From: Rhodoferax sp.
GTDB taxonomy: Bacteria; Pseudomonadota; Gammaproteobacteria; Burkholderiales; Burkholderiaceae_C
Assembly (NCBI RefSeq): GCF_012927445.1
Contig: NZ_JABBPD010000004.1
Location: 434,001 to 498,000 of the forward strand
Reading direction: 5' to 3'
DNA length: 64,000 nt
Below are positions 1-64,000 of this stretch, in pieces. Within the stretch, counting starts at the first letter, position 1. Every line of letters begins with the position of its first letter. The notes under the pieces are model-generated. The model saw only the letters and a program-made list of their open reading frames with translations, did not search any database and had not been told where the DNA came from. Both the position numbers and the translations under genes were made by a program.

Positions 1-205
1 ACAGAACTGGCGGTCAACGCTGCCGTGGACGAAGACGAAGTTAGTAATGAACAAAGCGTCCTTCAGGCAACTGCTTGCCATCGTCGACGAGGTGCAGATC
101 GGCTGCTCTGCGGCAAACACTTGATTTACATGGGAATCATTGAAACGTCACTTGGGGCATTTTGCTACTCTTCGCGACACAGCAAATCTATCTTCGCCTC
201 ATTTT
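1..205. other. Window edge, no supported gene
   Basis: I see no convincing gene in the first 205 bases. A plus-strand frame is open from base 2 to a stop at 122-124, and other short frames exist, but none has a start, ribosome site or recognisable motif. It may be the end of a gene or mobile element that continues to the left. The 3' end of the minus-strand cassette begins at 206. Confidence 0.3.
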
Positions 206-1162
206 CTAATTTTTCGTGATCTTCGGTCCAATGTAAAAAACCCTCAATTTCGAACGAAGTGGTAATGGCCATTGAAAATGAATACGGTACTGAGGTGTCT
301 TAATCTTTCCATGCCATGAACAAAAAACGTGTTCGCCTTCATGGTTTTGCTGGGGAAAACTCATTTCATCTCGAAAGGCCTTTTTGTTAGTTTCTGATTC
401 ATCAGTGAACCATGCCTTTGCGCCAGCAAAGTGCTTCGCTATCAGTTCATGATTTCTTGCTGAATGACTTCCGTCCTCATTGAGACAACTCACAAACTCT
501 TGCAATACGGTTAGAAGCGCAAATACTCGTTCAACAACATAGTTGCTAAAAGGTTCTTTTCGCAACGAATCGACAGACTGGGGCGAAAAAACCAAATTAT
601 CAAAGCGCCCTTGCGCCTGTTCTAGCATTTGCACCCAGTTTACGGGTGCAGGAACAATCGCGTGCGTGCTTTGGCATAGCGTATTCGTATCCCAGATGTT
701 GGGGACATGCACTGTACCGAGAGGGGCTTCCGGCAATCCATGTTCAACATCGATAGGCGTGTAATCAAAACCACCTCCAGCGAAGCTGAAGCTTGAAGCA
801 TGCCGACCGGCGAGTTGACTTCGCGCAGCTTCGCCGATGCCCAAGTCGGTCACGTCGGCTCCGTTGAGTTCAAAATAATCGTCTTGGTTGAACTCACGGA
901 TGTCTTCCCAGAACGGCCCGTATTTCGTAAGCCACGCGAGTACCAATCGAACCGGTATGTTGCTTGGTTGAGACTTTACTGCCTCGCGGAAATCCATGGT
1001 GGGTGTCACGGGACGGGTGTGAAGTTCTCGCGAACAAAACAATTTCTGCTCAAGTTCGGGTAGCCTCCTGCGCGCTTGCATCAGTGCTTTTAGATCTACC
1101 AAAAAAGCTGTTGCGTCAATGTATTGACCGCTAAGGGATGAATCGTTGACGTACCAAGTCAT
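206..1162 (-). CDS. Unrecognised protein, third gene of DUF262/AAA cassette
   Basis: A 318-residue protein that I cannot assign to a named family. It has no signal peptide or membrane segment and looks soluble. The C-terminal 45 residues (about 274-318) are the most family-like part: a Cys-Ser-Trp-His-Gly cluster followed by YRIHFQWP and a terminal FYIGPKIT stretch, in a strand-rich pattern. The gene begins 3 bases after the stop of the ATPase gene and shares its strand, so the two are probably translated from one message. Its place beside an ATPase and a DUF262 protein suggests it is the effector or an accessory subunit of the same system. That role is inferred only from context. Codon use is more AT-rich than in the housekeeping genes to the right, consistent with acquisition. 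Confidence 0.7.
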   Translation of the reverse strand: MTWYVNDSSLSGQYIDATAFLVDLKALMQARRRLPELEQKLFCSRELHTRPVTPTMDFREAVKSQPSNIPVRLVLAWLTKYGPFWEDIREFNQDDYFELNGADVTDLGIGEAARSQLAGRHASSFSFAGGGFDYTPIDVEHGLPEAPLGTVHVPNIWDTNTLCQSTHAIVPAPVNWVQMLEQAQGRFDNLVFSPQSVDSLRKEPFSNYVVERVFALLTVLQEFVSCLNEDGSHSARNHELIAKHFAGAKAWFTDESETNKKAFRDEMSFPQQNHEGEHVFCSWHGKIKTPQYRIHFQWPLPLRSKLRVFYIGPKITKN

Positions 1163-1165
1163 CTC

Positions 1166-2338
1166 CTATTCCCATCCGGCCAGAGCAGCCAAATCACGTT
1201 CAGCTTGGTCAAAGAAACCAAGCGGCCACTCACTGAGGCCTCCGTTGGCATCAATTTTCGGGGACGTTACGTGTGCTGGGTCAGCGGGGAAGCGGGGACG
1301 AGAATTGAAAAAATGAATGGTGATATCTGTTGGCCGTAAATCTCCACGGCTTACCGCTAGGCGTACGCCGTTGAGTACATGATCGCTATGTGTTTCGATA
1401 ATGACCTGTACCCCGGATTTTGCGAGCATTGCGAGAAAGCTCCCCATGAGGGACTGCCCCATTGGATGTAAATGTGCTTCTGGGCTATCGATTACGAGCA
1501 TCTGTCCGGATTTGGCCATGAGCCCCGCAACCAAGATGGGAAAAGCATAGGTCAAGCCATATCCAATATTGGCTGGCCGCCTCCATTCATCCGCACCATG
1601 GTTGCGTAGTTCTAGTCGAACCAATGACGTTCCGCTGATGCGTTGGGCATTGGCTTCGGCACCAGGGAAAAGCGAGGATGCCCACGCATTGAACTGTTTG
1701 CGCAAGCTAGGTGCTGTTTCGTTAGGGTGCCAACGCGAGGGTTCAATATCTTCATCCATGCACTTCTCAAACCACCAAGCCGCATACTCTCCTTGCGACC
1801 CGACATCAGCCCATATGGGTTCAGATGCATCGGGCGCAGGGAAAACTTCGGTCGTTCCGATTCGCAGAGCAGATATGAAAACCATCTCCGCCAAATCGAC
1901 AGGTATCTCATGCAACTTTGGTGGGACATTCAGCGGCAGGAGATTTTCCAAACACTGATCAAGAACTAAATGCTCCCCACTTTCTTGCCCAATGCACCAC
2001 TGAATTTTTGTGATCGGCAATACGTGCCCGGTGCGTCGACCGTCTGCTGACATCAACCAGTCTACCCGTGACTCACTTCTTTCGATCCCAATCTGCAATT
2101 CAGACTCACCACCGTGGCGAATCACATCGCCGGGCGACCCAAGGCGAACGAGTGATCCGTTCAACGGAACGAGTGGAAATCGCCCGCCTCCCCGCAATGC
2201 CTGGGCCAAAAGCAAAATCGCTTGAAGAGTTGTAGATTTTCCTGCTGCATTGAACCCGGTCAATAGGGTCATTGGAGCCAGTGGTAGCGACAGCTCTTCG
2301 AAGCATTTGAAGTCTTTGATGTGAAGGCAATTAATCAT
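1166..2338 (-). CDS. AAA/ABC-type ATPase, DUF3696-like
   Basis: A 390-residue ATPase of the SMC/ABC-like AAA group. Visible motifs are Walker A GFNAAGKST (residues 28-36), Walker B MLVIDSPEAHLHP (about 280-292) and a switch-like ETHSDH (from 315). Between them lies a long helical insert. The last 30 residues, with GLSEWPLGFFDQ, match the C-terminal signature I associate with DUF3696 ATPases. The start ATG overlaps the DUF262 stop codon by 4 bases (ATGA), indicating translational coupling. Such ATPases often act as sensor or regulatory subunits in anti-phage systems (family knowledge). No nuclease domain such as TOPRIM is visible, so any effector would have to be one of the neighbours. Function here is inferred. 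Confidence 0.85.
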   Translation of the reverse strand: MINCLHIKDFKCFEELSLPLAPMTLLTGFNAAGKSTTLQAILLLAQALRGGGRFPLVPLNGSLVRLGSPGDVIRHGGESELQIGIERSESRVDWLMSADGRRTGHVLPITKIQWCIGQESGEHLVLDQCLENLLPLNVPPKLHEIPVDLAEMVFISALRIGTTEVFPAPDASEPIWADVGSQGEYAAWWFEKCMDEDIEPSRWHPNETAPSLRKQFNAWASSLFPGAEANAQRISGTSLVRLELRNHGADEWRRPANIGYGLTYAFPILVAGLMAKSGQMLVIDSPEAHLHPMGQSLMGSFLAMLAKSGVQVIIETHSDHVLNGVRLAVSRGDLRPTDITIHFFNSRPRFPADPAHVTSPKIDANGGLSEWPLGFFDQAERDLAALAGWE

Positions 2339-3471
2339 GATAGGACTCCAGCAATCGCCGTACGTGCCATCTCAAAACGTTTTTTTACCTGGCGTGTACT
2401 GTTCGTCGAGTAGGTAATAGCGTGATTGAAACTTTCATCTTGAATCAGTGAGGAAAATACTTCGCGCAATGCGTCAGAATTTTCCTTGATGACTTCTTTA
2501 CTTATGCTGGCAAATAGTACCGAGCAAACGTCAAATAGTGCGATATTTAGAACCGTACGTGCGACGAAATCTTCGCCGTGCACTAGGGACTTGCGAAAGG
2601 CGTGTTCCTGAAATAGAAAACGGTTTGCCTGCATAGAGTGCAAAAAATCAGAATGGAGTCGATCTAAATTGACGCTTCCCTTGTGCATTTTCTCCAGCGC
2701 ACGCGCAAGGAAAGCGTCCATGTCGCCACCAACATAATTTTCCTCACCAAGGAGATAGAAGCCGCAAAATCGATTGATAGCTTCACGATCACGCATCGAC
2801 TTTCGGTCAAGAGACCTGCCACTCGCGGCCAGAAACTCAGTGCTTTTGCTGGCAGTTTTGAGCCATTGGGTTGCTGGACCAGTGAAGAGGCAGTTTCGCA
2901 TCTGCTGCCGGGTTAACGAGACCCCGCTATTTACTCGTTCAAAAATATCAAGCTTGGCACGTTCAGGTGCTTTTGCATCAAGAATATAGAGTGTAAGTTG
3001 CGTATCCTCGATGCGCTCTTGCAAGAGCAATGAAAGTTCAGAGAATTTTTTACCGTCAAGCGGATGGGCTGGTTGATCGTCTCCAGCTTTCAGAAACAAA
3101 CCGAATTCATCCGCAAGGAATCGTTTAAAGGTGCTCAATCGCTGTAAGCCGTCAACCACCACGATGCGCCCGTCCTTTGCTTCCGCCACATAAAAAACTG
3201 GAAGTGGAATCCGCATAACGCAAGATTCGATTAATCGGGATTGCTTATCCACGGGCCATACAAAATCACGCTGAAAATCTGGATCAAGTTGATAGCGGCC
3301 TGCATTTATGCGTTTAACAACCTCTTGAACAGTACGAGGCTCAGTTCGAACGAAAACCGCATCCAATGGGTAATCGCCACCCCATCCCTCGGATTGTGTA
3401 TTGTCGAGCCCTTCGGGCTCTTCGTCTTCGCTCGATTGCGGCACTTCGGCAATTGAAGAGTTCGTACCCAT
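2335..3471 (-). CDS. DUF262 (GmrSD N-terminal-like) protein
   Basis: A 378-residue protein with a DUF262 domain. The signature appears as QLDPDFQRDFVWP (residues 61-73) followed by the nucleotide-binding loop DGLQRLSTFK (107-116; the usual form is DGQQRLTT). DUF262 has a ParB/Srx-like fold and is the NTPase half of GmrSD, BrxU and SspE restriction proteins. Those usually carry a C-terminal DUF1524 HNH nuclease. Here the C-terminal 200 residues show no HNH or His-Cys cluster, so the protein appears to lack the nuclease half. The N-terminal 35 residues are acidic and probably disordered. It is the first gene of the three-gene cassette, with a likely promoter at 3495-3524. A role in defence against foreign DNA is inferred. 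Confidence 0.85.
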   Translation of the reverse strand: MGTNSSIAEVPQSSEDEEPEGLDNTQSEGWGGDYPLDAVFVRTEPRTVQEVVKRINAGRYQLDPDFQRDFVWPVDKQSRLIESCVMRIPLPVFYVAEAKDGRIVVVDGLQRLSTFKRFLADEFGLFLKAGDDQPAHPLDGKKFSELSLLLQERIEDTQLTLYILDAKAPERAKLDIFERVNSGVSLTRQQMRNCLFTGPATQWLKTASKSTEFLAASGRSLDRKSMRDREAINRFCGFYLLGEENYVGGDMDAFLARALEKMHKGSVNLDRLHSDFLHSMQANRFLFQEHAFRKSLVHGEDFVARTVLNIALFDVCSVLFASISKEVIKENSDALREVFSSLIQDESFNHAITYSTNSTRQVKKRFEMARTAIAGVLS

Positions 3472-3494
3472 GAAACCTCACGGAAAAATTAACG

Positions 3495-3524
3495 AGCATA
3501 CACCCCAACCAGCGTGATCTTCAA
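3495..3524 (-). promoter_or_regulatory. Candidate sigma70 promoter of the three-gene cassette
   Basis: On the minus strand TTGAAG (3519-3524) is followed after 18 bases by TATGCT (3495-3500), close to the -35/-10 consensus. It lies about 25 bases upstream of the DUF262 start codon, and no other promoter is evident before the two downstream genes. Confidence 0.5.
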
Positions 3525-3857
3525 TCATGGTTGGTGGCGCAAGAATGCCGGTGAAGGAAGCCAAGGACGTAGCCCGTAGCGGATTTCCCTGCGCCTGCCT
3601 CACTCAGAACGGTTTGTATGGAGGCGTCGCTGGCGCCTTTGCGCTTTTGCTCGCGATCCCTGACGCGCGGACTTGGCTAGCTGTTCGGCGCCGTCCGGCG
3701 ACGGGTTGAAGTGAGCACGTCCGCCCAAGATCTGGCATGGAGGAACCACGTCTACGACCGTCGCTGGTCGGGGGGGGGCAGGAGTCATTGAAATCGTTGC
3801 CACATTGCCAAACCCATGATGGTCACGCCATGGTCATCCCCGCGGTCTCAAATTTAT
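3525..3857. other. Non-coding junction right of the islet
   Basis: About 330 bases with only short open frames, none with a credible start or recognisable product, and a run of nine G at 3770-3778. It separates the AT-richer defence-like cassette from speD. It may be decayed sequence at the islet boundary; I could not identify a parent gene. Confidence 0.35.
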
Positions 3858-3914
3858 ATGAAATAAGCCTGTAGCGCCCGCCAAATAGGCGCAGATAGTT
3901 ACAAAATCAAGAGC
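3858..3914 (+). repeat. Dispersed TAGC-box/palindrome element, intergenic copy
   Basis: Degenerate copy of the repeat family found across the window. It has an AGCCTGTAGCGCCCG box, then AGGCGCAGATAG and an AT-rich palindrome remnant. It lies just downstream of the speD stop codon. Confidence 0.5.
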
Positions 3915-3953
3915 AAAAATTTACCCTTTCACACTCGATAACGCCATGAGACG

Positions 3954-4343
3954 CTACGGCACCACCGAGGTAATCTGTCCCCGTTGCAAGGCATGTCGCT
4001 CCACATGAGCGGGGTGAAACAAACCGGTCATGGCGGTCATGAGTACGTGGGCTTTGGCGGCATTGTCACCTCCAAAGTTGCACACATAAACGTCAAGTGT
4101 CACGGCGTTTTGTTCAGGCCAGGTGTGAACGCACAGGTGCGATTCAGCCAGCAACACGGTGGCCGTGACGCCGCCAGGGCCTTGCGCGGTGGCCGGGAAG
4201 GCATGAAACACATGGGCGACCGCCTGCAGACCCGCGCCCGCAACCGCCTGCCGGCAATGTTCACCCAAAAGAGCGCTGTCCGTCAGCCATTGGGGCTCAC
4301 AATGACAGTCGTGAAGATCGGCGGTAAGGTGCAGTCCTTGCAT
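3954..4343 (-). CDS. speD: S-adenosylmethionine decarboxylase proenzyme
   Basis: A 129-residue prokaryotic AdoMet decarboxylase that supplies decarboxylated AdoMet for spermidine synthesis. The family hallmark is GGVTATVLLAESHLCVHTWPE (about residues 57-77): the proenzyme self-cleaves at Glu-Ser, and Ser68 becomes the pyruvoyl cofactor. The following His and the Cys near residue 88 (YVCNFGG) fit the catalytic His/Cys pair. Length is normal for the small bacterial class. It is divergent from the small gene at 4386, with only 42 bases between them, and a fragment of the dispersed palindrome lies in that gap. No spermidine synthase gene is adjacent. Confidence 0.9.
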   Translation of the reverse strand: MQGLHLTADLHDCHCEPQWLTDSALLGEHCRQAVAGAGLQAVAHVFHAFPATAQGPGGVTATVLLAESHLCVHTWPEQNAVTLDVYVCNFGGDNAAKAHVLMTAMTGLFHPAHVERHALQRGQITSVVP

Positions 4344-4352
4344 GGGTCAAAC

Positions 4353-4371
4353 TATAGCTATCAATTTATTT
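4353..4371. repeat. Palindrome-core fragment of the dispersed element
   Basis: An ATAGCTATCAATTTATT stretch in the divergent gap between speD and the small gene at 4386 resembles the TAGCTATTAATTTAATAGC core of the dispersed family. The CTAGCCCCCG box is absent. Confidence 0.35.
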
Positions 4372-4385
4372 TCAGGAACACCACT

Positions 4386-4613
4386 ATGTCACGTCAAAGT
4401 ATTTGGGCCACCAAGGTCGCTGCCCTGGTTCAAGGGGGCAATAGCGAAGCCGCCATTGCCCAGATCAAAGTGGCGCCTACCGTGAAAGATCTGAAAGATC
4501 TGCGCGCCCTGTTGATCAGTAGCAAGCTGCTCGCGCGTCACCCCAACGTCGATGACGCCACCAGCGACATGATCGTGGCCCTGTCGTCGCCCCGGCTGCA
4601 CCGTTCGCCTTGA
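4386..4613 (+). CDS. Small conserved-looking protein of unknown function
   Basis: A 75-residue helical, soluble protein (begins MSRQSIWATK) with no motif I recognise. I chose ATG 4386 because an AGGA ribosome site lies about 9 bases upstream; the longer in-frame extension runs antisense through speD and is unlikely to be coding. It converges on nagZ, whose stop lies 10 bases downstream, and diverges from speD. No function can be proposed. Confidence 0.6.
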   Translation: MSRQSIWATKVAALVQGGNSEAAIAQIKVAPTVKDLKDLRALLISSKLLARHPNVDDATSDMIVALSSPRLHRSP

Positions 4614-4623
4614 AACTGACCGC

Positions 4624-5727
4624 TCAAGGAATCAGGCTGAGCGCGTGCATGTAGTCCGGCTGCACCATCAGGGCATCCCATTCGGTGGCGGGCGTGCGCG
4701 GCAACAGCGCGCGGCGGCGCTCTTCGCCGGCCTCCTGCGGCTGCCAGCTACCTTTGAGCTGCGCCTCGGTCAGCCCCTCAATCAACTCATCCACCGCCCG
4801 GCCGCCCAGCTCACTGTTGGGCAAGCACTGGTTGCATAGCAACACCATGTCGCAGCCCGCATTCAGCGCCGCCACGGCCGCCTGGGTGTAGCTCACTTGC
4901 TGGCCGTCAAGCAAGCGGGCGCCGGCCATCGACAGGTCATCGCTGAAAATGGCGCCGCCAAAACCGAGCTGGCCACGCAGGATGTCGTTCAGCCACTTGG
5001 CCGAGAAACCGGCCGGCCGCGTATCCACCTTGGGGTAGATCACGTGCGCCGGCATGACGCTGCTGAGCGTGGTGTTGAGCCAGCCGTAGGGCGCGGCGTC
5101 CTCATTCAAAATCGCTTTCAGGCTGCGCTTGTCGACCGGAATGGCGGTGTGCGAATCGGCCTTGACGAAGCCATGGCCGGGAAAGTGTTTGCCGCAGTTG
5201 GCCATGCCGCTTTGCAGCAGGCCGTGCATCAGGCTCTTCGCCAGCAGGCTGACCATGCGCGGGTCGCGGGCAAAGGCGCGGTCGCCAATGACGCCACTCT
5301 CGCCAAAATCAAGGTCCAGCACCGGGGTGAAGCTGAAGTCCACGCCGCAGGCCCGCAACTCGGCCCCCAGCACATAACCGCAGGCCGAAGCCGCGTTGGT
5401 GGCCTGCATGGCGCCAGCGCCCTCGCCTGCCTTGCCCCCTTTTCCGTCCTGCAGCCACATCTCGCCCAAGGCCCGCATCGGCGGCAGGTGGGTGAAACCA
5501 TCGGTCTTGAAGCGCTGCACATGGCCGCCTTCGTGGTCGACGCAGATCAGCAAATCGCGGCGTACTTTCTTGATCTGCAGGCAAAGCTGGGTCAGCTGCG
5601 CCCGGTCCTGCCAGTTACGGGCAAACAGGATGATGCCGCCGACCAGCGGGTGCTTCAGGCGTTGGCGATCAATTTTGCTCAGGCTCAAGCCGGCGACGTC
5701 GATGATGAGGGGCGCGTGTTGGGTCAT
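4624..5727 (-). CDS. nagZ: Beta-N-acetylhexosaminidase
   Basis: A 367-residue family 3 glycoside hydrolase that removes N-acetylglucosamine from muropeptides in cytosolic peptidoglycan recycling. Visible NagZ signatures are CVDHEGGHVQRF near the N-terminus, the GKHFPGHG loop with its catalytic His, and the IFSDDLSMAG segment with the catalytic Asp. I chose ATG 5727 over the GTG four codons upstream, because MTQHAPLIIDV matches the usual NagZ beginning. It follows acpS on the same strand, separated by a copy of the dispersed repeat. Confidence 0.95.
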   Translation of the reverse strand: MTQHAPLIIDVAGLSLSKIDRQRLKHPLVGGIILFARNWQDRAQLTQLCLQIKKVRRDLLICVDHEGGHVQRFKTDGFTHLPPMRALGEMWLQDGKGGKAGEGAGAMQATNAASACGYVLGAELRACGVDFSFTPVLDLDFGESGVIGDRAFARDPRMVSLLAKSLMHGLLQSGMANCGKHFPGHGFVKADSHTAIPVDKRSLKAILNEDAAPYGWLNTTLSSVMPAHVIYPKVDTRPAGFSAKWLNDILRGQLGFGGAIFSDDLSMAGARLLDGQQVSYTQAAVAALNAGCDMVLLCNQCLPNSELGGRAVDELIEGLTEAQLKGSWQPQEAGEERRRALLPRTPATEWDALMVQPDYMHALSLIP

Positions 5728-5747
5728 GGGAAATCTCACTAAAATTA

Positions 5748-5810
5748 TTAGCTATATATTTAATAGCTATCTACGCATATTATGCGGGGGCTAGCGGCCT
5801 ATTTATCTAA
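5748..5810 (-). repeat. Dispersed element carrying the acpS stop codon
   Basis: Full copy: palindrome AGCTATATATTTAATAGC, then a variable middle and GGGGGCTAGCGGCC. Its outer end runs into acpS and contains that gene's stop codon (5799-5801). Confidence 0.75.
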
Positions 5811-6197
5811 AATTTCGACCATGCAGAAGCTGGCGGCGTAATCGGTTTCGTCCGTCACGCTGATGTGCGCGGACAGGTGGCGGGCTTCAAACCAGTCTTT
5901 CAGTTCGCCATGCAAGACGAGGGTGGGTTTGCCGCCAGGCAAGGTCGCCACCTCGCAGCGCCGCCAAGTCATGGGATGGGTCATGCCCAGGCCGATGGCT
6001 TTGCTGAAGGCTTCCTTGGCGCTGAAGCGGGTCGCCAGGTAGCGAAGGCCACGTTCAGGCCAGCGCTCGCTGCGGGCTTTCCAGGTGGCGAACTCGGCAT
6101 CGCTCAAGATCTTGCTGGCAAAGCGGTCGCCGTGGCGCCCCAGGCTGGCGCGAATACGGCGCACGTCGCAGATGTCGGTGCCAATGCCGTAAATCAT
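5799..6197 (-). CDS. acpS: Holo-[acyl-carrier-protein] synthase
   Basis: A 132-residue phosphopantetheinyl transferase that loads the 4'-phosphopantetheine arm of CoA onto apo-ACP. The GIGTDICDV start carries the Mg-binding Asp, and [11 protein letters not shown] holds the Glu and Lys of the second motif. Length is typical. Its start codon abuts the pdxJ stop with no gap, so the two genes are probably co-transcribed, as in many proteobacteria. The last codons and stop fall within a dispersed repeat, so the extreme C-terminus (VEILDK) is partly repeat-derived. Confidence 0.95.
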
Positions 6198-6992
6198 TCA
6201 ATGCCCTTGCGTGATGCAGCGCAGGTAATCCTGCACGGTGGCGCGGTAACCCAGCTCCAGCGCGTCGGCAATCAGGGCGTGGCCGATCGAGACCTCGGCG
6301 ACGCCGGGGACGGCTTGCAGGAAGGTGTTCAGGTTGTCACGGTTCAGATCGTGGCCGGCGTTGACGCCCAGCCCCACCGCCAACGCCGCCTGGGCGGCCT
6401 GGGCGAAGCGCGCCAACTGCGCGTCTTGCTGCGGTGTCCCCCACGCGGCGGCATAGGGCTCGGTGTAGAGCTCGACGCGGTCAGCCCCGACCGCCTTGGC
6501 GGCCGCCATCGCCGTCGGGTCGGCATCCATGAACAGACTGACGCGCAGGCCCCAGGCGTGAGCTTGGGCAATCAAGGGGCGCAAGCGCTCGGCGTCGGCG
6601 GGGAAATTCCAGCCATGGTCACTGGTGAACTGGCCTTCGCTGTCGGGCACAAAGGTCACCTGGTGCACCGGCAGCTTGCGCTCCAGCAGGTCGCGCACGC
6701 AGTCCATCAGGTTGTGGAACGGGTTGCCCTCGATGTTGAATTCACGCTCCGGCCAGCCCTGCAGCAGCACCGCCAGATCGCGCACATCAGCGGCCCGGAT
6801 ATGGCGTTCGTCCGGCCGCGGGTGCACCGTGATGCCGTTGGCACCGGCTTGCAGGCACAAGGTGGCCGCGCGCGTGACGCTGGGGATGCCGAGGTGGCGG
6901 GTGTTGCGCACCAGGGCCACTTTGTTGAGGTTGACGGAGAGCGCGGTTCGCGTTTGCGGGCCGCCCGCAGGCGTGGTAGTCATAGAGGTCAT
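6198..6992 (-). CDS. pdxJ: Pyridoxine 5'-phosphate synthase
   Basis: A 264-residue TIM-barrel enzyme. It condenses 1-deoxyxylulose 5-phosphate with 3-amino-2-oxopropyl phosphate in the DXP-dependent vitamin B6 pathway. Recognisable segments are [14 protein letters not shown] (N-terminal strand), [13 protein letters not shown] (substrate and phosphate region) and GVNAGHDLN near the C-terminus. The 5' end overlaps the recO stop by 4 bases and the stop abuts acpS, so it sits inside the rnc-era-recO-pdxJ-acpS operon. The first dozen residues are variable, and ATG 6992 is used because of the coupling. Confidence 0.95.
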
Positions 6993-7738
6993 AAGGATTG
7001 CAGGTCAATCATCATTTGCCGCGTTCGCAATGTTGTCACGCCGCAATGGTAGTTCAACAGCGTGCGCAACTGGGGTTTGAGCTCGGCCATCACTTCCGAG
7101 CAGGCGCGCAAGGTGGCCATGAACGGCGCATTGTCAGCCAGCGAGCGTTGCAGGGCGATCCATTGCGCGCCACTGAGGCTGGCGCGATCCGTCGGGTGGG
7201 TCTGCCGCAGGCCGCCTTCGGGCACCAGGGTGTAGCGCTGCTGCGGCGCCAGGTGTTGCAGCGTCATGGTCTGCACGTTCAGCTGCGGCAGCAGCCCGAT
7301 CTCGCGCAACAGCAGCAACTCGAACGCACGCAAGGCCGATTGCAAAGCCTCGCCGTGCTCGGAGGCAATCACCTGCACCACATTGGCGTAGACGTCGAAC
7401 AGCCCCGGGTGCGGGTCATCGCGCGCCAGCAGCGTCATCAAGAGTTCATTCAGGTACAGGCCGGACATCAAGGCGTCGCCGGTCGGCATGACATGGCCGC
7501 CCATCCATTCGGCGCCTTTGAGCGTGCGGATTTCGGCATCGCCGCCAAACGCCACATGCAGCGGCTGCAATGGCAGCAACACAGGACGAAAGCTGGACGT
7601 CGGCCGCTTGACGCCCTTGGCCACCAGCGCAATGCGGCCGTAGTGGCGCGTCAGCACCTCCAGAATCAGGCTCGACTCGCTCCAGTCATAACGGTGCAGA
7701 ACGTAAGCGGGTTCGTCAGAGATGCGCTTGGTCGCCAC
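6989..7738 (-). CDS. recO: DNA repair protein RecO
   Basis: A 249-residue RecO, which helps load RecA on single-stranded DNA in the RecFOR gap-repair pathway. The N-terminal OB-fold region ([20 protein letters not shown], then [13 protein letters not shown]) is typical. The C-terminal half is helical and has no obvious zinc-binding Cys set. The start is a GTG at 7738; there is no nearby ATG, and length supports it. Its stop overlaps the pdxJ start. Between it and era lies a 138-base gap filled by a composite repeat. Confidence 0.9.
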
Positions 7739-7764
7739 TTAGCAGGTCGCCCAGCAGGCCAATG

Positions 7765-7868
7765 ACGCAGCGGCAAGCGTGGGGGCCCGTTTCACCGCCG
7801 GGCCGCCCCAAGGTGAAACAACCCCCTCGGGGGGCAGCGCAGCACACGCAGTGGCAAGCGTGGGGGCC
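7765..7868. repeat. Composite intergenic repeat between era and recO
   Basis: Two near-identical 23-base direct repeats (7765-7787 and 7846-7868, one mismatch, core GGCAAGCGTGGGGGCC) flank a segment with an inverted pair TTTCACC/GGTGAAA and a palindrome CCCCCTCGGGGGG. This looks like a small structured intergenic repeat rather than a simple terminator. Confidence 0.65.
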
Positions 7869-7876
7869 ACACAACC

Positions 7877-8896
7877 TTACTGGTAACCGAAGGAGCGGAC
7901 GCGGGCTTCGTCATCGGCCCAACCGGAGCGCACTTTGACCCACATCTCGATGAACACCTTGCAGTCGAGTGCTTTTTCCAGCTCGACGCGGGTTTCCATG
8001 CCGATGCGTTTGATGCGCTCGCCCTTGTCACCAATCACCATGGCTTTGTGGGTGTCGCGCTCGACCACGATGGTGGCGGCAATCCTGAGCAGGCGTTTTT
8101 GGCCCTTGCGCGCAGGCGGCTCTTCCTCGAACTTGTCGATGACCACGGTCGAGGTGTACGGCAACTCATCGCCGGTCAAGCGGAACAGCTTTTCGCGCAC
8201 GGTCTCGCTGGCCAGGAATTTCTCGCTGCGGTCGGTCAATTCGTCTTCGGCGTACCACCAGGCTTGCTCGGGCAGATATTTTTCGCAGATGCCCAGCATG
8301 CGCTCGATGTCTTTGGCGTTCTTGGCCGACATCGGCACGAACTCGGCAAAGGTGTGGCGCTGCTGCATTTCTTGCAGCCAGGGCGCAATGTCGGAACGGC
8401 GCGTCACCTGGTCCAGCTTGTTGGCCACCAGCAACGTGGGAATGTCTTTGCTCAGCAGCGCCAGCACTTTGGCATCGGCCTGGTTGAACATGCCGGCTTC
8501 GACCACGAACAAAATCAGATCGACATCGCCGACCGCACCGAGCACGGTCTTGTTGAGCGAACGGTTCAGCGCGTTGTTATGGCGCGTCTGGAAGCCGGGG
8601 GTATCGACAAACACAAACTGGGTCGCACCCTGGCTGTGAATGCCGGTGATGCGGTGGCGCGTGGTTTGCGCCTTGCGCGAGGTGATGCTGATCTTCTGGC
8701 CGACCAGGGCGTTCATCAAGGTCGATTTACCGACGTTGGGTTTGCCGACGATGGCGATCAGGCCGCAGCGCTGGCCTTCGACCGGCGCGTCCGCGGGCGC
8801 GGCGACGCGCATGCTTTTGAGCATGCTTTCCACATCATTTTGACCTTCAGGCCCCGTTGCGTCTGCGTCAGCAGCTATTATTTTAGTAGCATTCAT
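7877..8896 (-). CDS. era: GTPase Era
   Basis: A 339-residue GTPase that binds the 3' end of 16S rRNA in 30S maturation. G1 is GKPNVGKST (residues 51-59), followed by DTPGFQT (G3) and NKLD (G4). A C-terminal KH domain contains [11 protein letters not shown]. It is about 40 residues longer than typical Era, and the excess is N-terminal. Residues 3-21 are encoded by a copy of the dispersed repeat (8833-8890), so the extension looks like captured repeat DNA. The start overlaps the rnc stop by 4 bases, the usual rnc-era coupling. Confidence 0.95.
8833..8890 (+). repeat. Dispersed element inside the era N-terminal coding region
   Basis: Reads TTCAGGCCCCGTTGCGT, a CGCAGC-like middle, then GCAGCTATTATTTTAGTAGC. 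It aligns well with the intergenic copy at 40635-40699 and encodes about residues 3-21 of Era in frame. Confidence 0.65.
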
Positions 8897-9564
8897 GATT
8901 TGGCCTTTGCCTTGATTGTTTGCAGCATGGCGGCAGCTGCGGCCTGTTCGCCCGCACGGCGTGATCCGCCAATGCCGCGCTCTGAAAAATTGAGTTCGAT
9001 AATCTCACATTCGACGTCAAACGTCTGCTTGTGGGCTGCACCTTGGGTCCCGACCACGCGGTAGAGCGGCAAATTCATTTTGCGTCCCTGCAACCACTCC
9101 TGCAGCTCGGTCTTCGGGTCTTTGCCAATGGCTTCCATTTCCGGGTTGATTTCCACCGCTTTGAACAGGCGCTGCACCAGACTTTGCGCCGCAGGAAAAC
9201 CGGCATCCAGGTAGACCGCGCCAATAATGGCCTCCAGCGTGTCCGCCAGAATGGAGGGCCGTTTATGACCACCCGAGCGGGACTCGCCCTCGCCCAGCCG
9301 CAGGACATCGGGCAAACCCAGCTCGACGGCCAGCTGGTGCAGCGTGTCTTGCTTGACCAGATTGGCGCGGATGCGGGACAAGTCACCTTCCGGCAGCGCA
9401 CGCAGACGCTCGTACAGCAAATCAGACACCGCCAGGCTCAGGACCGAATCGCCCAAAAACTCCAGCCGCTCGTAATGGTCGCTGGAAAAACTGCGGTGTG
9501 TTACCGCCTGCGTCAACAAGGCAGGGTTGGTAAATTCATGCTGCAACCGACGTTGCAGCGCCAT
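8893..9564 (-). CDS. rnc: Ribonuclease III
   Basis: A 223-residue double-strand-specific endoribonuclease that processes rRNA precursors and structured mRNAs. The catalytic signature [11 protein letters not shown] lies in the N-terminal endonuclease domain, and the C-terminal domain, from about [11 protein letters not shown], is a double-stranded RNA-binding domain. I chose ATG 9564 because an AAGG ribosome site lies 6 bases upstream; a GTG 15 bases earlier (9579) would add five residues. It overlaps era by 4 bases and follows the DUF4845 gene, the usual lepB-rnc-era arrangement. Confidence 0.95.
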
Positions 9565-9604
9565 CAAACCTTCATTCACGCGTGGGTATCTTTCTGTGGG
9601 TGCA

Positions 9605-9958
9605 TTACTTGGAACGTCCGCTGTATTTGAGCGTCAGGTAACCCGGACCGGCCAAGTGAATTTCGCGCTGATAGGCAAAACTGACCACAATCTTGTCGCC
9701 TTCTTTGGTCACGTCAATGTCCTTGCCGGAGATGGAACTGATGTTGTCAATGGCGGACGCCTTGTCAAAAATACTGCGCACTTCAGCCACCGAATTACCT
9801 TCACGCGCCTTGTTGGCGGCTTTCAAAATCGCCTGGTATTCGATGGCGGTTGGCACAATTTGCGCGCCGATCACCCCGGTGACAGCCAGCAGGCCGCCAA
9901 CCACCAAGAGCCCTAAAAAAGACAAACCGCGCTGCCTGGACCTGAATTGATGCGTCAT
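9605..9958 (-). CDS. DUF4845 membrane protein
   Basis: A 117-residue protein with a single N-terminal membrane helix (GLSFLGLLVVGGLLAVTGVIG, about residues 11-31, preceded by basic residues). The remainder is probably periplasmic, and the N-terminus is somewhat pilin-like. DUF4845 proteins are regularly found between lepB and rnc in betaproteobacteria, and that is the position here. Function is unknown. A link to protein export is suggested only by the neighbour. Confidence 0.8.
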   Translation of the reverse strand: MTHQFRSRQRGLSFLGLLVVGGLLAVTGVIGAQIVPTAIEYQAILKAANKAREGNSVAEVRSIFDKASAIDNISSISGKDIDVTKEGDKIVVSFAYQREIHLAGPGYLTLKYSGRSK

Positions 9959-9989
9959 ACAGTTTCCTGATCAGTTAAGAGACAAAATA

Positions 9990-10955
9990 TCAATTGAACG
10001 ACCCGATGCGCTTCAAGCTGCTGAAGTTCATCCAGACAAAAAACGCTTTACCCACAATGTTTTTGTCCGGCACAAAACCCCAATAGCGCGAATCCAGCGA
10101 ATTATCGCGGTTGTCGCCCATCATGAAGTAGTGGCCTTGCGGCACTTTGCACACCACGCCTTCCACACTGTAGTGGCAGTTTTGCTTGAATACAAAGTCG
10201 TCCGCGCCCGGCACAAAGGCGGGCCGGTCGTCGTCATTCAGTATGCCGTGCTTGTGCTCGCCCAGCGTTTCCTGGTACTGCTTGAAATAACGCATCACAT
10301 CTTCATCAAAGAACTCGGGCAGCGCTGCCGTCTCGATCACTTTGCCGTTGATGGTTAAGCGCTTGTTGAGGTAAGCCACCTCGTCGCCCGGGACACCGAC
10401 CACGCGCTTGATGTAATCCAGACTCGGCTTGGGCGGGTAACGGAACACCATCACATCGCCGCGCTGCGGGGGCGTGCCTTCGGTGATCTTGGTGTTGATC
10501 ACGGGCAGACGCACGCCGTAGTGAAACTTGTTCACCAGAATCAGGTCGCCGACCAGCAGCGTCGGAATCATGGAGCCCGATGGAATCTTGAACGGCTCGA
10601 ACAGGAACGAGCGCAGAAAAAACACGGAGATGATCACCGGAAAGAGCCCGGCCGTCCAGTCCAGCCACCAGGGTTGCGCCAGGATGCGATTTCTGGCCTC
10701 CGAGACGTCCATGTCAACTTGGTTGATACCTTGCTTGCGCAGCTCTTCGCGGCGCTGGAGGGACTCCGCGTCCAGCAGCGCCGCCGCTTTGAAACGCTGC
10801 GGCTGAAAGTAAAAACGCTCGGCCAGCCAGTAAACGCCGGTGACGACGGTGGCCAAAAACAACAGCAGCGCAAAGTTGCCTTCGACCAGGCCGAAGTACC
10901 AGGCACCGGCGTAGCCGACAAAGCCCGCCAGGATGAAGGAGGTTAGGGCTTGCAT
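9990..10955 (-). CDS. lepB: Signal peptidase I
   Basis: A 321-residue inner-membrane protease that removes signal peptides from exported proteins. Two N-terminal hydrophobic segments (residues about 3-22 and 27-45) and a third near 95-112 anchor it. The catalytic Ser lies in PSGSMIPTL and the catalytic Lys in DYIKRVVGVPGDEV; box E GDNRDNSLDSRYWG is intact. Its start codon overlaps the lepA stop by one base (TAATG), the classical lepA-lepB coupling. A Cys pair (NCHYSVEGVVC) in the periplasmic domain resembles the E. coli disulfide loop. Confidence 0.95.
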   Translation of the reverse strand: MQALTSFILAGFVGYAGAWYFGLVEGNFALLLFLATVVTGVYWLAERFYFQPQRFKAAALLDAESLQRREELRKQGINQVDMDVSEARNRILAQPWWLDWTAGLFPVIISVFFLRSFLFEPFKIPSGSMIPTLLVGDLILVNKFHYGVRLPVINTKITEGTPPQRGDVMVFRYPPKPSLDYIKRVVGVPGDEVAYLNKRLTINGKVIETAALPEFFDEDVMRYFKQYQETLGEHKHGILNDDDRPAFVPGADDFVFKQNCHYSVEGVVCKVPQGHYFMMGDNRDNSLDSRYWGFVPDKNIVGKAFFVWMNFSSLKRIGSFN

Positions 10956-12766
10956 TAGCCGTCCACCTGCAAAATTGCCAAAAATGCTTCTTGCGGCACT
11001 TCCACTGAACCGATTTGCTTCATGCGTTTTTTTCCTTCTTTTTGTTTATCCAGGAGCTTGCGTTTGCGCGAAATATCGCCGCCGTAGCACTTGGCAATCA
11101 CGTTTTTGCGCAGCGCCTTGATGGACTCTCGCGCAATGATATTGGAGCCGATGGCGGCCTGAATTGCCACGTCATACATCTGGCGCGAAATAATTTCACG
11201 CATCTTGGCCACGACGGCCCGGCCGCGGAATTGCGACTGCGAGCGGTGCACGATGATGGACAGGGCATCCACCTTGTCACCGTTCAGCAAGATATCGACC
11301 TTCACCACGTCAGCGGCGCGGTACTCCTTGAACTCATAGTCCATGGACGCATAACCGCGCGACACCGACTTCAGCTTGTCAAAGAAATCCAACACGATTT
11401 CCGCCAGCGGCATCTCGTAGGTCAGCATCACCTGGCGACCGTGGTAGGCCATGTTCATCTGCACGCCACGTTTCTGGTTGGCCAGCGTCATCACGGCGCC
11501 GACATAGTCTTGCGGCATGTACAAGTGCACGGTGACGATAGGCTCACGGATCTCGTCCATGCGGCCCTGGTCGGGCATCTTGGACGGGTTTTCAACCATC
11601 CGCACTTCGCCATCCACCCCCACCACCTGGTACACCACGCTGGGCGCGGTGGTGATCAGGTCCTGGTCAAACTCGCGTTCCAGACGTTCCTGCACGATCT
11701 CCATGTGCAACAGCCCGAGGAAGCCGCAACGGAATCCAAAACCCAGCGCTTGCGACACTTCCGGCTCATAGTGCAACGACGCATCGTTGAGCTTGAGTTT
11801 CTCCAGACTGTCGCGCAAGCCTTCATACTGGTTGGCCTCGGTCGGGTACAAACCGGCAAACACCTGCGGCTGAATTTCCTTGAAACCGGGCAGCGGCTCC
11901 GTGGCCGTGAACGCAGCACCCCCGGTGCCGAGTTTCACCAGGGTCACGGTGTCGCCCACCTTGGCCGCCTGCAGTTCGCGAATGCCGGCAATGATGTAGC
12001 CCACCTCTCCGGCCTCCAGCGAATCGCGCGCTTCATTGGCGGGCGTGAAGACGCCGAGGTTGTCGGCGTTGTACACCGCGCCGGTGGCCATCATCTTGAT
12101 GCGTTCGCCCTTGCCCAGACGGCCATCGACCACGCGCACCAACATCACGACGCCGACATAAGTGTCGAACCAGCTGTCCACAATCATGGCGCGCAAGGGC
12201 CCGGTCGGGTTGCCCTTGGGCGGCGGAATTCGGGCGACCACGGCCTCCAGAATTTCATCAATGCCCATGCCGGTTTTAGCGGAACACGGAATGGCATCGG
12301 TGGCATCAATCCCGATCACATCTTCAATTTCAACCTTGGCGTTATCTGGATCGGCGTTGGGCAAATCCATCTTGTTGAGTACCGGCACCACCTCCACGCC
12401 CAGCTCCAGCGCGGTATAGCAATTGGCCACGGTTTGCGCTTCAACACCCTGACTGGCATCCACCACCAGCAGGGCGCCTTCGCAGGCCGAGAGTGAGCGA
12501 CTCACTTCATAAGAGAAGTCAACGTGACCGGGGGTGTCGATCAGATTCAGGTTGTAAATCTGGCCATCGAGCGCCTTGTATTTGAGCGAGGCGGTCTGGG
12601 CCTTGATGGTGATGCCACGCTCTTTCTCGATGTCCATCGAGTCCAGCACCTGTGCTTGCATCTCCCGCTCTTGCAAACCACCACAGCGCTGAATCAAGCG
12701 ATCCGCTAGGGTTGATTTGCCATGATCAATGTGCGCAATGATCGAAAAATTTCTGATGTGATTCAT
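10955..12766 (-). CDS. lepA: Elongation factor 4 (LepA)
   Basis: A 603-residue ribosome-associated GTPase, highly conserved. G1 is AHIDHGKST near residue 10, then DTPGHVDF and NKMDLP. The C-terminal LepA-specific domain ends in a basic tail ([21 protein letters not shown]). I chose ATG 12766 ([10 protein letters not shown]), the normal family start, over a GTG four codons upstream. A strong hairpin terminator lies only about 45 bases upstream, so lepA transcription may start in that narrow gap or depend on read-through. Confidence 0.97.
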
Positions 12767-12808
12767 CAACGAGGACACTTAAGTGATTGAATTAAAACGA
12801 TGAGACCA

Positions 12809-12841
12809 GAAAAAAGGGCGCGTCGAATTTTGACGCGCCCT
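12809..12841 (-). terminator. Rho-independent terminator upstream of lepA
   Basis: On the minus strand AGGGCGCGTC and GACGCGCCCT form a 10-bp perfect stem, with a run of six T directly after it. It would end transcripts coming from mucD before lepA. Confidence 0.8.
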
Positions 12842-13222
12842 GAACCAACAATCATTGGCAACTGCGAAGGTTGGAAGTTCATTGTAGGCAAAAAGCCAGA
12901 AACGTACAGCCAAAAAACAGTCACCATGCGTCGTTGCGGAGCAGCAACAAAAATCTTATACACAACTTATTAACAGCTTGGGTGGATCAAGCTCTGGACA
13001 ACTTGTGGGTGAACTGTGGACTGCCTGTGGAGCGGTGCAACTCATCCCGTATGGTGGACTTCGGTCCATTCAATATGCCTGTAATCCATGATGATCCGCG
13101 TTCATTCTAACCAAAACAGCAATTAACAAATTTAAAAGTTAGTGAATGCCAACATTGATCAAGCACAAAAACGGGTAAAAAATAAATAGTTCACTGTCTT
13201 TTACAGGTGAATCCGATGAAGA

Positions 13223-13255
13223 AAGACCCTAAATCCGAGTTCGATTCAGGGTCTT
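13223..13255 (-). terminator. Stem-loop after mucD
   Basis: AAGACCCT and AGGGTCTT form the outer stem, with further pairing inside, 18 bases after the mucD stop. The following T-rich stretch (TCTTTCTTC) is imperfect, so termination is likely but not certain. Confidence 0.55.
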
Positions 13256-13272
13256 GCAGCGCCAACGGCCAC

Positions 13273-14742
13273 TTAACGGGCCAACCGGATCACCGTGTAT
13301 TGCGCCCATTCGCCGCGTCGAAACAGCACATTGACGGCTTTGTTCTTGTCCAGTTTTTTCACCACGAGATCGAACGCCTTGACGTTGGCCACCTCCATGT
13401 TGGCAATCTGCACAATCACATCGCCCTCACGAAGTCCGGCACGGGCGGCGGCATCGGTAGCGGCTTCGACCTTCACGCCGCCCTTGATCTTAAGTTCTTT
13501 CTTCTGGGCATCGGTCAACTCACTCACGGCCAGGCCCAACACCTGTCCAGCGCTTGAGGCAGTGGGCTTCTCTTCCTTGTCAGCGGCTTTGCGGGCGGAT
13601 TTATCGGCTTCGATCTCCGCGATCGTGACCGTCAGCTCTTTGTAGCCGCCACGACGAAACACCGTCAGGGCGCTGCGGGTGCCGGGTTTGGTGCCGCCCA
13701 CCATGCGCGGCAGGTCGCTGGATTTCTCAACTGGCTTGCCCTCAAACCTGGTGATGATGTCACCGGCTTCCACGCCTGCCTTGTCGGCGGGCGAGCCAAC
13801 CTCGACACCCCGCACCAACGCCCCCTGTGCCTTGCCCAGTCCAATCGATTCCGCCACCTCTTTGGTGACCTGGTCAATCTGCACCCCGATGCGACCGCGC
13901 GACACGCGGCCGGACACCCGCAATTGCTCGCTCACCCGCATCGCTTCGTCCATCGGAATGGCAAACGAGATGCCCATGGAGCCGCCCGAGCGTGAATAGA
14001 TCTGGCTGTTGATGCCCACCACTTCGCCGCGCATGTTGATCAACGGGCCCCCTGAATTACCGGGGTTGATCGCGACATCGGTCTGGATGAACGGCAGGTA
14101 GTCACCGGTATCACGCTGCTTGGCACTCACGATGCCGGCGGTCACGGTATTGTCCAGACCAAACGGGGACCCGATGGCCATCACCCATTCGCCGACCTTA
14201 AGCCGACTCACATCACCGACCTTGACGGCGGGCAGGCCCGTGGCGTCGATCTTGACCAGCGCAATATCGCTGCGCTTGTCAGCGCCAATAATTTTGGCCT
14301 TGAACTCGCGTTTGTCGGTAAGAGTGACGAGCACTTCGTCAGCGCCGTCCACGACATGCGCGTTCGTCATGACGAGACCGTCCGCGGACAGAATGAAACC
14401 CGAACCCACGCCGCGCGGCTGTTCTTCATCTTGCGGCTGAGGGCTTTTCTGGCGCGGGGGTTGACGCGGCATATTCGGGATCGGCAAGCCAAACTTACGA
14501 AAAAACTCCAGCAGTTCCTCCTCGCCGGCGCCTCCAGCACCGGCGCGCGCCGATACTTTTTCAAGTGTGCGGATATTGACCACCGAAGGGCCGACCTGCT
14601 CCACCAGATCGGTGAAGTCGGGCAAGGTACGTACTTGGGCGACCGCGGATGTCATGGGCAGAACGGCGACCGAGGCGGTCACCGCCAAGGCCCCCACCAG
14701 AACACACGAATGCAACTTCTTCCAATCGATTTGAATCATCAT
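13273..14742 (-). CDS. mucD: DegP/HtrA-type periplasmic serine protease MucD
   Basis: A 489-residue periplasmic protease and chaperone of the envelope stress response. A signal peptide covers about residues 1-38 (basic start, hydrophobic stretch, AVAQ end). The trypsin-like domain has all three catalytic residues: His in TNAHVVDG, Asp in RSDIALVK, Ser in GNSGGPL. Two PDZ domains follow. I chose ATG 14742 because GAAAGGG lies just upstream; the 33-residue longer form is not supported. It ends the rpoE-rseA-rseB-mucD cluster, so sigma-E control is expected from family knowledge. Confidence 0.93.
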   Translation of the reverse strand: MMIQIDWKKLHSCVLVGALAVTASVAVLPMTSAVAQVRTLPDFTDLVEQVGPSVVNIRTLEKVSARAGAGGAGEEELLEFFRKFGLPIPNMPRQPPRQKSPQPQDEEQPRGVGSGFILSADGLVMTNAHVVDGADEVLVTLTDKREFKAKIIGADKRSDIALVKIDATGLPAVKVGDVSRLKVGEWVMAIGSPFGLDNTVTAGIVSAKQRDTGDYLPFIQTDVAINPGNSGGPLINMRGEVVGINSQIYSRSGGSMGISFAIPMDEAMRVSEQLRVSGRVSRGRIGVQIDQVTKEVAESIGLGKAQGALVRGVEVGSPADKAGVEAGDIITRFEGKPVEKSSDLPRMVGGTKPGTRSALTVFRRGGYKELTVTIAEIEADKSARKAADKEEKPTASSAGQVLGLAVSELTDAQKKELKIKGGVKVEAATDAAARAGLREGDVIVQIANMEVANVKAFDLVVKKLDKNKAVNVLFRRGEWAQYTVIRLAR

Positions 14743-14779
14743 CGCCCTTTCATTGAAAAACAAGTTGGTATATGGTGCA

Positions 14780-15853
14780 TTATTTTTTCCGCTCAAGTCC
14801 CTGTGCAAAGGCGGCCAGGGTCTGCGGCGGCACTTCACCAACCACCGTCAACCACCAGTCGCCGATACGGCGTGTCAGCGTGTGAGTGGCGCCCATGGCG
14901 GTCGTGCCAGGCTGCGCGTGCTGCTCCGCATCGTAGGCCTCGATAAATAGCGATACCGACGCCAAGCCATCAGAAAAAATCCATTGCAGGGTGTTCTCAT
15001 GGCGGGCATTCGCCCCTGCCCCCACCGCCCGCTTGTAGCAACTCATGGGCTTGAAACCAGGCACCGCCGTCTTCAGCACCCACCCCTCGGCGGCGGCCGT
15101 GGTTTTCACCAGCCCCGGCTTCTCGACGTGGTAACCCTCGGTGTTGTCCATGAGTTTTGTCAGCTTGGCCATGCTGACTGGCGCGTCCAGTTGCAGTTCA
15201 GAAAAAGCCGCCTGCTCCAGCACATGCCCGTCGCCGGCCAGCGTCTGTAGCTTGACCACCAGCCCGGACTTTTTTTCGGTCCAGATCCGGTAGCCAAAAC
15301 GCAACTTGTCTTTGGGCTTCAGCTGCACCACATCGGCCTCAAAACCCGCCACGCGCTCGTGGCCTGTCGCCTGCGCGCTGTAAAACTGCGCAATAGAGGC
15401 ATCGTAGGAGTGCAGTAAATTTGGAAACAGCCCCAGTGACTCGCGCTTTTCTGCCACCGCCACCCGGCTCTCGGGTAAAAAAGTCACCACCTGATCGTTG
15501 CGCCGAAACGTGGAGCGGGGCGCGCCTGTCAACGACTCCACACGCTCCATCTGCTGTTCACCATCACACACATGCCAAATGCGCGCACTCGACATGGCGT
15601 TTCCTGCCGTGACGACAAAAGTTCCAATATAGGCACGGCGGCGTGAGGCCTCGTGCATGCGCATCAGCCACTCACTCACACTGCGGTCTGCCACTTTGGC
15701 ATCCACCGCCGCAGGCGCACCAGCCGAAGACAAAGTTTGCGCCGTCACGGCGGTGCCTAGCGTGATGAAAAGGAACCCGGCCAAGCTGAAACGGAAAACC
15801 TTGCGCACAGCCCATGCCATTCTGGTTACCGCTCTGTTGATGGATCGAATCAT
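14780..15853 (-). CDS. rseB: Sigma-E regulatory protein RseB/MucB
   Basis: A 357-residue periplasmic protein that binds the periplasmic side of the anti-sigma factor RseA and protects it from cleavage. It has an N-terminal signal peptide (hydrophobic FSLAGFLFITLGTAVTAQ) and a MucB/RseB-type beta-rich body, with WLMRMHEASRRRAYIGTFV near the start of the domain. I chose ATG 15853, which has an AGGGAC ribosome site; a TTG start overlapping the rseA stop is possible. Order and spacing match the standard rpoE-rseA-rseB-mucD operon. Confidence 0.9.
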   Translation of the reverse strand: MIRSINRAVTRMAWAVRKVFRFSLAGFLFITLGTAVTAQTLSSAGAPAAVDAKVADRSVSEWLMRMHEASRRRAYIGTFVVTAGNAMSSARIWHVCDGEQQMERVESLTGAPRSTFRRNDQVVTFLPESRVAVAEKRESLGLFPNLLHSYDASIAQFYSAQATGHERVAGFEADVVQLKPKDKLRFGYRIWTEKKSGLVVKLQTLAGDGHVLEQAAFSELQLDAPVSMAKLTKLMDNTEGYHVEKPGLVKTTAAAEGWVLKTAVPGFKPMSCYKRAVGAGANARHENTLQWIFSDGLASVSLFIEAYDAEQHAQPGTTAMGATHTLTRRIGDWWLTVVGEVPPQTLAAFAQGLERKK

Positions 15854-15870
15854 CAGGATGTCCCTCTCTC

Positions 15871-16506
15871 TCAACGGCCTGCTCCCTCAAAGGTGGCATT
15901 ACGAAGAAAGCCGGCCGGCTTTTGCAGTGCCGACGTGCCGCCAAACTGGCGGTGCGCCGCCAGCAGCGCATCCAGTTGGCGGTCTCGAATCATGACCTGC
16001 GGCGCACCATTGGCCGCGACCTGCTGTACCGCCACGTCCGGGTTGACGGTCTGCGCCATCAAGGCAGCACCTTGCAGATCGCCGCCCCCAACCAAAGCCT
16101 GCCAGCCGATCACCGACACCGCCGCCAGCGACGCAACGCCAGCCAACAGCTTCCAGCGAAAACTTGCGTTATTGGCACTCTCGACTTTCGAATCATTTAG
16201 ACCTGCAGCCCCCGTTGATACTGCGCAAGAAGCTACTGAATTAATAGCAGCCATGCTGGGCCTGAGCGGCTTTTCCTGCTGCAAAGAAAGCTTCAATCGT
16301 TGCATAAAAGCAGTGTCAACAGCACTGGCCACGGTTTCGCCAGAGCGCAGCACCTCGCCCACCAGATGGTAGGTATCCCACGCCACTTGGGCAGCGTCAG
16401 CCTCGTTAAGCCACTCGACGGTGCGGGCGAATTCTTCCCCGCGCAACTGCCCGTCGGCCAGCGCCGACACAAGTTCACGATTTTTCTCTGCTTCTTGCAT
16501 CATCAT
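15871..16506 (-). CDS. rseA: Anti-sigma-E factor RseA
   Basis: A 211-residue single-pass membrane protein that holds sigma-E inactive. The N-terminal cytoplasmic domain (NRELVSALADGQLRGEEF, VAWDTYHLVGEVLR) is the RseA sigma-binding fold. A membrane helix follows at about residue 113 (LLAGVASLAAVSVIGW), and the rest is periplasmic. Residues 87-104, between the sigma-binding domain and the helix, are encoded by a copy of the dispersed repeat (16195-16248), so the linker is partly repeat-derived. Three ATG codons lie in a row; the first (16506) has GGGTGAGA upstream. Confidence 0.88.
   Translation of the reverse strand: MMMQEAEKNRELVSALADGQLRGEEFARTVEWLNEADAAQVAWDTYHLVGEVLRSGETVASAVDTAFMQRLKLSLQQEKPLRPSMAAINSVASCAVSTGAAGLNDSKVESANNASFRWKLLAGVASLAAVSVIGWQALVGGGDLQGAALMAQTVNPDVAVQQVAANGAPQVMIRDRQLDALLAAHRQFGGTSALQKPAGFLRNATFEGAGR
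16195..16248 (+). repeat. Dispersed element inside rseA
   Basis: ATTTAGACCTGCAGCCCCCG, then CTGCGCAAGAAGCTACTGAATTAATAGC. It matches the intergenic copy at 40635-40699 closely and is read in frame (antisense to its own box) in the linker of RseA. Confidence 0.7.
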
Positions 16507-16536
16507 GTCCAGTCTCACCCAGTTTCGCTAGCGGTC

Positions 16537-17184
16537 TTACCAGCGTTTACCGGTCTGTTTTTCCAGCATCGGTTTCACTTTGGCTGAAATCGCTTCCCGT
16601 GCTCGGAATATTCGGGAGCGAACCGTGCCAATCGGGCAATTCATTACTTCTGCGATATCTTCATAGCTCAAACCTTCAATCTCTCGCAACGTCAACGCCT
16701 GCTGCAAATCTTCTGGTAAAGCCGCAAGGGCCGCATTCACGGCCGCGCCAATTTCCTTGGCCGCCAGTACCGACTCCGGTGTTTCATCTGATATTGGTTC
16801 ACTTCTGGCGTAGTAAGTTTCATCGCCGTCCTCATCCAATTTAAAAGCGCTCTCCGACACGGTGGGATCGCGCTTGAGTTCCAGCAAGAACTTCTTGGCC
16901 GTATTGACGGCAATACGGTACAGCCAGGTGTAGAACTGGGCGTCACCGCGAAACTGGTGCAGCGCGCGGTAGGCACGGATGAACGTCTCCTGGGCGATGT
17001 CCTCCACCAGATCAACATCACGCACCATGCGGCCAATGAGCCGCTGAATCCGGCGCTGGTACTTGATGACGAGCAGCTCAAAAGCACCCTGGTCTCCCGC
17101 CACGGCGCGCTCCACCAGCATCACATCGCTGTCGGTGGCGCTGGGAGGCGCGGGTAACGGGGGCGGTGTTGCGTCGGCGTTCAT
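16537..17184 (-). CDS. rpoE: RNA polymerase sigma-E factor
   Basis: A 215-residue ECF sigma factor for envelope stress. Region 2 is visible as DVDLVEDIAQETFIRAYR with FYTWLYRIAVNTAKKF (the -10 recognition helix), and region 4 as LTLREIEGLSYEDIAEVM with GTVRSRIFRAR. I chose ATG 17184 because of an excellent AGGTGAAG ribosome site; it overlaps the stop of the upstream gene by 4 bases. A proline/alanine-rich N-terminal tail of about 15 residues precedes the usual start. It heads the rseA-rseB-mucD set. Confidence 0.95.
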   Translation of the reverse strand: MNADATPPPLPAPPSATDSDVMLVERAVAGDQGAFELLVIKYQRRIQRLIGRMVRDVDLVEDIAQETFIRAYRALHQFRGDAQFYTWLYRIAVNTAKKFLLELKRDPTVSESAFKLDEDGDETYYARSEPISDETPESVLAAKEIGAAVNAALAALPEDLQQALTLREIEGLSYEDIAEVMNCPIGTVRSRIFRAREAISAKVKPMLEKQTGKRW

Positions 17185-17654
17185 GACTTCACCTGGGCCA
17201 GGGCCGCCTCCGCATAAGCCGTCAGGCCTTGGCCTGCACCGCGATGAGAGAAAACAGCCCGGCGTAAAGCATTCCAACGCACCGCCATCGTCCGGCGCTC
17301 AGGCCAAAGCCAGATCCGGCTGCCGGTGTCCGTGCGCAGGCTCAGCAGCAAAAAAAACTGTAAATCCAGATGTACGGACAGCACTGCGCAAACAGAGACA
17401 TCCCGTTCGGTCCAGCTCCAAGCTTGACCATCCCAGCGCAAGCTGCCGCACGGAGAGCGGCGCCAGGCTTGAACCGCCATGACGCAAGTCCCCAGCAATG
17501 TGGCGACATACAGCCCTTGCCGCCAGCCGGCCAAGTCGGATTGGCGGAACCAAATCAAGCCGACAAGCACACTGGCCAAGCCGGTCAAAACCAGCAACCA
17601 GCCCTGAAAACGCGAACGCCCCACCGGATAACTGACCGCTGGGGCGCTGTGCAT
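17181..17654 (-). CDS. Small membrane protein, YgfX-like
   Basis: A 157-residue protein with two N-terminal membrane helices (about residues 18-37 and 45-64) and a soluble C-terminal part with SLRWDGQAWSW, then a strand-rich segment ending in WNALRRAVFS. The layout (two helices, a DG-x-W strand, C-terminal LRRAV) resembles the YgfX/CptA family, but similarity by eye is weak. The stop overlaps the rpoE start by 4 bases, so it is probably co-transcribed with the sigma-E operon. A regulatory role there is only a guess from position. Confidence 0.6.
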   Translation of the reverse strand: MHSAPAVSYPVGRSRFQGWLLVLTGLASVLVGLIWFRQSDLAGWRQGLYVATLLGTCVMAVQAWRRSPCGSLRWDGQAWSWTERDVSVCAVLSVHLDLQFFLLLSLRTDTGSRIWLWPERRTMAVRWNALRRAVFSHRGAGQGLTAYAEAALAQVKS

Positions 17655-17701
17655 GCTGGAATCAATCAGCCAGGGACGTTTAGATTAGTGTGCGGGAAAC
17701 G

Positions 17702-18949
17702 TTACGGCGCACGCTTGAAAACAAGCGAGCCGTTGGTGCCACCAAACCCAAAGTTGTTTTTCAAAGCCACATCTATCTTCATGTCCCGTGCGGTATTGGC
17801 ACAGAAGTCCAGATCGCACTCCGGATCCTGGTTGAAAATATTGATGGTCGGCGGGCTCTTCTGGTGATGCAGCGCCAGCACGGTAAAGATGGACTCAATG
17901 CCACCGGCACCACCCAGCAAATGCCCGGTCATCGACTTGGTTGAGTTGACCACCGTCTTTTTCGCATGGTCGCCCAAGGCCGCCTTGATGGCATTGGTTT
18001 CATTCAAGTCACCCAGCGGTGTCGAGGTGCCGTGAGCATTCAGATAATCAATCTGATCAGCGTTCACGCCGGCATTGCGCATGGCACCCAGCATGGCACG
18101 GCGTGGACCGTCCATATTGGGAGCGGTCATGTGGCCGGCATCCGCGCTCATGCCAAAACCGGCCAGCTCAGCGTAAATCTTGGCACCGCGTGCCTTGGCG
18201 TGTTCGTACTCTTCGAGCACCATCACCCCCGCACCTTCGCCCAAAACAAAGCCATCACGATCCCTGTCCCACGGGCGTGACGCCGTTTGCGGGTCATCAT
18301 TGCGAGTGCTCAGCGCCCGCATGGCGGCAAAACCGCCAATACCCAAGGGCGACACCGTGGCCTCAGACCCGCCGGCCACCATGACATCCGCGTCACCGTA
18401 TTCGATCATGCGACCCGCTTCACCAATGCAGTGCAGCCCGGTGGTGCAAGCCGACACGATGGCCATATTGGGCCCTTTGAAACCAAAACGAATCGCCACA
18501 TGACCCGCGATCATGTTGACAATCGTGGACGGTACAAAGAAGGGCGAAATGCGACGTGCACCACGATTAACAAACTCGGAGTGCATGTTTTCAATCATCG
18601 GCAAGCCGCCAATGCCTGAGCCAATCAGACAACCGATACGAGTGGACAACTCATCGTCCAGTGCATCAAGGGTCGGCAGGCCGGCATCGGCAACCGCCTG
18701 ACTGGCTGCGGCAATACCAAAATGAATGAAGGCGTCCATCGTGCGCGCCTCTTTGGGGCCGATGTAGTCGCCGAGTTCAAAGCCCTTGACTTCACCCGCA
18801 ATTTTGCAGGAGAAGCTTGAGGTATCAAACTTGGTGATCAAATCGATACCGGATTTCCCGGCCAGCAGGTTGGCCCAGGCATCGGCCACCGTGTTACCCA
18901 CGGGACTGACACAACCCAAACCTGTTACTACAACGCGACGACGGGACAT
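17702..18949 (-). CDS. fabF: Beta-ketoacyl-ACP synthase II
   Basis: A 415-residue condensing enzyme for fatty acid elongation. The catalytic triad is visible: Cys in [10 protein letters not shown], His in [11 protein letters not shown] and His in [12 protein letters not shown]. The start [12 protein letters not shown] is standard. It closes the plsX-fabH-fabD-fabG-acpP-fabF cluster, 139 bases after acpP. Full length, with no missing motif. Confidence 0.97.
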
Positions 18950-19056
18950 AGAATTTTGCAGTCAGTAGTTGATCTAAAGAAAGTTGCCTGGAACAGCTTG
19001 GAACCAGGCCTGTGGACTTGCATCGGGTACCAATGCAGTCCGTCACATTCAGTGTG

Positions 19057-19076
19057 GCGACGCATTGACGCGTCGC
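19057..19076. other. Stem-loop between acpP and fabF
   Basis: GCGACGC (19057-19063) and GCGTCGC (19070-19076) form a 7-bp GC-rich stem 12 bases after the acpP stop. No T-run follows, so it may stabilise the abundant acpP mRNA 3' end or cause partial termination. That is inference. Confidence 0.4.
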
Positions 19077-19088
19077 GCACACCGCACC

Positions 19089-19364
<276 letters not shown>

Positions 19365-19366
19365 TT

Positions 19367-19399
19367 AGCCGGGCTTCGGGGTGATCCCCCAATCCGGCT
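19367..19399. other. Stem-loop in the acpP leader
   Basis: AGCCGG/CCGGCT forms an outer stem and GGGG/CCCC an inner one, between fabG and acpP. No T-run follows on either strand, so this is not a classical terminator; it may be a leader structure of acpP. Confidence 0.35.
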
Positions 19400-19446
19400 G
19401 CCGAACGGATAAATCGGCTTGATTTGTCTTATCTCTGTTCCAGAGC

Positions 19447-20193
19447 TTACATCAGCATGCCGCCGTTGACGTGCAGCTCCTGCCCCGTCACATAGGCGGC
19501 TTGCGGCGAAGCCAGATAGGCCACGGCATGGGCAATATCAGAGGGCTTGCCCAACTGACCCAGCGGTATTTGGCTGAGCAGTGCTTTGTGCTGGTCTTCA
19601 TGCAGGCTGGCCGTCATATCGGTTTCGATAAAGCCCGGCGCTACGCAATTGACGGTAATGTTGCGCGAGCCCAATTCACGCGCCAGTGCCCGGGTCATGC
19701 CCGCCACCCCCGCCTTGGCGGCGGCATAGTTGGCCTGCCCCGGGTTACCCGAGGCCCCCACCACCGACGTGATGCTGATGATGCGGCCATAACGCTGCTT
19801 CATCATGGTGCGCATGACCGCGCGACTCATGCGAAACACTGCCTTCAGATTGGTGTCAAGCACGGCATCCCACTCTTCGTCCTTCATGCGCATGGCGAGG
19901 TTGTCGCGCGTGATGCCGGCGTTGTTGACTAACACTTGCAAGCCGCCATGCTCTTTAACAATTTCGCCAATCAGGGTTTCGGCGGCCTGTGCATCGTTGA
20001 CGTTCAACGTGCTGCCGCTACAGCCAGGGAAAGCAGCCAGGGTTTGCCCAATTTTGGCAGCCCCCTCGTCCGTGGTGGCGGTGCCAATCACTTTCAGCCC
20101 CCGCTTTGCCAGTTCCAGGGCAATGGCAGCGCCAATACCGCGTGAGGCGCCCGTCACCAGAGCGACTTGGCCTTCAAATTTAATATCACGCAT
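19447..20193 (-). CDS. fabG: 3-oxoacyl-ACP reductase
   Basis: A 248-residue NADPH-dependent short-chain dehydrogenase that reduces beta-ketoacyl-ACP. It has the TGASRGIG cofactor loop near residue 13, NNAG, and the catalytic Ser-Tyr-Lys set in SITSVVGASGNPGQANYAAAKAG. ATG 20193 is chosen; a GTG three codons upstream is possible. It overlaps the fabD stop by 8 bases. Confidence 0.97.
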   Translation of the reverse strand: MRDIKFEGQVALVTGASRGIGAAIALELAKRGLKVIGTATTDEGAAKIGQTLAAFPGCSGSTLNVNDAQAAETLIGEIVKEHGGLQVLVNNAGITRDNLAMRMKDEEWDAVLDTNLKAVFRMSRAVMRTMMKQRYGRIISITSVVGASGNPGQANYAAAKAGVAGMTRALARELGSRNITVNCVAPGFIETDMTASLHEDQHKALLSQIPLGQLGKPSDIAHAVAYLASPQAAYVTGQELHVNGGMLM

Positions 20194-21151
20194 GATTTGC
20201 ACCCGAAAGTATGGTTTTGATATCCGCCAGGGTGGTCGGGTCCAACAGCGCCATGCCGTTCAGTTCCGGGTCGATGCGTTTGACCATGCCGGCCAGCACC
20301 TTGCCCGGCCCGCATTCCACGATCGACGTCAGGCCGCGTGCCTTGATGGCCTGCACACACTGCACCCAACGCACAGGACCGAAGGCTTGCCGGTACAGCG
20401 CATCGCGAATCCGGTCGGGATCGACCTCGACGGCGACGTCAACATTGTTGATCAATGCGATTTGAGGTGCCATAAATTCAATCGATTTCAATTGTTCTTT
20501 GAGTTTTTCAGCCGCTGGCTTCATCAAACTTGAATGAAACGGCGCCGACACCGGCAGCGACAAAGCGCGTTTGGCGCCATTAGCTTTCAATACTTCACAG
20601 GCCTTTTCAACGGCGGCCTTGCTGCCGGCAATCACGGTTTGACCGGGGTCATTGAAGTTGACGGCTTCCACGACCTCTAACGAATTTTCGTCAAAACTGC
20701 TGGTCACTTCTGCGCAGCCAGCGATTACTTTTGCGGCATCCATCCCCAGAATGGCCGCCATCGCACCCACACCCACCGGCACCGCATCCTGCATGGCCTG
20801 CGCCCTGAAGCGCACCAGCGGGGCCGCTTGCGTCAGCGTCAGCACACCGGCGGCTACCAAGGCTGAATATTCGCCCAGGGAATGTCCGGCCACGGCGGCC
20901 GGCGCCAAACCCGTCTCGGCCATCCAGACGCGGTACGCCGCCACGGCAGCCACCAACATCACCGGCTGGGTATTGGTCGTCAGGGCCAGCGCCTCCTTGG
21001 GTCCTTCTTTAATGAGCTTGGCAACATCTTCACGCAAAGCATCAGAGGCCTCGTTGAGTGTTGCAAGCACCACCGGATGATCGCCCCACGCGTCCAACAT
21101 CCCCACGGATTGAGATCCCTGACCTGGAAAAACGAAAGCAAATGAATTCAT
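20186..21151 (-). CDS. fabD: Malonyl-CoA:ACP transacylase
   Basis: A 321-residue acyltransferase that makes malonyl-ACP. FPGQGSQSVGM lies at the N-terminus and the catalytic Ser in AGHSLGEYSAL; the active-site His lies in PVSAPFHSSLMKP. I give ATG 21151, where the family usually begins (MNSFAFVFPGQG). However, a TTG at 21178 has a much better ribosome site (AGGAG, 6 bases away) and would add nine residues, so the real start is uncertain. It lies between fabH and fabG. Confidence 0.95.
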   Translation of the reverse strand: MNSFAFVFPGQGSQSVGMLDAWGDHPVVLATLNEASDALREDVAKLIKEGPKEALALTTNTQPVMLVAAVAAYRVWMAETGLAPAAVAGHSLGEYSALVAAGVLTLTQAAPLVRFRAQAMQDAVPVGVGAMAAILGMDAAKVIAGCAEVTSSFDENSLEVVEAVNFNDPGQTVIAGSKAAVEKACEVLKANGAKRALSLPVSAPFHSSLMKPAAEKLKEQLKSIEFMAPQIALINNVDVAVEVDPDRIRDALYRQAFGPVRWVQCVQAIKARGLTSIVECGPGKVLAGMVKRIDPELNGMALLDPTTLADIKTILSGANHA

Positions 21152-21214
21152 GCTGAATTTGTCAAAGTTACGGTTCAAATCAGGCTCCTGCCCTTGTATT
21201 ACCTGCGCCCAATG

Positions 21215-22192
21215 CTACAGATTTAGCAGCACTGCACCCCAGGTGAAACCACCGCCCACCGCTTCCAGCAAGAGCAGTTCACCAGGTTTGACCTTGCCGC
21301 TGCGCACCGCCGCATCCAGCGCCAGAGGAATGGAGGCGGCAGAAGTATTGCCGTGCTGGTCCACCGTGACGATCACTTTGTCCATCGGCAGTTTGAGCTT
21401 TCTGGCGGTACTTTGCATGATGCGAATATTGGCCTGATGCGGGACCAGCCAGTCAATATCCGCCGCGACCTTGCCCGCCTTGGCCAAGGTGTTACGGGCG
21501 GCTTCGTCCAGCAAGCCCACCGCCAGTTTGAAGACCGCCTGACCGTCCATTTTCAGCAAGGGATCACCCAACACCTTGCCGCCCGACACGTGACCGGGCA
21601 CACACAGGATGCCAACATGCTTGCCGTCAGCGTGCAAGTCGCTGGCAAGAATACCGGGGGTATCAGACGCCTCCAACACCACGGCACCGGCGCCATCGCC
21701 AAACAACACGCAGGTGGTCCGGTCCTTGAAATCGAGAATGCGCGAAAAGACTTCGGCACCAATCACCAGCGCCTTCTTGGCCGCTCCCGACTTGATCATC
21801 GCGTCGGCAATGGTCAGCGCGTAAATAAAACCGCTGCACACGGCCTGCACATCAAACGCGGTGCTGCCATTGGCCCCCAGCTTGTTCTGCAAAATGCAGG
21901 CGGTCGAGGGGAACACCATATCAGGCGTGGAGGTAGCGACAATGATCAGGTCAATATCGGTGGCTTCGGCGCCTGCCGCCTGCAAAGCCCGGCGCGCGGC
22001 CTCCAGACCCAGATCACTGCTGCAAACTTCGGGGGCCGCAAAATGGCGCGCTCGAATTCCGGTGCGCTCAACAATCCAGTCATCCGAAGTTTCGACGCCT
22101 TGGGTGGCGAGCTCGGCGGCCAGATCGGCGTTGGTCAATCGACGGGGGGGGAGATAGCTACCGGTACCGGTGATGCGTGAATATAGTTTCAT
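21215..22192 (-). CDS. fabH: Beta-ketoacyl-ACP synthase III
   Basis: A 325-residue initiating condensing enzyme (acetyl-CoA plus malonyl-ACP). The catalytic residues are visible: Cys in [12 protein letters not shown], His in PHQANIRIM and Asn in [10 protein letters not shown]. It begins 3 bases after the plsX stop, so the two are tightly coupled. Confidence 0.97.
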
Positions 22193-22195
22193 GTG

Positions 22196-23245
22196 TCAGG
22201 CGAGAGCGACCGCATCAGGCCGTCCAGAGGACTCAACAGCGACCAAGATAGGCGCCACGTGAGCAATCCGGACTTGAACACGGTCAAGCAGGTTGTTTCG
22301 GGCTGCATCATACGCCCGCGTCAAAGCGAACTGAAATGCCAACGCATCTGCGGAACCATGGCTCTTGAAAACCAGACCGCGCAGGCCCAGCAAGGCGCCG
22401 CCGTTGTAGCGTCGGTGATCCATCCGCTTTTTAAGAGCCGATATGATGGGATAAGCGGCAATTGCTGCTAATTTCGTGAAAATATTACGAGAAAACTCGA
22501 TTTTCAGGAAATCCACAATCATGGTTGCCAGGCCTTCACTGGCTTTCAAGGCCACATTACCAACAAAGCCGTCGCACACGACGATGTCGGCGGTTCCTTT
22601 GAAAATATCGTTGCCTTCGACATTGCCATAGAAATTCAAATCGCCCGCTTTGGCCGCCGTTCGAAGCAGTTCGCCGGCTTTTTTAATGACTTCGTTGCCC
22701 TTGATGGCTTCTTCGCCAATATTGAGCAAACCGACCGTGGGATTGTCATTGCCGCTGAGTACGGACACCAAGGCAGAACCCATCATGGCAAACTGCAGCA
22801 AGTGCTCGGCCGAACAATCGACATTCGCCCCCATGTCCAGCACGGTGGTGGCCCCGCCCTTGGCATTGGGAATTTGCCCGGCAATCGCGGGGCGATCGAT
22901 GCCATCCAGGGTTTTGAGCAAGTAGCGGGAAATAGCCATCAGCGCGGCGGTGTTGCCTGCCGACACAGCGGCCTGCGCAATACCATCCTTGACCTGCTGG
23001 ATGGCGACACGCATGGAAGAATCTTTTTTACGCCGAAGTGCCACTTCGAGCGAATCATCCATACCAACGACCTCGCTGGCCACCACAATTTGGGCGCGCA
23101 AGTGGGAGAATTCACTCAAACTTTCAGGCAGCCCAACCAGAATCAACTGCGCGTCGGCATGTCGATCCAGAAAATTTCGGCAAGCAGGAAGCGTGACACG
23201 AGGGCCATGATCGCCTCCCATGCAGTCGACAGCGATTGTGATCAT
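22196..23245 (-). CDS. plsX: Phosphate acyltransferase PlsX
   Basis: A 349-residue enzyme that converts acyl-ACP to acyl-phosphate for phospholipid synthesis. It has the typical start [14 protein letters not shown], the [12 protein letters not shown] segment and [16 protein letters not shown]. The rpmF-plsX-fabH-fabD order is widely conserved. A hairpin between rpmF and plsX may partly separate expression. Confidence 0.96.
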
Positions 23246-23299
23246 GGGAAACTAGTGCACCAAAGCAAATGGCAACCGAAAATCGGAAGCATAAATACA

Positions 23300-23336
23300 A
23301 AGGCCCGACGCTACAAACACGGTAGCCTCGGGCCTT
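23300..23336 (-). terminator. Hairpin between rpmF and plsX
   Basis: AAGGCCCGA...CTAC pairs with GTAGC...TCGGGCCTT in a long, slightly mismatched stem, followed on the minus strand by TGTATTT. Probably a partial terminator after rpmF. Confidence 0.5.
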
Positions 23337-23350
23337 GGCTTAATTAAAAA

Positions 23351-23533
23351 TTAGGCTTCAGACTTGCTCTTGAGCACTTGACGACCACGGTAAAAGCCAT
23401 TCGGGCTGATGTGGTGACGCAGGTGGATTTCACCCGTGGTGGACTCAACCGCAATGCCTGGCACGACCAGCGCATTGTGTGAACGGTGCATACCGCGCTT
23501 TGAAGGTGATTTTTTGTTCTGTTGGACAGCCAT
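23351..23533 (-). CDS. rpmF: 50S ribosomal protein L32
   Basis: A 60-residue basic ribosomal protein starting [19 protein letters not shown], the conserved L32 beginning. ATG 23533 has an AGGAGC ribosome site 6 bases upstream; the longer open frame is not supported. The zinc-binding Cys residues found in some L32 proteins are absent, as is common in betaproteobacteria. It lies between the yceD-like gene and plsX. Confidence 0.96.
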
Positions 23534-23641
23534 GATCTGCTCCTGGACGTTTAGATTGCGAAGGCCGCAACATAGTGGGTAATAGAACACGCGGCTTTTT
23601 AAATCGCGTGAAGCCTCAAATTATAGCTCACCTCGCCAGAC

Positions 23642-24190
23642 TTAGCTGGACTTGCCGCCCTGCAGCTTGGCCAGCACCGCAAACGGATTGCGTTTTTCAG
23701 CCGACGCGACTTCAAAACCGGCATCCGCCACTTCCAGCTTAACCTCAACGGGGCACTCTTCATGACGGGGAACCACGGGCATCGCCATCAGCACTTCGTC
23801 CTCGATCAGATCCGCCAGGTTAAATTCCTGGCTCAGGGCCAGCACATCTTCTTCCGACTCTTCGTCTTGCGCCTCGGCAGCCTCTTCGCTGCCGACAAAG
23901 CGAAACGACTGCTTCACAGACACCGCAATGTCGACAGGCCCCAGACAGCGCTGGCACATCAACGGCAAACTGACCTCCGCCGTCAAATGCAACCAGATTT
24001 GTTCTGCGCCCGCTTCATCGGCCCGCAACTCCCCTTGCGCCGACCAATTAAGAACGTGATCGGCACCCAGCCCCTGCACCTCCTGCATTAAACGCTCATA
24101 TTTTGATAGCAAATCATGTCCAGCGAGGGTACTTGCAGCATGCGCAAACGCCTTGACATCCAAATGGGTGGGGGGAGACTCTTGTTTCAT
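23642..24190 (-). CDS. yceD: YceD family (DUF177) protein
   Basis: A 182-residue acidic protein of the DUF177 family, normally encoded just upstream of rpmF, as here. The CQRCL motif, Cys-x2-Cys (about residues 79-82), and the acidic segment before FNLADLIEDEVLMAMPVVP are family features. YceD has been linked to 23S rRNA metabolism in other bacteria (family knowledge). It is divergent from maf across 25 bases. Confidence 0.88.
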   Translation of the reverse strand: MKQESPPTHLDVKAFAHAASTLAGHDLLSKYERLMQEVQGLGADHVLNWSAQGELRADEAGAEQIWLHLTAEVSLPLMCQRCLGPVDIAVSVKQSFRFVGSEEAAEAQDEESEEDVLALSQEFNLADLIEDEVLMAMPVVPRHEECPVEVKLEVADAGFEVASAEKRNPFAVLAKLQGGKSS

Positions 24191-24215
24191 GCACGCAGTG
24201 TAAGAGAATCACGGC

Positions 24216-24809
24216 ATGTCTGAACCTACTCACCGAAAACTCATCCTGGGCTCCACCTCGCCCTACCGCCGTGAACTGTTAGCGCGTCTGCGCATTCCGT
24301 TTGAAGTCGCCGCGCCTGATGTTGATGAAACAGCCCAGGCGTCCGAGACACCGAAACAGCTGGCATGTCGGCTGGCCATGGCCAAGGCCCGCGCCGTAGC
24401 CACACAATTTCCCGCCTGTGTCGTGATCGGATCCGACCAGGTGGCCGAGCTGGACGGCCAAGCCCTCGGCAAACCGGGCAACCACGCACGCGCCACCGCG
24501 CAGTTGCAGCAAATGCGCGGAAAAACCGTGATTTTCCAGACGGCCGTCGCCGTGGTCTGCCTGGAAACGGGGTTTGCGCAAATGGACCTGGCCCAGGTCA
24601 AAGTGAAGTTTCGCGCGCTTTCTGACGCTGAAATCGAGGCTTACCTGCAAGCAGAGACCCCTTACGACTGCGCGGGCAGCGCCAAAAGTGAAGGCTTGGG
24701 CATCGCCCTGCTGGAGTCGATTGACAACGACGACCCGACCGCGCTGGTGGGCCTGCCTTTGATCCGAACCTGCCGCATGATTCAGGCCGCAGGCGTCAAG
24801 GTGCTATGA
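24216..24809 (+). CDS. Maf-like nucleotide pyrophosphatase (YceF type)
   Basis: A 197-residue Maf/YceF house-cleaning pyrophosphatase that hydrolyses modified NTPs; the YceF subgroup prefers 7-methyl-GTP. Visible are GSTSPYRRELLARL (N-terminal phosphate loop), PDVDE, SDQVAELDG and TALVGLPL. It diverges from yceD, and its stop overlaps the next gene by 4 bases. Confidence 0.92.
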   Translation: MSEPTHRKLILGSTSPYRRELLARLRIPFEVAAPDVDETAQASETPKQLACRLAMAKARAVATQFPACVVIGSDQVAELDGQALGKPGNHARATAQLQQMRGKTVIFQTAVAVVCLETGFAQMDLAQVKVKFRALSDAEIEAYLQAETPYDCAGSAKSEGLGIALLESIDNDDPTALVGLPLIRTCRMIQAAGVKVL

Positions 24810-25600
24810 CCATGACAACTACATCCACTCACACCGCGCAATCCCATAAGGGCACGCTGTATCTGGTCCCCGCACCGCTCGATTTCGGCTGTGACAGCCA
24901 GGTGGACCTGCAAAACACGATGCCCCAGGGCACCCTGATCGTGGCGGCAAAGCTGCAATACTGGGTCTGCGAAAACGCCAAGTCAGCGCGCGCTTATTTA
25001 AAACGGGTGAATGACATCACCCCGCTCAGCGGCCCGCTGCAGTCCCTGCAGATTCAGGAACTGCCCCGCGAAGTGCATAAAAAAGGTGACCACACCGGCA
25101 ACTTTGATGCCCGCCACCTGCTGACGCCCGCGCTCGAAGGCCATGACATGGGGCTGGTCAGCGAAGCTGGCATGCCGGCGGTGGCCGACCCGGGCTCCTC
25201 GGTGGTGCGCGCGGCCCATGACTTGGGAATTGAAGTGCTCCCGCTGACCGGCCCGGTCTCGCTGTTGCTGGCGCTGGCCGCCAGTGGACTCAATGGCCAA
25301 AATTTTGCGTTTGTGGGCTACTTGCCGCAAGAAGCCACTGAACGCGCCAAGCGCGTGCGCGAGCTGGAATCACTGGCACTGAAAACCGGGCAGACCCAAC
25401 TCTTTATTGAAACGCCTTACCGCAATGCGGCCATGCTGCAGACGCTGTTGCACACCTTGCAACACACCACCCGGCTGGCCGTGTGCAGCGGGCTAACGCT
25501 GGCCCGGGGTGTCTGTCGCAGCGACAGCATCAAAGACTGGCGACAAAAGACGTCGCCACTGGACAACTCGACCCCGGCGGTGTTTGCCCTGGGTCGCTAA
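24806..25600 (+). CDS. RsmI-like tetrapyrrole-methylase-family methyltransferase
   Basis: A 264-residue SAM-dependent methyltransferase of the tetrapyrrole methylase (TP) fold, related to RsmI (16S rRNA C1402 2'-O-methyltransferase). TLYLVPAPLDFG replaces the TPIGNL loop of true RsmI, while GLVSEAGMPAVADPGS and LPLTGPVSLLLALAASG are retained. The C-terminal region lacks the usual RsmI extension. It is therefore probably a paralogue whose substrate I cannot state. It overlaps the maf stop by 4 bases. Confidence 0.85.
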   Translation: MTMTTTSTHTAQSHKGTLYLVPAPLDFGCDSQVDLQNTMPQGTLIVAAKLQYWVCENAKSARAYLKRVNDITPLSGPLQSLQIQELPREVHKKGDHTGNFDARHLLTPALEGHDMGLVSEAGMPAVADPGSSVVRAAHDLGIEVLPLTGPVSLLLALAASGLNGQNFAFVGYLPQEATERAKRVRELESLALKTGQTQLFIETPYRNAAMLQTLLHTLQHTTRLAVCSGLTLARGVCRSDSIKDWRQKTSPLDNSTPAVFALGR

Positions 25601-25618
25601 TTTCATTGTCAATACGGG

Positions 25619-26677
25619 TCAGCGGACGGCGGGAATCGATTGAATGGCGTGTACCGCGCCAGCACCAATGGAGGCACCAAAACGCTTGACCAAACGCTCC
25701 GCCACATTTTCGCGGCGGGTGTAGTCAATGATTTCTTCGGCCTTGACGACTTCGCGCGCCACGAAGTCGAGGTTGCCCAACTGATCGGCCAGCCCCAGTT
25801 CAATCGCTTGCTGGCCACTCCAGAACAGGCCACTGAAGGTCTCGGGCGTTTCCTTCAATCGGGAACCCCGGCCGGCCTTGACCACGTCGATGAACTGCTT
25901 GTGAATCTGGTCCAGCATGGTCTGGGCAAAAGCCCGTTGTTTTTCGGTTTGCGGGCTGAACGGATCCAGAAACCCCTTGTTTTCACCGGCCGTCATGAGA
26001 CGGCGCTCCACGCCCAGCTTGTCCATCAGACCGGTAAAGCCAAAACCGTCCATCAACACGCCAATGCTGCCCACAATGCTGGCTTTGTCGACAAAAATCT
26101 TGTCGGCCGCCACGGCAATGTAATAGGCTGCCGAGGCACAGGACTCTTCCACCACGGCATACACCGGCTTCTTGTGTTTGGCCTTGAGACGCTTGATCTC
26201 GTCGTTGATGATGCCGGCCTGCACCGGACTGCCGCCGGGTGAATTGATCAACAGAACCACCGCCTGGGCGCCTTCGTCTTCAAACGCACCGCGCAAGGCG
26301 ACCACAATCAATTCAGCACTGGCATCCGCACCTGAGGCGATTTCACCCTTGATTTCGACCACCGCCGTGTGCGGCGTCGAGGCATCCTGCGACGGGCCAT
26401 TGCGACTGATCAGCACCCAAGCCGTGAGCACAAAAAAGGTTAGCCAGGCCAGCCGCACAAAATTGCGCCAGCGGCGGGCATGCCGTTGTTCGGTCAATGA
26501 CGCAAACACCAGTTTTTCCAGTGTGGCGCGCTCCCAGCCAGGACTGGCAGAAGCATCCTCTTTTGCTACTTTTTTAGTAGCATTTGCCGCATTATTGACG
26601 GGGGCTGCAGCCTGATTTTCTGTTACAGCAGACTCGGGAGTGGCATTCGGTTGTTCGGGAATAAGAGGATCAGTCAT
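25619..26677 (-). CDS. sppA: S49 family signal peptide peptidase
   Basis: A 352-residue inner-membrane peptidase that degrades cleaved signal peptides. One membrane helix (about residues 74-92, LAWLTFFVLTAWVLI) follows a cytoplasmic tail. The catalytic Ser is in SCASAAYYIA and the general-base Lys probably in GENKGFLDPF; INSPGGSP marks the substrate groove. Residues 19-38 of the tail are encoded by a copy of the dispersed repeat (26565-26621). ATG 26677 lies one base before the Rieske gene stop; a TTG four codons upstream is less likely. Confidence 0.92.
   Translation of the reverse strand: MTDPLIPEQPNATPESAVTENQAAAPVNNAANATKKVAKEDASASPGWERATLEKLVFASLTEQRHARRWRNFVRLAWLTFFVLTAWVLISRNGPSQDASTPHTAVVEIKGEIASGADASAELIVVALRGAFEDEGAQAVVLLINSPGGSPVQAGIINDEIKRLKAKHKKPVYAVVEESCASAAYYIAVAADKIFVDKASIVGSIGVLMDGFGFTGLMDKLGVERRLMTAGENKGFLDPFSPQTEKQRAFAQTMLDQIHKQFIDVVKAGRGSRLKETPETFSGLFWSGQQAIELGLADQLGNLDFVAREVVKAEEIIDYTRRENVAERLVKRFGASIGAGAVHAIQSIPAVR
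26565..26621 (-). repeat. Dispersed element inside the sppA N-terminal tail
   Basis: GCTACTTTTTTAGTAGC palindrome, then a GCCGC-like middle and ACGGGGGCTGCAGCCTGA. It is read in frame as about residues 19-38 of SppA. Confidence 0.7.
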
Positions 26678-26678
26678 T

Positions 26679-27044
26679 TCAAAACTCAAAAGGTTTCAGG
26701 TTATGGGCAGTATGCCAGTGCACGACGCCATCGAGCTCGGACGCCTCAATCTTGATCAAGCCACCCCGGCAGGGGCCACCGCGGCAGGCACCGGTCTGCG
26801 GCTGATAGATGGCGCCATGCGTGGCACACATCAGCCAGTGGCCCGTGCTGTCGAAAAAGCGGTTGGGCTGGTAATCCAACTCCATCGGCACATGGGCACA
26901 ACGGTTCAGGTAGGCATAGGCCTGGCCCTGGTAACGAATGGCAAAAGCCCGGCAGGTCTGACCGCAATACATCACATCGAAGGAAACGGCTTCAGCGCTG
27001 TTGACCAGATCGGCGGAATTGCACAGGGGAACGCGTTGCGACAT
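26679..27044 (-). CDS. Rieske 2Fe-2S domain protein
   Basis: A 121-residue small soluble Rieske protein. The iron-sulfur ligands are Cys-x-His (CAHVP, about residue 49) and Cys-x2-His (CATHG, about residue 73). It lacks a signal or membrane helix, so it is probably a cytosolic electron carrier or a ferredoxin-like component. It lies between the HAD phosphatase gene and sppA on one strand. No oxygenase partner is nearby, and its role is unknown. Confidence 0.88.
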   Translation of the reverse strand: MSQRVPLCNSADLVNSAEAVSFDVMYCGQTCRAFAIRYQGQAYAYLNRCAHVPMELDYQPNRFFDSTGHWLMCATHGAIYQPQTGACRGGPCRGGLIKIEASELDGVVHWHTAHNLKPFEF

Positions 27045-27061
27045 GTGAAAGCTTTCGCCGG

Positions 27062-27748
27062 TCAGGCGTTGCGCAGCAGCCAGTCGTGCAGTTCACGCAC
27101 GGAATGGGCCACATAGCGGGGGTTCAGGGCATGGAACGCATCAGGTTCATGGGCGCCATAACTCACCCCCACGCTCGGGCAACCGGCGTTGAGGGCCATC
27201 TGCAAGTCGTGCGTGGTGTCGCCAATCATCAGCGTGCGCGCCGGTGTCACGCCAAACTCGCGCATCAGCTCCTGCAACATGCGGGGATGCGGCTTGCCCG
27301 CTGTTTCATCCGCCGTGCGCGATCCATCGAACAGGCCTTTGAGCTCGACCGCCTGCAGCGCTTCATCCAGGCCATGGCGGCTTTTGCCGGTGGCCACGGT
27401 CAGGCAGTGCTGGCGAGACTTTAAATCGGCCAGCATCAGCAGCACCCCTTCAAACAGGCTGATGTCGTTCTGGTGAGCGCTGTAATGGTGGCGGTAACGC
27501 GCACCAAGCTCCGGATACTTATCTTCTGACACGTCGGGCGCGGCATGCGCCAGTGCCTGCATCAAGCTCATGCCAATGACATAGGCCGCCTCCCGGTCAC
27601 TCGGCACCGTGCCGCCCACGTCCCGCACCGCATTCTGAATGCTGCGCGTGATGATGGCGGTGGAGTCAAACAGCGTGCCATCCCAGTCAAAGGCAATCAA
27701 ATCAAACTGCCGGGATGGGGACGTGTCAGGAAGGAGAGGGTGCAGCAT
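27062..27748 (-). CDS. HAD family phosphatase (phosphoglycolate phosphatase-like)
   Basis: A 228-residue haloacid dehalogenase superfamily hydrolase. Motif I is FDWDGTLFDS, motif II includes VATGKS, the Lys is in AGKPHP and motif IV is MIGDTTHD. The helical cap and length resemble Gph-type phosphatases, but substrate cannot be assigned by eye. I chose ATG 27748, overlapping the rluC 3' end by 23 bases; a rluC-HAD pairing suggests co-transcription. Confidence 0.9.
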   Translation of the reverse strand: MLHPLLPDTSPSRQFDLIAFDWDGTLFDSTAIITRSIQNAVRDVGGTVPSDREAAYVIGMSLMQALAHAAPDVSEDKYPELGARYRHHYSAHQNDISLFEGVLLMLADLKSRQHCLTVATGKSRHGLDEALQAVELKGLFDGSRTADETAGKPHPRMLQELMREFGVTPARTLMIGDTTHDLQMALNAGCPSVGVSYGAHEPDAFHALNPRYVAHSVRELHDWLLRNA

Positions 27749-28760
27749 GGGTCGCAAACGCTTCAAGTTCAGGAGGTAAATGGGCCAGCAATTCCACCCG
27801 TTCGCCGCTGGCCGGATGGTTGAACTGCAAGCGCCAGGCATGCAGGAACATTCGCTTGAGGGCGGGCAATTTGCCAGACCGCAGCAGCGTCTTGTTCAGG
27901 TCGAAATCGCCGTATTTGTCATCGCCCGCAATCGGATAGCCTTCGCTGGCGAGGTGAACCCGGATTTGATGGGTGCGTCCGGTCTTGATGGTGACTTCGA
28001 GCAAGGTAAAAGCGGTGGCTGTGGTGGCCCGGACTTTCACCAGGGTGACGGAAGGCATGCCATTGGGATCGTCCTTGGACACCACTTTGACGCGCCGCTC
28101 GCCTTCAGAGCCATCTTTATTGGCAAGCAGGTATTTGTGCAGCGGTTTGTCCAGCACTTTTTTGTTGCCCGGCCAGTGGCCGACCACCAGCGCCAGATAA
28201 GTTTTGCCAGTTTCCCGTTCGCGAAACTGGTCTTGCAGGTTGGTCAGGGCGCTTCTCTTCTTGGCAATCAGCAAAATACCGCTGGTGTCGCGGTCCAGGC
28301 GGTGCACCAATTCCAGAAATTTGGCTTGGGGCCGGGCCATGCGCAATTGTTCAATCACGCCAAAACTCACACCCGAGCCGCCATGCACCGCCACGCCCGA
28401 CGGCTTGTCAATGGCGATCAGGTGCTCGTCTTCAAACAGAATGGGAAAGTCCCGGGCCGGGACGCCACGCGCCATGCTTTGCGCCATGGCTTCGGCTTTT
28501 TCGGCCACCCGTTCAGAAATCCGCACCGGCGGCAAGCGCACCGTATCGCCGGCCTGCACGCGGGAATCGGCGGACGCCCTGCCTTTGTTGACCCGCACTT
28601 CACCACTGCGAATGATGCGGTAGACGTGGGTTTTCGGCACGCCCTTGAGGTGGCGCATGAGGAAGTTATCGAGCCGTTGCCCCGCAGAGTCTTCATCTAC
28701 AAGGACCGACTTGACCTGGGGAATTTGCGGGGCTGGATTGCCCCCTATAATGTGTTTCAC
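27726..28760 (-). CDS. rluC: 23S rRNA pseudouridine synthase RluC
   Basis: A 344-residue RluA-family pseudouridine synthase for 23S rRNA. The N-terminal S4 RNA-binding domain covers about residues 25-85, and the catalytic Asp is in HRLDRDTSGIL. The start is GTG at 28760 with no clear ribosome site; no close ATG exists. The gene is divergent from rne, an arrangement seen in many proteobacteria. Confidence 0.93.
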   Translation of the reverse strand: MKHIIGGNPAPQIPQVKSVLVDEDSAGQRLDNFLMRHLKGVPKTHVYRIIRSGEVRVNKGRASADSRVQAGDTVRLPPVRISERVAEKAEAMAQSMARGVPARDFPILFEDEHLIAIDKPSGVAVHGGSGVSFGVIEQLRMARPQAKFLELVHRLDRDTSGILLIAKKRSALTNLQDQFRERETGKTYLALVVGHWPGNKKVLDKPLHKYLLANKDGSEGERRVKVVSKDDPNGMPSVTLVKVRATTATAFTLLEVTIKTGRTHQIRVHLASEGYPIAGDDKYGDFDLNKTLLRSGKLPALKRMFLHAWRLQFNHPASGERVELLAHLPPELEAFATHAAPSPS

Positions 28761-29282
28761 TAGCGATGCGCTGTAAGTGGTTGATTTAACGACAAGTTAA
28801 CTCATCGTTTAGGTGGAGTTTAGTTCACCCGCCATCACCAGCCCCAATAGTAAGTCGATGCCGCCGGGCGCCATGCACGCAAACCGCAAACCAGATGTTT
28901 GGGGTGGCCTGCAAAACGAACGGTCAAGACGACGCGTTGAAATACTGATACGGAATACCCAAAGTTCACAGACAAGTTGTCTGTGAACGGAATAAAGCGA
29001 GATGTTTGTGTTGATGAGCCTGATTCAAATATGCCAACGGTGCGTTTTCGTCCCGTTTTTTGGCATGGATCGGCCATCAGCGCCCGCACAACGGGCGCAA
29101 CCAGCTATTAATTCAATAGCAATTCCACAACCCAAACTCCTCGCTCCCCTCCACGCGCCAACGCCAAGACTTATCACTTAAGTTTCGGTTCTCCGGCAAT
29201 TCCTCCTCACTTCAAAGCGTCAGTTCTGGTATCAAAAGCTCGTCAAGAGCATGTTTGTTATTTGAATTGAAGGATGCTACCC
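28761..29282 (+). promoter_or_regulatory. rne leader region with strong hairpin
   Basis: 522 bases separate rluC and rne with no gene. A near-perfect palindrome of 12-base arms around one G at 28964-28988 (GTTCACAGACAA and its complement) could form a stable hairpin, and a palindrome-core fragment of the dispersed repeat lies at 29103-29121. By analogy with the long structured E. coli rne leader, this may serve autoregulation. I could not place the promoter with confidence. Confidence 0.5.
29103..29121. repeat. Palindrome-core fragment in the rne leader
   Basis: AGCTATTAATTCAATAGC matches the AT-rich palindrome core of the dispersed family, without the CTAGCCCCCG box. Confidence 0.5.
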
Positions 29283-32200
29283 ATGAAACGGATGCTGATT
29301 AACGCCACACAGGCTGAAGAACGCCGCTTGGCCATCGTCGACGGACAAAAACTCCTCGACTACGAAATTGAAATTGAAGGGCGCGAACAGCGCAAGGGCA
29401 ACATCTACAAGGCCGTCGTCACGCGCGTCGAGCCTTCGCTGGAAGCCTGTTTTGTCGACTACGGCGAAGACCGCCACGGCTTCTTGCCATTCAAAGAAAT
29501 CTCACGCCAGTATTTCCAGCAAGGCGTGGCTGTGGGCCAAGCCCGCATCCAGGACGCCATCCGCGAAGGCCAGGAACTGCTGGTTCAGGTCGAAAAAGAA
29601 GAACGCGGTAACAAGGGCGCTGCCCTGACCACGTTCGTGTCGCTGGCTGGCCGCTATGTGGTGCTGATGCCCAACAACCCACGGGGTGGTGGTGTGTCGC
29701 GCCGCATTGAAGGTGAAGACCGCGCCGAACTCAAAGAAGCGCTGGAACAGCTCGAATACCCGAATGGCATGAGCATCATTGCCCGCACCGCCGGCATTGG
29801 CCGTAGCGCGCCGGAACTGCAATGGGACTTGAACTACCTGCTCAAACTGTGGAGCGCCATTGACGGGGCCGCCAAGGGTGGCAAGGGCGCTTACCTGATT
29901 TACCAGGAATCATCGCTGGTGATTCGCGCCATTCGCGATTACTTCAACAACGACATCGGCGACATCCTGATCGACACCGACGACGTGTACGAGCAGGCCC
30001 AGCAGTTCATGGCCCACGTCATGCCCGAGCACGCCGCCCGCGTCAAGCGCTACCGCGATGACGCGCCGCTGTTCAGCCGCTTCCAGATCGAACACCAGAT
30101 CGAATCGGCCTATGCCCGCACCGTGCAGTTGCCGTCAGGCGGCGCGATTGTGATTGACCATACCGAAGCGCTGGTGTCGGTGGACGTCAACTCGGCCCGC
30201 GCCATCAAGGGCGGCGACATCGAAGAAACCGCCACCCGCACCAACCTGGAAGCTGCTGACGAAGTGGCGCGCCAGATGCGTCTGCGCGATTTGGGTGGCC
30301 TGATCGTGATCGACTTTATCGACATGGAAGAAAGCCGCAACCGCCGCGACGTCGAAAACCGCCTGCGCGATGCGCTGCGGCAAGACCGCGCCCGGGTGCA
30401 GTTCGGCACCATCAGCAAGTTTGGCCTGATGGAAATGAGCCGCCAGCGCCTGCGTCCCGCTTTGAGCGAAGGCGCGTCCATCCCCTGCCCACGTTGCGGC
30501 GGCTCCGGCCACATCCGTGACACCGAATCCAGTGCGCTGCAAATCCTGCGCATCATCCAGGAAGAGTCCTTGAAAGACAACACGGCCTCGGTGCTGTGCC
30601 AGGTCCCGGTCGAAGTGGCCTCGTTCCTGTTGAATGAAAAGCGTACCGAGATCGCCAAAATCGAACTCAAACAGCGCATCAACGTGCTGATGGTGCCCAA
30701 CAAGACGCTGGAAACGCCGAACTACAAGCTGGAACGCCTGAAACACGACGATCCGCGTCTGGACAACATTGAAGCCAGCTACAAAATGGCTGAAGAAATG
30801 GAAGATCCGACTTCAGTGACGCGTCGTTCGCAAGAGCCCACCAACAAGCAGACCCCGATCATCAAGGGCGTATTGCCCGATGCACCGGCACCTGTCGCCA
30901 TCCCCAAGCCAGAGCCTGTCAAGCCTGTGGCGACGGCCCCGCGCGCTGCGCCGAGACATGCCCACGCTGTGCCAGCGACTGCCCCGGCAGAAAAAGGCTT
31001 GTTTGGCTGGATCAAGCAATTGTTTGCGCCCGCGCCAGCACCTGCGCTGAAACCCAAGCCAGTGGAAGAAGTCAGCAAAGACGACAAACGCGAAGGTCGC
31101 GGTGGCCGTGATGGCGCGCGTCGCAATGAACCGCGCGGCGAAGCTCGTCCCGAAGGGCGCGATGAAGCGCGTGGTGGCCGTGGTGGTCGTGGCGAAGGTC
31201 GCGGTGATGGCCGTGGCGGTCGGGGTGGTCGAGGTGGTCGTGGTGACCGTCCGGCGCAAGGCCAACGTGAACGTTTCGATGCCGAAGGTAAACCCGTCAT
31301 GGCGGAGGCTGGCAACGGCTTCTCACAGGCCCCTATGAATGGCCCAGGTCAAGATGCCCAAAGAAATGAGCCAGGGCAAGACCGCCCAGCCCGCAATGCC
31401 GAACGCGGCGGGCGTGGTGAGCGCAACCCCCGTGGTGACCGTGGCCGCAACGAACGCACTGACAACGTCGAACAGGGCGCGCCGGCAGAACGCGGTGAGC
31501 CTCGAGCAGACGGACGCAATGAGCGCCGGCCTGACCGCAATCGTCGTCCAGATGAAAATGCGCGCAATGAATCCGCCAACGCTGACACCATGGCAGCGCC
31601 GGTCGATCGCATGGCCCCTTCCGCACAGGCGATGGCAGCTAACACCGACCTGGGCAACGGCCCTGTTGCTGGTGAACAAGAAGCCCGTCCTGACGGCGTC
31701 GAGACCCGTGAAAAACGCTCTCGCGACCGCTATGGTCGTGAGCGTGGACCCCGTGGTGACCGCGCTGAGCAAGGTGATCGCCAGGAACGACCTGCGCGTG
31801 ACGTGCAGCCGGTAGCGGAAGAGTCGGCTGAAGAACCCCGCCGCTCCTACTTCGCGACCAGCACGGAAGCCCCCGCAACGATGGCCGTTGCGCCAGCAGT
31901 GGCGCCGGTCGCAGAGGCAGCGCCAGTGGTTGTGCCCGTCGCCGTTGCGCCAGTAGTGACACCCGCACCCGCTCCAGCACCGGTCATTGCAAAACCTGTG
32001 GCGGCGCCTGAAGCAGTGCCCGTTGCAGCGACCACCGGCATGCCCAAACTGCAGCCGTTTGCGTTGCCTCTGGCCGAATTGGCGCAGGTGGCTCAGAGCT
32101 CCGGCTTAAGCTGGGTGAACTCGGACGCTGAGAAAATTGCAGCCGTCCAGGCCGCTATCGCGGCTGAGCCGAAACCAGTTCGTGTGCCACGCGTGCGCCC

Positions 32201-32300
32201 AGCGGCGGTGCAAGTGGACGCAGGACCGCTGGTTCTGGTGGAAACAAAGCGCGATTTGCGCAACATGACCCTGCCGTTTGAGGAAAAAGACGCGCAGTAA
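29283..32300 (+). CDS. rne: Ribonuclease E
   Basis: A 1005-residue endoribonuclease that organises RNA decay and processes rRNA and tRNA. The S1 domain begins near residue 37. The catalytic Asp pair is Asp301 (SVDVNSAR) and Asp344 (VIDFIDME), and the zinc link is CPRC at 402-405. After about residue 510 the chain is low-complexity: Pro/Ala stretches, then an Arg-Gly-rich block of RGGRG repeats, typical of the disordered degradosome scaffold. ATG 29283 has AAGGA about 9 bases upstream; the ATG at 29274 abuts that site and is rejected. Confidence 0.96.
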
Positions 32301-32333
32301 GTCAAGCCGGTGTCCTCACGGACACCCGCAAAA

Positions 32334-32358
32334 AAGGGCACCGAGGTGCCCTTTTTTT
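32334..32358 (+). terminator. Bidirectional terminator between rne and the GGDEF-like gene
   Basis: GGGCACC GA GGTGCCC is followed by seven T on the plus strand, and a run of six A precedes it, so the convergent minus-strand gene can also end here. Confidence 0.85.
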
Positions 32359-32373
32359 ATATTCCGCGATGAC

Positions 32374-33447
32374 TCAAGTGAGATCAATCTCAGCGGCAAG
32401 AATGGGTTCAGCGAAGAACCCGCGGCGTACCAAACCAAGGTGGCTGCTCACTTTGTTGTGACCGCTGCGCTGGACAAAATCAACCGCACTCAACGTTTTT
32501 ACCAGTGCGCTGTCAGGGGAATCATCTGCCATCACGCTGGTAAAACCACAACTGACCGTGACATGCCCGACCTGCGGAAAAATGGTTTTTTCAACATTCG
32601 TGCGAAAACGCTCAAACGCAGCCAGCACCAAGGCTTCATCCGGGCAGTGCATCAACACCCCGAAATGTTCATCATTGAAATGATAAAGACGGTCATAGGT
32701 ACGAAACGTGTTGTTCATCACCCGCGTCACCAGCACCAGCACTTCTTCGGCGATCTGACGCCCATGCTTCTCCTTGATGAGGGCAAAGTTGTCAATCAAC
32801 GCCGAGCCCAGCCAGTAATTGGCGGGGACCCGGTGGCGACGTTCCTGGGCCATGCCGTTGGGCGTCGACGCAATGAGCGGATCACTGCTGACACCGTCAA
32901 GCTCTTCCAGAACCGCACTGTAAAAAGCATCGTCCAGCGACTTGCGATTCAACAGGCCGGTCAGGGCGTCACGGTCGCTGTATTCCAGCAGGGAATACAT
33001 GTTGCGGTAAATGCGGCGTAACTGCTCGATGGTCAGAAGCTCGTCCTGGGTCAAGCTTGCATTCGTATGCACCTCGATCACGCCTTCGTCGTCCTTGCGT
33101 GAATCAGAGAACAAGGGGAGCATGTTGATACGGGGTCCCTCTTCCCCGGCCCAGGCAATTTCAATTATTTCACGCCGCTGCAGACACTTCAGCCGATCGG
33201 GCGCGTCGTCCAGATGCGGCAGCGTCATGAAGTCCACCCGCATCGGGTCCACGACTTTGCCACCGCCCTTGGCATCCAGCCGGGCCACTTCGAGCCAGCG
33301 TTTTTCACCCTCAAAACTCATGACGCGTGAAATACTGATGCGCTGGATGGGCAGCAGATCAATCAGCGCTTTGGAGAGCGTGAGCTCCAGTAAATCCCGA
33401 TCCCGATGGTCGGTCAGCTTCAGGATATGTTCGATCAAGGTACTCAT
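32374..33447 (-). CDS. Degenerate GGDEF-domain protein
   Basis: A 357-residue cytosolic protein. Its first half looks like a GAF-type sensor. The second half starts with DALTGLLNRKSLDDAF, the usual entry to a diguanylate cyclase domain. The GG(D/E)EF active-site motif is replaced by HFNDEHF, so cyclase activity is unlikely; it may bind c-di-GMP or GTP, or act through protein contacts. ATG 33447 (MSTLIEHILK) is chosen; the 50-residue upstream extension overlaps hemY and is not supported. It converges with rne. Confidence 0.85.
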   Translation of the reverse strand: MSTLIEHILKLTDHRDRDLLELTLSKALIDLLPIQRISISRVMSFEGEKRWLEVARLDAKGGGKVVDPMRVDFMTLPHLDDAPDRLKCLQRREIIEIAWAGEEGPRINMLPLFSDSRKDDEGVIEVHTNASLTQDELLTIEQLRRIYRNMYSLLEYSDRDALTGLLNRKSLDDAFYSAVLEELDGVSSDPLIASTPNGMAQERRHRVPANYWLGSALIDNFALIKEKHGRQIAEEVLVLVTRVMNNTFRTYDRLYHFNDEHFGVLMHCPDEALVLAAFERFRTNVEKTIFPQVGHVTVSCGFTSVMADDSPDSALVKTLSAVDFVQRSGHNKVSSHLGLVRRGFFAEPILAAEIDLT

Positions 33448-33472
33448 AGGCTCTTGATAATAGCCCCGAATC

Positions 33473-34768
33473 TCACGCCAGTCGCGTTGTTCCCGTCTTG
33501 GCTGCGTTTTGCCAGGCTTGCGTTGAAGCCGCAACATCACCGCGCTGCTCGGCCAATTCGGCCAGCGCAGCCCAGGCATTTCGCGCCAGCCCCGCATCCT
33601 GCAAGCGGGTCAATGACTGCTTGAGCAGTTGCTGCGCCTTGCCCCACAACTGCAAGCGCATGCAGGTGATGCCGGCCAGGTATTGCAAAGCGGAGTCACC
33701 GGGATTGGCCATCTGCGCCTGCTCGATCCGGATCAGCCAAGCCGCTTCGGGCGCACCCGACGCCAGCGCAAAACCATTTTCCAGCGCATGAATGAGACTG
33801 ATGCGCTGGGCCTCGGTCAAAGCCCCGGCTTGTCCGACCATGCGCTCCCAGATGGGCAGCAACCAGCTGCGGGCCAGATCGACATCGCCGTCCAGCTGCA
33901 GCATCCGGTTGGCGGCTTCAATCGCGACTTCCGGCGTCAAGCGTTCCGAGGCTTCCAGCTGGTGCCACACGGCCTGCAACTGGTCCGGGTCATAGGCGGT
34001 TGACACCAACTCCAGGGCCAGACCACGCAACAGTCCCTGCGCGGCCACCTCGGAGAAGGCACGGTGCTTGGCCAACAGACGCGCCGTTTCCAGCGCCAAT
34101 GGCGTTTGCCGCGCCATCCGCGCTGCCTTCAAGCGCAAGCGCAAGGCAATCGTGCGGCGGGCAGCACCTTGCGGCATGTCGTCCAGCCACTGCAGGGCCC
34201 CCTGCGCATCATGGTCTTCCAGCGCCCAGCGGGCTGCCCGTAACTGCAAACCCTCGCGGGTTCCTTGCGCGTCATGATGCAAAGCCTGATCCAGGGCCTG
34301 TTGAAAATGTTCCTCGCGCGCCGCTTTGTCCTGCAAGGCTTGCGCACTTTCGGCCGCCAACAAATGCGACAGGGCACGCAGCCGTCCCGCATAAACCAGG
34401 GTTTCGCCACCCCGCGTCATGGCACTCTCGCGCGCCAGCACGACTTCGGCCGCTTTTCTGGCCCGAATAAAGCGACCGGCCACCAAATGGGACAAGGAGT
34501 CAAGCAAGGCGAGGTGCATTGCGCGCTCCTGGTGCTGCAGGCGCCAGGAATGCGCGTGGCCCGGAATGGCAAACAGTGCCGCCAATGCACGCAAAGCCAC
34601 ATGCAGAACCAAAAACAACAGCGCCAGCAACAGCAGCACCAGATTGAGCGACAGGTCGACCCGGTAAGGTGGCCAGAAGACGGTGATCGTGCCCTGGTTA
34701 TTGCCTGCGAACAGGGCAATGGCCACTGCCATGGCGAACAATCCTAAAAACCATAAAGCAGCCCGCAT
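33473..34768 (-). CDS. hemY: HemY-type TPR membrane protein
   Basis: A 431-residue protein with two N-terminal membrane helices (about residues 3-21 and 41-67, the HemY_N domain) and a long alpha-helical TPR-like body. Despite the name it is not protoporphyrinogen oxidase; its role in haem metabolism is unclear. It is the last gene of hemC-hemD-hemX-hemY, starting 2 bases after the hemX stop. Confidence 0.9.
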   Translation of the reverse strand: MRAALWFLGLFAMAVAIALFAGNNQGTITVFWPPYRVDLSLNLVLLLLALLFLVLHVALRALAALFAIPGHAHSWRLQHQERAMHLALLDSLSHLVAGRFIRARKAAEVVLARESAMTRGGETLVYAGRLRALSHLLAAESAQALQDKAAREEHFQQALDQALHHDAQGTREGLQLRAARWALEDHDAQGALQWLDDMPQGAARRTIALRLRLKAARMARQTPLALETARLLAKHRAFSEVAAQGLLRGLALELVSTAYDPDQLQAVWHQLEASERLTPEVAIEAANRMLQLDGDVDLARSWLLPIWERMVGQAGALTEAQRISLIHALENGFALASGAPEAAWLIRIEQAQMANPGDSALQYLAGITCMRLQLWGKAQQLLKQSLTRLQDAGLARNAWAALAELAEQRGDVAASTQAWQNAAKTGTTRLA

Positions 34769-34770
34769 GT

Positions 34771-35862
34771 CTACTTTCCAGCGGCCGCGGTAGCGAGGGC
34801 GGCAAAGGTTTCATCCACGCGGGGCAGTTGCAAGGTCTTCATCTGCGCCTGCACCTGCTGCAACAAGGTCGCGGCCGTCTGCGTTTTGCGCGAGGTGACA
34901 TCAAAGTATTTATTGAGCGACTGCGAAGCATCCGCTAGATCCGCCCGTGACGACTCCAGCTGTCGAGCCAGCAGCCCCATCCGGGCGTTCAGCAACTTGA
35001 GTTTGAAGTTTTCCCGCAGGAAAAAAGACTGCTCCGGTGACAGCAATGCCGCCTCCGGTCGTTCGATCCGGCTGACCCGCAACAGGCTTTGCGCCTCGTC
35101 GCGCACCAGCTGCAAACTGCGTTGCCACCATTTCGGCAATACCTCGGCGCTCTGCTTCTTCACCAAACTGAGACCATTCGCGGATGCGACCGCATTCGCC
35201 AGCACCAGCTCATCCGCCATGTGCAGCAGTTCATCCAGCTTGACCAACAAGCCCGGGGTATCGCTCACCGCGGCCGACTTGATGCGGTCGATGTCCCGCG
35301 CAATGGCGCGCTGCAACAATGTGAGTCGGGGCTGCGCTGCGCGTGTCACCCGCAGGTCCGCACTTTTCAGTGCGGCCAGCAAAGGCTCGACACTGCCCGT
35401 CAGTTGGGCCTGCTGCTGTGCCAGACGAATGGCGGCTTCAATATCCACCACCAGATTTTCATCACGGGAGCGCGACAAACTTTTCATTAACTCGTCAAGT
35501 TGCGTGCGTTGCAGGGAGACCTCGCTCAAACGCGCCTCAAAGACCGCCACCCGGCCCGCTGTCTCGCGCGCCAGTTCCTGCGCCTGTTTGGCAACGCTGC
35601 GGGCCTCCACCGACTGGGCGCCGGCATCGGCACTTTGGCGAGCCAACTGTTCCTGAATCGATGACAACTTTTGCCACAGAAAACCACTGGCCAGCAAGGC
35701 AGCGACCGCCACGGTACCCGGACTCAGGACAAACCCGCGCGACACGCTTTTGGTCTTGACCGGGATCACAGAGTCATCCGCTGGCGTGGGCAGGGCCGGC
35801 GCCGCCAAGGGAACGTCTCCTCCCGTGGGGGTCGGTGTTTCGGCGTTGGGATCGGAGTTCAT
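34771..35862 (-). CDS. hemX: HemX-type membrane protein
   Basis: A 363-residue protein with a Pro/Thr-rich cytoplasmic tail, one membrane helix (about residues 46-63) and a long coiled coil (about 65-130). The rest is helical. It matches the HemX family, often labelled uroporphyrinogen-III C-methyltransferase although the catalytic fold is absent. It sits between hemD and hemY in the standard order. Confidence 0.9.
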   Translation of the reverse strand: MNSDPNAETPTPTGGDVPLAAPALPTPADDSVIPVKTKSVSRGFVLSPGTVAVAALLASGFLWQKLSSIQEQLARQSADAGAQSVEARSVAKQAQELARETAGRVAVFEARLSEVSLQRTQLDELMKSLSRSRDENLVVDIEAAIRLAQQQAQLTGSVEPLLAALKSADLRVTRAAQPRLTLLQRAIARDIDRIKSAAVSDTPGLLVKLDELLHMADELVLANAVASANGLSLVKKQSAEVLPKWWQRSLQLVRDEAQSLLRVSRIERPEAALLSPEQSFFLRENFKLKLLNARMGLLARQLESSRADLADASQSLNKYFDVTSRKTQTAATLLQQVQAQMKTLQLPRVDETFAALATAAAGK

Positions 35863-35903
35863 GGAAGGATTCTAAAGTGTTGGAGATGGCGCTGGTCTGC
35901 CGC

Positions 35904-36713
35904 TCAGGCTGCAGTCTGTTCCATCGCGTGCAGCGCAGCCACGACGTCGGGCAGCGTGGGGCGAGACTGACAAACCACACCAAACCCGGCTTTTTGCGCG
36001 GCCAGGGCAATGCGCGGATGGGTCGCCAGCGCGCGCGCGGTAGCCCAGTTTTGCGCGGGTAGCCAGGCGCTCAGGTTGGCCACCGCCTCCGTGCTGCTGA
36101 ACAGCCAAACCGAGCCATCACTGGCCGCCTGCTGTGCCAAATCCGATGCCTGCGCGCTGAAGTCGGGCGCGCAGCGCTGGTAGGCGACGACAAACTCAGC
36201 CAGGGCGCCCGCTTGGCGCAAGCGGTTGGCAAACCACTCGCGCCCAACCCCTGGCCCGGCAGGCGTGCTGCCGGCGCGATCGCAGCCGCGCACGATCAGG
36301 ACCCGGTCACCGGGTTGCACCTGCGTGCCCACCACCTGCCACAAGGCTTCCGAATCAAATTGACCGGCGTCCAGTGATGGCACATCCAGCCGGTCAGGCG
36401 CAACGCCCGCCCGCAACAAGGCCCGGGCGGTTCCGGGACCGGTCGCCCATGCTCTTGTTTTAATAGCTTCTTGCGCAATGAATTCGGGGGCTAGAGGCGG
36501 TTTTGATGCAAAGAAATAGTCGACGGCATTGCCGCTGACAAACATCACACCGACATAGTCAGCCAGCTGTTTCCAGACGCGAACCAGGTCGGCCGGGTCG
36601 GCCACCGGGCCTACTTCAATCAGCGGCAGCGCCAGCGCTTCCAGGCCGAGCGCGGTTAAATCCAGCACCCATCGTTGCGCCTCGCGTTGGGGGCGGGTAA
36701 CGATGACCCGCAT
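35904..36713 (-). CDS. hemD: Uroporphyrinogen-III synthase
   Basis: A 269-residue enzyme that closes hydroxymethylbilane to uroporphyrinogen III. The family diverges strongly in sequence; the N-terminal VIVTRPQREAQRW and VMFVSGNAVDYFF and the central RVLIVRGCDRAG segments fit. Residues 70-88 (KPPLAPEFIAQEAIKT and neighbours) are encoded by a dispersed repeat copy (36451-36505), an in-frame insertion within the first domain. The gene begins 2 bases after the hemC stop. Confidence 0.92.
   Translation of the reverse strand: MRVIVTRPQREAQRWVLDLTALGLEALALPLIEVGPVADPADLVRVWKQLADYVGVMFVSGNAVDYFFASKPPLAPEFIAQEAIKTRAWATGPGTARALLRAGVAPDRLDVPSLDAGQFDSEALWQVVGTQVQPGDRVLIVRGCDRAGSTPAGPGVGREWFANRLRQAGALAEFVVAYQRCAPDFSAQASDLAQQAASDGSVWLFSSTEAVANLSAWLPAQNWATARALATHPRIALAAQKAGFGVVCQSRPTLPDVVAALHAMEQTAA
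36451..36505 (-). repeat. Dispersed element inside hemD
   Basis: GCTCTTGTTTTAATAGCTTC, then TTGCGCAATG and CGGGGGCTAGAGGCGG. It keeps an intact box and is read in frame within HemD. Confidence 0.8.
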
Positions 36714-36715
36714 GC

Positions 36716-37669
36716 TCAGGTCGTGCCCAGGGGCTCACCCGGCGCCAGAATTGAGCCACCTTTTGCCACCACCCCGGCCCGCAGATCGACCGCCAGCCGT
36801 GTGCCCAATGCGGCAGCGCTGGCCAGATCCGTCACCGGCGCACTCAGCCGCACGCACACCAGTTCCAGTACACCGTCCGGGTCGCCCCAGGCAGCATCAA
36901 TGGTCAGCGTGTCGCCGCTGAGGGTGGCGAAGGCCGCCAGCGGCATGGAGCAGCTGCCGCCCATGGCCCGGCTGACCGCCCGCTCGGCCGCCACCGCCAG
37001 CCAGCTGGTGGAATGCGCCAGTGGCGCCAGGGCATCGATCACTTCCTGGCGGTTGGAACGAACCTCAATCCCCAGTGCCCCTTGCCCGGCGGCGGGCAGC
37101 ATGATGGTCGGCTCAAAAATTTCACGAATCCGTTCGCCCAAACCCAGACGCTTGAGACCGGCCGCCGCCAGCACGATCCCGTCATACAGTCCGTCATCCA
37201 GCTTGCGCAGCCGCGTGTCCAGATTGCCCCGCAAGGGCTCAATCTTCAGGTCAGGGCGCCGGGCGCGCAGCAGGGCCATTCGGCGCAGGCTGGAGGTGCC
37301 GACGACAGCCCCCTGCGGCAGACTGGCCAGCGTCGGGTAGCGGGTCGACACAAACGCATCGCGCGGGTCTTCGCGCTCCATCACGCAGGCCAGCACAAAC
37401 CCTTCCGGCAGCTCCATTGGCACGTCTTTCAGCGAGTGCACGGCCAGGTCCGCGCGGCCTTCTTCCAGCGCTGTTTCCAATTCTTTGACAAACAGGCCCT
37501 TACCGCCGACCTTGCTCAAAGAGCGGTCCAGAATCTGGTCGCCCTTGGTGGTCATGCCCAGCAGGCTCACCTGGTGCCCGCGCTGCTCCAGCAAGGCCTT
37601 GACGTGCTCGGCCTGCCACATCGCCAGGCGGCTCTCTCGGGTTGCGATGGTGATTGTCAAATTGCTCAT
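36716..37669 (-). CDS. hemC: Hydroxymethylbilane synthase
   Basis: A 317-residue porphobilinogen deaminase that polymerises four porphobilinogens. The start is [22 protein letters not shown]. The dipyrromethane cofactor attaches to Cys in [11 protein letters not shown], and [10 protein letters not shown] is the substrate loop. The ATG at 37669 is the family start; the much longer open frame runs antisense into ppc and is rejected. It is the first gene of the haem cluster, divergent from ppc across 102 bases. Confidence 0.96.
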
Positions 37670-37771
37670 ACGCTTTGGTTCAAGGCCGTAACCTGTTGGT
37701 AATCGATAGATAGCCGGGAATGCTAGCATGGCCGACGTCGCCAACGTGAGTAACCTCTTCTTAAGAACGCC

Positions 37772-40627
37772 ATGATCCAAGCTCCCAAATCTGCACTGCC
37801 CGTGCGCGCCAAAGACAACGAACGCCCGCTGGTGGAGGACATCCGGCTGCTGGGCCGGATTCTGGGCGATGTCATCCGCGAGCAGGAGGGAGTGGCGGCG
37901 TTTGAGTTGATTGAGCAAATCCGCAAGCTGTCGGTGGCGTTCCGGCGCGATGCCGACCACGAGGCCGACAAGGCGCTCAAGAAGCTGCTCAAAGGGCTGA
38001 GCGGTGATCAAACCGTGAGCGTGATTCGGGCCTTCACCTACTTCAGCCACCTGGCCAATCTGGCGGAAGACCGGCACCACATCCGCCGCCGCGCCATCCA
38101 CGAACGCGCCGGCGACACGCAGGAAGGCAGCATTGAAGTCGCGCTGGCCCGCTTGCGCTGGGCCGGCATCTCGACCAAAACCATCGCCGACACCCTGGCC
38201 ACCAGCTTTGTCTCGCCCGTGCTCACGGCCCACCCGACCGAAGTACAGCGTAAAAGCATTCTGGATGCCGAGCGCGACCTCGCCCAGTTGTTGACCGCCC
38301 GCGACGACATCAAGATCAAGGCGGCCTCGGTCAACGCCAACAAAGACGCCCTGACGCCGCGCGAACTGGCCGCCAACGAGGAACAGATGCGCGCCCGTGT
38401 CCTGCAGCTTTGGCACACCCGCCTGTTGCGCTTCACCAAACTCACGGTCGCCGACGAGGTCGAGAACGCCTTGAGTTATTACGAAACCACGTTTTTGCGC
38501 GAAATCCCCAAGCTCTATGCCGACCTGGAACGCGAACTGGGCCAGCACCCGGTGCACAGCTTTCTGCGCATGGGCCAGTGGATTGGCGGCGACCGCGACG
38601 GCAACCCCAATGTCAATGCCCAAACGCTGATCCACGCCCTGAGCCGCCAGGCCGACGTGGCGCTGCGCCACTACCTGACCGAGGTGCACTACCTGGGCGG
38701 CGAGTTGTCACTCTCGGCCCTGCTGGTCGACTGCCTGCCCGCCATGCAGGCGCTGGCCGACCGCTCGCCCGACACCAACGAGCACCGCAAGGACGAGCCA
38801 TACCGGCGCGCCCTGATCGGCATCTACGCCCGGCTGGCCGCCGCCCTGACCGACCTGACCGGTGGCGAAGCCGCGCGCCACGCCGTCGCGCCCCAAAACG
38901 CCTATGCCAACGCCGAAGAATTTCTGGCCGACCTGCGCACCATCGAGGCCTCGCTGCTGGCGCAGCATGGCGCGGCGCTGGTGGCGCAACGCCTGCATCC
39001 GCTGATCCGGGCGGTCGAAGTCTTTGGCTTTCACCTGGCCACCGTGGATTTGCGCCAGAGCTCGGACAAACATGAATTGGTGGTGGCCGAGCTGCTGGCG
39101 GTGGCACGCATCGAGCCCGCCTATGCGCAGCTGGATGAAATGGCCAAACGCAGCCTGCTCCTTAAGTTGCTGAACGATGCCCGACCCTTGCGCGTGATGG
39201 GCACGGTCTACTCGGAGCACGCCCAGAGCGAACTGGCCATCTTCGAGACCGCCAAAGTCATGCGCGAGCGCTTTGGCGCCCAAGCGATTCGCCACTACAT
39301 CATCAGCCACACCGAAACCGTGAGCGACTTGCTGGAAGTGCTGCTGCTGCAAAAAGAGGTCGGTTTGATGCGTGGCACGCTGGACACCCAATCCATCTGC
39401 GACCTGATCGTAGTGCCGCTGTTCGAGACCATTGAAGACCTGCGCAATGCCGCGCCCATCATGCGTGAGTTTTATGCCCTGCCCGGCGTCACCCAGCTGG
39501 TGCAGCGCAGCGGTGCGGAGCAAGACATCATGCTGGGCTACTCCGACAGCAACAAGGACGGCGGCATTTTCACCAGCAACTGGGAGCTGTACCGCGCCGA
39601 GATTGCCCTGGTGGAACTGTTTGACCAACTGGCACAAGACGCCAAAAAAATTCCGGGCACCAAAGCGATTCAACTCAGGATGTTTCACGGCCGCGGCGGC
39701 ACTGTCGGCCGCGGCGGTGGCCCGAGCTACCAGGCCATCCTGGCGCAGCCCCCCGGCACCGTGCGCGGGCAGATTCGCCTGACCGAACAGGGCGAAGTCA
39801 TCGGCTCCAAATACGCCAACCCCGAGATTGGCCGGCGCAACCTCGAAACGCTGGTCGCTGCCACGCTGGAAGCCACACTCTTGCAGCCCACCAAATCAGC
39901 GACCAAGCCCTTTTTGCTGGCCGCCGCCGAGCTGTCGCAAAACAGCATGGCGGCCTACCGCAAGCTGGTCTATGAGACCCCCGGTTTCACCGAGTATTTC
40001 TTTGATTCAACGCCGATCCGCGAGATTGCCGAGCTCAACATCGGCTCGCGCCCCGCTTCGCGCAAACCGTCACAAAAAATTGAAGACCTGCGCGCCATTC
40101 CGTGGGGCTTCAGCTGGGGCCAGTGCCGCCTGACGCTGCCGGGCTGGTACGGTTTTGGCTCGGCCATCGACCTGTTCTTGAGCCAGGACAACGCCGGCTC
40201 CAGCAAAAGCACGCACAAAGACAAACTGGCACTGCTGCAGCAGATGTACAAGCAATGGCCGTTCTTCAAAACGCTGCTCTCCAACATGGACATGGTGATG
40301 GCGAAAAGCGATCTGGCGCTGGCGGCGCGCTATTCCGAACTGGTGGCGGACGCCCGTTTGCGCAAGAAAATCTTCACCGCCATCGAAGCCGAATGGCAGC
40401 GCACCACCAGTGCGCTGGGCCTGATCACCGGCGACAAACAGCGCCTCACCACCAACGCGGCGCTGCAACGCTCCATCCGCCACCGCTTTCCCTACATCGA
40501 CCCGCTGCACCACCTGCAGGTGGAGCTGGTGCGCCGTTACCGCGCCGGCCAGACCGACGAACGGGTGCAGCGCGGCATTCACATCTCGATCAACGGCATT
40601 GCGGCCGGGCTGCGCAACACCGGTTAG
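37772..40627 (+). CDS. ppc: Phosphoenolpyruvate carboxylase
   Basis: A 951-residue anaplerotic enzyme that makes oxaloacetate from PEP and bicarbonate. Active-site motifs are [13 protein letters not shown] (first His), [12 protein letters not shown] and [16 protein letters not shown]; the C-terminus ends in NTG as is typical. Length is slightly above E. coli (883), mostly at the N-terminus. A dispersed repeat copy lies immediately downstream. Confidence 0.97.
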
Positions 40628-40634
40628 GCCCACT

Positions 40635-40699
40635 ATTTATGCCATTTAGGCTTCTAGCCCCCGTCGCATAAGCGCAAGCAGCTATTTAATTAATAGCTG
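40635..40699 (+). repeat. Dispersed element, intergenic full copy
   Basis: Reference copy: ATTTAGGCTTCTAGCCCCCG, then CGCATAAGCGCAAG and the palindrome AGCTATTTAATTAATAGCTG. It lies between the convergent ppc and AlgR-like genes. Confidence 0.85.
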
Positions 40700-40704
40700 C
40701 TTGC

Positions 40705-41445
40705 TCAACTGGCCACCAGCGCCCGCACCGCCGCCAGTTGCCGGCGCGACACAAACAGCCGCTCCTCAATGCCGTCCAGCCGCACCGCCCAGCCCTCGCC
40801 TTCTTCCGCGTCGTAGTGCTTTTCCAGCGCCCGCACCGCCGGCTTGGCGATCAGGGCGTTGCGGTGAATGCGCATGAAGCGGGTGGGGTACTTTTCTTCC
40901 AGTTCGTTCAATGAACCTTCCAGGATATAGCTCTTGGCTTGCGTGCGCACCGTGATGTATTTGAGCTCGGCCTTGAGGTACAGCACTTGCGCCAGCGGCA
41001 CCCGCTCGGTCCGGCCACGGTCCTGAATAATCAAAACTTCTTGCGGCAAATCAGGCGCTAGCCGCCGTTCTGACTGCATCAACCGCTCTACTTTTTGTAG
41101 CGCAGCCTGCAGCCGTTCCAGCCGCACCGGTTTGGTCAGATAGTCCACAGCGTCCAGCTCGAAAGCCTGCACCGCATGCTCGGCATGGGCCGTCACAAAC
41201 ACCACGGCGGGCGGATTCGGCAGCGTGCGCAGGGTTTGGGCCAAGCTCAGGCCGTCGGCGCCAGGCATGTGAATATCGATCAGCGCCACATCCACCGGCT
41301 GGCGCTGCAGCCACGCCACCGCCTGCGCGGCGTTGGCGGCCTCGGCCTCGACACTGGCCGTCGGCGCGCTGCAGTCGCCCAGCAGGGTGCGCAGACGCGA
41401 GCGCGCCAGAAGCTCATCGTCAACGATCAGCACCTTCAGACGCAT
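40705..41445 (-). CDS. LytTR response regulator (AlgR-like)
   Basis: A 246-residue response regulator. The receiver domain (residues 1 to about 118) has LIVDDE, the phospho-Asp in LIDIHMPG and the Lys in YLTKPVR. The DNA-binding LytTR domain starts near residue 135 with RFMRIHRNALI. It resembles AlgR of Pseudomonas. The linker (about 114-132) aligns with a degenerate dispersed repeat. ATG 41445 is the domain start; the upstream extension is antisense to other frames. It follows the sensor kinase by 19 bases. Confidence 0.92.
   Translation of the reverse strand: MRLKVLIVDDELLARSRLRTLLGDCSAPTASVEAEAANAAQAVAWLQRQPVDVALIDIHMPGADGLSLAQTLRTLPNPPAVVFVTAHAEHAVQAFELDAVDYLTKPVRLERLQAALQKVERLMQSERRLAPDLPQEVLIIQDRGRTERVPLAQVLYLKAELKYITVRTQAKSYILEGSLNELEEKYPTRFMRIHRNALIAKPAVRALEKHYDAEEGEGWAVRLDGIEERLFVSRRQLAAVRALVAS
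41051..41104 (+). repeat. Possible degenerate dispersed element in the AlgR-like gene
   Basis: TCAGGCGCTAGCCGCCGTTC ... CTCTACTTTTTGTAGCGCA keeps the order box-middle-palindrome, but only about two thirds of bases match by eye. It falls in the interdomain linker. Confidence 0.35.
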
Positions 41446-41464
41446 GGGGAAAACTCGTTGGCCG

Positions 41465-42502
41465 TCATACGGGCACCTCGATCCTGACTTGAAAAATACC
41501 GTTCTTGAGACCGTACTGGAATTGGCCTTGCACATCGTGCAGCAGATGCAGCCGGTCCCGCACGTTGTCCAGCGCCACCCCGTTGCCGCGCTCGCCATGC
41601 CCGGCCGGCACCGTGTTGGTGACCTTGATCACCACACTGGCGCCCCGCCGTTGCGTGGAGATCCTGATTTGCGCCCCGGTCAGGCTAGGCTCCACGCCGT
41701 GCCGCACCGCGTTTTCCACCAGCGGCTGCAACAGCAAGGGCGGCAATTTGGCGGTGGAGGCGTCGGGGTCCAGGGCCCACTCCACCTGGATGCGCTCGCC
41801 AAAACGCACGGTTTCGATCGCCAGATAACGCTGCGCCAGGGCAATTTCATCGGCCAGCGTGACGAACTCGCCCTGCTCAATCAGCGCATGACGAAACAAA
41901 TCACTCAAATCTTCCAGCAGGGCCTCGGCCTTGGCCGGCTCGGCCCGCACCAGCGCAATGGCGCTGTTGAGCGTATTGAACAAAAAATGGGGCCGGATAC
42001 GCGCCTGCAGCTCACTCAAACGCGCCGCCGTCGCCGCCGGTGCGGTGCCCTTGGCCCGCAACACCAGCGCCGCCACCAGCAGCGCCGACATCAGGGCGCC
42101 GCTGAAAGCACAGGCCAGCCAGGGTGCCGGCTCCAGCAAACCCACCATGAACAAGACGCCGCAACCATACAGGCCGGCCCCGGCGCCCAAGGCCACACCG
42201 GCCAACTGCTGGACCACGGGATTCAGGCGCGCCAGTACTTTTTTCAGACTGCAAGCCGCAATCAACCACACCAGCGTCGCCGGCAAGGCGCCGCCGGTGA
42301 GCAAGGCCAGGCGGCTCAACCAATCCACAAAGCTGGACGCGCCAAACATGGCGCTCACCGCCACCACCGCCTCGACAAACAGCACGGCGCGCAACACCAC
42401 GCCCACCTGGCAGGCGTCAAACAGCAACCGCCGTGGCAACCCCAGCGCGGGCGGCGCGGGGGCCAGATCCTGGAAGGCCGATAAAATTTGGGTGTCTCTC
42501 AT
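41465..42502 (-). CDS. AlgZ-like sensor histidine kinase
   Basis: A 345-residue membrane kinase of the LytS/AlgZ type. Four hydrophobic segments occupy about residues 25-165. The phospho-acceptor is in RIRPHFLFNTLNSAIALV, and the C-terminal ATPase domain has PLVENAVRHG and GNGVALDNVRDRL. The response-regulator gene follows 19 bases downstream, so this is a paired system. ATG 42502 is chosen; a longer start would run into the argH leader. It is divergent from argH. Confidence 0.92.
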   Translation of the reverse strand: MRDTQILSAFQDLAPAPPALGLPRRLLFDACQVGVVLRAVLFVEAVVAVSAMFGASSFVDWLSRLALLTGGALPATLVWLIAACSLKKVLARLNPVVQQLAGVALGAGAGLYGCGVLFMVGLLEPAPWLACAFSGALMSALLVAALVLRAKGTAPAATAARLSELQARIRPHFLFNTLNSAIALVRAEPAKAEALLEDLSDLFRHALIEQGEFVTLADEIALAQRYLAIETVRFGERIQVEWALDPDASTAKLPPLLLQPLVENAVRHGVEPSLTGAQIRISTQRRGASVVIKVTNTVPAGHGERGNGVALDNVRDRLHLLHDVQGQFQYGLKNGIFQVRIEVPV

Positions 42503-42601
42503 TAATAGTGGTTCCGTGTGGACCCGATTATTGATGATCTGTTGCCTCAAAAGCATAACCCCAACACCCAGCCCGGCCCTCGAAAGCTGACGCTCATTTA
42601 C

Positions 42602-44053
42602 ATGCCACACAACCAATTCGATAAAAAATCAGAAGCCTGGTCTGCCCTCTTCTCCGAGCCCATGAGCGATTTGGTCAAGCGCTACACCTCCAGCGTCTTT
42701 TTTGACAAGCGTCTGTGGCAGGCCGACATTGCCGGCTCGCTGGCCCATGCCGAGATGCTGGCCGCGCAAAAAATCATCACACTGGAGGACCACCGTGCGA
42801 TCCAAAACGGGATGGCGACGATTGCGGCGGAAATTGAATCCGGCGATTTTGAATGGAAACTGGATCTGGAAGACGTCCACCTCAACATCGAAGCGCGCCT
42901 GACGCAGTTGGTCGGCATTGCCGGCAAACGCCTGCACACAGGCCGCTCGCGCAACGACCAGGTGGCGACCGACGTGCGGCTGTGGCTGCGCGGCGAGATT
43001 GATTTGATCAGCGGCCTGCTGACCGACCTGCAAAAAGCGCTGATTGAAGTGGCCGAGAAAAATATCGAAGTGATCCTGCCGGGCTTCACCCACCTGCAGG
43101 TAGCGCAACCGATCAGCTTCGGCCACCACATGCTGGCCTATGTCGAAATGTTCAGCCGCGATGCGGAGCGCATGAGCGACGTGCGCCGCCGCACCAACCG
43201 CCTGCCACTGGGCGCCGCTGCGCTGGCCGGCACCAGCTACCCGCTGGACCGGGAGCGTGTCGCCAAAACACTGGGCATGGTCGATGACAAAGGCCTGCCC
43301 TGTGTCTGCCAGAACTCGCTGGACGCCGTGAGCGACCGCGACTTTGCCATCGAATTCACCGCCGCTGCCTCGCTCTGCATGGTGCACATCAGCCGCTTCA
43401 GCGAAGAACTGATTCTGTGGATGAGCCAAAACTTCGGTTTCATCCAGATTGCCGACCGCTTCACTACCGGCAGTTCCATCATGCCGCAGAAGAAAAACCC
43501 CGACGTGCCTGAACTGGCACGCGGCAAAACCGGCCGCGTGGTCGGCCACCTGATGGGCCTGATCACACTGATGAAGGGCCAGCCGCTGGCCTACAACAAG
43601 GACAACCAGGAAGACAAGGAGCCGTTGTTCGACACGGTCGACACGCTGAAAGACACGCTGCGCATCTTTGCCGAAATGGTCGGCGGGCAGCTCAACCCGT
43701 CAACCGGGGCGAAAGAAGGCGGCATCACCGTCAAACCCGAAGCGATGGAGCGCGCCGCCCTCAAAGGCTACGCCACCGCCACCGATCTGGCCGACTACCT
43801 GGTGAAAAAAGGCCTGCCGTTCCGTGACGCCCACGAGACCGTGGCCCATGCCGTGAAGGCCGCCATTGCGCATCAAGTGGATCTGTCGGAATTGCCATTA
43901 ACGGTGTTGCAGCAGTTCAACCCGACCATTGAAAAGGATGTGTATGAGGTGCTGAGTCTGCGTGGTTCGCTCAATGCGCGCGACATTCTGGGTGGCACGG
44001 CACCGAATCAGGTGCGGGCGCAGATTGCACGGCATCGGGTGCGACTGGGCTGA
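42602..44053 (+). CDS. argH: Argininosuccinate lyase
   Basis: A 483-residue fumarase/aspartase superfamily enzyme that splits argininosuccinate to arginine and fumarate. The signature [12 protein letters not shown] is intact, with [13 protein letters not shown] and [12 protein letters not shown] 42602 ([13 protein letters not shown]) is the family-like start although no ribosome site is evident; the 28-residue longer form is unlikely. It is followed by a T-run terminator. Confidence 0.96.
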
Positions 44054-44168
44054 GGTGATCGGGATTCGGGTTTTCCATGAGTTGAATTGCCCGACTCACT
44101 GCTAAAGTCGCCCTGGGCTTTAAGCCCCTGCGCTTCACCTCCCTGAGCGTAGCCCGAAAGGGATTGCA

Positions 44169-44194
44169 CCCAGCCTCCGCGCTGGGTTTTTTTT
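44169..44194 (+). terminator. Terminator after argH
   Basis: CCCAGC and GCTGGG stem with a 6-base loop, followed by eight T. Confidence 0.85.
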
Positions 44195-44360
44195 GGCCGT
44201 GCCTAATAGTCAGTTAACTCGTGTGCCACGGTGCGGTGGTCTGAGGTCTTCATTCGCACTTATGGCGCCAACACAGCCTTCGACAGATGACACCAAACAG
44301 TACACGCGTGTTGGTAAAGTTGATTTCCCCCCCTGAAGCTAGACCAAACCCTCTAATAAT

Positions 44361-44433
44361 TGCTGCATTGCAACAAAACAACTTCCACTTTCTCAGATTC
44401 TCCCTATAATTTGCTCAATGTTGCACTGCAGCA
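44361..44433 (+). promoter_or_regulatory. Phasin promoter with TGC-rich inverted repeats
   Basis: TATAAT (44405-44410) lies 16 bases after TTCCAC (44383-44388). Two 14-base arms, TGCTGCATTGCAAC (44361-44374) and GTTGCACTGCAGCA (44420-44433), are inverted copies with one mismatch and flank this promoter. TGC-rich sites of this kind bind the PHA repressor PhaR in other bacteria; use here is inferred. Confidence 0.6.
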
Positions 44434-44499
44434 TTAATTGGCCAACTTGGCATTCGCTGATGCAGGCCTCCGATTCGTCCATTAATGAAGGAAACCGAA

Positions 44500-45045
44500 A
44501 TGAACAACACCGCCGCACAATTCGCCGAAACCAACAAAGCCAACCTGCAAGCCCTGGAAGGCTTCACCACGCAGGCTTTTGCCGGTGTCGAGAAGCTGGT
44601 CGAACTGAACCTGGCTGCAACCAAGTCCCTCTTGGGCGAGTCTTTCAGCCATGTCCAGGCTGTTCTGGGTGCCAAAGATGCACAAGAACTGCTGGCGCTG
44701 CAATCTGGCTTGGCCAAACCTTTGGCTGACAAAACTGCAGCCTACGCTCAACACGTTCAAACCATCGTGACCGGCAGCGGTGCAGAATTGGCCAAGGCTT
44801 TTGAAGCCAAGACCGCCGAAGCTCAAAAAGCTTTCGCTGGTGCCGTTGAAAACCTGACCAAGAACGCACCTGCTGGCAGCGAATCCGCTGTGGCCGCTTT
44901 CAAGAACGCTTTGACCGCTGGTCAAAACGCTATCGAGTCCGCTCAGACTCAAGCTAAAAAAGCGGTGGAAACGGCTCAGACCAACTTCACGGCAGCCGCT
45001 ACCCAAGCCGCTGATGCGGTCAAGAAAGCTACTAAAACAGCTTAA
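44500..45045 (+). CDS. Phasin family protein
   Basis: A 181-residue helical, Ala/Lys-rich protein of the phasin_2 type that coats polyhydroxyalkanoate granules. It begins MNNTAAQFAETNKANLQALEGF and ends in an Ala/Lys coiled region (AATQAADAVKKATKTA). The ATG at 44500 has AAGGAAA 7 bases upstream. It is a single-gene unit with its own promoter and terminator. PHA synthase genes are not in this window. Confidence 0.92.
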   Translation: MNNTAAQFAETNKANLQALEGFTTQAFAGVEKLVELNLAATKSLLGESFSHVQAVLGAKDAQELLALQSGLAKPLADKTAAYAQHVQTIVTGSGAELAKAFEAKTAEAQKAFAGAVENLTKNAPAGSESAVAAFKNALTAGQNAIESAQTQAKKAVETAQTNFTAAATQAADAVKKATKTA

Positions 45046-45075
45046 TTGCCCATTGCCCTGCGGGGCAGTCAGCAA

Positions 45076-45107
45076 CAAACGGCACCTTCGGGTGCCGTTT
45101 GTGTTTT
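45076..45107 (+). terminator. Terminator after the phasin gene
   Basis: CAAACGGCACC and GGTGCCGTTTG form an 11-bp stem with a TTCG tetraloop, followed by GTGTTTT. Confidence 0.8.
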
Positions 45108-45116
45108 AGCCGCGGA

Positions 45117-47383
<2,267 letters not shown>

Positions 47384-47713
47384 ATGGCAATTTCTCATGT
47401 GGCCGCTGGCCAATCCATCGATGTGGCACCTTATGGACCTGCGCTAATCGATGCGCGCACGGTAGCGCTGTTCAAGACCGAGCAGCTTGAAGTCATCCGC
47501 CTGGTGCTGATGGCCGGAAAATCGTTCCCCCCGCACAAAGTGGCGGGTGAAATCACGATTTTGTGCCTGGAGGGACGCCTTGACGTCACGGCGGAGGAAT
47601 CATCCCAAACCTTGCAGGCCGGTCAACTCATGTATTTGTCAGGCCATGTTCTGCACAGTCTCGTCGCGCTCGAGGACGCATCGGCCCTGGTGACGATTGT
47701 GTTGCGCAAGTAG
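47384..47713 (+). CDS. Small cupin-fold protein
   Basis: A 109-residue single-domain cupin with FPPHKVAGEITILCLEG (motif 1) and LMYLSGHVLHSLVALEDA (motif 2). The metal ligand set is reduced but still has His and Glu in motif 1 and His in motif 2. ATG 47384 has AGGAG upstream. Substrate or role is unknown. It is read in the same direction as the lldD-like gene 130 bases downstream. Confidence 0.8.
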   Translation: MAISHVAAGQSIDVAPYGPALIDARTVALFKTEQLEVIRLVLMAGKSFPPHKVAGEITILCLEGRLDVTAEESSQTLQAGQLMYLSGHVLHSLVALEDASALVTIVLRK

Positions 47714-47843
47714 CGCCATTCGCGCAGCAACGCGGCGCCCAGCGCATCGGTTTGTTCCAAAAAATTTCAACCTGCCCGCAGCAGATTTCAAACCAGCCCT
47801 GTGGGGCAGCCCTTACCATTCAGGCAAATAAAAGGAAACCTTG

Positions 47844-48998
47844 ATGTCCGTGATCACCAATATCGAAGACCTGCGCGTTCTGGCAGAAAAGCGCGTGCCG
47901 CGCATGTTTTACGACTACGCCGACTCTGGCTCCTGGACCGAAAGCACCTACCGCGCCAATGCCGCCGATTTCCAGACCATCAAGCTGCGCCAGCGCGTGG
48001 CCGTGAACATGGAAAACCGCAGCACGGCCACCACGATGATCGGACAAAACGTGGCCATGCCGGTGGCGATTGCCCCCACTGGTCTGACCGGCATGCAGCA
48101 TGCCGACGGTGAGATTCTGGCGGCCCGCGCGGCCAAGAAGTTTGGCATTCCGTTCACCCTCTCCACCATGAGCATCTGCTCGATTGAAGACGTGGCCAGG
48201 GAAACCGGCAACCACCCGTTCTGGTTTCAGCTCTATGTGATGAAAGACCGCGACTACATCGAGCGGCTGATTGACCGGGCCAAGGCCGCCCACTGCTCGG
48301 CACTGGTCTTGACACTCGATTTGCAGATCATCGGCCAACGCCACAAGGACCTGAAAAACGGCCTCTCGGCGCCACCCAAGCTCACCGTGGCCAACATCCT
48401 CAACATGATGACCAAGCCGCGCTGGGGACTGGGCATGCTCGGTACCAAGCGGCACGGCTTTGGCAACATCGTCGGCCACGTCAAAGGCGTGGAAAACATG
48501 GGCTCACTCTCCGAGTGGACCGCCAAGCAATTCGACCCGGCACTGAACTGGGGCGATGTGGAATGGATCAAGAAGCGCTGGGGTGGCAAGCTCATCCTGA
48601 AGGGCATTCAGGACGTGGAAGATGCGCGCCTGGCGGTCAACTCCGGCGCGGACGCCCTGATCGTCTCCAACCACGGCGGGCGCCAGCTGGACGGGGCGGA
48701 GTCGTCGATCCGCGCCCTGCCGAAAATTGTGGACGCAGTCGGCAAAGAAATTGAGGTGCACATGGACGGCGGCATCCGCTCGGGCCAAGATGTACTCAAA
48801 GCCCGCGCGATGGGTGCGCAAGGCACCTACATTGGCCGCGCCTTCCTTTATGGTCTGGGCGCCATGGGCGAAGCCGGTGTGAGCAAAGCACTGGAAATTA
48901 TCCGCAACGAGCTGGACCTGACCATGGCGTTTTGCGGCCACACCAACATCAAAACGGTGGACAAAGGCATTCTCTTGCCTGGCACTTACCCAACCTGA
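47844..48998 (+). CDS. lldD: FMN-dependent alpha-hydroxy acid dehydrogenase (LldD-like)
   Basis: A 384-residue member of the lactate dehydrogenase/glycolate oxidase family. FMN-binding IAPTGLTGMQHADGE and the catalytic His-Gly-Gly-Arg motif SNHGGRQLDGA are intact, and DGGIRSGQDV and GRAFLYGLGA follow. It resembles L-lactate dehydrogenase (cytochrome); substrate is not certain. ATG 47844 has AAGGAAA upstream. Confidence 0.9.
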   Translation: MSVITNIEDLRVLAEKRVPRMFYDYADSGSWTESTYRANAADFQTIKLRQRVAVNMENRSTATTMIGQNVAMPVAIAPTGLTGMQHADGEILAARAAKKFGIPFTLSTMSICSIEDVARETGNHPFWFQLYVMKDRDYIERLIDRAKAAHCSALVLTLDLQIIGQRHKDLKNGLSAPPKLTVANILNMMTKPRWGLGMLGTKRHGFGNIVGHVKGVENMGSLSEWTAKQFDPALNWGDVEWIKKRWGGKLILKGIQDVEDARLAVNSGADALIVSNHGGRQLDGAESSIRALPKIVDAVGKEIEVHMDGGIRSGQDVLKARAMGAQGTYIGRAFLYGLGAMGEAGVSKALEIIRNELDLTMAFCGHTNIKTVDKGILLPGTYPT

Positions 48999-49002
48999 GA
49001 CC

Positions 49003-49050
49003 TTGGGGGGACAGACCCACCATTGCAAAGCAATTTTGGTCTGTCCCCAA
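49003..49050. repeat. REP-like hairpin between lldD and pat
   Basis: TTGGGGGGACAGACC pairs with GGTCTGTCCCCAA, enclosing an inner ATTGC/GCAAT pair. No T-run follows. It lies in the short gap between convergent genes. Confidence 0.6.
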
Positions 49051-49054
49051 CTGA

Positions 49055-51733
49055 TTAGAGCAGCTGCGAAACCAGCTTGAAATCAGCATCTTCAGAAAAT
49101 GGTTTCACATGGAAGCCCAAGCCCCGCATCAGCTTCAGCATGGTGGGGTTGTTGGCCAGGACCAGGCCCTCAATCTCGGTCAGCCCTTTTTCGCGGGCGA
49201 AGTCCATGATGGACAACATCAGGCGTGAACCCAGTCCTTTGCCCTTGAACTCATCCGCCACCACCAGCGAGAACTCGCAACTGGAGCGGTCCGGGTTGGT
49301 GATGTAGCGCGACACGCCGACGATGCGGGTCACCTCGGTGGCGATGCCGTCGGCGTCCACTTGCCGTTCGCGCGTCACCGCCACCAGCGCCATTTCGCGG
49401 TCGTAATCGATCAACGTGAAACGCGCCAGCATGGTGGCCGGCAACTCCTGCATGCTGGAGACAAAGCGGAAGTAGCGGCTCTCGGGCGAGAGATGGCGCA
49501 CAAATTCCTGCAGCATGATGGCGTCATCCGGGTGAATCGGCCGCACGGTGTATTCACCGCCACCCGGCAGCGGCCACAACTGCTCGTACTGCGCCGGATA
49601 GGGCAGGATGGCCAGGTGGTTGTAGCGGCGCGCCGAAGGCGGCGCGTTGTCGATGACAATGCGCGCATCCACGGCCAGGGCACCGGACTCGTCCACGATG
49701 ATGGGGTTGATGTCCATCTCGCGCAGTTGTGGCAACTCGCACACCATCTCCGACACCCGCAGCAGCACCTGCTCCAGCGCCACCATGTTGACGGGCGCAG
49801 CGCCACGCCACTCGCCCAGCGTCTCGGCCACACGGGAGCGTTCGATCAGGCGACGCGCCAGAAACTGGTTCAAGGGCGGCAACTCCATGGCGCGGTCATT
49901 GATCAACTCGATCATGGTGCCGCCCGCCCCAAACGCAATCACCGGACCAAACGGATCATCGGTGACCAGGCCGACACAGACTTCACGTCCCCGTTTCTGG
50001 CTGGACATGTTCTGGATGGTGACGCCATTGATCCGCGCGTCCGGCATCAACTTGGCCACCGCCTGCATCATCTCGACATAGGAATCGCGCACCCCGACGG
50101 CGTTGACGATATTGAGCACCACGCCCTGCACATCGGACTTGTGGCTGATGTCGGGCGAGTCAATTTTGAGCGCGACCGGGAAGCCCAGCTGGGTCGCGAT
50201 CATGATGGCTTCGTTGACGCTGCGCGCCAGGATGGTCTTGGTCACCGGAATGTGGAACGCCGCCAGCAGCGCCTTGGACTCCATCTCGGTCAGCACCTTG
50301 CGGCGCTCGGCCAGCACGCTCTCAATCAGCATGCGGGCTCCCTCGACATCGGGCTTGGCCAGATCGGACAAGGGCGGTGGCGTTTGTTGCAGTAGCTGCT
50401 GGTTTTGGTAGAACGACGCGATGTTGCCAAACGCCCCCACCGCCGCTTCCGGCGTGCGAAAGGTCGGAATGGCCGCCTCGTTCAAGATCAGCCGCGCCTC
50501 GCCGACACTGGCGTCGCCCATCAAACACGTCAGCAAGGGCTTGCCAATGTGCTTATGGCTTTCTGCCAGCGCAGTAGCAATGGTCGCGCTGTCCATGCCG
50601 ATCTTGGGTGAATAAATGGCCAGCACACCATCGACCTGGCGTGCTTTGCCCGCCGCTTCAATCGCGGCCTTGAAGTGCTCGGGGCCCGCGTCCTCCGAGA
50701 CGTCGATCAGGTCACACAAGGACGCCAGTGGCGGCAGTTGGGTTTTGAGCGTTTGCGCCTGTTCGTTGGTCAGGCACGCCAGCTGCAAATTGATTTCACT
50801 GACCCAGTCGGCGGCCAGCACGCCCGGTCCGCCGCCGTTGGTCACAATCGCCAGCCGTCGCCCCACCGGCCGGTAACGCGAGGCCAGGCATTTGGCCGCA
50901 GAGAACAGCTGCACAAACGAGCGCACGCGCACCGCGCCGGCCCGGCGCAAGGCGGAATCAAACACATCGTCGCTGCCGACGATGGAGCCCGAATGCGTCA
51001 GCGCGGCCCGGTTCCCGGCCGGCTTGCGGCCGGCCTTGAGCACCACCACCGGCTTGGCGTTGGCAGCGGCGCGCAGGGCGCTCATGAAGCGGCGCGCATT
51101 GCTGATGCCTTCCAGGTAAACGACGATGCTGTGGGTATTGGCATCGGCCGCCAGAAAGTCGAGCACCTGCGCCATGTCCACCGCGGTATTGGGACCCAGC
51201 GACACCACGGTCGAAAAACCAACGCCATTCTTTTTGGCCCAGTCGAGAATCGACGACGTGAGGGAACCCGATTGTGAGACCAGCGCCAGGGGTCCGGGCG
51301 CACTCAAGACGCCCGCCACGCTGGCATTGAGCTGCAAATGCGGGCGCTGAAAGCCGAGGCAATTCGGCCCCAGCAGATGGATGCCATCGCGTCGCGCTAT
51401 TTTGTGCAACTCGGCCGCCAGCGTCGCGTCAATGCCGCTGGAGATCACCAGGGCGGCGCGGCACTTGATGCGACCCGCGATCTCCAGCGCCGAGACCACC
51501 TCGCCGGGCGGCATGGCAATCACCGCCAGATCGGCCTGGGTGTGGGCCAGCTCAGCCAAGGTGCCAATGGTGTGGATATCCAGAAACACCAGCGAGCCGG
51601 TAAACCGCTGCGCCACCAGGGCGCGGTGCAGCGCCTGTGCCTGCAGCGTTTGCGAGGCCGGATCGTCCACCTTGCCTGCAAACACAACAATGGATTTGGG
51701 CGAAAACAGGGGGGTGAGGAAGTGCTTATCCAT
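49055..51733 (-). CDS. Pat-type acyl-CoA synthetase-like/GNAT protein acetyltransferase
   Basis: An 892-residue two-part protein. The first ~700 residues resemble NDP-forming acyl-CoA synthetase (CoA-binding LGPNCLGFQ, ALVSQSG, ATP-grasp region with KIDSPDISHKSDVQGV). The last ~170 residues are a GNAT domain with FKGKGLGSRLM. This layout is that of the Pat/PatZ lysine acetyltransferases, which acetylate and silence acetyl-CoA synthetase in enteric bacteria. Whether the synthetase half is active cannot be judged here. It converges with lldD and diverges from the ubiA-like gene. Confidence 0.9.
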   Translation of the reverse strand: MDKHFLTPLFSPKSIVVFAGKVDDPASQTLQAQALHRALVAQRFTGSLVFLDIHTIGTLAELAHTQADLAVIAMPPGEVVSALEIAGRIKCRAALVISSGIDATLAAELHKIARRDGIHLLGPNCLGFQRPHLQLNASVAGVLSAPGPLALVSQSGSLTSSILDWAKKNGVGFSTVVSLGPNTAVDMAQVLDFLAADANTHSIVVYLEGISNARRFMSALRAAANAKPVVVLKAGRKPAGNRAALTHSGSIVGSDDVFDSALRRAGAVRVRSFVQLFSAAKCLASRYRPVGRRLAIVTNGGGPGVLAADWVSEINLQLACLTNEQAQTLKTQLPPLASLCDLIDVSEDAGPEHFKAAIEAAGKARQVDGVLAIYSPKIGMDSATIATALAESHKHIGKPLLTCLMGDASVGEARLILNEAAIPTFRTPEAAVGAFGNIASFYQNQQLLQQTPPPLSDLAKPDVEGARMLIESVLAERRKVLTEMESKALLAAFHIPVTKTILARSVNEAIMIATQLGFPVALKIDSPDISHKSDVQGVVLNIVNAVGVRDSYVEMMQAVAKLMPDARINGVTIQNMSSQKRGREVCVGLVTDDPFGPVIAFGAGGTMIELINDRAMELPPLNQFLARRLIERSRVAETLGEWRGAAPVNMVALEQVLLRVSEMVCELPQLREMDINPIIVDESGALAVDARIVIDNAPPSARRYNHLAILPYPAQYEQLWPLPGGGEYTVRPIHPDDAIMLQEFVRHLSPESRYFRFVSSMQELPATMLARFTLIDYDREMALVAVTRERQVDADGIATEVTRIVGVSRYITNPDRSSCEFSLVVADEFKGKGLGSRLMLSIMDFAREKGLTEIEGLVLANNPTMLKLMRGLGFHVKPFSEDADFKLVSQLL

Positions 51734-51833
51734 ATTGATTTAAATTAATTTTTGATCGCAGACGCCAGCTTAACCCGTCCACAAGTCAGCGACGTTGACT
51801 TGGCGCAGGACCTGTTCGCGCTATCCTCACGGC

Positions 51834-52727
51834 ATGAGCAAACCCTTTCTCTGGCTTGGGCCGGCGCGACTCCCTTTTTTGGTGCTGACACCGGCCTGCG
51901 TGCTGCTGGGCGTCGCCTGTGTGCAGTGGACGCACGGGCACGTCAACCTGCTGGAAGCGGCGCTGGTGCTGCTGGGGGCAATGGCCGCCCACGTCAGCGT
52001 CAATGCCTTCAACGAATACCAGGATTTTCACAGCGGCCTGGACGCGATGACGCAACGCACCCCCTTCAGCGGGGGCAGCGGCGTGCTGCCCGCTCACCCG
52101 GAACTGGCCGGCACCACCCTCGCCTTGGCGGTCGGGTGTCTGGCGGTCAGCATGGGAGTCGGCTTGTATTTTGTGGCGCTGCGCGGACCCGCTTTGATGC
52201 CGCTCGGCATCGCAGGCGTGACGCTGGTGCTGCTCTACACCCAGTGGATCACGCGCCACCCGCTGTTGTGCCTGATGGCACCCGGCCTCGGTTTTGGCCC
52301 CTTGATGATTCTGGGTACCCATGTAGCGCTGACCGGCGAATACTCGGGAACCGCCGTGGCGGCTTCGCTGGTGCCCTTCTTTCTCGTCAACAACCTGCTG
52401 CTGCTCAACCAGTTCCCGGACGCCGAGGCCGACCGCCGCGTCGGTCGGCGACATCTCCTCGTCACCGCAGGGGCAGCCGTGGCGGCCCGGTGGTATGCAG
52501 CGTTGACGGGGCTGGCTTTTCTCAGCCTCCCGCTGGGCGTGCTGCTGGGCCTGCTGCCGGCCGGCGCCCTGCTCGGCCTGTTGACGCTGGCACTCGCCCT
52601 GCCCACCGTGCGCGATGTACTGACCCACGCGCGGACGGTCGAGCGTCTGCTGCCGGCCATGGCGCGCAACGTGCTGATTAACCTGCTGACGCCGGTGCTG
52701 ATGGCGATTGGGATCGTGATGTCGTGA
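51834..52727 (+). CDS. UbiA-family prenyltransferase (MenA-like)
   Basis: A 297-residue integral membrane protein with eight or nine hydrophobic helices. The first metal-pyrophosphate motif is NAFNEYQDFHSGLD and the second NQFPDAEADRRVG, both UbiA-type aspartate clusters. The pattern is nearer to the menaquinone branch (MenA) than to UbiA, but no men genes are nearby. ATG 51834 is chosen although no ribosome site is clear. Its stop overlaps the dinB GTG by 4 bases. Confidence 0.85.
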   Translation: MSKPFLWLGPARLPFLVLTPACVLLGVACVQWTHGHVNLLEAALVLLGAMAAHVSVNAFNEYQDFHSGLDAMTQRTPFSGGSGVLPAHPELAGTTLALAVGCLAVSMGVGLYFVALRGPALMPLGIAGVTLVLLYTQWITRHPLLCLMAPGLGFGPLMILGTHVALTGEYSGTAVAASLVPFFLVNNLLLLNQFPDAEADRRVGRRHLLVTAGAAVAARWYAALTGLAFLSLPLGVLLGLLPAGALLGLLTLALALPTVRDVLTHARTVERLLPAMARNVLINLLTPVLMAIGIVMS

Positions 52728-53977
52728 GCGCACCGCCGAAAAACCGGATGCGCCGCATCGCCCACCTCGACATGGACGCGTTTTATGCGTCGGTCGAACT
52801 GCTGCGCTACCCGCAACTCAAAGGGTTGCCGGTGGTGATTGGCGGTGGCCGCCGCGACGTCGATGAAGCCCTGCGACTGGCGCAAGGTGACCGACCCCTG
52901 GCCAAAATTTCAGTGGACGAATTCCCGCGCTTGAAGGACTACACCGGCCGCGGCGTCATCACCACCGCCACCTACGCGGCGCGCCAGTTTGGCGTCGGCT
53001 CGGCACTGGGCCTGATGAAAGCCGCCAAACTGTGCCCGCAAGCGATATTGCTGCCGGTCGACTTTGCCGAATACCGCAAATACTCGCGCGCCTTCAAGGC
53101 CATCATTCTGGACATTGCGCCGCTGATGGAAGACCGTGGCGTCGATGAGGTCTACATTGACTTCACCGAGGTGCCCGGCGGCCAGCGCGAAGGCGGTCGG
53201 GTGCTGGCGCGCCTGATGCAGAAAACCATTTTCGAGCAGACCGGCCTGACCTGCTCGGTCGGCGTTGCGCCCAACAAACTGCTGGCCAAAATGGCCAGCG
53301 AGTTCAACAAACCCAACGGCATTGCCATTGTTTTTGAAGACGATTTGCAAACCCAGATCTGGCCGCTGGCCTGTCGCAAGATCAACGGCATTGGCCCCAA
53401 GTCCGACGCCAAACTGAAAAGCCTGGGCATTGAAACCATTGCGCAGCTGGCCAGTCAAGAGCTGCAATGGCTGATCGACCACTTTGGCCAAAAAACCGGC
53501 GCCTGGCTGCATGACGCCGCCCATGGCCGGGACGAACGGCCGATCGTGCTGGAAAGCGAACCGGTGTCGGTCAGCCGCGAGACCTCCTTTGAGCGCGACC
53601 TGCACGCCGTGCGCGACAAGGCCGAACTCGGCGCCCTCTTCACCCAGCTGTGCAACAAGGTCGCCGATGACCTGCAACGCAAAGGCTATGTCGGCAAAAC
53701 CATCGGCATCAAGCTGCGTTACGACGACTTCAAAAGCGTCACCCGCGACCAGACGCTCGACCACTACACCGCCGACGCCAAAACCATTCGCCAGATTGCA
53801 GGCCTTTGCCTCAAACGGGTGCCGCTGACCCAGCGCCTGCGCCTGCTCGGCGTGCGCGTGGGTTCCCTCGCCAAGGCCGGCAGCCCCCCAACTTATGAGA
53901 AAAATGGGGCTCTAGCCCCCGTACCTTCTGCGCAACAAGCTACTAATTTAATAGCAAAAACCAGTCAGCTCTTTTAA
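52724..53977 (+). CDS. dinB: DNA polymerase IV
   Basis: A 417-residue Y-family translesion polymerase. The catalytic motifs are HLDMDAFYASVE and GVDEVYIDFTE; SVGVAPNKLLAKMASE and NGIGPKSDAKL (helix-hairpin-helix) follow. A segment of about 25 residues (roughly residues 45-70) sits between the first strand and YTGRGVITTATYAAR. The C-terminal tail, residues 393-411, is encoded by a dispersed repeat copy. The GTG start overlaps the upstream stop by 4 bases. Confidence 0.93.
   Translation: MSAPPKNRMRRIAHLDMDAFYASVELLRYPQLKGLPVVIGGGRRDVDEALRLAQGDRPLAKISVDEFPRLKDYTGRGVITTATYAARQFGVGSALGLMKAAKLCPQAILLPVDFAEYRKYSRAFKAIILDIAPLMEDRGVDEVYIDFTEVPGGQREGGRVLARLMQKTIFEQTGLTCSVGVAPNKLLAKMASEFNKPNGIAIVFEDDLQTQIWPLACRKINGIGPKSDAKLKSLGIETIAQLASQELQWLIDHFGQKTGAWLHDAAHGRDERPIVLESEPVSVSRETSFERDLHAVRDKAELGALFTQLCNKVADDLQRKGYVGKTIGIKLRYDDFKSVTRDQTLDHYTADAKTIRQIAGLCLKRVPLTQRLRLLGVRVGSLAKAGSPPTYEKNGALAPVPSAQQATNLIAKTSQLF
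53901..53955 (+). repeat. Dispersed element in the dinB C-terminal tail
   Basis: AATGGGGCTCTAGCCCCCG, then CTGCGCAACAAGCTACTAATTTAATAGC. It is in frame and supplies about residues 393-411 of Pol IV, six codons before its stop. Confidence 0.8.
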
Positions 53978-54093
53978 AGAGCGAAGGCGCTGAAGCGCGA
54001 CAGCCAGCCAGCCACTGGACTGGCGGTATGCAAGTGCGCGTTGACAAACACTTACGTGCAACTTACAGTAAAACCTTCCTGCCGGAGGTTCCC

Positions 54094-54384
54094 ATGATCC
54101 CTCACCTGCCCCCTCATCTCACCCTGTCCAAGCTTCAGCGGATCAAGAAATGGCATGTGGCGCACCGGTCAGAACATCCGCTGGAATACCAGCTGTGGGA
54201 CGTGATGCTCATTTTGTGGGTCATGGGGCGGGTAGGCTGGCTGCCCGCCTACACGCTGGACGCGCCGTGGGCCTATCCGCTGTGTCTGCTGGCCGTGCTG
54301 GCCCCGAGCCTGTATGTGCGCTGGCGCCAGCAGGCGCATGCGAGGCAGCGTCTCCGGTGCGACTGGCTGAACACCGTCGACTGA
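54094..54384 (+). CDS. Small membrane protein of unknown function
   Basis: A 96-residue protein with two hydrophobic helices (about residues 36-53 and 58-78) and a basic C-terminus. I do not recognise a family. ATG 54094 is well supported by GGAGG 6 bases upstream; the longer in-frame form is not. It lies between dinB and the isomerase gene, both on the same strand. Confidence 0.7.
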   Translation: MIPHLPPHLTLSKLQRIKKWHVAHRSEHPLEYQLWDVMLILWVMGRVGWLPAYTLDAPWAYPLCLLAVLAPSLYVRWRQQAHARQRLRCDWLNTVD

Positions 54385-54462
54385 ATGGCGCACACGAGAG
54401 CGGAGGGACCCGTTTCGCGCAGGTGACTGTCACCGGGGCCGCAACTGCACTACAGTTTGCGC

Positions 54463-55317
54463 ATGAACATACCCGCCACACCACTGAGCTGCTTTTCGCT
54501 CACCCTCACCGACCACATCGCCCACCTGGTACTGAACCAGCCCGAAACGCTGAACACCATGCACCCGACCTTCTGGCGCGAGCTGGACGAGGTGCTCACC
54601 GGGCTGCACAAAGACGGCGCCGCCCGCGTGCTGCTCATCAGCAGCACCGGCAAGCATTTCAGCGCCGGCATGGCCCTGGACACCTTTGCCGGCGCCGTGC
54701 TACTGGACGACCAGAGCCCCGAAGGCCGGGCCGCCATTTTTGACCTGCTGACCGACATGCAGGCCACCTTCACCAAGCTGGAAACGCTGCGCATTCCGGT
54801 GATTGCCGCCATCCAGGGCGGCTGCATTGGCGGCGCGGTGGACATGGTGACGGCCTGCTGCATCCGCTACGCCACCGCCGACGCCTTCTTTTGCATTCAG
54901 GAAATCAACATCGGCATGGTGGCCGACGTCGGCACGCTGCAACGCCTGCCCAAACTCATGCCCTTGGCCGTGGTCAAGGAACTGGCCTACACGGGGCGCC
55001 GCCTGAGCGCCCCCAAAGCCTTGGGCTATGGCCTGGTGAACGAAGTGTTCGACACGCCCGAGGCCCTGCTGGCCGCCGCCCTGCAATGCGCGACCGAGAT
55101 TGCCGCCAAACCGCCGATCGCCATCTGGGGCACCAAACAGGCGATCCACTATGCGCGGGACCACTCGGTCGATGAATCGCTCAAACAAATGGGCTGGCTG
55201 CAGGGCGCCATCTGGAGCAACCAGCAAGTGCGGGAAGCCGTGACCGCCATGAAGAGCAAACGTGCGGCTGATTTCGCGCCCTTGCGCGACCTGCAGCGCT
55301 TCCGTGATCTGGGCTAG
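54463..55317 (+). CDS. Crotonase-fold dienoyl-CoA isomerase (ECH1-like)
   Basis: A 284-residue crotonase superfamily protein. The oxyanion-hole segments are GKHFSAGMAL and QGGCIGGAVDMVTACC. The EINIGMVADVGTLQRLPK run matches delta3,5-delta2,4-dienoyl-CoA isomerase (ECH1) better than enoyl-CoA hydratase: the Glu, the later Asp and the Asp of AVDMVT fall where ECH1 catalytic residues lie. It probably handles odd-position double bonds in beta-oxidation of unsaturated fatty acids. Confidence 0.82.
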   Translation: MNIPATPLSCFSLTLTDHIAHLVLNQPETLNTMHPTFWRELDEVLTGLHKDGAARVLLISSTGKHFSAGMALDTFAGAVLLDDQSPEGRAAIFDLLTDMQATFTKLETLRIPVIAAIQGGCIGGAVDMVTACCIRYATADAFFCIQEINIGMVADVGTLQRLPKLMPLAVVKELAYTGRRLSAPKALGYGLVNEVFDTPEALLAAALQCATEIAAKPPIAIWGTKQAIHYARDHSVDESLKQMGWLQGAIWSNQQVREAVTAMKSKRAADFAPLRDLQRFRDLG

Positions 55318-55445
55318 CCCTGCGACCAGCCCGGCTTTGTGCCATTTCGATATTTAACTCCCGCGGGCCGTCGGCCGGCCCGTGATCTGGCGTAAAGTTT
55401 GGCTTCGCCCTATTTAGCGCTAAATCATTCTTTTTTGGAAATCTC

Positions 55446-56801
55446 ATGCTACTTGACACCTTGATGCGCCGTTTCACCATCCGTTTTCGCATGCTGAGCG
55501 CCATTGCCGTCGTGGTGCTGGCCTTGGGCTCCATGGGCGTCATTGGGGTGGCTGCGCAGTTGTATTCGAGCGCCATCACCACCGATCTGGTCAAGCGCAA
55601 CGTGAGCTCGCTGGCCGAAGTGGCCCGCTTGCAGCAAGCAATGAGCAGCCAGAACCCGGATGACAAGGCCAATGGAACCCTGACCACGCTAATCAGCGAT
55701 CTGCAACGCGCCACAGAAACCGAACAAAAAAAATTACAAAGCTCGGTCGACCAGGTGGTTTGGCTGATGACCGGGGCCACCCTGTTCTGGCTGGCCATCA
55801 TCGGCCCGCTGACCTTGTTGAACATGACGTCCATTTGCAAGCCCATTGACCGGGCCGAGCAAATCGCCAAAGCCATTGCGCAGGGCGACCTGACCGACCA
55901 TCACATTGACGTCGAAGGCAGCGACGAAGCAGCCCGCCTGCTGCGCTCGCTGGCCGCCATGCAGCATTCGCTGGGGAGCCTGGTCGGGCAGGTGCGGCAA
56001 TCCACCGACAGTATTTCGACGGCCAGCTCCGAAATTGCCACCGGCAATCAGGACCTGAGTGCGCGCACCGAGCAAACCGCCAGCAACCTGCAGCGCGCCG
56101 CCTCCAGCATGGAACAACTGACCACCACCGTGCGCCAGACCGCCGAGGCTTCCCGCCAGGCCAACCAACTGGCCTCTTCCGCCGGTGAAGTCGCGGCCCG
56201 CGGCGGCTCGGTGGTGTCGCAGGTGGTCAGCACCATGAACGACATCAATACCAGCTCGAAGAAGATCAGCGACATCATCAGCGTCATCGATGGCATCGCC
56301 TTCCAGACCAATATCCTGGCCCTGAATGCCGCCGTCGAGGCGGCCCGCGCCGGCGAGCAGGGCCGCGGGTTTGCCGTGGTGGCGAGCGAAGTGCGCAGCC
56401 TGGCAGGCCGCTCGGCCGAAGCGGCCAAGGAAATCAAGAGCCTGATTGGCGACAGTGTGGAGCGCATCGAAACCGGCTCCCGGCTCGTCACCGATGCCGG
56501 CCAGACCATGACCGACATCGTGTCCTCGGTGCAACGGGTCTCCGACATCATTGGCGAGATCACCGCCGCCGCCACCGAGCAAAGCCGGGGCATCAGCGAG
56601 GTCAACAGCTCGGTGCTGGAATTGGACCAAATGACGCAACAGAACGCGGCCCTGGTCGAGCAATCCGCCGCTGCCGCCGAGAGTCTGCGCGAACAGGCCG
56701 AGCGACTGGCCCAGGTGGTCGGCACCTTCAAACTCAGCAACTCGGACGCAGGCGGCCTGGCGATGCGTCGTCGCCCGTCCTTGCCCGCTTTGTCAGCCTA
56801 G
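55446..56801 (+). CDS. Methyl-accepting chemotaxis protein
   Basis: A 451-residue chemoreceptor. An N-terminal membrane helix (about residues 16-38), a short periplasmic part of roughly 65 residues and a second helix (about 106-125) precede a HAMP domain and the signalling hairpin. The tip [20 protein letters not shown] is intact. The sensor domain is unusually small, so it may sense through another protein or the membrane. A perfect 12-base palindrome TTTAGCGCTAAA lies at 55413-55424 upstream. Confidence 0.93.
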
Positions 56802-56813
56802 CCCGGTACTGCC

Positions 56814-56842
56814 TGCGTAAATAGCTATTAATTTAATAGCGT
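56814..56842. repeat. Palindrome-core fragment after the chemoreceptor gene
   Basis: AATAGCTATTAATTTAATAGC is the palindrome core alone, without the CTAGCCCCCG box, 12 bases after the MCP stop and just before the queF stop. Confidence 0.65.
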
Positions 56843-56844
56843 AA

Positions 56845-57714
56845 TTACTGCCGCGCCGTGCGGGTATTGCCCGGCAGCGCCTGCGGATAACTGGTGCGAA
56901 ACGGGTTGATGTCCAGCCCACCCCGGCGCGTGTAGCGCGCATACACCGACAGCCGCACCGGCTTGCAGCGCGTCCAGATGTCCATGAAGATGCGCTCCAC
57001 GCACTGCTCATGAAACTCGTTGTGGTTGCGGTAACTCACCAGGTATTGCAGCAAGCCCTCCTGGTCAATCGGCGCGCCGCTGTAGCTGATCTGCACACTG
57101 CCCCAGTCCGGCTGGCCGGTGACCAGGCAGTTGCTCTTGAGCAGGTTGCTGACCAGCACTTCACTCACGGGCGCTTCCTCCGCCTGCACCGTCAGCAAGT
57201 CGGGGGCCGGCGTGTAGCGGCTGCATTCGACGTCGAGGCGGTCCAGGCTCAGGCCATCCAGCTCGTAAATCGGTTCACGGTCAAACAGCTCGGGCAGCAC
57301 AATTTTGACGCCGATCGAGGCTGGCGCGGCGCCACTGGTCGCTACCTCGCCCGAGGTGTCGCGCCACACTGCTTCACTCAGATCAGCGCGCAGCCGGGCT
57401 TTCACTTCGTCGGCATCGGCGAATGGGGTGTTGTTGAAACTGTTGAGGTAGAGCTTGAAGGACTTGCTCTCGATGATGTTGCGGCTCTCGCATGGCACGG
57501 TGAAGTGCGCCAGCGCCACCTGCGGTTTGCCGCGCAGATTGAGCCAGCTCAGCTCGTAGGCGGTCCACATGTCGGCGCCAAAAAATGGCGCCGCCGCCGT
57601 GATGCCGATCTCGGCGCGTTTGCCAGCGCGCGCGATCGGGAACAACAGCGAGGCGTCGTAGTGGTCGATGTAGGCGGAGGCTTTGCCTAATTGGGAATTT
57701 TCAGGATGGTTCAT
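56845..57714 (-). CDS. queF: NADPH-dependent 7-cyano-7-deazaguanine reductase
   Basis: A 289-residue two-domain QueF that reduces preQ0 to preQ1 in queuosine synthesis. The catalytic Cys and substrate loop are in [20 protein letters not shown] and the second half has [11 protein letters not shown]. It is the long, E. coli-type form. The gene lies between the MCP and the hydrolase gene, on the opposite strand from the MCP. Confidence 0.95.
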
Positions 57715-57727
57715 ACAGTGGGGGCGC

Positions 57728-58675
57728 TTAAGTGGGGGTGGGGGTGTGCGTCATGGCGGGGGCGTCGGCCGCCTTCAAATGGGGCAGCAGCGCGTCCAGC
57801 AACCGCGCCACGACGCCGGACGGCAGGTCGTGGCCCATGCCCGCGATCCCCACCAGTTTGGCGCCCGGAATGCGCCGGGCCGTGTCTTCGGCGCAGGCAT
57901 AGGGCAGCAGCGGATCGTCCTTGCCGTGCAGCACCAGCGTGGGCGAAGTGATGCCCGGCAACTGCGCCGCCCGGGTGATGTCGGCCATCACCGCCAGCGT
58001 TTGGCGCAGCGTGCCGATCGGATCAAAGCCGCGTGCCGCGCTCAGCTGAATGTTGGCGCGCAGCTGCGCTTCCGGTATCGGGAACGCGGGACTGCCAATG
58101 ACCTGGAACAGCTTGACGTAATGGTCCACCACCGCCTGCGGGCTCGTGCCGTTTGGGCGGCTCAGCAGCACGCGCATCACTTCCGGCTTGGCAAGCGGCA
58201 GCCCCTTGGCGCTGCTGGTGCTCATCACGCTGCTCAGGCTCAGCACCCGCTCAGGGGCGGCCAGCGCCATGCGCTGCGCAATCATGCCGCCCATGCTGAC
58301 GCCCACCACATGCGCTTTGGAGATGCCGAGCGCATCGAGCACGCCCAGCGCATCGGCCGCCATGTCGCTCACGCTGTAGGGGGCGCGCGGCGCCAGCCCC
58401 AGCTTGTAGCGCAGGCTCTGCCAGAGCAGATTCGGTTTGCCCAGACCCGCCAGGTGCTGGCTCAAGCCGACGTCGCGGTTGTCATGCCGGATCACCCGGT
58501 AACCGGCCGCCAGCAGCGCCTGCACCAGTTCCGGCGGCCAGGCCACCAGCTGCATGCCCAGCCCCATGATCAGCAACACGGCGGGCCGGTACTGGCCGCC
58601 GGAGGCGGGGCCCGAGCCCCAGCCGGAGCCGGTGTCTTCAACTTCAATGTCAATGCCGTTTGCTCTTATTTTCAT
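57728..58675 (-). CDS. Alpha/beta-fold hydrolase
   Basis: A 315-residue hydrolase. The nucleophile elbow is GVSMGG (Ser near residue 127), the acid lies in [10 protein letters not shown] and the His in [17 protein letters not shown] gives the oxyanion loop. Substrate is unknown. The start codon lies in the palindrome half of a dispersed repeat (58662-58722), so the first codons (KIRA) are repeat-derived. It follows yaaA on the same strand. Confidence 0.88.
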
Positions 58676-58722
58676 AGCTACTTGCGCTTAATATACGGGG
58701 GCTAGAGGCCTATTTGTTATAA
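58662..58722 (-). repeat. Dispersed element containing the hydrolase start codon
   Basis: GCTCTTATTTTCATAGCTAC, then TTGCGCTTAATATACGGGGG and CTAGAGGCCTATTTGTTATA. The ATG of the alpha/beta hydrolase is in its palindrome half. Confidence 0.8.
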
Positions 58723-58725
58723 ATT

Positions 58726-59502
58726 TCAAACGTTTGAGCGGCGCCGGAACACCAAACGCTCGGGGCTGGAAACGGCGGCGGCAAACGCGTAGCCTTCGGT
58801 GTCAAAGCCCTGCAGCTGCTGCGGCGTGAGCACCCGGTGCGTGGCGGCATAGCGCGCCATCAGGCCGCGCGCCCGCTTGGCGTAGAAGCTGACGATTTTG
58901 TACTGGTCGCCTTTCAACTCCTCAAACACGCATTCCACCACGCGGGCCTTGAGCGCCTTGACGTCCACCGCCTTGAAATACTCCTGGCTGGCCAGGTTCA
59001 CCACCACCGGCGACAGGTCGCGCTGCAGCCGCTCGTTCAGGTAATTGGCAATTTGCGTGCCCCAGAACTTGTAGAGGTTGCTGCCGTGTTCATTTTCGAG
59101 TTTGGTGCCCATTTCCAGCCGGTACGGTTGCATGTAGTCCAGTGGCCGCAGCACGCCGTACAGGCCGCTCAAGATGCAGAGGTGGTCTTGCGTCCAGGCC
59201 AGCGCCTCGGGTGGCAGGCTCTTGGCGTCCAGGCCTTCGTAGACATCGCCATTGAAGGCCAGCACCGCTTGTTTCGCGTTGTTGGCGGTGAATTTGGGGC
59301 GCCAAGCGGCATAACGCGCCACGTTCAGGCCCGCCAGGCTGTCGCTCAGGCTCATCAGGGATGCAATTTGTTGCGGCGATTTTTCTTGCAGCAGGTCGAT
59401 CAGCGCGGCCGATTGCTTGATGAACAGCGGCTGCGTGTGCGGTATCTCACTCGGCGGCGGGGCAAAGTCGAGGGATTTGGCGGGAGACAGAAGAAACAGC
59501 AT
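58726..59502 (-). CDS. yaaA: Peroxide stress protein YaaA
   Basis: A 258-residue DUF328/YaaA protein, which in E. coli reduces iron-dependent damage under hydrogen peroxide. LFLLSPAKSLDF at the start and LYGVLRPLDYMQPYRLEMG in the middle are the family signatures. ATG 59502 is the family start; the 34-residue upstream extension is not supported. Confidence 0.94.
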   Translation of the reverse strand: MLFLLSPAKSLDFAPPPSEIPHTQPLFIKQSAALIDLLQEKSPQQIASLMSLSDSLAGLNVARYAAWRPKFTANNAKQAVLAFNGDVYEGLDAKSLPPEALAWTQDHLCILSGLYGVLRPLDYMQPYRLEMGTKLENEHGSNLYKFWGTQIANYLNERLQRDLSPVVVNLASQEYFKAVDVKALKARVVECVFEELKGDQYKIVSFYAKRARGLMARYAATHRVLTPQQLQGFDTEGYAFAAAVSSPERLVFRRRSNV

Positions 59503-59705
59503 GGCGAAATCACTTGAAATGGCGTGTTGGAGGCGCGGCCAAAAGGAAATGCTTTCGGACCAGACCGTCATTATCGTGACTGTCGGCCGGTCGAATAAAA
59601 TCACCCTCTTCCAGCCTTACCTCCACAGCGGCATCTTTTGAACGGTGCCGCTCATCGCATCCAGCGCCCCACCTCGGGCACTGGGGCAACTAAGCCAAAG
59701 ACACC

Positions 59706-62609
59706 ATGAACGACGAACTGCAACAACCCAGCCTCAACAGCCTGTCCAAATCTTTTGAGCCCGCCGCGCTGGAGGCCCATTGGGGACCGGAGTGGGAGCG
59801 CCGCAACTACGCGCACGCGGGCTACCGGGGCACCGGCGTGCCAAAAGACGGCGCCGAGGCGTTTGCCATCCAGCTGCCACCGCCCAACGTCACAGGTACG
59901 CTGCACATGGGACACGCCTTCAACCAGACCATCATGGACTCGCTGACGCGCTACCACCGCATGCGCGGCGACAACACGGTGTGGATTCCGGGCACCGACC
60001 ATGCCGGCATTGCCACCCAAATCGTGGTGGAACGCCAGCTGCAGGAGCAAAAAGTCAGCCGCCACGACCTCGGCCGCAAAAACTTTGTATCAAAGGTGTG
60101 GGAGTGGAAAGAGAAATCGGGCAACACCATCACCACCCAAATGCGCCGCATGGGTGACAGCGTGGACTGGAGCCGCGAGTACTTCACGATGGACCCGAAA
60201 CTGTCCAAAACCGTGACCGAAACCTTTGTCCAACTGTATGAACAAGGCCTGATCTACCGTGGCAAACGTCTGGTGAACTGGGACCCGGTGCTGCAAAGCG
60301 CGGTGAGCGACCTCGAAGTGGAGAGCGAAGAAGAAGACGGCTTCATGTGGCACATCAGCTACCCGTTTGCCGATGGTCCACAACTGGTCGGTGGCGAAAT
60401 GGCCACCGGCCTGGTGGTCGCCACGACCCGGCCGGAAACCATGCTGGGCGACGTGGCGGTGATGGTGCACCCGGAAGACGAGCGTTACATGCATTTGATC
60501 GGCAAGCACGTCACCCTGCCCTTGTGCGACCGCACCATCCCCGTGATCGCCGACGATTACGTCGACAAAGCCTTCGGCACCGGCGTGGTGAAAGTCACGC
60601 CCGCGCACGACCAGAACGATTACGCCGTCGGCCAGCGCCACAAGCTGCCGATGATTTGCGTGCTGACGCTGGACGCCAAGATCAACGAACTGGCACCTGC
60701 GGTTTACCAGGGATTGGACCGCTTTGTCGCCCGCAAGAAAGTCGTGGCCGATCTGCAAGCACTGGAACTGCTGGTCGAGATCAAAAAACACAAACTGATG
60801 GTGCCGCGCTGCGCCCGCACCGGCCAGGTGATCGAGCCGATGCTGACCGACCAGTGGTTTGTCGCCATGACCAAGGTCAGCCCGATCGACCCGACCGGCA
60901 AATCGATCGCGCAAAAAGCGATTGACGCCGTGCAGTCCGGCGACGTCAAGTTTGTGCCGGAGAACTGGGTCAACACCTACAACCAGTGGATGAACAACAT
61001 CCAGGACTGGTGCATCAGCCGCCAACTCTGGTGGGGGCATCAGATTCCGGCTTGGTACCTTGAGGACGGCACCGTCATCGTGGCGCGCAACGAGGCAGAA
61101 GCGCAAGCCAAAGCCCCCGGCAAAACCCTGCGCCGCGATGAAGACGTGCTCGACACCTGGTATTCGTCCGCGCTGGTGCCTTTCAGCACCATGGGCTGGC
61201 CGGAAAAGACGCAGGATTTCGACCTGTACCTGCCCAGCTCCGTATTGGTAACCGGCTACGACATCATCTTCTTCTGGGTCGCCCGGATGATCATGATGAC
61301 CAAGCACTTCACCGGCCAGGTGCCGTTCAAGCATGTCTACATCCACGGCCTGGTGCGCGACGCGCAGGGCAAGAAGATGAGCAAGTCGGAGGGCAATGTG
61401 CTCGATCCGGTCGATTTGATCGACGGCATTGCGCTGCCCGAGTTGCTGGTGAAGCGCTCCGAAGGCCTGCGCAAGCCCGAGACCGCACCGGCCGTGCGCA
61501 AGAACACCGAGAAAGAGTTCCCGGTCGGCATCCCGGCCTTTGGTGCCGATGCGCTGCGCTTCACCTTTGCCTCGCTCGCCTCCCTCGGTCGCAGCATCAA
61601 TTTCGACTCCAAGCGCTGCGAGGGCTACCGCAATTTCTGCAACAAGCTGTGGAACGCCAGCCGTTTTGTCCTGATGAACTGCGAAGGCCAGGATTGCGGC
61701 TTGAACGAACACACCAAAGAGGAGTGTGCCGTCGGCGGCCCGGCCGCGGCCTACCTCGATTTCAGCCAGTGCGACCGCTGGATCGTGTCGCTGCTGCAGC
61801 GCACCGAGGCCGAAGTGGCGAAAGGTTTTGAAGAATACCGCCTGGACAACGTCGCCAGCACGATTTATGACTTTGTCTGGAACCAGTTCTGCGACTGGTA
61901 CCTGGAAATTGCCAAGGTGCAGATTCAACAAGGCACGGACGCGCAACAACGCGCCACCCGCCGCACCCTGATTCGCACGCTGGAAACCATCCTGCGCCTG
62001 GCGCACCCGGTGATTCCGTTCGTGACCGAAGAGCTGTGGCAAAAAGTGGCGCCGGTCGCGGGTCGTGCCGGTGCATCGGTCTCGATTGCCGAGTACCCGG
62101 TCTGTCAGCCCGAGCGCATTGACGACGCGGCACTGGCCTATGTCGGCAAGCTCAAGCTGCTGGTGGATGCCTGCCGCAACCTGCGCGGCGAGATGAGCGT
62201 GTCGCCCGCCACCCGCTTGCCGCTGTTTGTGATTGCCACCGACGCGACGGAGGCCGCGTTCCTGAAACAATCGGCACCGGTCTTGCAAGCGCTGGCCAAG
62301 CTCAATGAAGTGCGGGTGTTTGACGACGAGGCCACTTGGGCCGCTGCCGCGCAAGCGGCACCGGTGGCGGTGGTGGGCGAAGCGCGCATCTGCCTGTTCA
62401 TGGAAATTGACGTTGCCGCTGAAAAACTGCGCCTGGGCAAAGAAGTGGCGCGACTGGAAGGCGAAATCACTAAAACCGAAGGCAAGCTCGGCAATGAAGC
62501 GTTTGTCGCCCGGGCACCGGCCGCCGTCATTGACCTGGAACGCAAACGGATGGCCGACTTTGGTGCCACCTTGCTCAAGGTGAAGGATCAGTTGGCACGC
62601 CTGGGCTAA
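59706..62609 (+). CDS. valS: Valyl-tRNA synthetase
   Basis: A 967-residue class I synthetase. The HIGH-type motif is [16 protein letters not shown] and the KMSKS motif is KKMSKSEGN; the editing domain lies between. The last 60 residues form the expected coiled-coil tail. Full length, standalone, with a strong terminator after it. Confidence 0.98.
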
Positions 62610-62627
62610 TTCCAGCGGATCAAGCAC

Positions 62628-62668
62628 AAAAAAACGGCGGCCTCCAAGACTGGAGGCCGCCGTTTTTT
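62628..62668. terminator. Bidirectional terminator between valS and tusA
   Basis: CGGCGGCCTCCA and TGGAGGCCGCCG form a perfect 12-bp stem with loop AGAC, flanked by A-run and T-run, so it can serve both convergent genes. Confidence 0.9.
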
Positions 62669-62679
62669 ATGGTTTCAGC

Positions 62680-62907
62680 TCAGCGGCGGCGCATAACGTG
62701 GATAAAGTCGGTCCCCACCGTCTGCTGCTCCAGCAGTTCGTTGCCGGTCTGCTTGGCAAACGCCTGAAAGTCACGTACCGAGCCGGCATCGGTCGAGACC
62801 ACGCGCAGGGTCTGCCCGCTGTGCAGGTCGGCCAGCGCCTTCTTGGCTTTCAGAATGGGCAGCGGGCAGTTCAGGCCGCGAGCGTCGAGCTCTTTGTCGA
62901 TGTGCAT
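62680..62907 (-). CDS. tusA: TusA-family sulfurtransferase
   Basis: A 75-residue sulfur carrier. DARGLNCPLPILKAKKAL contains the CPxP persulfide Cys. The family delivers sulfur for tRNA thiolation and other uses. ATG 62907 has AAGGAAC upstream. It converges with valS and is downstream of the NUDIX gene. Confidence 0.9.
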   Translation of the reverse strand: MHIDKELDARGLNCPLPILKAKKALADLHSGQTLRVVSTDAGSVRDFQAFAKQTGNELLEQQTVGTDFIHVMRRR

Positions 62908-62948
62908 CAAAGTTCCTTGAAATTAGGGTAATTTTAGAGACCTTGGCG

Positions 62949-63479
62949 TCAGTCCCGCGGCGGGAACGCCATAAATTGCGGCGCATGCCCGCGCGCGCGC
63001 AACCAGTCGGCCAGCGCATAGCCGGTGCCCGACGGCCAGCACTTCACCTGATCGAACTCAAAAAGCCGGTAGTCCACCAGTTCCGGGGACAGCTTCACGT
63101 CACCCTGGCACAGCGCATGGTAGGCAATGATGACCTGGTTCATACGCTGAAAGTCGTAGACCCCAATCAGGTCCAGTGCAATGGCCTCCAGACTGGTTTC
63201 TTCCTTGATTTCACGCGCAATGCCGTCCTGCGGCGATTCTCCCGCTTCCATGAAGCCGGTGATCAGGGCAAACATCTTGCCCGACCAGGCCGCGTTTTGC
63301 GCCAGCAGAATTTTGCCCTGGTACTCCACCACGGCCGCCAGCACCGGCGTCGGATTGTTCCAGTGGCTGAAGCCGCAGGCCACGCAGCGCAGGCGCTCTT
63401 TGTCGCCCCCATCTTCAGCCTGCGTAACCAGCGCCAGGGGTGCAGCGCATTGTGGACAAAACCTGAAACCCTCGGTCAT
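62949..63479 (-). CDS. NUDIX hydrolase with zinc ribbon (NudC-like)
   Basis: A 176-residue protein. An N-terminal zinc ribbon (FCPQC near residue 7 and CVACG near 32) precedes the Nudix box in GFMEAGES and REIKEETS. The combination resembles NudC/NADH pyrophosphatase but the protein is shorter, so the substrate is uncertain. Confidence 0.88.
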   Translation of the reverse strand: MTEGFRFCPQCAAPLALVTQAEDGGDKERLRCVACGFSHWNNPTPVLAAVVEYQGKILLAQNAAWSGKMFALITGFMEAGESPQDGIAREIKEETSLEAIALDLIGVYDFQRMNQVIIAYHALCQGDVKLSPELVDYRLFEFDQVKCWPSGTGYALADWLRARGHAPQFMAFPPRD

Positions 63480-63493
63480 GAAGAACCCTTATT

Positions 63494-63553
63494 GCTACAC
63501 ATTAAATAGCTTACTGCGCTTATTCCAAGAAGGCTAGCGGTCATTTTTATTAA
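63494..63553 (-). repeat. Dispersed element between the NUDIX gene and cysM
   Basis: GCTACACATTAAATAGC, then TTACTGCGCTTATTCCAAGA and AGGCTAGCGGTC. A degenerate but complete copy; it ends 3 bases before the cysM stop codon. Confidence 0.65.
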
Positions 63554-63555
63554 AA

Positions 63556-64000
63556 TCAAGCGGGGAAGACGCCGGTGGAAAGGTAACGGTCGCCGCGGTC
63601 GCAGACGACGAACACGATGGTGGCATTGGCCTCCCGCTTGGCAATCTCTTGCGCCACCCAGCAGGCACCCGCCGCCGAAATGCCGGCAAAAATACCTTCT
63701 TCGCGCGCCAGTCGCCGGCACATGTCTTCGGCGTCTTCCTGGCTCACATACATCAACTCATCGACATTGGCGGGGTTGTAGATTTTGGGCAAATACTCCT
63801 GCGGCCACTTGCGAATGCCCGGAATGCGCGAGCCTTCGTTGGGCTGCACGCCAATGATCTGGATCGCCGGATTCTTCTCTTTCAGAAATTGCGACACGCC
63901 GGTGATGGTGCCGGTGGTGCCCATGGCGCTGACAAAATGCGTCACCCGTCCCTGGGTGTCGGCCCAGATTTCCGGGCCGGTGGTTTCAAAATGAATGCGG
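63556..64000 (-). CDS. cysM: Cysteine synthase B, C-terminal part
   Basis: The last ~148 residues of a PLP-dependent O-acetylserine sulfhydrylase; the 5' end lies beyond the window. The AMGTTGTITGVSQFLKE loop binds the PLP phosphate, and EEGIFAGISAAGACW is typical of the family. VQPNEGSRIPGIRKW and CDRGDRYLSTGVF favour CysM over CysK. Confidence 0.9.
   Translation of the reverse strand, partial: RIHFETTGPEIWADTQGRVTHFVSAMGTTGTITGVSQFLKEKNPAIQIIGVQPNEGSRIPGIRKWPQEYLPKIYNPANVDELMYVSQEDAEDMCRRLAREEGIFAGISAAGACWVAQEIAKREANATIVFVVCDRGDRYLSTGVFPA

Follow-up and report, generated by a model that had tools for sequence, protein, structure and literature searches.

The region analysed here, referred to as the window, is a 64,000-nucleotide stretch of a Rhodoferax sp. 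contig. At its left end lie three adjacent genes bordered by non-coding DNA:

1..205: right part of the left non-coding flank (391 bp in total; its start lies outside the window, at G000:C2:433815)
206..1162, minus strand: nsnC, encoding NsnC, a predicted RNase effector (318 aa; PADLOC PDLC03896, AlphaFold model)
209..607, minus strand: part of nsnC encoding the predicted C-terminal RelE/YoeB-like domain (residues 186–318)
1166..2338, minus strand: nsnB, encoding NsnB, an ABC/OLD-type P-loop ATPase with a C-terminal DUF3696 (390 aa; PADLOC PDLC03878, Pfam)
2335..3471, minus strand: nsnA, encoding NsnA, a DUF262/GmrSD_N predicted NTPase (378 aa; PADLOC PDLC03877, Pfam GmrSD_N)
3472..3953: right non-coding flank, from nsnA to the speD-like gene (482 bp)

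The open reading frame coordinates agree with the initial annotation, which had described three minus-strand genes, with 4 bases shared by nsnA and nsnB and 3 bases separating nsnB from nsnC. The cassette had also been held to be more AT-rich than the DNA to its right, and this is indeed so: G+C content is 0.492 for positions 206–3471 and 0.604 for positions 3954–64000, all 284 overlapping segments of equal length to the right have a higher value (minimum 0.551), and third-position G+C is 0.44–0.51 in the cassette genes versus 0.65–0.86 in seven neighbouring genes. The promoter-like site mentioned in the same annotation was not recovered, as a consensus scan of positions 1–4700 returned 4 sites against 3.8 ± 1.8 in shuffled sequences, none of them directly upstream of the first gene. 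The 'degenerate junction' noted beside the genes corresponds to the non-coding DNA on the two sides (391 bp on the left, 482 bp on the right), and the only repeats found between these two sides are imperfect ones of 12–13 bases.

The trio had been regarded as a candidate uncharacterised defence system for which no named counterpart was known, and a comparison with the PADLOC models had been proposed. All three proteins match models of one named system: NsnA matches PDLC03877 with 386.0 bits (residues 28–376), NsnB matches PDLC03878 with 344.7 bits (residues 1–388) and NsnC matches PDLC03896 with 381.6 bits (residues 1–317). NsnABC are presumably the gene names of the Menshen system, which is said to have received its name from Millman et al. 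2022. Taking these matches together with the adjacency of the genes on one strand in the order A-B-C, the cassette is, by its sequence, a complete and already named Menshen (NsnABC) system with a predicted anti-phage role. A new, unnamed system is ruled out by the PADLOC matches of all three genes, a match to a named system being one of the outcomes that the initial annotation had set as refuting its proposal, so that of the earlier proposal the single defence cassette stands and its uncharacterised status does not; a similar operon was, moreover, described in 2025 as ptuXYZ. The third gene had been assigned to no family, which holds for Pfam, NCBIfam and PHROGs, none of which yields a match to NsnC, but not in view of its PADLOC match and structural likeness. 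According to the available text of the review PMC10952713, DUF262 and a predicted OLD nuclease belong to Menshen, and resistance is abolished when the DUF262 gene is mutated or deleted.

In Pfam, NsnA matches GmrSD_N (78 bits) and no other family at E 1. Within its VDGLQR motif (residues 106–111), D107, G108, Q110 and R111 are present in 54/54 sequences. NsnB matches AAA_15, AAA_21, DUF3696 and DUF2813 above the Pfam cut-off, and it possesses a Walker A motif, a signature-like NIGYGLT motif and an H-loop. In an alignment that includes a few fragmentary or nearly identical sequences, the Walker A lysine K34 is found in 53/53 ungapped rows, H317 in 54/54, P286 in 55/55 and E287 in 54/55 (alanine once). 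The Walker B motif at residues 284–287 reads [DE]-[NS]-P-E, with N at position 285 in 30 rows and S in the other 25 of the 55. ABC ATPases usually carry the Walker B glutamate at the place of NsnB position 285. NsnB is devoid of a glutamate at this usual catalytic position, a change that may mean slow hydrolysis or the use of E287 instead. A Pfam search did not find a TOPRIM domain in NsnB, and the matches of the protein to OLD-type models (Pfam DUF2813, PADLOC Old, PDB 6p74) span the ATPase motifs only. PtuA (8ee4) is also among its PDB matches (E 0.0024).

The same genome encodes another DUF262 protein (639 aa; G000:C4:614475-615392; L048:9202-11121; GmrSD_N, 99.5 bits), with no adjoining NsnB match found. 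NsnA itself matches the phage family phrog_2598, whose function is unassigned in PHROGs, over residues 43–374 (209 bits), and by this likeness phages or prophages carry NsnA-like proteins as well. That the cassette as such is common in phages is nevertheless ruled out, since a search of 50,697 phage records at E 1e-5 gave zero matches to NsnC.

The AlphaFold model of NsnC (mean pLDDT 94.0) and structural comparison divide the protein into an N-terminal domain (about residues 1–185), for which the comparison yielded no named fold, and a C-terminal RelE/YoeB-like domain (residues 186–318), which by model comparison has the BECR fold of the RelE/ParE superfamily. Neither a sequence search against the PDB nor a comparison with viral structures (best E 0.39) returned anything useful for NsnC. 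When 113 and 92 NsnC relatives were compared with Pfam at E 0.5, RelE was absent among the families listed; in the search with 113 relatives, the 11 families beyond that list come after ones matched by a single member at E 0.17. Across relatives the C-terminal domain contains invariant H, K, R, H and Y residues, and the mean top-residue fraction is 0.589 in the C-terminal part, 0.505 in the N-terminal part and 0.681 in the last 45 residues. A RelE/YoeB-like fold of the NsnC C-terminus is supported by the model. In a second NsnC subfamily (alignment A3; L113:11624-12589) the acidic N-terminal residues D6, E7 and D86 are invariant in 92 sequences; if that domain is PIN-like, one may speculate that it might be active there.

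It seems fairly likely that NsnA and NsnB form a nucleotide-dependent sensor or switch and that NsnC is the RNase which it releases; the fold of the latter is modelled, and we infer its activity, target and trigger. NsnA, as a DUF262 NTPase, and NsnB, as an ABC/OLD-type ATPase, would keep NsnC inactive until a phage signal triggers the switch and sets NsnC free. Being a putative RNase of the RelE/YoeB type, NsnC would then cut mRNA at the ribosome or another RNA, and the infected cell would stop growing, as in abortive infection.

An unlikely alternative within the Menshen framework is that killing is performed by NsnB, as an OLD-type nuclease, or by NsnA, and that NsnC is a specificity or adaptor subunit. 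The partner of the DUF262 protein is termed a predicted OLD nuclease in the available text of PMC10952713, and OLD-type models do match NsnB, although over its ATPase motifs and without a TOPRIM match in the window's protein. An adaptor role would also suit the divergence of NsnC, the most variable of the three proteins (mean pairwise identity 35%, compared to 42% for NsnB and 51% for NsnA), and the 15 different PADLOC NsnC models that were matched, a diversity which a sensor would show as well. Against such a role, it is the C-terminal part of NsnC that is better conserved than the N-terminal one, and the same part is found on HEC-07-like proteins. Considerably less probable is that the C-terminal domain is a gyrase-poisoning ParE-like toxin and not an RNase: in the available text of PMC11980606, ParE toxins are described as lacking the catalytic residues of BECR RNases, whereas H, K, R, H and Y are invariant here. 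A chance assembly of three unrelated genes can practically be dismissed, since the unit is conserved, its genes overlap or are only 3 bases apart and its members diverge in a correlated manner, even though 31 of the 35 other NsnA-like loci of the bacterial family, a few of them near contig ends, have no adjacent NsnB.

The conservation that speaks against chance emerged from the search for the three genes side by side that the initial annotation had suggested. Named genomes were scanned for NsnC with a 24-sequence alignment, which gave 63 loci, and the genes of these loci were then assigned with profiles derived from their own sequences. Adjacent NsnA, NsnB and NsnC genes in this order are present at 47/63 loci. 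At 3/63, B adjoins C without an adjacent intact A-B pair (L058 and L087 at a contig end; L066 with a split B), and at 11/63 there is an NsnC match without adjacent B; these include cut contigs, fragments, L099 (where a frame-split NsnC follows A and B), L107 (with each of the three genes disrupted) and L096, which is a chimera. An NsnC ORF is absent from the remaining 2/63. Pairwise divergences of NsnA, NsnB and NsnC, calculated for the window and 44 of the 47 loci (two with truncated NsnA and one duplicate were left out), correlate with r of 0.80–0.86, a correlation that shared genome descent would also produce. Among eight loci with partial NsnC matches whose ORFs were inspected, NsnC remnants were seen beside PglZ-like and DUF1016-like ORFs (L092:5105-8001) and beside OLD-like ATPase and UvrD-like ORFs (L098:8813-11592), all read by eye. 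A 95-aa ORF at L106:9956-10243, which corresponds to the C-terminal end of NsnC only, is probably another remnant; it lies beside a large ORF that we take, by likeness, to be a Tn3-type transposase.

NsnA-like proteins (E 1e-20) are encoded in 33/299 genomes of the bacterial family, and, as only 4/35 of their loci other than the window's have an adjacent NsnB, DUF262 alone is not diagnostic of the system. NsnB was found (E 1e-60) in at least 5/300 genomes of the order, including that of the window, a lower bound given that six candidates were scored per genome; all four of the other loci have an adjacent NsnA and a third gene matching NsnC models (90–317 bits). NsnB is also present in 21 of 72,556 plasmid records (E 1e-30), two of them predicted conjugative and five mobilizable. 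In the two plasmids inspected, DUF262, DUF3696 and hypothetical genes follow one another; in the second plasmid, the last gene of the three matches NsnC residues 85–318.

The cassette is located between a flavin amine oxidase-like gene (match end G000:C2:433811) and a speD-like gene (start 437957), 4,145 bp apart, both names being read off the sequences. In a relative of the same genus (G299), matches to the two flanking genes are 2 bp apart, which represents an empty site. Besides the genome of the window, seven genomes of the genus have both genes on one contig; NsnA, NsnB and NsnC were found in this interval in none of the seven, and other genes occupy it in five. Across Rhodoferax the interval is variable (L003:15815-19953; L158-L166), measuring 2 bp or about 0.8, 5, 11 and 19 kb in relatives. 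R. lithotrophicus carries a Menshen system of its own at another site, with a different NsnC.

The left flank occurs only once in the genome (the next match covers 22 bases, E 0.016). About 100 bp at the end of the right flank resemble short stretches elsewhere in it (the best of them spans 52 bases at 79%, E 4e-5), and the right flank has no match to plasmids. The repeats shared by the two flanks (families D2 and D6) are of a length, 12–13 bases, that often arises by chance; with such imperfect repeats only, and no long copies of the flanks elsewhere, a recent transposon with clear bounding repeats is ruled out. Judged by eye, the genes in the adjoining 16 kb (left) and 5 kb (right) resemble chemotaxis, metabolic and housekeeping genes, and no other defence genes were seen among them. 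Taking into account the atypical composition and the empty site in the relative, the cassette was probably acquired by horizontal transfer, and it looks like a solitary acquired unit. These signs, along with the PADLOC matches, the retained gene order and the correlated divergence, support a single defence cassette.

The C-terminal domain of NsnC is also found outside Menshen operons. The chimeric protein of L096 (618 aa, L096:3949-5805) matches HEC-07 at residues 72–276 and the C-terminal half of NsnC at residues 468–618. A search with the NsnC-type domain, confined to proteins of about 340–1080 aa and so blind to ordinary NsnC, retrieved four proteins (P0230-P0233, the query's own cluster included), and in 4/4 HEC-07 models match in front and NsnC PDLC03896 behind. 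Such fusions suggest effector exchange between candidate defence systems. Conversely, in a genome of the same family (G228, L112:11635-12489) the third gene after NsnA and NsnB has a Pfam DUF4160 C-terminus in place of the RelE-like motif and matches NsnC marginally (16.8 bits). Because the same module follows the two NTPases of Menshen as well as N-terminal regions of the HEC-07 type, and other Menshen operons replace it, as with DUF4160 in G228, we tentatively propose, at somewhat less than even chances, that in this NsnC subfamily the C-terminal 130–150 residues constitute a portable BECR RNase effector exchanged between defence systems. If true, a DUF262 switch, an ABC ATPase and a swappable RNA-cutting toxin would make up one general plug-in design, and the domain common to NsnC and HEC-07-like proteins would help to explain how effectors are traded among candidate systems. 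Li et al. 2025 (NAR gkaf357) reportedly dealt with the domain polymorphism of the Menshen system, and the domain findings presented here may already be contained in that work. It appears in the reference lists of PMC12839542 and PMC12704722, as given in their available parts, and a literature search for HEC-07 with PADLOC terms found no text naming HEC-07.

The system itself is not new, and the value of its identification lies in closing a candidate. In addition, two separately built models favour a RelE/YoeB-like effector in NsnC over an OLD nuclease in NsnB, and H284, K286, R293 and H295 of NsnC are concrete residues for a test of the predicted RNase.

Among known systems, GmrSD, BrxU and SspE resemble the cassette in the DUF262 domain with its DGxQR motif in NsnA, but in Pfam NsnA matches GmrSD_N without the DUF1524 nuclease domain, which rules out a type IV restriction enzyme, and the ATPase and RelE-like functions reside in separate genes. 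With the type II toxins RelE, YoeB and YafQ, NsnC residues 186–318 share the predicted fold and conserved basic residues; however, no sequence-level match was seen, the domain is fused to a 185-residue N-terminal domain, and it is encoded beside two NTPases and not a small antitoxin. The PADLOC candidate HEC-07 is linked to the cassette by the four HEC-07-like proteins with an NsnC-type domain at their end, but its proteins are longer, and at L096, the single locus inspected, neither NsnA nor NsnB was matched. To Menshen the likeness is closest in kind: all three genes match the NsnA, NsnB and NsnC models almost over their full length and in the usual order, and no separating feature was found, the NsnC here falling into a single subfamily among many (best model PDLC03896). 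The 'OLD nuclease' wording in the available text of PMC10952713 differs in that Pfam finds no TOPRIM domain in this NsnB. Finally, in the available text of PMC11980606 (Gerdes 2025), ptuXYZ encodes a DUF262 protein, a PtuA-like P-loop ATPase and a third protein of two domains, the C-terminal one with a BECR fold, its N-terminal PIN-like domain being devoid of catalytic residues; the accessible main text contains 0 occurrences of Menshen. Of these features, the cassette has the DUF262 protein, the PtuA-like ATPase and, by model comparison only, the BECR domain at the C-terminus of the third protein. Menshen and ptuXYZ appear, with the 17 ptuXYZ operons likened by description, to be the same kind of operon, so that two printed names are linked for what is apparently one kind of trio.
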